Shown here piece by piece: positions 1 through 21,604 of a DNA stretch of 21,604 nucleotides. The stretch is from a virus, in IMG/VR virus record IMGVR_UViG_3300044993_000756, positions 1 to 21,604 of that record; one strand, written 5' to 3'. The position numbers and the translations under genes are program-made. The number at the start of each line of letters is the position of its first letter. The first letter of the stretch is position 1. The notes under the pieces are model-generated. The model saw only the letters and a list, made by a program, of their open reading frames with translations. It had not been told where the DNA came from and made no database searches.

Positions 1-756
1 TCAAAGCCCAAGCAGCTCGGCCGGCGTCAGGACGCGCCAGAGGTTCCGGATCTTCTTCTGGTCGAGCTCGAAATCCTGCTTCTCGCCGGGCGGAGGATTG
101 AACTGGCGCAGCACTACCTTGTCGGCGGTGCGGCGCAGAAGGCGCTTGATGTAGCACGGGCCCGATGCTTCCGGCGTGCTGCCGACCATCTCGACGATCA
201 CGTCGCAGCCCGGAGTCGGTGGGCGTGCCGGATTGACGAACACCAGGTCGCCCGACTCGAAGCGCGGCGACATCGAATCGCCATGCACATAGAGCGCGAA
301 GACCGAGCTTGCGCCGGCCAAGCCGGGTGGACGGCGCACCAGGTCCACGACATCGCCGTTGAAGGTGAAGTCGCCATCGGCCCCGCCAACCACCGTGCCG
401 CGCACCGGCACATCCCGCTTGAACGCGCCGATGCCGCGCACGGGCATTCCGGTCGCCAGGTCGACCTCCGCGCCGGCCGACGGAGCGGGCGGGAACGGCG
501 ATACGGGGGCCGACTCGCCGGCGCGCCCCTTGCGCTGCAGGCGCGGCTCGCCTTCGCCGGTGAACAGCCAGATCCAGTTGATGCCGAGCTTCTGCGCCAG
601 TTCGCGTGCAGCGCCTTCGGGCAGGTTGCGCGTGCCGTTCTCATAGGCGCGGTAGGTGACCTCAGAGATCGCAGCCGCGCGGGCAAAGCTGGCGGCATTC
701 GGATAGCCGGCAGCCTGCCGCGCCCAGCGCAGGCGCTGTGCCTTGGGATTCATCAT
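1..756 (-). CDS. CI-like phage repressor (HTH + S24 peptidase fold)
   Basis: A 251-aa, two-domain repressor that would hold the prophage silent by binding the divergent control region beside its start. Residues about 4-66 form an XRE-type helix-turn-helix (ARAAAISEVTYRAYENG, then LAQKLGINWIWLFTGEG). A Pro/Ala-rich linker covers about 75-115. Residues about 115-248 are a LexA/CI-type S24 domain. The nucleophile serine is S161 in HGDSMSPRF and the general-base lysine is K204 in CYIKRLL. The Ala-Gly or Cys-Gly bond normally cut in this family is not obvious: the matching stretch reads GTVVGGADGDF (about 120-130). Two ATG codons are adjacent at the start; the first is used here. The stop codon is the first three bases of the window. 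It is transcribed away from the late operon, as expected of a lysogeny repressor. The fold assignment is firm; its target and inducibility are inferred. Confidence 0.93.
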   Translation of the reverse strand: MMNPKAQRLRWARQAAGYPNAASFARAAAISEVTYRAYENGTRNLPEGAARELAQKLGINWIWLFTGEGEPRLQRKGRAGESAPVSPFPPAPSAGAEVDLATGMPVRGIGAFKRDVPVRGTVVGGADGDFTFNGDVVDLVRRPPGLAGASSVFALYVHGDSMSPRFESGDLVFVNPARPPTPGCDVIVEMVGSTPEASGPCYIKRLLRRTADKVVLRQFNPPPGEKQDFELDQKKIRNLWRVLTPAELLGL

Positions 757-765
757 CAGCGATGA

Positions 766-793
766 AAAATAACGCGCACAGCGGGAAAGTCAA
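766..793 (-). promoter_or_regulatory. Leftward promoter for the repressor
   Basis: Read on the minus strand, a TTGACT -35 (788-793) and a TATTTT -10 (766-771) are separated by 16 bases. Transcription would start near base 759, only a few bases before the repressor ATG at 756. The repressor mRNA would then be leaderless or nearly so, as is known for lambda cI from PRM. The boxes are read directly; activity is inferred. Confidence 0.6.
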
Positions 794-799
794 CCCAAT

Positions 800-828
800 T
801 TGTATTGCATCAAAATGATCGTTATAGT
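800..828 (+). promoter_or_regulatory. Rightward early/late promoter
   Basis: A TTGTAT -35 (800-805) and a TATAGT -10 (823-828) are spaced by exactly 17 bases, giving a start near 834-836 and an almost leaderless message for the ATG at 840. The -10 lies inside the 811-837 palindrome, so a bound repressor would block it. A short inverted repeat, CAAT-TTGT-ATTG (796-807), overlaps the -35. No other convincing promoter precedes the rightward genes, so this may drive much of the operon. Confidence 0.6.
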
Positions 829-837
829 ATCGTTTTG
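811..837. promoter_or_regulatory. Candidate repressor operator (27-bp imperfect palindrome)
   Basis: The half-sites CAAAATGAT (811-819) and ATCGTTTTG (829-837) are inverted repeats that differ at one position, around a 9-base AT-rich centre. The site covers the -10 of the rightward promoter and ends two bases before the ATG at 840. Its position between divergent repressor and early genes is typical of a phage immunity operator. Binding is inferred. Confidence 0.65.
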
Positions 838-839
838 CC

Positions 840-1487
840 ATGAGGGAAGCGATGGATGGCCGCGCCCGGGCACCGGCCGCGGCGCGAGAAATGGGCGGGG
901 AGGCGCCGCTTGCGAGCCCGGTTGGGGCGTCGCAGCCAGCGGATCCGCCCGAGCGTGGCATCGACGCGGAAACCCTGCGGCGAGGCGAAGCGATGGCGCG
1001 CGTGCTGGCGGTGCTGAGCGATGCCGCCGATGCCGGCGCGCCCTGTCCCAGCAACAGGGCGTTGTGCGCGGCCACGGGTATCGTCCACGAGGCCGGGGTC
1101 TCGCGCGCCCTCGCCGGTCTGTGCCGTAGGGGGCTCATCGACATCGAGTGGACGGTGCCGGGTACGGGCCTGCGCCGCGTCGCGATCCGTGCGTCCGGGC
1201 GGCGTACCGGCTGGAGCTGCCACGGCCGCCGGCTTGGTCCGGTCGGCGCGCCGTGTCCGCCGAGCTTGCGGCCCGAGGAGCTCGCGCGCGTCATGGCGCG
1301 CGCCGGCGGGCGCTTCACCGACGTTACCGCGGCCGAGGCCAGACGCATCGCCCGGGGAACCCCGCCCGACCCCGGCTTGCCGCCGATGCCCGCGCCAAGC
1401 TCGTACATCGGCTCGCCGTTGGCCCGTCTGCTGCGCGATGAGCCGGATGGGTCGGCGGCGGGTGACGGGATGGAGGGTGGCGTCTGA
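840..1487 (+). CDS. Winged-helix DNA-binding protein, first gene of the rightward operon
   Basis: A 215-aa protein of a type I recognise only by fold. Residues about 45-117 read as a winged helix: a helix with AMARVLAVLSDAAD, a turn at CPSNRALCAATG, a recognition-helix candidate EAGVSRALAGLCRRG, then the beta wing LIDIEW...LRRVAI. A conserved-looking RRTGWS follows at about 121-126. The first 40 residues and last 30 are Ala/Pro/Gly-rich and probably disordered. It is the first gene after the repressor-controlled promoter, where Cro or an early activator usually sits, and its stop overlaps the next start (TGATG). It could be a transcription regulator or a replication-origin binder. The ATG at 840 leaves almost no leader; ATG 852 is the alternative start. 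Confidence 0.75.
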   Translation: MREAMDGRARAPAAAREMGGEAPLASPVGASQPADPPERGIDAETLRRGEAMARVLAVLSDAADAGAPCPSNRALCAATGIVHEAGVSRALAGLCRRGLIDIEWTVPGTGLRRVAIRASGRRTGWSCHGRRLGPVGAPCPPSLRPEELARVMARAGGRFTDVTAAEARRIARGTPPDPGLPPMPAPSSYIGSPLARLLRDEPDGSAAGDGMEGGV

Positions 1488-1939
1488 TGAAGACAAAACG
1501 GGCAAGCGACGCGGCGGAGCCTTCGCGCTACCGCCGGCAGCATGACGCGTTCATCACCGACGAGATCGAGGTCGACGGCGTCCGTACGCGGGTGAAGCGC
1601 GTGCAGCCGCCACTCGAACGCTATGCCAACCGGCGGCTCATCGACGAGCGGCAGCTGGAAGCGGGCGTGCGCTTGGCGCGCGACTGGCACCATGCGCGCA
1701 TGCAGCCGCGCATGGTCGCGAGCTATCGGGACCTGATCGACTGCGGCGGCATGCCCGATCCCGCCGCCGATCGCACCCAGGCGCGCCGGCGGGTCGCCAG
1801 CGCCGTCGCCGCGGTCGGGCGCATTGCGTCCAACGAAGTCATATCGGCGTGCTGCCTGGAGCTTCCGGTCGGCGGCCACGCCGCGATGGAGATCCTGCGC
1901 CGGGGACTGGACGTACTCGCCGAGCATTACGGATTGTAG
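1487..1939 (+). CDS. DUF6456-like phage protein, possible late regulator
   Basis: A 150-aa protein that matches my memory of the DUF6456 family of alphaproteobacterial phages. Its middle has RRLIDERQLEAGVRLARDW, like the family's 'spxxLxAGexLRxD' segment. Its end has MEILRRGLDVLAEHYGL, like the family's terminal ALDxLAxHYGL. The central ARRRVASAVAAVG and ISACCLE also fit. The family's biochemical role is not established. It overlaps the winged-helix gene by one base and lies just before the terminase small subunit, where other temperate phages often carry a late-gene activator (RinA/ArpU-like position). A regulatory role is therefore plausible but inferred only from position. Confidence 0.75.
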   Translation: MKTKRASDAAEPSRYRRQHDAFITDEIEVDGVRTRVKRVQPPLERYANRRLIDERQLEAGVRLARDWHHARMQPRMVASYRDLIDCGGMPDPAADRTQARRRVASAVAAVGRIASNEVISACCLELPVGGHAAMEILRRGLDVLAEHYGL

Positions 1940-1943
1940 GGCG

Positions 1944-2207
1944 GTGGCCGCGAGGAAGCCGCGCCAACCGGTGAAGGGCGCGACGCCGGACGCCCGCTGG
2001 CGCCGCTACGGCGATCAGGCCTTGGAACGCCTGGCTTGGCTCATGGAGAACGCCGAGTCGGAAGCCGCGCAGGTCGCCGCTGCGAAGGAGCTGCTCGACC
2101 GCGTGGCGGGGCGGTGCGCGCCAGCCGCCGGGGGCGCATCGCGGCCGGGACTCGACGAGGTGGTGGCGCGGCTGCGGCAACTTCGGGCGAGACCGCGGAA
2201 TGGATGA
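1944..2207 (+). CDS. Terminase small subunit-like protein
   Basis: An 87-aa protein using a GTG start four bases after the previous stop. An ATG at 1824 is in frame, but starting there would bury 116 bases in the preceding gene and translate residues without family character. The core ERLAWLMENAESEAAQVAAA followed by KELLDRVAGR resembles the helical region near the end of many small terminases, where 'RxxAAxxLLDRgyGKp' is typical. The N-terminus is basic (ARKPRQPVK). The small subunit recognises the packaging site and recruits the large subunit. The gene overlaps the large-terminase start by 8 bases, the classic order. It is shorter than most small terminases and a full HTH is not clear, so the call rests on the C-terminal motif and position. 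Confidence 0.65.
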   Translation: MAARKPRQPVKGATPDARWRRYGDQALERLAWLMENAESEAAQVAAAKELLDRVAGRCAPAAGGASRPGLDEVVARLRQLRARPRNG

Positions 2208-3591
2208 CGTCGAAACGCTGGCCCGCACGCTGAACGCCTGGGGCGAGGACCCCCGCCTTTTCGTGCGCGAGGCACTGGGGGTGAAGCCCGAGCCGTGGCA
2301 GGACGAGGTACTGGCGGCGATCGCCGGTGGCCGGCGGCGCCTGGCCATCCGTTCCGGGCATGGGGTCGGCAAGACGGCGGTTGAAGCCTGGCTGATGCTG
2401 TGGTTCGGCATCACGCACGCCGATGCAAAGATACCCGCCACGGCGCCGACATCGCACCAGCTCGTCGACCTGTTGTGGGGCGAAGCGGCGAAATGGCATC
2501 GTGCGCTCGGCGAGCGCCTGCCCGCGATCGCCGACGCGATCGCGATCCGGGCCGATCGCATCGATTTCAGGCCATGGCGGAGCACCGCCTATGCGCGCAC
2601 CAGCCGGCGTGATCAACCCGAGGCGCTGCAAGGGTTTCACGCCGACAGCCTCCTTTTCCTGATCGACGAGGCATCGGGCGTCGACGACGCCGTCTTCGAA
2701 GTGGCGGAGGGGGCGATGTCGACGTCCGGTGCGCTGGTGGTGATGGCCGGAAATCCGACGCGTGGCGACGGCTATTTCCATCGTGCCTTCACGGCCGACC
2801 GCGCCCGCTGGTGGACGCGGCGTGTGCCTTGCGCGGAAAGCGGCCGGGTCACGGAAGACTATGTGGCCGGGATGGCGGCCTCCTACGGCGCCGACAGCAA
2901 CATTTATCGCGTAAGGGTCCTCGGCGAGTTTCCCCGCGCGGAGGACGACCGGGTGATTGCGCTCGATCTGGCCGAGTCGGCGGTGATGCGCGATGTCGAG
3001 CCCGTCGCGGACCGGGCACTGTGGGGCGTCGATGTGGCGCGCTACGGCGACGACGCCACGGCGTTGGCCAAGCGGGTGGCCAACACGGTGCCCGAGCCCG
3101 TGAAGACCTGGCGCGGCAAGGATACGATGCAGGTGGTCGGATTGATCCGCGAGGAGTGGGGCAAGGCCGGACCGGCAGGACGGCCTGCCGAGATTCTCAT
3201 CGACGCGATCGGCATCGGCGCGGGGGTCGCGGACCGACTGCGGGAAATGGGACTGCCGGCGCGCGCCATCAACGTGGCCGAGGCGCCGGCCGCACGGGAG
3301 CGCTATCTGCGCCTGCGGGACCAGCTGTGGTTCCAGGCGCGGGCATGGCTGGAGGCGCGCGATTGCCGGTTGCCCGCGGACGAAGCGCTGGTCGGCGAGC
3401 TGACTAGCCCGCGCTACACGGTGGAATCGTCCGGGAAGCTGCGTGTCGAGTCGAAAGCGGAGTTGAAGCGCCGCGGGCTGCGGTCGCCAGACCGAGCGGA
3501 TGCCTTCTGCTTGACCTTTGCCGGCAATGCGACCAACCGCCCGGGATGGTGGACGCCAAGCCGCGCGCTCGACACGGCTTACATCGTCTGA
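2200..3591 (+). CDS. terL: Phage terminase large subunit (ATPase-nuclease packaging motor)
   Basis: A 463-aa DNA-packaging motor that pumps phage DNA into the prohead and cuts it. The ATPase half carries an adenine-site-like PEPWQDEVL (29-38), Walker A SGHGVGKT (52-59) and Walker B LLFLIDE (151-157), with the catalytic Glu at 157. The coupling-type segment MAGNPTRGDGYF spans 182-193. The nuclease half has the RNase H-like acidic set: D278 in GVDVARYGDD, D335 in ILIDAIG, and D431/D434 in SPDRADAF. All key residues are present and the length is usual. The start overlaps the small subunit by 8 bases, pointing to translational coupling. It is followed by a 226-base gap with a terminator. The identification is secure; headful or cos cutting cannot be decided from this protein by eye. 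Confidence 0.95.
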   Translation: MDDVETLARTLNAWGEDPRLFVREALGVKPEPWQDEVLAAIAGGRRRLAIRSGHGVGKTAVEAWLMLWFGITHADAKIPATAPTSHQLVDLLWGEAAKWHRALGERLPAIADAIAIRADRIDFRPWRSTAYARTSRRDQPEALQGFHADSLLFLIDEASGVDDAVFEVAEGAMSTSGALVVMAGNPTRGDGYFHRAFTADRARWWTRRVPCAESGRVTEDYVAGMAASYGADSNIYRVRVLGEFPRAEDDRVIALDLAESAVMRDVEPVADRALWGVDVARYGDDATALAKRVANTVPEPVKTWRGKDTMQVVGLIREEWGKAGPAGRPAEILIDAIGIGAGVADRLREMGLPARAINVAEAPAARERYLRLRDQLWFQARAWLEARDCRLPADEALVGELTSPRYTVESSGKLRVESKAELKRRGLRSPDRADAFCLTFAGNATNRPGWWTPSRALDTAYIV

Positions 3592-3630
3592 AAGACGCCA
3601 CCAGGCGGGGGCGCCGGAAACATTATGCGG

Positions 3631-3677
3631 TATGCATATTGAGCGCAGGATGATCCTGTGCTAGGCTTTATTCCTAG
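3631..3677. repeat. Cluster of three short palindromes downstream of terL
   Basis: Three inverted repeats follow one another: TATGCATA (3631-3638, perfect), CAGGAT-G-ATCCTG (3646-3658, perfect 6-bp arms), and CTAGG-ctttatt-CCTAG (3661-3677, 5-bp arms). They precede the terminator at 3688. The segment is less GC-rich than its surroundings. They could be protein-binding sites, RNA processing hairpins or part of a packaging site. A weak TTGAGC/TAGGCT pair with 17-base spacing (3639-3667) is also present. Function is unknown. Confidence 0.45.
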
Positions 3678-3687
3678 ATCGGGAATT

Positions 3688-3726
3688 GCGCCCGCCGGCG
3701 GGAAACCGCGGCGGGCGCTTTCGTTT
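3688..3726 (+). terminator. Rho-independent terminator after terL
   Basis: A perfect 10-bp GC stem, GCGCCCGCCG (3688-3697) with CGGCGGGCGC (3709-3718), has an 11-base loop and is followed by TTTCGTTT. It lies about 97 bases past the terL stop and before the next phage gene, so it would cut expression of the downstream virion genes unless read through or antiterminated. Confidence 0.75.
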
Positions 3727-3817
3727 GCGCGCCGCCCCCCTCGACGAGCTGCGTGCCGGTGCCACCGCGCGCCAGCCCGGGGCTCTCCGCGCGCGCACCA
3801 TCATTGGCGAGGAGTCG

Positions 3818-4114
3818 ATGCTGTACGCGGTCTCGGTCGAGACCACGCGGCCATTGCGGCATGGCCGCATCCGGCGGCGGGTCACCATCTACGTCGAAGC
3901 GCGGAACGGCGCGGAAGCGGCGGATCTGGCACGGCTGCGCTTCCGCCACCGTCCGGAAGCGGCGATCCTGGTTGTCCGGTCTGTTCGCGGTGTCAGGCTG
4001 CCGGCGCCGACGCCGCCCGGCCAGACCGACCGGCGGCCGACGCCGCGCAAACGCCGTCGACCCGGCGCGCAGGGACACATGGGGAACCCAATCCAACCGC
4101 GGAGCAACGCATGA
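3818..4114 (+). CDS. Small basic phage protein between terminase and portal
   Basis: A 98-aa protein I cannot assign to a named family. The start at 3818 is supported by a Shine-Dalgarno GAGGAG (3809-3814), and the stop forms an ATGA overlap with the portal start, which strongly supports a real gene. The first 55 residues look like a small alpha/beta domain: YAVSVETTRPLRHG, then RRRVTIYVEARNGAEAADLA, a strand AILVVRSVRGV. From about residue 58 on, the chain is Pro/Arg/Lys-rich (TDRRPTPRKRRRPGAQ) and probably disordered. The strong positive charge would suit DNA or RNA contact during packaging, but that is inference. Confidence 0.7.
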   Translation: MLYAVSVETTRPLRHGRIRRRVTIYVEARNGAEAADLARLRFRHRPEAAILVVRSVRGVRLPAPTPPGQTDRRPTPRKRRRPGAQGHMGNPIQPRSNA

Positions 4115-6189
4115 AGGCAAAGACCGAAGCCGAGATCCGCGCCATCGTCGCGGGAAAGATCGAGCGCGCCCTGAGCTGGCAGGGATCGGCCCTTTCCCGC
4201 GATCGCGCCAAGGCGTTGCGCTATTACCGGGGAGAGAAGTTCGGCAACGAGGTCGACGGCCGATCGCAGATCGTGAGCCGCGATGTGGCCGAGGTCGTCG
4301 ACGGGATGCTGCCGGCGATCCTGCGTCCCTTCGTCAGTGGCGAGGAGGTCGTGCGCTTCGAACCCAAGGGTCCCGAGGATGAGCGGCTCGCCGACCAGGC
4401 AACGGACTATGCCAACTATGTCTGGGCGGTCGACAACCCGGGATTCCGCGTCTTCCACGACTGGATCAAGGATGGGCTGCTGGGGCGCGTCGGCGTCGTA
4501 AAGGTGTGGTGGGAGTCAGCGACCGAATCGGTGCGCGAGGACTATTCGGGGCTGACGGCCGACGAGGTAGGTTTCCTGCGCCTCGACCCGGCGGTCGAAA
4601 TGGTGGAGCAGGAGCGCGAGGAGAATGGGGCCGGCACGCCGCCCACCTATCGGGTGGCGTTGCGGCGCACGATCCAAGGCGGCCGCATCCTCGTGCGCAA
4701 TGTGCCGCCCGAGGAGTTCCTGACCGACGGCGAGCGCGTCTCCCTGGATGATAAGCCGTTTTGCGCCCATCGCTGCCGCCGCACGGTGTCGGACTTGGTG
4801 GCGATGGGCTATGACCGCACGAGGGTGATGGCGATTGCCGCCGGGGAGGGAGGGGCGCTCGATCGCGCTTGGGACCGCCAGGAACGGGCGCGGCCCGAGG
4901 GATCGCCGGCTGGCGGCGGGGATACGGCCGACGATTCGCAGCGCGAGCTGTGGGTGAGCGAATGCTACCTGCCGCTCGACGCCGACGGCGACGGGATCGC
5001 GGAGTACCGCAAGATCACCGTGGCCGGCGACCAGGCCGAACTGCTGCTGGAAGATCACGAGGTCGACGACCACCCCTTCGCGGCATGGTCGCCCTATCCG
5101 ATCCCGCACAAGTTCCACGGCGAGAGCGTGGCGGACAAGGTGATGGACGTGCAGCTCACCAAGTCCGCGATCCTCCGCCAGATGCTCGACAACCTGTACC
5201 TGGTCAACAACGCGCGCACCGAGATCGTCGAGGGCAAGGTCAACCTGGACGACTTCCTGTCATCGAAGCCCGGCGGCTACATCCGCGTGCGCGAGGCCGG
5301 GGCGATGCGCGAGATCGCCGTGCCGCCCGTCTTCCAGCACGCCTTTCCGGCGCTGGAGTACCTCGACACGGTGCGCGAGAACCGCAGCGGCGCGACGCGA
5401 TACAACCAGGGTCTGGACGCCGATTCGCTGAACAAGACGGCAAGCGGCATCAACGCCATCATGGGCGCGGCGGCGATGCGCGTCGAGCTGATCGCGCGCA
5501 TCTTCGCAGAGACAGGAGTCCGGCGCGCGTTCCGGCTGATCCTGCGCCTGCTGGTTCGACACCAAGACAAGGCGCGGGTGGTCAGGCTTCGTAACCAGTG
5601 GATCGCCGTCGACCCGCGCGCCTGGAACGCGGAGATGGACGTCGGCGTTTCGGTGGGGCTCGGCACGGGCAACCGCGACCAGCAGCTTGGCCATCTGTTG
5701 GCGATCTGGGACAAGCAGGTGCAGGCGATGCAGCTTCAGGGCGGTCCTGACGGTGCGCTGGTCTCGCTGCGCAATCTCTACGAGACCGCCTCGAAGATCG
5801 TCCACAATGCCGGCGTCAAGACGGCGCAGGGCTTCTTCAACGACCCCAGCCTTGTCCCGCCACCGCTCCCCGCGCCGCCGCCGGTCGATCCGGTGGCGAT
5901 GGAGGCGCAGGCGCGCGTGGCGCTGGAGAATCGCAAGCTGGACGCCGAGATCGCCTTGAAACTTCGCAAGCACGAGGACGAGATCGCGTTGAGGCGACTG
6001 GAGTTGGCGCTCAAGTTCGGCGCGCCGCCCATGGGCATGCCGGAGGGCATGACCCGCGGCCTGTCTCCTGGGGGGCTCGCGCGGGGCGTCCCGGACATGC
6101 CACCGGGCGCGAGCGCGGCCGCGGGGCCGGCGCCGGTCGTGCCTTCGGGCATGCCGGCGCCGGCCACCAGCCAACGAGGTGCAGCATGA
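4111..6189 (+). CDS. Portal protein, SU10/podovirus type
   Basis: A 692-aa portal subunit, the dodecameric ring at the head vertex through which DNA passes. The frame is open upstream to 3658, but the ATG at 4111 is chosen: it has GGAG six bases before it, makes an ATGA overlap with the previous gene, and is where family-like sequence begins (KAKTEAEIRAIVAGKIERAL). Typical features are SQIVSRDVAEVVDGMLPAIL and EEVVRFEPKGPEDERLADQA, then YANYVWAVDNPGF and GRVGVVKVWWE. A later block reads DNLYLVNNARTEI...DFLSSKPGGYIRVRE, and another has YNQGLDADSLNKTASGINAI. The region from about 590 is a charged helix (VALENRKLDAEIALKLRKHE). The last 70 residues are Met/Pro/Gly-rich and disordered. Length and motifs fit SU10-like portals. 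Confidence 0.92.
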   Translation: MKAKTEAEIRAIVAGKIERALSWQGSALSRDRAKALRYYRGEKFGNEVDGRSQIVSRDVAEVVDGMLPAILRPFVSGEEVVRFEPKGPEDERLADQATDYANYVWAVDNPGFRVFHDWIKDGLLGRVGVVKVWWESATESVREDYSGLTADEVGFLRLDPAVEMVEQEREENGAGTPPTYRVALRRTIQGGRILVRNVPPEEFLTDGERVSLDDKPFCAHRCRRTVSDLVAMGYDRTRVMAIAAGEGGALDRAWDRQERARPEGSPAGGGDTADDSQRELWVSECYLPLDADGDGIAEYRKITVAGDQAELLLEDHEVDDHPFAAWSPYPIPHKFHGESVADKVMDVQLTKSAILRQMLDNLYLVNNARTEIVEGKVNLDDFLSSKPGGYIRVREAGAMREIAVPPVFQHAFPALEYLDTVRENRSGATRYNQGLDADSLNKTASGINAIMGAAAMRVELIARIFAETGVRRAFRLILRLLVRHQDKARVVRLRNQWIAVDPRAWNAEMDVGVSVGLGTGNRDQQLGHLLAIWDKQVQAMQLQGGPDGALVSLRNLYETASKIVHNAGVKTAQGFFNDPSLVPPPLPAPPPVDPVAMEAQARVALENRKLDAEIALKLRKHEDEIALRRLELALKFGAPPMGMPEGMTRGLSPGGLARGVPDMPPGASAAAGPAPVVPSGMPAPATSQRGAA

Positions 6190-6521
6190 TCGACGAGGTG
6201 ATGCGGTTGCCCACGGGCGACAGCGACATGGCCACGGAAACCCGCGGACGGCTGGCGGCAAGGGCACTGGCGGATCCGGCGCTGGCCGAGGTCTTTGCCC
6301 GGCTGGAACGCGATATCGTCGAGGCTTGGCGCGCGTCGGCGACGCCGGAGACAGAGGCGCGCGAGTGGCTATACCTGCGTCTCAGCGCGTTGGGCGCGCT
6401 GAAGCAGGAACTGCACCTGCTGGTCGAAGAGGGCCGGCTGGCCAAGCGCGAGAGGATTGGGCGCGCCCACGACGCGGCCGCACGCCGTTCGGGCGGCACC
6501 GCCGCCGGTGATCCGCCGTAA
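6186..6521 (+). CDS. Small helical protein of the head module
   Basis: A 111-aa, mainly helical protein overlapping the portal stop (ATGA). The core, ALADPALAEVFARLERDIV then WLYLRLSALGALKQELHLLV, looks like a recurring family of short phage proteins placed between portal and scaffold, with an acidic helix ending in 'VEEGRLAKRE'. I cannot name its function; a portal-, head- or scaffold-associated role fits the position. The last 25 residues are basic and Gly/Ala-rich. An internal ATG at residue 15 is possible, but the coupled first ATG is preferred. Confidence 0.75.
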   Translation: MIDEVMRLPTGDSDMATETRGRLAARALADPALAEVFARLERDIVEAWRASATPETEAREWLYLRLSALGALKQELHLLVEEGRLAKRERIGRAHDAAARRSGGTAAGDPP

Positions 6522-6561
6522 CCGGCCGTTCGAGAGTTCCATCGCGACGGAGATATCTTAG

Positions 6562-7569
6562 ATGTACCTGGATGCGGACACGGGCGCGAGCCCACCCGCG
6601 GACTCCCGCAGCCTGCATGGCGTCGTGGAGTCGATCGTGGCCAAGCTGGACACGCCGCCGGAATCAACGCCGCTTGACGCGGCCGACGGCGCGCCGTCCG
6701 ATCCAGCCAATGGCAGACCCGGCGCCGAAGGATCGCCGGGGGAAGGGACGGAAGCCGACGATGCGCCAGTCGACCCTGTTGCCGAAGCAGTCGCGGAGCT
6801 GACCGGCAAGCCCCTGCACGCGGTCGTCGTCGACGGCCGGACCGAGCGGGTGACGCTGGACGAGCTGCGCAAGGGCTACTCGCGGCAGCGCGACTATTCG
6901 CGCAAGACGGCGGCCCTGGCGGAACACCGCCGGGAGTTGGAAGCCGAGCGCGCAAGGCTGAAGGAGGTGCTGGACACCTTCATCGCCGACGCCGAAGCCG
7001 TCGACCCCGTGCTGGCCGAGGGGAAGGCGACGGACTGGGAGCGGCTGGCTGCCGAGCAGCCGGCGGTCTACGCCCAGAAGCGGGCGGAGTACGACCGGCG
7101 AGCGGCACGGCTGGAGCAGGCACGGAACCTGCGCCGCGAGATGGCGGCCCGCGAGGATGCCATCCGGGCCCATGTCTTCGCGGCCTATACCGGCGAGCAG
7201 CGCCGGGCGCTGCTGCAAGCGATGCCAGAACTGGCTGATCCTGCAAGGCGAGCGGTAATCGCCGCAGAACTTTCGGCCTATGCCTCTGCCGTGGGGTTTT
7301 CGTCCGACGAGCAGTCGCGGATCGTGGACCACCGGCTGGTGCGTGTCTTTCACGATGCGCTGCAGTTCCGGCGGCTGAACCAGGCGAGGCAACGGCTGTC
7401 GTCGAAGAGGACAGGAGAGGCCTCGCGAACACAGGTGCCGCTGGCATCGCGCGAAAGCGTGGTCCGGCGCTCTGACCGGCTCTCCGCGCTCAAACGCAAC
7501 GCGCTGCGGACCGGACGCATCGACGACATGGTCGAGTCTGTCCTGGCGCATCTCGAAGAGGATCAATAG
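6562..7569 (+). CDS. Capsid scaffolding protein
   Basis: A 335-aa protein expected to fill the prohead and guide capsid assembly before being released. The first 75 residues are acidic, Pro/Gly-rich and disordered. A short beta-like segment, LHAVVVDGRTERVTLDELRKG (85-105), is followed by YSRQRDYSRKTA, a hallmark of phage scaffolds. A long coiled-coil helix then runs from about 112 to 205 (AALAEHRRELEAERARLKEV). The C-terminal 70 residues are basic, as in scaffolds that contact the capsid protein. It has an RBS, GGAGAT (6549-6554), and directly precedes the major capsid gene with a 5-base gap, the usual order. Confidence 0.87.
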   Translation: MYLDADTGASPPADSRSLHGVVESIVAKLDTPPESTPLDAADGAPSDPANGRPGAEGSPGEGTEADDAPVDPVAEAVAELTGKPLHAVVVDGRTERVTLDELRKGYSRQRDYSRKTAALAEHRRELEAERARLKEVLDTFIADAEAVDPVLAEGKATDWERLAAEQPAVYAQKRAEYDRRAARLEQARNLRREMAAREDAIRAHVFAAYTGEQRRALLQAMPELADPARRAVIAAELSAYASAVGFSSDEQSRIVDHRLVRVFHDALQFRRLNQARQRLSSKRTGEASRTQVPLASRESVVRRSDRLSALKRNALRTGRIDDMVESVLAHLEEDQ

Positions 7570-7574
7570 AACGA

Positions 7575-8546
7575 ATGGCCATCATTGCAAATACCGCACT
7601 GACGTTCTCGTCTGTTGGAAACCGCGAGGACCTGAGCGACAAGATCTACAACATAGCGCCGAAGGAAACGCCCTTCATGGGCGCCATCGGCAAAACCAAG
7701 GCCACATCGACCTTCCACGAGTGGCAGACCGACACGCTGGCTACGGCCGGCGCGAACGCCAAGCTCGAAGGCGACGACATCACGACCTTCGATGCCGCGG
7801 CATACACGACCCGGCTAAACAACACCCTGCAGATCAGCTACAAGACCTGCTCGGTGACCGGCACGCAGGACGTGGTCGACAAGGCCGGCCGTCAGCGCGA
7901 GATCGTCTATCAGCTCACGCGCCGAACCAACGAGCTGAAGCGCGACATGGAGTTCGTGCTGACCAATAACCAGACCCCCGTGCCGACCTCGCACCCGTCC
8001 TCGCCGGGCGGCGGCGGCGCCGGCACCGGCACGGCGCGGGCGCTGCGCCCGCTCTGCGGCTGGTACTCGACCAACACGAACCGCGGGTCCGGCGGCGCGA
8101 ACGGCACCGCATCGGCGGCGGCGACCGACGGAACGCAGCGTCCGCTCACCGAGTCGATGCTGAAGGCCGTGATCCAGTCCTGTTGGACGCAGGGCGGCAA
8201 TCCGGACCTCATCATGGTCGGGCCGTTCAACAAGACCGTGATCAGCGGCTTCACTGGCAATGCCACCCGCATCGACCGCAGCGAGGACCGTCGCGTGGTG
8301 GCAGCGGTCGACGTGTACGAGAGCGACTTCGGCACGCACAAGATCGTGGCGAACCGCTTCTCGCGCGAGCGCGACTGCCACGTGCTCGACACCAGCATGT
8401 GGGCGGTGGCCTATCTGCGCAAGATGCAGACCATCGACCTCGCCAGGACCGGCGACGCGGAGAAGGCCATGGTGCTGGCGGAGTACACGCTCGAGGCCCG
8501 CAACCAGGCGTCCAGCGGCATTGTCGCCGACCTGACGACCTCGTAA
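7575..8546 (+). CDS. Major capsid protein, SU10/DUF5309 family
   Basis: A 323-aa protein that should form the icosahedral shell. It matches the SU10-type (DUF5309) major capsid family. After a short arm comes LSDKIYNIAPKETPFMGAIG (20-39), then STFHEWQTDTLA (45-56), NAKLEGDDIT (61-70) and the central helix segment SVTGTQDVVDKAG (93-105) with YQLTRRTNELKRDMEFVLTN (112-131). The second half has GGNPDLIMVGPFNK and DTSMWAVAYLRKMQTIDLA. A Gly/Ser/Thr-rich stretch at about 143-187 is probably a loop exposed on the shell. It sits right after the scaffold and before a strong terminator, consistent with the most highly expressed gene of the operon. Confidence 0.93.
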   Translation: MAIIANTALTFSSVGNREDLSDKIYNIAPKETPFMGAIGKTKATSTFHEWQTDTLATAGANAKLEGDDITTFDAAAYTTRLNNTLQISYKTCSVTGTQDVVDKAGRQREIVYQLTRRTNELKRDMEFVLTNNQTPVPTSHPSSPGGGGAGTGTARALRPLCGWYSTNTNRGSGGANGTASAAATDGTQRPLTESMLKAVIQSCWTQGGNPDLIMVGPFNKTVISGFTGNATRIDRSEDRRVVAAVDVYESDFGTHKIVANRFSRERDCHVLDTSMWAVAYLRKMQTIDLARTGDAEKAMVLAEYTLEARNQASSGIVADLTTS

Positions 8547-8553
8547 CTTCTGC

Positions 8554-8589
8554 CGGGGCGGCCCTTCGCGGGCCGCCCCGCCCTGTTTT
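8554..8589 (+). terminator. Hairpin terminator after the major capsid gene
   Basis: A perfect 11-bp stem, CGGGGCGGCCC (8554-8564) with GGGCCGCCCCG (8570-8580), has a TTCGC loop. A TTTT run follows after a five-base CCCTG spacer. The weak, displaced T-run suggests partial termination or mRNA 3'-end protection of the capsid message, while later genes are still read. Confidence 0.75.
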
Positions 8590-8610
8590 GACACGAAAGG
8601 AGATCGCCCG

Positions 8611-9039
8611 ATGGGCGTGAATATGAAGCAGCTCGCCGACGGCTCGATGGGGCTCGAGGGCTACAACCTGGACAGCGGCGCATTCGTCGTCATCGCCGGC
8701 GAGTACACCGCGTCCTCGGTCGACAAGGTGATCGCGGTGCTGCCGCGCCGGATGATCGTGCAGGGCATCGTCGGGCGCGTGACCGTTGCCGGCACCGACT
8801 CCGGCTCCGTGACCGCCGTCGTGCGCAAGGTGTCCAGCGGCACGGCGATCGCGTCCGGCACCGCCCTGCACAGCGGATCGTTCAACCTCAAGGGCACCGC
8901 CGACACCAACCAGACCCTGACGCTGTCGACCACGCCCAGCGACCTGATCGTCGAAGCCGGCCAGGCGCTGGCCATCGACTTCACCGGCACGCTGACCAGC
9001 GCGACCGGCGTCATCTCCGTCTTCTTGAACCCGGCGTGA
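8611..9039 (+). CDS. Small beta-rich virion protein, capsid decoration candidate
   Basis: A 142-aa protein with the best ribosome-binding site of the region (AAAGGAG at 8596-8602, eight bases before the ATG). It is rich in Thr, Ser, Val and Gly with regular strand-turn alternation: RRMIVQGIVGRVTVAG, GSVTAVVRKVSSGTAI, then NQTLTLSTTPSDLIVEAGQA and a final VISVFLNP. It probably folds as a compact beta sandwich. Small proteins of this look directly after the capsid gene are often head decoration, stabilisation or fibre proteins. No catalytic motif is visible. The strong RBS suggests high copy number, as expected of a virion component. The role is inferred. Confidence 0.75.
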   Translation: MGVNMKQLADGSMGLEGYNLDSGAFVVIAGEYTASSVDKVIAVLPRRMIVQGIVGRVTVAGTDSGSVTAVVRKVSSGTAIASGTALHSGSFNLKGTADTNQTLTLSTTPSDLIVEAGQALAIDFTGTLTSATGVISVFLNPA

Positions 9040-9043
9040 CGTC

Positions 9044-9349
9044 ATGGCAGCGCCACTTTTCCAGGCGGTCGCGGTGGTGGCGACCGGAACGACCGTCACC
9101 ACCGGCGCCTCCTCGGCGAGCGCCGCCATCCCGAACGCGGCCGACGGCAGCCGCGCGCGTTTCGTGATGGTCACCGCCAAGGCGACCGCCTACATCAAGT
9201 TCGGAACGTCCGGCGTTACCGCGACGTCCAACGACATCCTGGTCGGTCCCGGATCGCCGGTGATCTTCGCGGTGAAGTCCTGCACGCACTTCGCGCATAT
9301 CCAGGAGACGTCGTCTACCCTGGTCAACGTGGTGCCGGTGGAGTTCTGA
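9044..9349 (+). CDS. Small beta-rich virion protein
   Basis: A 101-aa protein starting four bases after the previous stop. It is almost entirely small and beta-branched residues (FQAVAVVATGTTVTTGASSA, then AADGSRARFVMVTAKATAYI) and ends in TLVNVVPVEF. The pattern of an N-terminal Val/Thr-rich strand pair and a central 'RARFVMVTA..AYIKFG' resembles small accessory phage structural proteins. I cannot say whether it decorates the head or sits at the head-tail joint. No cysteine cluster or enzymatic motif is visible beyond one Cys at KSCTHFAHI. Confidence 0.7.
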   Translation: MAAPLFQAVAVVATGTTVTTGASSASAAIPNAADGSRARFVMVTAKATAYIKFGTSGVTATSNDILVGPGSPVIFAVKSCTHFAHIQETSSTLVNVVPVEF

Positions 9350-9395
9350 GCGTGATCCGGAAGATCGGGAGAGGGCCGGAGGCAGCGAGACGCAC

Positions 9396-9719
9396 ATGAC
9401 GATTCGCCGCTTCGTCGAGATGACGCCAGACGGGATCGGCGAGGAGCTGATCTTCCACGGCGACGGCAGCTTCGCCATCCGCCGTTTCGAGGACGTCGAG
9501 CCTATCGTCGAGCGCAACAAGGCTCTGCAGAACCACGGCGACGGCTATTCGCGCTCCCGGGAGTGGCGGCGCGTGGCGTCGATTCCTGTGACCGTGCAGA
9601 TGCAGTGGATCAACAGGTACGGCGTCGATCCGCTGGCCAAGGGCAACGAGGCGCTGCTGAAGCGGCTGCTGAACGACCCCGAGTGGCGCCATCTGCGCAC
9701 GTCGCCGGGCAAGGTGTGA
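9396..9719 (+). CDS. Conserved phage structural-region protein
   Basis: A 107-aa protein with a two-part pattern. The first is an N-terminal strand segment, RRFVEMTPDGIGEELIFHGD. The second is a helical block with VERNKALQNHGDGYSRSREW and RRVASIPVTVQMQWINRYG, ending LLKRLLNDPEWRHLRTSPG. The RVASIP...W...YG and LNDPEWRHLRT elements recur in short proteins of podovirus-like genomes, next to the adaptor gene. Its function is not known to me; a head-completion or connector role fits its place between capsid and adaptor genes. A GGAGG lies about 20 bases upstream. It ends one base before the adaptor start. Confidence 0.75.
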   Translation: MTIRRFVEMTPDGIGEELIFHGDGSFAIRRFEDVEPIVERNKALQNHGDGYSRSREWRRVASIPVTVQMQWINRYGVDPLAKGNEALLKRLLNDPEWRHLRTSPGKV

Positions 9720-9720
9720 G

Positions 9721-10344
9721 ATGGCGATCGGTAACTACAACGACCTGCTGGTTGCCGCCGCGAACTGGCTGGCGCGCGACGACCTGAGCGCACGCATCCC
9801 CGAGTTCGTGACGCTGTTCGAGTCGGCCGCCAATCGCGAATTGCGCGTCCGCGACATGGAGCAGCGCGCCTACTGCACCACGGTCGGCGGCCAGCGCCTG
9901 TATTCGTGGCCGACCGACATGGTGGAGCTGCGATACATAAAGATCGACGGCACGCCGCCGACCGTCCTGCAGTACCTGAACCCGGAACAGTTCGAATCGC
10001 AGGATCCGCAGGTCAGCGGAACGCCGCGCTACTGGTCCGACATCCAGGCGGCGCTGTGCCTGTGGCCGACCCCGACCGACGGCCTGACCGTGCAGATCGA
10101 CTACTATCGCCGGCTCGATCTGGCCAATGCCGGCGAAAGCGGCAATTGGCTGATCCAGAAGCATCCCGACATCTATCTCTACGGCACGCTGATGCAGGCC
10201 GAGCCGTACCTGGCGAACGACGCCCGGCTGGAAACGTGGCGGTCGCTCCTGAACGCGGCTGGCGACCAGCTGCGCAACGCCGAATGGCGCAACAAGGCGG
10301 GCGTCACGCCCAGGCGGGTGATGACCGAATATCGAGGAGCCTGA
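9721..10344 (+). CDS. Head-tail adaptor protein, SU10/gp11-like
   Basis: A 207-aa protein expected to form the adaptor ring under the portal, joining head and tail nozzle. It carries the family's opening IGNYNDLLVAAANWLARDDL (2-21) and a helix with IPEFVTLFESAANRELRVRDME (about 25-46). A beta insertion follows, with GGQRLYSWPTDMVELRYIKI and RYWSDIQAALCLWPTPTDG. The C-terminal helices include KHPDIYLYGTLMQAEPYL, whose 'P.iylyg.l..a.p...' pattern is typical of SU10-like adaptors. The length is usual for the family. The same SU10 affinity is seen in the portal and capsid, which supports one coherent head module. Confidence 0.87.
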   Translation: MAIGNYNDLLVAAANWLARDDLSARIPEFVTLFESAANRELRVRDMEQRAYCTTVGGQRLYSWPTDMVELRYIKIDGTPPTVLQYLNPEQFESQDPQVSGTPRYWSDIQAALCLWPTPTDGLTVQIDYYRRLDLANAGESGNWLIQKHPDIYLYGTLMQAEPYLANDARLETWRSLLNAAGDQLRNAEWRNKAGVTPRRVMTEYRGA

Positions 10345-10347
10345 CCC

Positions 10348-10758
10348 ATGGCCATCCAACTGTCCACCGCCGTGCGCAACGCGCGGCTCGACGCCATCGA
10401 AACCACGGTCGGCACGTCGGCCATCGTCAAGATCAGGACCGGCTCGCCGCCGTCGAACTGCGCCGCCGCCGACAGCGGCACGGTTCTGGCCACGTTCAAC
10501 CTGGCGTCGGACTGGGCGGCGAACGCCTCCAGCGGCAGCAAGAGCTTCACCGGCACGCCGATCCAGGATTCGTCGGCCGACAACACCGGCACGGCCGGGC
10601 ATTTCCGGCTGTACGATTCGGCCGGCACGACCTGCCACATGCAGGGAACCGTGACGGCCACCGGCGGCGGCGGCGACATGGAAATCGACAATACCTCGAT
10701 CAACGCCGGCCAGACCGTGCAGATCACGTCCTGGACCCTGACCGACGGGAATGCCTGA
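10348..10758 (+). CDS. Conserved small virion protein
   Basis: A 136-aa protein of a widely shared phage type that I recognise by its opening AIQLSTAVRNARLDAIETTV followed by KIRTGSPPSNCAAADSGTVL. The rest is beta-rich, with Ser/Thr/Gly runs and a C-terminal NAGQTVQITSWTLTDGNA. It is probably a compact all-beta virion accessory, perhaps attached to the tail or capsid surface. No enzymatic motif is visible. It starts three bases after the adaptor stop, and its own stop overlaps the next start (TGATG), placing it in the coupled tail cassette. Confidence 0.78.
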   Translation: MAIQLSTAVRNARLDAIETTVGTSAIVKIRTGSPPSNCAAADSGTVLATFNLASDWAANASSGSKSFTGTPIQDSSADNTGTAGHFRLYDSAGTTCHMQGTVTATGGGGDMEIDNTSINAGQTVQITSWTLTDGNA

Positions 10759-11078
10759 TGGAGTGGGTCAGCGGGAACATATTCATCCGCCCGATGCGCT
10801 TCGCCCGCGCCGGCGAGGCGTGCCAGGGGCACGAGCACCGCTTCGACCATACCAGCATCGTCTTCAAGGGTGCGGTGCGCGTGAACGCCCGGCTCCCGGA
10901 CGGCCGCGAGATCGAGCGCAGCTTCAGTGCGCCGGCGCATTTCCTCGTGAAGAAGGACGTGTGGCACCGCATCGAGGCCACCGCCGACGACACCGAGGTG
11001 TGGTGCGTCTATGCGCATCGCACGCCGCAGGGCGACGTGGTGCAGGAATACACCGGTTGGGAAGGGGCCTACGGCTGA
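10758..11078 (+). CDS. Cupin-fold protein inside the tail cassette
   Basis: A 106-aa RmlC-like cupin. The frame is open far upstream, but the ATG at 10758 (TGATG overlap with the preceding stop) is the coupled start. The first cupin motif is complete in spacing: G19-x5-H25-x-H27-x3-H31-x6-G38, with His replacing the usual Glu. The second motif supplies H70 in KKDVWHRIEA. A four-histidine metal site (25, 27, 31, 70) is therefore likely. Cupins range from enzymes to sugar-binding and structural domains. In a tail cassette it could bind a metal for stability, trim or bind a surface sugar, or modify a virion protein. The fold is well supported; the function is open. Confidence 0.82.
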   Translation: MEWVSGNIFIRPMRFARAGEACQGHEHRFDHTSIVFKGAVRVNARLPDGREIERSFSAPAHFLVKKDVWHRIEATADDTEVWCVYAHRTPQGDVVQEYTGWEGAYG

Positions 11079-11509
11079 TGGCGCGCATCGTCGTGTGGGC
11101 CAAGCCGGATAACGATTGCGCAGACCCGGTGCGGAACGCACGGAAGTACAAGCGCGGGATGGTGGTCGAGGTGCGCGAGGACGGCGAGTTCCTGGGTCAC
11201 GACGTGGAGAACGGCGCCTGGTGGCGCGTGGTCGAGGCGCCCGGCCCGGCGGCCGACTACGCATACCTGCTGGAGGCCGACCCGAAGTTCCTGAACGAGA
11301 AGCTGTTCCTGTCGGAGGCTACCTACCCGCGCAAGCGCAAGGTGGCGCTGGATCTGGACGCCATCGAGGCGGCGGCCGGGCTGGCGCCGCTCGAACAGCC
11401 GGACCGGGCCGTCCCGCTGGCTTCCGGCGCGGCCGTGGCGGCCGCCGAAGTCGCCGTCGTGCCGCTGGAGAACGCGAATGTCGTTGCCCCGACGGAGGTG
11501 ATCGGCTGA
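11078..11509 (+). CDS. Small hypothetical protein, tail cassette
   Basis: A 143-aa protein I do not recognise by name. The start is the ATG in a TGATG overlap with the cupin stop; the upstream open frame is a shadow. The first 80 residues seem folded (ARIVVWAKPDNDCADPVRNA, then RGMVVEVREDGEFLG and WWRVVEAPGP), like a small beta domain. The second half is Ala/Val-rich and looks disordered (ASGAAVAAAEVAVVPLENAN). It lies between the cupin and the beta-helix protein, all joined by one-base overlaps, so it is probably a virion or assembly component made in step with them. Confidence 0.7.
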   Translation: MARIVVWAKPDNDCADPVRNARKYKRGMVVEVREDGEFLGHDVENGAWWRVVEAPGPAADYAYLLEADPKFLNEKLFLSEATYPRKRKVALDLDAIEAAAGLAPLEQPDRAVPLASGAAVAAAEVAVVPLENANVVAPTEVIG

Positions 11510-12510
11510 TGGCAACGAAATCCATCGGCACCGGCTCGCGGGACTACACGTCCTTCGCGTCCTATGCGTCCTACCTGGACGGGCTGGACACGCTGAGCGA
11601 GCCGGAAATCGGGGAGTGCTATAACGACGGCGAGATGACGGTCTCGTCCGTCGTGACGTTCACCGGCTTCACGACCTCGGCGACGAACACCGTGACGATC
11701 CGGCCGGCCAGCGGCCATGCGTTCTACGATCACGCCGACAAGGCGACCAATCCGCTGCGCTACGACCAGTCGAAGGGGTTCGGGATAAACTGCACGAGCA
11801 GTTTCGACCACTGCTTCGTTTTCCAGGCCGATCACATGAAAATCATCGGCCTGCAGATACGGGTGAGCTCCTCCTCCGGCAAGGCCGCCCTGGCCATGGG
11901 AACAGCGACGTATTCCGGCACGCTGTACGAGCGCTGCATACTCGAGAACAGCTCCGGCGGAAACGATCTGGGGGCATATGTCGGCTTGGCGGCCCTGCGG
12001 GCGGGAACGGCGGACAGGCTGGTCGTCATTCTCCGCAGCAACGGGTCCGGCATGTCGTTCGACTACCCCGGAACCGTGAACGTGAAGAACTGCACGGTTG
12101 TGACCGTCTCGGGCGTGTCGTCCACGCGGGCGGTGTTCCGCAAGGAGAGCGGCGGCACGGTCACGCTGACCGGCTGCGCCGGGTTCGGGTTCAACAGCTT
12201 CAACATCGGCACGTTCGCGGCCGGCAGCTCGCACAACGGGTCGGACCTGACCATCGGGTTCGGCTCCAGCAACCAGCAGTCGCTGACCTACGCGGACCAG
12301 TTCGAGTCGAACGCGGATTCGACGCGGGATTTCCGGCTCAAGTCCGGCGCCGCGCTGATCGACGCTGGCACGGGCAGCGACCCAGACATCGTCGGGCAGT
12401 CCGTGTCCGGATCGGCGCGGGACATCGGCGCGTGGGAATTCCAGTCCGCGGCCGGCGGACCGTTCCCGCCCTTCTTTCGCTTCGAGCCGTCCACGCATTT
12501 GAGGATGTGA
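11509..12510 (+). CDS. Right-handed beta-helix tail fibre/spike-like protein
   Basis: A 333-aa protein starting at a TGATG overlap. The N-terminus SIGTGSRDYTSFASYASYLD resembles the opening of phage proteins that wrap a pectate-lyase-like beta-helix. Residues about 45-260 show short alternating strand segments (VVTFTGFTTSATNTVTIRPA, HMKIIGLQIRV, TLYERCILENSSGG, TVNVKNCTVVTVSG, TVTLTGCAGFGF), the rung pattern of a beta-helix. The end, DFRLKSGAALIDAGTGSD then ARDIGAWEF, is a motif seen at the C-terminus of such helices. It is probably a receptor-binding or glycan-cleaving spike. No catalytic acid pair can be assigned by eye. Confidence 0.82.
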   Translation: MATKSIGTGSRDYTSFASYASYLDGLDTLSEPEIGECYNDGEMTVSSVVTFTGFTTSATNTVTIRPASGHAFYDHADKATNPLRYDQSKGFGINCTSSFDHCFVFQADHMKIIGLQIRVSSSSGKAALAMGTATYSGTLYERCILENSSGGNDLGAYVGLAALRAGTADRLVVILRSNGSGMSFDYPGTVNVKNCTVVTVSGVSSTRAVFRKESGGTVTLTGCAGFGFNSFNIGTFAAGSSHNGSDLTIGFGSSNQQSLTYADQFESNADSTRDFRLKSGAALIDAGTGSDPDIVGQSVSGSARDIGAWEFQSAAGGPFPPFFRFEPSTHLRM

Positions 12511-12513
12511 CCC

Positions 12514-12978
12514 ATGGCCGAAGGTTATGTCTACGAGGTCCGCAACGGCGGCGTGTCGATATCGACCGCCATCACCGTGATCCAGATCAAGGCCGGGGCG
12601 AGCGCGCTGGAAATCCTCCGCGCATCGATCGGCCAGCGTGGGTCGACCACATCGACCATCGAGCGCATCGGCATCGTGCGCAAATCGGCGGCGGCCACGG
12701 TGACCAGCGCCACGCCGCTGAAGCTGAACCCCGGCGACCCGGCGTCGCTGGCGGTCGGCGGCACCACCGCCACCGGCATCACCGCCACCGCCGAGGGCAC
12801 GGACGGCGACATCCTGGTCGACGAGTGCTTCAACATCGTCAACGGCACGTGGACCTGGCTGCCCACGCCCGAGGAACGCATCCGCGTGCCGCAGGGCGGC
12901 ATCGTCGGGCTGAAGTTCCTGACCGCGCCTGGCGCGCAGACCTGGTACGCCAGCGTGAAGTTCCGCGAGATGCAGTAG
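12514..12978 (+). CDS. Beta-rich small virion protein
   Basis: A 154-aa protein starting three bases after the beta-helix gene. It opens AEGYVYEVRNGGVSISTAIT then VIQIKAGASALEILRASIGQ. It continues with Thr/Ala/Gly-rich strands and ends IVGLKFLTAPGAQTWYASVK. The 'TLIQIKAGA...LEILRA.ia' pattern recurs in small structural proteins of temperate phages and probably forms a jelly-roll-like fold. It could be a fibre head or capsid-surface protein. No catalytic motif is visible. The coupling to neighbouring tail genes supports a virion role. Confidence 0.74.
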   Translation: MAEGYVYEVRNGGVSISTAITVIQIKAGASALEILRASIGQRGSTTSTIERIGIVRKSAAATVTSATPLKLNPGDPASLAVGGTTATGITATAEGTDGDILVDECFNIVNGTWTWLPTPEERIRVPQGGIVGLKFLTAPGAQTWYASVKFREMQ

Positions 12979-12998
12979 CCGGCGGCAGCGGGTAGACG

Positions 12999-13556
12999 AT
13001 GGGCGGTGTCTATCGGACGACGAGCCCGGCGTATTGCCTGCCGCGGCCTTCACGGATTGCGCCCCTCGCCTCGGCGAGTAGCCGGTCGTGCTCCGTCTCG
13101 GCTGTCCTGGGTGCGGCTTTGGGGGCCAGCTCGGTCGGAGTCGTTGTCAAGGCGAGTGCGGCCGTACCGCTGGGCGTTCTCAGCGCAGCGGGCTCGGTAC
13201 GAGTCGTCGCAAAAGCCACCGCGGCCGTACCATTGGCCGCCCTGACCGGGACGGCGTTCGCGACCGGCACCGGAACCCGGAACATCGCGGCATCGTTCGC
13301 GCTGGCTGCGCTGGCGTGCTCGGCGCGTGCAGCAACAGCGGTATGGACGCAATGGACGCCAGTGCCGGTGCTTGTCTGCCCCGGCGCCATCTGGGATGGC
13401 GGTGCGAGCGTATGGGATGGAGGCATCGACATGGATGACAATGACGGCGCGATCTGGGATCCAACCTCGCCGTTCGTCGCGCCGACGGCACCGTTGGTTG
13501 CAGGCTGGACCGCGACGGCCGCACCGCCGACGGGCTGGGCCATGGTGCTGCGATGA
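12999..13556 (+). CDS. Ala/Val-rich repeat protein with WDGG motifs
   Basis: A 185-aa protein I do not recognise as a named family. Two 21-residue repeats stand out: VVVKASAAVPLGVL at 48-61 and VVAKATAAVPLAAL at 69-82, with a degenerate third (NIAASFALAAL, 95-105) and perhaps a fourth at 34-46. Such repeats would stack as short beta strands, giving a fibrous segment. A second part has AIWDGGASVWDGG (130-142) and later GAIWD (150-154), then a Pro/Ala/Thr-rich end. Its stop overlaps the fibre gene start (ATGA at 13553), so it probably forms part of the same fibre assembly. The reading is supported by the coupling and by the protein-level repeats. Confidence 0.65.
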   Translation: MGGVYRTTSPAYCLPRPSRIAPLASASSRSCSVSAVLGAALGASSVGVVVKASAAVPLGVLSAAGSVRVVAKATAAVPLAALTGTAFATGTGTRNIAASFALAALACSARAATAVWTQWTPVPVLVCPGAIWDGGASVWDGGIDMDDNDGAIWDPTSPFVAPTAPLVAGWTATAAPPTGWAMVLR

Positions 13557-14650
13557 CCAGCTCCATCGACCCCACCAAGCCGGTCGCCGGCACGCCCACC
13601 ACGGCGAGCGTGCGCGCCAATTTCTCGGCCGCCAAGTCGGAGATCGAGGCGCTGCAGTCGGCCGTGGCCGCGCTGCCGGTCACGTATCAGCCGCTCGACA
13701 ACACGCTGACCGCGCTGGCTGGCGTGGTCACGGCTGCCAACAAGCTGGTCTATGCGACAGCGCCGGATACATTCGCCACGACCGACCTGACCTCGTTCGC
13801 GCGCACGCTGCTGGACGATGCGGACGCGGCGGCGGCGCGCACGACGCTCGGCCTGGCCATCGGCACCGACGTGCAGGCGCAAAACGCCGAGCTGCAGGCC
13901 ATTGCCGGGCTGGCGAGTGCCGCCGACAAGGTGCCGTATTTCACCGGATCGGGCACGGCGGCGCTGGCCGATTTCACCGCCGCCGGCCGCGCGCTGGTGG
14001 ACGATGCCGACGCCGCCGCGCAGCGCACGACCCTCGGCCTGGGAACCATCGCCACGCAGAACGCCAATGCCGTGTCCCTGACCGGCGGCACGATCAACGG
14101 GCCGGCGATCAGCAAGGCCGGCCTGTCGCTCGGCGGGTGGCACCCGAGTCGCTTCCACGGCGGACAGGCAGTCGCGCCGAACGCCACCCTCACCCTGACC
14201 TTGGCGGCCAACACGCTCTATGTCATCCCCTGGGCGGTCGGCGATACCGCCACGTTCGTGCGGATCGGCATCGACGTCACCACGGCCGATGCCGGGAGAA
14301 CCGCGCGCCTGGGCATCTATCGCTGGGCCGACGGAGCGCCGACCAGCCGCATCCTGGATGCGGGTACCGTCTCCGTGGGCACGACCGGCATCAAGGAAAT
14401 CACGATCAGCCAGGCGCTGGACGCCGGCATGTACGGCGTTGCGCTGGTGAGCGACGGCGCGCCGACCGTGCGGGCGAATACGGTCGCGCACATGGCGGCC
14501 TATGCCATCGGCGTCGCGACGCCGGGAACCGCCGACTACCGGATGTCGCGGTCCTTCACCTACGGCGCGCTCCCGGACCCCTGGGGAACGCCCAGCTATG
14601 CCTCCGGCAGCACTGACGTGCCGATGATAACCCTGCGGACCGGCACATGA
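13553..14650 (+). CDS. Tail fibre protein with two 62-residue stalk repeats
   Basis: A 365-aa fibre. Residues 1-45 include DPTKPVAGTPTTASVRANFS, a virion-attachment type N-terminus, and a short coiled coil (SAAKSEIEALQSAVAAL). Two tandem repeats of exactly 62 residues follow (about 46-107 and 108-169). Each ends in a version of RTLLDDADAAAARTTLGL or RALVDDADAAAQRTTLGL, the segment seen in many prophage fibre stalks. The C-terminal 175 residues (from about 190) form a beta-rich head: LGGWHPSRFHGGQAVAPNAT, then LYVIPWAVGDTATFVRIGID and GIYRWADGAPTSR. The head is the likely receptor-binding domain. It is coupled to genes on both sides. Confidence 0.85.
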   Translation: MTSSIDPTKPVAGTPTTASVRANFSAAKSEIEALQSAVAALPVTYQPLDNTLTALAGVVTAANKLVYATAPDTFATTDLTSFARTLLDDADAAAARTTLGLAIGTDVQAQNAELQAIAGLASAADKVPYFTGSGTAALADFTAAGRALVDDADAAAQRTTLGLGTIATQNANAVSLTGGTINGPAISKAGLSLGGWHPSRFHGGQAVAPNATLTLTLAANTLYVIPWAVGDTATFVRIGIDVTTADAGRTARLGIYRWADGAPTSRILDAGTVSVGTTGIKEITISQALDAGMYGVALVSDGAPTVRANTVAHMAAYAIGVATPGTADYRMSRSFTYGALPDPWGTPSYASGSTDVPMITLRTGT

Positions 14651-14916
14651 TGAAGACCACGATCCAGACTTTCAGCGGCCGCGAAGGCCCGGACGGCCAG
14701 CCGGAGCTTCTCGAGGAACGTGAAATCGTCTTCGGCCCGGCGGAGGTAGCCGCCATCAAAGCATCGGCGCTGGCGGCCACCGACGCCGGGATGGCGCGGG
14801 TGGTCGAGGAGCTGGTGGAGGCCTTGCTGCGCAACGAGACGATCCGCGGGGACGACCTGTCGGACGCGGCGCGCGCCCGCATCGCGGAACGCAAGGCGCT
14901 GAGGGCACAGACATGA
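14647..14916 (+). CDS. Small protein after the tail fibre, possible assembly factor
   Basis: An 89-aa protein with ATG starts at 14647 and 14650; the first makes an ATGA overlap with the fibre stop. It contains a short beta segment (TTIQTFSGREGPDG, LLEEREIVFGPAEV), then helices (AAIKASALAATDAGMARVVE and ARARIAERKALRA). It is acidic overall with a basic end. A small helical product directly behind a fibre gene often helps fibre folding or attachment, but no chaperone family is recognisable. Its own stop overlaps the next start (ATGA at 14913). Confidence 0.65.
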   Translation: MMKTTIQTFSGREGPDGQPELLEEREIVFGPAEVAAIKASALAATDAGMARVVEELVEALLRNETIRGDDLSDAARARIAERKALRAQT

Positions 14917-16448
14917 CCATCATCCCATTCGGCGACTACGCGCCGGACCTGGCCGCGCTCGGCAATCCGGGTGTACTTGCAGCGCGCAACTGCATCCCGC
15001 AGGCGCGCGGCTACCGGTGCTTTCCGGGACTCGCCGTTTATGCCGGTCCCGGGCCACTGGCCGACCGCATAGTCGGCGCGATCGCAGCGAAGGACAAGGA
15101 CGGAAACACGATCAACTACGCCGGCATCTGCGGTACCGGCAACCAGGCGCGGTTGTTTCAGCTGGTCGCTTCCTCGTGGCAGGACCGGTCCGGAGGGGGC
15201 TCCGATGGGGAGCCGGGCTATGCGGTGAACGAAGGCGAGGCCTGGGAGTTCGCGAAGTGGGGCGAATCGATGCTGGCGACCACCATCAGCGAGCCGCTGC
15301 AACAGCATGTATTCGGCGCCAGCGCGTTCACCAACGCCATCATCTCTGATCGGCGCCCGCGTGCACGGCATATCGCGATCATTCGCGACTTCACCGTGCT
15401 TGGCAACATCGACGACTCCGTCGGCGAGGGGGCCGATGGCATCGTGCCATCCCGGGTGTGGTGGTCGGGTATCAACAATGTCGGCCTCTTCGAGGAAGGC
15501 GGTGCGCTGAGCCAGTCCGACTTCCAGGACCTGCAGACGGGAGGCGCGGTACAGCGGATCGTCGGCGGCGAAGCGGGTACGGTGTTCTGCGAGACGGCGA
15601 TCTTCCGGATGACCTATGTCGGAGCGCCGATCGTATTCCAGTTCGACGAAATCGAGCGCAATCGCGGCGTCTGGGTTCCCGGCAGCGTCGCTACCGCCGG
15701 CAGGCTGACCTTCTTCCTGGATCGCGACGGCTGGTATATCTGGGACGGCCAGTCGTCGATACCGATCGGCGTGGACAGGATCGACCGGACGTTCCTGAGC
15801 GGCGCGGATGCCATCGACCTCGCTCACCTCGACCGGGTGTCGGCCGTCGCGGATCCGGTCAACCGTCTGTACTACTGCGCCTATCCCAGCGTGAACGCGG
15901 CTGGCGGCACGCCTGACCGCATTCTTGTCTTCGATTGGGTTAACCGCAAATGGTCGCTGGCCGAACTGCGATGCGACTTGCTGTTCCGGGCCCTGTCCGA
16001 AGGCAATACGCTCGACAGCCTGGACACGGTGAGCGATTCGCTGGAGACGCTGAACGCCAGTCTCGACAGCGCAATCTATACGGGTCGCAGCGTGTCGCTG
16101 GCGGCGTTCGACGGCACCCACGCGCTGTGCTTCTTCACCGGGGATCCACTACCGGCACTGATCGACACCGCGGAGGTCAGGCTTGCGCCGACGGCCGGCG
16201 GGCGCACCGTTGTCACCAGCGTCAGGCCGGTCGTCGACGGGGCGCAGTCGGTCAGTGTCCAGCCACTGACCCGCGACCTGCCGACGCAACCGGCGATCGA
16301 AGGCAGCATCGCGGTCGCTGACGCGACCGGTGAATGCCGGATTCGATCGAATGCGCGCTATCATCGCTTTCGCACGCGAATCGCCGGTCCATTCACGGCT
16401 GCGCTCGGTGTCGAAGGAAGCGGCATGGCGGCCGCAGGGCGGCGATAG
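14913..16448 (+). CDS. Tail nozzle/stabilisation-like protein
   Basis: A 511-aa protein of a widely shared podovirus-like structural type. It opens IIPFGDYAPDLAALGNPGVL and RNCIPQARGYRCFPGLAVYA, matching the 'PFGeY.PD......n......n.vP...gy..fPsL' pattern I know from such proteins. It then has repeated blade-like segments: AGICGTGNQARLFQLV, AWEFAKWGESMLAT, RHIAIIRDFTVLG, SRVWWSGINNVG, and WYIWDGQSSIPIG with RLYYCAYPS. The repetition suggests a beta-propeller. The likely role is in the tail nozzle or hub below the adaptor, sealing the packaged DNA. The assignment rests on pattern and position. Confidence 0.75.
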   Translation: MTIIPFGDYAPDLAALGNPGVLAARNCIPQARGYRCFPGLAVYAGPGPLADRIVGAIAAKDKDGNTINYAGICGTGNQARLFQLVASSWQDRSGGGSDGEPGYAVNEGEAWEFAKWGESMLATTISEPLQQHVFGASAFTNAIISDRRPRARHIAIIRDFTVLGNIDDSVGEGADGIVPSRVWWSGINNVGLFEEGGALSQSDFQDLQTGGAVQRIVGGEAGTVFCETAIFRMTYVGAPIVFQFDEIERNRGVWVPGSVATAGRLTFFLDRDGWYIWDGQSSIPIGVDRIDRTFLSGADAIDLAHLDRVSAVADPVNRLYYCAYPSVNAAGGTPDRILVFDWVNRKWSLAELRCDLLFRALSEGNTLDSLDTVSDSLETLNASLDSAIYTGRSVSLAAFDGTHALCFFTGDPLPALIDTAEVRLAPTAGGRTVVTSVRPVVDGAQSVSVQPLTRDLPTQPAIEGSIAVADATGECRIRSNARYHRFRTRIAGPFTAALGVEGSGMAAAGRR

Positions 16449-16458
16449 GAAGGACCGG

Positions 16459-16767
16459 ATGGGCTTTCCCGTTCTGCCGCCGCAGGGAGGCGACGCGCGC
16501 AAACTCGCCACCGTGATAAACTTGGCGATGCGCGGCAAAGTCAACGCGACGACGATGCTGACGTTGAATCCGGGCGCATCGATGACGGTCCTGACCGACC
16601 AGCGCATCGGGCCCGACAGCTTCATCGCGCTTGCGCCACTGACGGACAGCGCAGCCGGCGCCCTTCCGACCACCTTCATATCCGAGCGTCGCGCCGGTGG
16701 CGCGACGGTGACGCACGTGGCGAGCAGCGCAACCGACCGGCACTTCTGTGTCCTGATCATAGGGTGA
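16459..16767 (+). CDS. Conserved small beta-rich phage protein
   Basis: A 102-aa protein. The ATG at 16459 is chosen over an in-frame ATG at 16330 because AGGAAGGA (16447-16454) precedes it and the family-like sequence starts there. It contains LATVINLAMRGKVNATTMLT, then VLTDQRIGPDSFIALAP and TTFISERRAGGATVTHVASS, ending DRHFCVLIIG. Related short proteins, with 'iN.lm.Gk.n......tl.....tvtd.riG..s', occur in many phages beside tail genes. It probably forms a beta-sandwich virion component, but its role is not established. Confidence 0.8.
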   Translation: MGFPVLPPQGGDARKLATVINLAMRGKVNATTMLTLNPGASMTVLTDQRIGPDSFIALAPLTDSAAGALPTTFISERRAGGATVTHVASSATDRHFCVLIIG

Positions 16768-16774
16768 CCCTACC

Positions 16775-17674
16775 ATGGGATTCTTCGACCTTCTGTTCGG
16801 CTCTTCGGACCGAAAAGCCGAAACCCACAACACGGCTCAGCAGGCCAGCCAATCCACGACCGCATTGCCGGACTGGCAGATGGCGTATATCCGGCCGCAG
16901 CTCGAGCTCATCGCTGGCATGCGGCCGCCGGAGTACTACGCCGGCGCCTTGACGGCAGAACGGTCGCCGACCTCGCTTGCGGCCGAGCGCATGGCCTATG
17001 CCCGTGCGATGGGCGGCTCGCCAGACCTGCATGGTGCGCAGCAGTACAATCGGGCCGTTCTGGCCGGAGACTATCTGGCGGGAAATCCCTATCTCGACAG
17101 CGTCTACGGCAACGCAGCCGCGCGGGTCCGTCAAAGCTTCGTCGACAGCACGCTGCCGGCGGTCGCCTCGATGTTCTCGGCCGCCGGCCGCTACGGACCG
17201 GGAGCAATGGGCAAGCAGGTGGATCGCGCGCAGCAGGCGCTGGGAGAGACCCTTGGCCGCCTAGCCTCCGAGATCTATGGACAGAACTATGCGCGGGAGC
17301 GAACGGCGATGGAAGCGGCGGCCGGGCGCGCGCCAGCGCTCGCGGCCGCCGACTATGCGGACGCTGACGCGCTGGCGCGCTACGGAAGCACGGCCGACGC
17401 TTATCGCCAGGCCGCGATCGACCGGGATGTGCAGCGTTACCAGTTCAACCAGCTTGCGCCCTGGCAGGCCGAGCAGGCGCGTCTGGCGATGCTGGCCGGT
17501 GACTATGGCGGCCGCAGCGTGACGAATACCGGCTCGAGCAGCAGCTATGGAGTGCAGACGCAGGAAGGCAGTGGCGGCGGCTTGTTGTCGGGAGTGTTCG
17601 GCACGGGCCTTGCGGGTTTCGGCTCCGCCTTCGGGTCCGGTCTTGCGGGCGCTGCCTTGAGAAAGTGGTTGTGA
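16775..17674 (+). CDS. Internal virion/ejection protein candidate
   Basis: A 299-aa Ala-rich helical protein. It opens GFFDLLFGSSDRKAETHN. The core has GAQQYNRAVLAGDYLAGNPY, YGNAAARVRQSFVDSTLPAV with MFSAAGRYGPGAMGKQV, and LGRLASEIYGQNYARERTAM. These recur in phage proteins thought to travel with the DNA. The C-terminal part is Gly-rich and apolar (LLSGVFGTGLAGFGSAF, residues about 271-287), like glycine-zipper segments that enter membranes. Short podovirus tails need such ejection proteins to extend a channel across the envelope. The name is inferred from composition and position, between nozzle and tip fibre. Confidence 0.68.
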   Translation: MGFFDLLFGSSDRKAETHNTAQQASQSTTALPDWQMAYIRPQLELIAGMRPPEYYAGALTAERSPTSLAAERMAYARAMGGSPDLHGAQQYNRAVLAGDYLAGNPYLDSVYGNAAARVRQSFVDSTLPAVASMFSAAGRYGPGAMGKQVDRAQQALGETLGRLASEIYGQNYARERTAMEAAAGRAPALAAADYADADALARYGSTADAYRQAAIDRDVQRYQFNQLAPWQAEQARLAMLAGDYGGRSVTNTGSSSSYGVQTQEGSGGGLLSGVFGTGLAGFGSAFGSGLAGAALRKWL

Positions 17675-17677
17675 GCA

Positions 17678-18583
17678 ATGGGCATCGAGTCATATTCCGC
17701 CACAGCGGCGAACAACAGCGCGGCACCGCCGCATGGCTGGCCGGAAGGCATGGCGCCGTCGGCGGTCAATGACGCCGGCCGACAGATGATGGCGGATATC
17801 CGCGCCTGGTACGAGACTGCCGAGTGGATTAACTTCGGTTACACCCATGCCTATGTCAGCGGCACGCAGTTCACGATCGGCGGCGGCATCGATCGGACGC
17901 CCGTCTATCACCCTGGCCGACGCGTGCGCGCGCAGGGCGGTGCCACCGGCACGATCTACGGCACTATCAGCGCCGCGAGCTATGCGGCACCAACCAACAC
18001 GGTAACGGTGGCTTGGGACGGAGGCAGCCTTCAGAACGAGCCGCTTACCGTCGCGCTGCACATCCTGTCGGGAAACGGGACGGCCATACCAGCGGTCCTC
18101 GCCCGTTCCGGAACCAAGCTGCTGTTCCCCGCCATCGCCACCGCGCCGGCGGGCTGGTCGATCGATACGACGGCGGCTTACGACCAGGCCGCGATCCGGG
18201 TGCGAACCTCGGCCAGCACCGCGACCGGCGGGTCGGTCGACTTCACCACCGCCTTCGCCAATAGCAGCACGAGCGCCTACGCGCTGCAGATCTCCGATCT
18301 GCCGGCACACAGCCATGACCTGGGCAACCATACCCACGGCATGGCGCATACCCACACCTACAGCAAGTCGCACTACAACAACACGGGCGGCATATCCGGC
18401 GCCAACATCAACCCGAACGCGGGCGAGGCAGACGGCGCCGCGGTCACGTCCGGGTCTAGCGCGTCGAACACTGGCGGTCCCAGCACCAACAGCTCCGGAT
18501 CGACCGGCGGTGGCGCGGCGCACAGCCATGGCCTGACGCTGGCCGTGAAGTATGTCGACGGCTGCATCTGCGTGAAAATCTAG
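17678..18583 (+). CDS. Tail-tip fibre with HxH metal-binding motifs
   Basis: A 301-aa fibre protein. Residues 10-45 carry the attachment segment PHGWPEGMAPSAVNDAGRQM with MADIRAW, shared by many tail fibres and collars. The middle is beta-rich, and TAPAGWSIDTTAAYDQAAIR (155-174) with TGGSVDFTTAF (183-193) is a typical fibre-tip element. The end has four HxH motifs: HSH (211-213), HTH (218-220), HTH (224-226) and HSH (282-284). In T4-type tips such motifs bind iron along the trimer axis. It closes with LTLAVKYVDGCICVKI, like other HxH fibres. It most likely forms a trimeric receptor-binding tip. The Cys pair near the end is unusual. Confidence 0.87.
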   Translation: MGIESYSATAANNSAAPPHGWPEGMAPSAVNDAGRQMMADIRAWYETAEWINFGYTHAYVSGTQFTIGGGIDRTPVYHPGRRVRAQGGATGTIYGTISAASYAAPTNTVTVAWDGGSLQNEPLTVALHILSGNGTAIPAVLARSGTKLLFPAIATAPAGWSIDTTAAYDQAAIRVRTSASTATGGSVDFTTAFANSSTSAYALQISDLPAHSHDLGNHTHGMAHTHTYSKSHYNNTGGISGANINPNAGEADGAAVTSGSSASNTGGPSTNSSGSTGGGAAHSHGLTLAVKYVDGCICVKI

Positions 18584-18593
18584 CGAGGCCTTC

Positions 18594-18965
18594 ATGCCCT
18601 ACGATCCGAGGACGACCTCGTGTCCGTACACGGAGATGGCGAAGTCGTGCCACGAGGCACGGCTGGAGCGCGACTGCCCGAAATGGACGATGTTCCAGGG
18701 GCAGAACCCGAATACCGGCGAGACGGTCGCAGAATGGGCTTGCGCCGACCGCTGGGTTCCATTCCTGCTGGCGGATCTGAACCGCCGGCTGATCGGGATC
18801 CAGGCGGCGGTGGAGACGCGTGGCGATGCGATTCACGAGCAGCAAGCGCGGATGGCCGGGCTGATCGAGCGCGCGGCGCGGCGCGAGCCGCTGCTGGACG
18901 ATCGCTCCCCGCTACCGGTGCATCTGCCGCGGGCCCTGCTGGGCGCAGGACATCACGCGCCGTGA
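18594..18965 (+). CDS. Cys-containing small phage protein
   Basis: A 123-aa protein starting ten bases after the fibre. The first 55 residues hold four cysteines (10, 19, 28, 50) in SCPYTEMAKSCHEARLERDC and AEWACADRWVPFLL, a spacing that would allow two disulfides or a metal site. A helix follows (LADLNRRLIGIQAAVETRGD onward), then a Pro-rich end. Related Cys-patterned proteins occur at the end of tail cassettes in other phages, but I know no assigned function. The stop overlaps the next GTG start (GTGA). Confidence 0.72.
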   Translation: MPYDPRTTSCPYTEMAKSCHEARLERDCPKWTMFQGQNPNTGETVAEWACADRWVPFLLADLNRRLIGIQAAVETRGDAIHEQQARMAGLIERAARREPLLDDRSPLPVHLPRALLGAGHHAP

Positions 18966-19336
18966 CGGCTTTCGACTTGGTTGCGCGGGTGTGCCTGCAA
19001 AGGCTCGCGCCGGTAGCTGTCGCCTGCTGTGTTGGGGGCGACTGTCGGGCCGATCCTGCTCGTGCGGTGGTGCCGGTGCCCTACATGCTTGCCTGCGGTG
19101 CAACGGAATACCTGGAAGCCGCACTGACAGCCAACGGCGAAGCCGTGGTCGCCCAGGGCAAGGCGACCGGTGGACCGGTGACGCAGTTATGGCTCAACCC
19201 CTCCAATCGCGAATGGTCGGTGGTGTTCGTCGATCCCGCAAGCGGGCGGTCGTGTCTTGTCGCTGCCGGTGCCGATTTCGTGGCCGAACGGGTGGCGCCC
19301 CGGCGACCCGGAGCTTCCTGGGACAAGGGGGCCTGA
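18962..19336 (+). CDS. Small conserved protein at the start of the lysis-like block
   Basis: A 124-aa protein with a GTG start overlapping the previous stop; an in-frame open stretch upstream is a shadow. The N-terminus has an apolar segment (LAPVAVACCVGG) that is only weakly signal-like. The core TEYLEAALTANGEAVVAQGK, TQLWLNPSNREWSVVFVDPA and SGRSCLVAAGADF resembles a small alphaproteobacterial family of exported proteins that read 'ac......L...ygE...g.g......e.w......tWt......G..C..a.G'. Its role is unknown; a cell-envelope function near the holin is possible. An alternative start is the ATG at 19085, just before ACGATEY. Confidence 0.65.
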   Translation: MTAFDLVARVCLQRLAPVAVACCVGGDCRADPARAVVPVPYMLACGATEYLEAALTANGEAVVAQGKATGGPVTQLWLNPSNREWSVVFVDPASGRSCLVAAGADFVAERVAPRRPGASWDKGA

Positions 19337-19338
19337 CC

Positions 19339-19584
19339 ATGGACGGCGAGGACGTTGCGGCCGCACTGGGCCGCATTGAAGCGAAGCTTGACCTTCACAT
19401 CGAGCACACCCGCGAATGGCGCGCCCGTGCCGACGTGGCGATCGCCGAGGTGGCGCGGCGGACCGAGCGGCTCGACCGTTTGCGCCAGTCCGGGGTCGGC
19501 GTGGTGCTTGGCCTGGCAATCGCGGCGGGTGCGGCGGGTTCCTTCGCCGTGGGGCGCCTGAAGGCGATGCTGGGGATCGGATAG
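19339..19584 (+). CDS. Coiled-coil single-TM protein, XhlA-like
   Basis: An 81-aa protein with an N-terminal amphipathic helix (AALGRIEAKLDLHIEHTREW then RADVAIAEVARRTERLDRLR) and one membrane segment, GVGVVLGLAIAAGAAGSFAV at about 52-71, with a short basic tail. This layout resembles XhlA-type or DUF-class partners of holins. It lies 14 bases before the holin start, within the lysis-like block. A helper role in membrane disruption is inferred; a holin of its own is also possible. The ATG at 19339 is used, two bases after the previous stop. Confidence 0.73.
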   Translation: MDGEDVAAALGRIEAKLDLHIEHTREWRARADVAIAEVARRTERLDRLRQSGVGVVLGLAIAAGAAGSFAVGRLKAMLGIG

Positions 19585-19598
19585 GCAAGGAGGCGTGG

Positions 19599-20063
19599 AT
19601 GGTGGCGGCACTTGGAGCGATCGCCGCACTGATCGGCGGCGCATCGGGCATGGCGCCAGTCATCGGCAAGGTGATCGAGGCCGTTGCGCCGGTGGTGGAC
19701 CGTTTGATACCTGACCCTGAGCGTAAGCAGCGGATGATGGTCGAGCTGATCGAAACGCTCTCCAAGTTCGATCTGGCACAACTCGAGGTCAATCGTGCGG
19801 AGGCACAGCATGCCAGCATTTTCGTTGCCGGGTGGCGGCCGTTCATTGGCTGGGTGCTCGGCATGGGCATCTGCTATTCGTTCCTGCTCGCGCCGATCCT
19901 AGGGGGCATCATTGCCATGTGGCGGCCGGGATTCGCGATGCCGGCCGTGAACGATCACCTGTGGGAACTCGTCTTTGCCATGCTCGGCATGGGTGCGCTG
20001 CGCAGTTTCGACAAGCTGCGCGACGCGAACGGACGATCCGCCACGCTGCGCAGCGCGAAGTAG
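19599..20063 (+). CDS. Holin, three-TM (GTA holin) family
   Basis: A 154-aa membrane protein with AAGGAGG (19587-19593) five bases before the ATG. It has an apolar start (VAALGAIAALIGGASGMAPV), then a charged helix with RLIPDPERKQRMMVELIETL and LAQLEVNRAEAQHASIF. Next is the family signature FVAGWRPFIGWVLGMGICYS (75-94), continuing as TM through about 107, and a last TM at about 120-136 (HLWELVFAMLGMGALRSF). This is the layout of the three-TM holin family first named in gene transfer agents. Holins time lysis by opening the inner membrane. No endolysin gene is adjacent or elsewhere in the window. Confidence 0.86.
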   Translation: MVAALGAIAALIGGASGMAPVIGKVIEAVAPVVDRLIPDPERKQRMMVELIETLSKFDLAQLEVNRAEAQHASIFVAGWRPFIGWVLGMGICYSFLLAPILGGIIAMWRPGFAMPAVNDHLWELVFAMLGMGALRSFDKLRDANGRSATLRSAK

Positions 20064-20085
20064 CAGCCGACAGTGGTGCATAGCA

Positions 20086-20126
20086 GCGCTCCATCGGAGA
20101 ACCCCGGTGGAGCGCCTTCTGTGTTT
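20086..20126 (+). terminator. Terminator at the end of the phage operon
   Basis: A 12-bp stem with one G-U pair, GCGCTCCATCGG (20086-20097) with CCGGTGGAGCGC (20104-20115), has a 6-base loop and is followed by CTTCTGTGTTT. It lies 23 bases past the holin stop and likely ends late transcription before the flanking genes. Confidence 0.75.
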
Positions 20127-20166
20127 GCGGCACATACTGGACGCGCAGGGCGAGGCCACCTAGGAT

Positions 20167-20180
20167 GAACCCGAGGGTTC
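20167..20180. repeat. Perfect 14-bp inverted repeat near the phage/host junction
   Basis: GAACCC-GA-GGGTTC is a perfect palindrome with 6-bp arms, 19 bases before the GST start codon used here. It could be a regulator site for the GST gene or part of an attachment core. No second copy is available in the window to test the latter. Confidence 0.35.
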
Positions 20181-20198
20181 CAACAGACGAGGATGCCG

Positions 20199-20891
20199 AT
20201 GCTCGATCTCTATGCGTGGCCGACGCCCAATGCCTACAAGGTCTCGATCATGCTGGAAGAGATCGGCCGAGCCTACCGCGTCATCCCCGTCGATATCCAA
20301 CGCGGCGACCAGTTCAAGGCCGAGTTCCTGAAGATAAGCCCCAACAACAAGATGCCGGCGATCGTCGATCACGACGCGCCGGACGGCAAGCCGCTGGCGA
20401 TGTTCGAGTCGGGCGCCATCCTGATGTACCTGGCGGAAACCAGCGGCAAGTTTATGCCGAAGGACTTGCGCGGACGCTACCAGGTGATCCAGTGGCTGAT
20501 GTTCCAGATGGGCGGTATCGGCCCGATGCTCGGTCAGGCGCATCACTTCCGTCAGTATGCGCCGGAAAAGATCGACTACGCGATTAACCGCTACACCAAA
20601 GAGGCGACGCGGCTCTATCGCGTGGTCGACAAACGGCTGGGCGAGGCGGAGTACCTGGCCGGTGCCTATTCGATCGCCGACATGGCGGTCTTTCCGTGGC
20701 TGCGGTCGTGGGAACGGCAGGGGCAGAATCTTGACGACCATCCGAACCTGAAGCGCTGGTTCGAGGCCATCAACGCGCGCCCCGCGGTCAAGAAGGGATT
20801 GGAGCTTCTGGCCGACAAGCGCCGCACCGGCCCGATCGATGACAAGGCCAGAGAGATACTGTTCGGCGCCATCCAATACGCGCAGCGCTAG
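20199..20891 (+). CDS. Glutathione S-transferase, Nu-class/YfcG-like
   Basis: A 230-aa cytosolic enzyme that uses glutathione, likely as a GSH-dependent disulfide oxidoreductase or transferase. The thioredoxin-like N-domain opens LDLYAWPTPNAYKVSIMLEE, with T9 and N11 in the places used by E. coli YfcG for glutathione. It also has NNKMPAIVDHDAPDG with the cis-Pro loop, and FESGAILMYLAE, the usual glutathione-carboxylate motif. The helical C-domain includes EYLAGAYSIADMAVFPWLR, the conserved N-capping segment. An in-frame ATG lies six bases upstream at 20193. ATG 20199 is preferred for its GAGG at 20189-20192 and because it gives the family's normal start. It is probably a chromosomal gene flanking the prophage. 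Confidence 0.88.
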   Translation: MLDLYAWPTPNAYKVSIMLEEIGRAYRVIPVDIQRGDQFKAEFLKISPNNKMPAIVDHDAPDGKPLAMFESGAILMYLAETSGKFMPKDLRGRYQVIQWLMFQMGGIGPMLGQAHHFRQYAPEKIDYAINRYTKEATRLYRVVDKRLGEAEYLAGAYSIADMAVFPWLRSWERQGQNLDDHPNLKRWFEAINARPAVKKGLELLADKRRTGPIDDKAREILFGAIQYAQR

Positions 20892-20899
20892 TGCGGGCC

Positions 20900-21604
20900 A
20901 TGGCCGATCTCCCGGTCGCGTTGGTTGTCGGAGCTGGGCCCGGGTTGGGAATGGCCCTGGCGCTCCGGTTTGCTGCCGGCGGACATAGCGTGGCGATTGC
21001 CGCTCGCGCCAAGGAAAGGCTCGACCGGCTGGCGATGGGCGACGCCAGGATTCGGACCTATGCCTGCGATGCTGCCGACGCGGCGGACGTGGCGAAACTG
21101 TTCGATCACGTCGGCCGCGACCTCGCCGATCCGTCCGTGGTCGTCTACAACGCCAGCGCGATGCTGCGCGGATCGGTGCTGGACCTCGACCCCGCCGCGG
21201 TCGAGGGGGCTTGGCGCGTGGCCTGCCTGGGCGGCCTTCATGTCGGCCAGCAGGCAGCGCGCCGCATGGTCCGTGCCGGACGCGGCACGATCCTGTTCAC
21301 CGGCGCGACGGCCAGTCTGCGCGGCGGCACCGGCTTCGCCGGGTTCGCCGTGGGCAAGTTCGGGCTGCGCGCACTGGCACAGAGTATGGCGCGCGAGCTG
21401 GGGGCGCGCGGCATTCATGTCGCGCATGTCATCGTCGATGGGCACATAGCCTCCGAACGCCATCGGGACTACCAGGAGACGAACGGCGCCGACTCCGCCC
21501 TCGATCCCGCAGCGATCGCCGAGGCCTACTGGCAGCTCCACCGCCAGCCACGCAGCGCCTGGACCCACGAGCTCGACCTGCGGCCCTGGGTCGAGAAGTT
21601 CTGA
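20900..21604 (+). CDS. Atypical short-chain dehydrogenase/reductase
   Basis: A 234-aa SDR-fold protein. The Rossmann start ALVVGAGPGLGMALALRF carries the glycine motif for NAD(P) binding, ACDAADAADV supplies the second acidic site, and VYNASA (82-87) is the NNAG equivalent. In the active-site region, ILFTGATASLRGGTGFAGFA followed by VGK, the usual Ser is Ala (about A136) and the catalytic Tyr is Phe (F149). K153 is kept. It may not act as a classical reductase. The ATG at 20900 is chosen over a GTG at 20891 that overlaps the GST stop. The two genes are nine bases apart and probably one operon. The protein ends with the last base of the window. Confidence 0.85.
   Translation: MADLPVALVVGAGPGLGMALALRFAAGGHSVAIAARAKERLDRLAMGDARIRTYACDAADAADVAKLFDHVGRDLADPSVVVYNASAMLRGSVLDLDPAAVEGAWRVACLGGLHVGQQAARRMVRAGRGTILFTGATASLRGGTGFAGFAVGKFGLRALAQSMARELGARGIHVAHVIVDGHIASERHRDYQETNGADSALDPAAIAEAYWQLHRQPRSAWTHELDLRPWVEKF

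Follow-up and report, generated by a model that had tools for sequence, protein, structure and literature searches.

The first motif of cupins has the consensus G(X)5HXH(X)3,4E(X)6G, and both four-histidine cupins such as TM1459 and cupin-like proteins of phages are already known. TM1459 of Thermotoga maritima (PDB 1vj2, 5wsd), the best-ranked counterpart of the phage cupin described here, binds Mn through H52, H54, H58 and H92, and its Cys106 lines the cavity (PMC5031596). The two proteins are alike in being small single-domain cupins with the same order and spacing of the four histidines (HxHx3H...H), a His at the Glu position of motif 1 and a cavity Cys; TM1459 differs in being bacterial, in its identity of about 19% to the phage protein (Foldseek alignment) and in having no phage context. 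Two further small single-domain cupins that match by profile, KdgF of pectin degradation and the cellulose oxidative cupin 9bwf, act on glycans and differ from the phage family, which has four His ligands. On the phage side, host-recognition modules of a fibre and a chaperone are common to unrelated Alteromonas phages of podo-, myo- and siphoviral shapes (PMC10579305). There, as in the loci analysed here, a small partner gene travels with the receptor-binding protein across unrelated tail types; in those modules the partner is a chaperone, and a cupin is not mentioned in the text. In our search of open-access papers we came across no account of a cupin subfamily that is specific to phages, keeps its metal site and is tied to host-recognition or tail cassettes.

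The window analysed here is the whole 21,604-base IMG/VR virus entry IMGVR_UViG_3300044993_000756, and it encodes such a cupin, P0001, between genes for virion and spike-like proteins:

9721-10344, plus strand: SU10-type adaptor (head-tail connector) gene (PF24175, E=4.8e-32).
10348-10758, plus strand: 136-aa virion structural gene directly upstream of the cupin (phrog_3758 'virion structural protein', E=3.7e-35), with a TGATG overlap with the cupin start.
10758-11078, plus strand: cupin gene P0001, 106 aa, ATG to TGA, supported by the open reading frame and its translation, the AlphaFold model, and Foldseek and profile matches to cupins.
10830-10850, plus strand: putative metal-site codons of motif 1, H25 (10830-10832), H27 (10836-10838) and H31 (10848-10850), kept in 74/74 rows and aligning with H52/H54/H58 of TM1459.
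10965-10967, plus strand: codon of H70, fourth putative metal ligand (motif 2), kept in 74/74 rows and corresponding to H92 of TM1459.
11004-11006, plus strand: codon of Cys83, likely equivalent of the cavity-lining Cys106 of TM1459 by profile alignment, kept in 74/74 rows.
11078-11509, plus strand: F143 gene, 143 aa, with the core GDVIVVxPDGWxWGxxE; TGATG overlap with the cupin, which it adjoins in most module loci.
11509-12510, plus strand: beta-helix (choice-of-anchor Q-like) gene, 333 aa, a putative spike or fibre (NCBIfam choice_anch_Q, E=1.6e-4, below cut-off); TGATG overlap with F143.
12514-12978, plus strand: 154-aa gene after the beta-helix gene, the fourth cassette gene in loci L005 and L101 (phmmer E=3e-88 and 4e-31, respectively).

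A first-pass annotation, made from the sequence alone, had proposed a cupin with an exact motif 1 in which His takes the place of Glu, and with a fourth His in motif 2. Both features held: motif 1 reads G19-x5-H25-x-H27-x3-H31-x6-G38, the usual Glu position is taken by His, and the fourth His is H70, which is present although the classical PxG of motif 2 is not retained. The six-frame translation of the window contains the motif a single time, where a codon-shuffled window is expected to yield 0.015, and only 8/200,000 residue shuffles of P0001 produced it, so that we rejected a chance motif. The proposed fold was also recovered. The AlphaFold model (alignment of 63 relatives) is an all-beta barrel with a pLDDT of 90.7 and a pTM of 0.79, and a Foldseek search of the PDB gave 109 matches at E<=0.001, the top ones being cupins; matches of the model include Ni-quercetinase, oxalate decarboxylase, KdgF (E=1.4e-4) and TM1459. 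Foldseek also retrieves proteins of uncultured Caudovirales phages, some of them named cupin. With the profile of the family alignment, TM1459 ranks first (E=6e-4), followed by KdgF (E=7e-4) and 9bwf (E=3e-3). In Pfam, P0001 has nothing above the gathering cut-off, the best match being DUF1971 (E=0.044, below cut-off); Cupin_2 is reached by 30/63 relatives at E<=0.1, with a best value of 3.7e-5. The missing match reflects the limited sensitivity of the Pfam model; such a match is no structural hallmark of the superfamily. By the spacing of motif 1, the His of motif 2 and its predicted beta-barrel, P0001 is thus a cupin.

Scans of viral contigs for relatives returned 7 with the single sequence and 83 with the alignment. 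Eight positions are invariant in the 63 aligned rows (H25, H27, F29, D30, H31, G38, H70 and C83), and in the final alignment HHHHC at positions 25/27/31/70/83 is found in 74/74 rows. Because the pattern HxHxFDH served to retrieve most members, the conservation of H25 to H31 is partly built in; H70, C83 and G38 are free of that bias. Furthermore, the four His and the Cys are all retained in six cupins that were reached through the neighbouring gene F143 and not by the cupin pattern, among them the divergent one of L127. The invariant Cys83 had been missed in the first-pass annotation. As judged from the alignments, the phage cupin has the putative TM1459-like site of four His ligands and a cavity Cys; unlike TM1459, the phage family also has Asp30 as an invariant residue and Gly6-Asn7 and Arg88 as near-invariant ones. 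Two cupin genes are present on some contigs: L037/L038 have them in tandem (L037:4591-5342), and in L048 about 4 kb separates them (236-610 and 4903-5250).

The placement of the gene in a tail cassette with virion genes, as first annotated, is confirmed by its neighbours, with the SU10-adaptor-like and phrog_3758 genes upstream and fibre, structural and ejection genes farther downstream in the window. TGATG stop/start overlaps join the 136-aa virion gene to the cupin (10756-10760), the cupin to F143 (11076-11080) and F143 to the beta-helix gene (11507-11511), and three successive junctions of this kind make coupled translation plausible. No sigma-70-like promoter was found within 9600-13000 of the window. 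By eye, the left end of the window (1-756, minus strand) carries a CI/LexA-like repressor gene and the right end (20193-21604, plus strand) glutathione transferase-like and short-chain dehydrogenase-like genes, which suggests a prophage with host flank.

The cassette has another uncharacterised component in F143, which adjoins or is fused with beta-helix proteins. F143 has no family match in Pfam, PHROG or NCBIfam; its model (pLDDT 84.5) has no fold match in the PDB, where a profile search gave Protein A-like chance matches only. A pattern scan, run with a six-sequence subset since the full F143 alignment is too divergent, returned 44 loci, 34 of them distinct. In 25 of these 34 the start of a beta-helix gene is no more than 20 nt from F143, or the two are fused, in frame in L115 (3911-5509) and L137 (3947-5488). 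F143 thus belongs with the beta-helix, as its head or partner domain. By eye, the F143 fusions of L115, L133 and L135 open with signal-peptide-like stretches. A cupin lies close by in 14 of the 34 loci and is missing from the flanking sequence analysed in 20, a count in which short contigs may hide some. These pairs of F143 and beta-helix without a cupin make the cupin an accessory, optional third member.

Whether the cupin always lies beside the 143-aa and beta-helix genes was a question raised at the outset. The neighbourhood does recur, but the association is far from general: among 55 distinct cupin loci, F143 is present in 14 and a beta-helix gene in 13, so that about 15 have at least one of the two, and nearly all of these fall in a single clade. 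Most of the others adjoin other fibre types, such as Gly-rich/GP38-like, collar and collagen-like genes. Where the module is present, the rest of the phage may be unrelated. The window and L005 have the cupin, F143, the beta-helix gene and the 154-aa gene in common, and none of the head genes tested match; in L101 the 154-aa gene matches that of the window and the head genes do not; and in L006-L008, L016, L018 and others the cassette is all that is common with the window in the stretch compared. A cupin tree, built on few columns and with some long branches, places the module in 23/29 rows of one supported clade (99/97). The module also occurs outside that clade, in L075/L077 and L127, and by the starred branches the cupin-F143-beta-helix association must have changed at least three times, losses possibly included. 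The six clade rows without the module include L034-L036 and L044, and several of them have fibre-like neighbours; the cupin at L036:3181-3534 has a collagen-like (GPQGPPG) fibre gene immediately on each side. On the other branch of the tree the cupins adjoin Gly-rich, GP38-like and collar fibre genes. In cultured phages, tblastn with six cupin queries, F143 and beta-helix queries gave nothing or weak matches only.

Several other genes were seen near the cupins. Asp/Asn hydroxylase-like genes were noticed by eye directly beside the cupin on three phage-like contigs (L093:2230-2760, L094:1997-2575 and L143:1855-2445), and the corresponding Pfam family was detected for two neighbours in other loci; such a neighbour may represent a further barrel oxygenase of the cassette. 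In L008, a class II aldolase gene (2839-3654; PF00596, E=1.1e-38) precedes the cupin by a few genes, within a fibre region of the phage.

In cellular genomes the family is nearly absent. In a pattern scan of 84,980 species genomes two cupin relatives turned up, each on a phage-like contig; a third match, from a class sample of 385 genomes, likewise lies by phage-like genes. One relative, on a Chitinophagaceae MAG contig (L094; G002:C342:7055-7351), has one TAG in the cupin frame and may be a pseudogene or a case of stop-codon reassignment. The first-pass annotation had considered that homologues might turn out to be mostly host metabolic enzymes; the near absence from bacterial genomes instead argues that the family is not a captured host enzyme, and we rejected that origin.

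We tentatively favour, at a little short of an even chance, a late-expressed, metal-dependent, phage-specific cupin, probably enzymatic, that belongs to the host-recognition (fibre or spike) cassette and moves with it. The computed support for this reading consists of the cupin fold, the invariant four-His and Cys site, the overlap with virion genes, the recurrent neighbourhood with several fibre types and the near absence from cellular genomes. In such a protein H25, H27, H31 and H70, at the base of the small beta-barrel, would most likely bind a single ion of Mn, Fe or Ni, and Cys83 would line the pocket, as in TM1459. It would most likely act as an enzyme on a small group, for instance a host-surface sugar or carboxylate or one of the fibre's own residues, would support attachment rather than form a fixed tail joint, and would move between phages together with the fibre or spike cassette. 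Three points argue against an enzyme: a metal held by the invariant His may have a structural function, the annotations of some relatives name a structural or tail fibre protein, and nothing beyond the His and Cys indicates a particular reaction. The stronger proposal of a dedicated class of phage metal-dependent cupin enzymes in host-recognition cassettes, chemically modifying host-surface glycans or the fibre, is doubtful, and we know of no such metal-dependent modifying chemistry in phage receptor-binding machinery.

The structural or surface-active role first suggested for the protein is partly supported. The cupin could be an adhesin or structural subunit of the virion, sitting on the tail with the F143-beta-helix spike, where a metal would stabilise it or bind host glycan without catalysis. 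The gene lies between virion genes with overlapping start and stop codons and, in its relatives, adjoins gp38-like adhesins and collagen-like fibres; P0001 also matches phrog_12032 'short tail fiber protein' (E=4.9e-5), as do 35/63 members of the family. This PHROG contains gp38 of Shewanella phage X14 and gp34 of Alteromonas phage R8W, both profile relatives of the phage cupin (X14 gp38 at 94% in hhalign), and X14 gp38 is placed in the structural gene module of its phage. However, these two proteins are longer and read RHHRT and EHQRT at the positions of HHHHC, so that they have lost the metal site that the phage cupin family never loses. Furthermore, the relative in Xanthomonas phage Elanor (L089:6976-7341) keeps HHHHC and bears the annotation 'short tail fiber adhesin' but is surrounded by replication genes, which makes the label unreliable; on these grounds we rejected a literal 'short tail fiber' reading. 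As beta-helix, Gly-rich and collagen-like fibres are all accompanied by the cupin, it is not a joint fitted to one fibre, and its absence from many F143-beta-helix pairs also counts against a subunit of that spike. Taken together, the invariant site, the several fibre types and the pairs without a cupin fit metal chemistry better than a structural joint. A non-catalytic virion subunit therefore appears somewhat unlikely to us, and we prefer a metal-dependent accessory, most likely catalytic, to a plain structural part, because the site is invariant in the family and lost in two relatives of structural type, because unlike fibres are served and because the F143-beta-helix pairs also occur alone.

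A small gene that adjoins fibre genes in unrelated phages also recalls the travelling tail-fibre chaperones (PMC10579305), and Phage_tail_APC and Peptidase_S74 domains are present among the cupin neighbours. A chaperone or cap that assembles the fibre or spike and is left out of the final virion is nevertheless improbable, since F143 often accompanies a beta-helix gene where there is no cupin. To our knowledge, no fibre chaperone is a metal-site cupin. Most of the cupin superfamily is metabolic, and hydroxylase-like genes adjoin the cupin in three loci, with an aldolase gene near it in another. These points speak for an auxiliary metabolic or host-derived enzyme inserted by chance, but such an enzyme is very improbable given the conserved position beside fibre genes and the contrast between 83 relatives in the viral scan and the three matches in cellular genomes.

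We believe that cupins in viral metagenomes could easily be mistaken for metabolic extras or, via PHROG labels, for short tail fibres. Neither label is a good fit for the subfamily described here: its members are phage-specific, never lack the metal site and follow unlike host-recognition cassettes between phages. The invariant site, together with the position of the members beside fibre and spike genes of phages that are otherwise unrelated, suggests that the cupin is a metal-dependent helper in host recognition. Should it prove to be an enzyme, a metal-dependent chemistry would be added to phage attachment, and this could be tested with a single 12-kDa protein.
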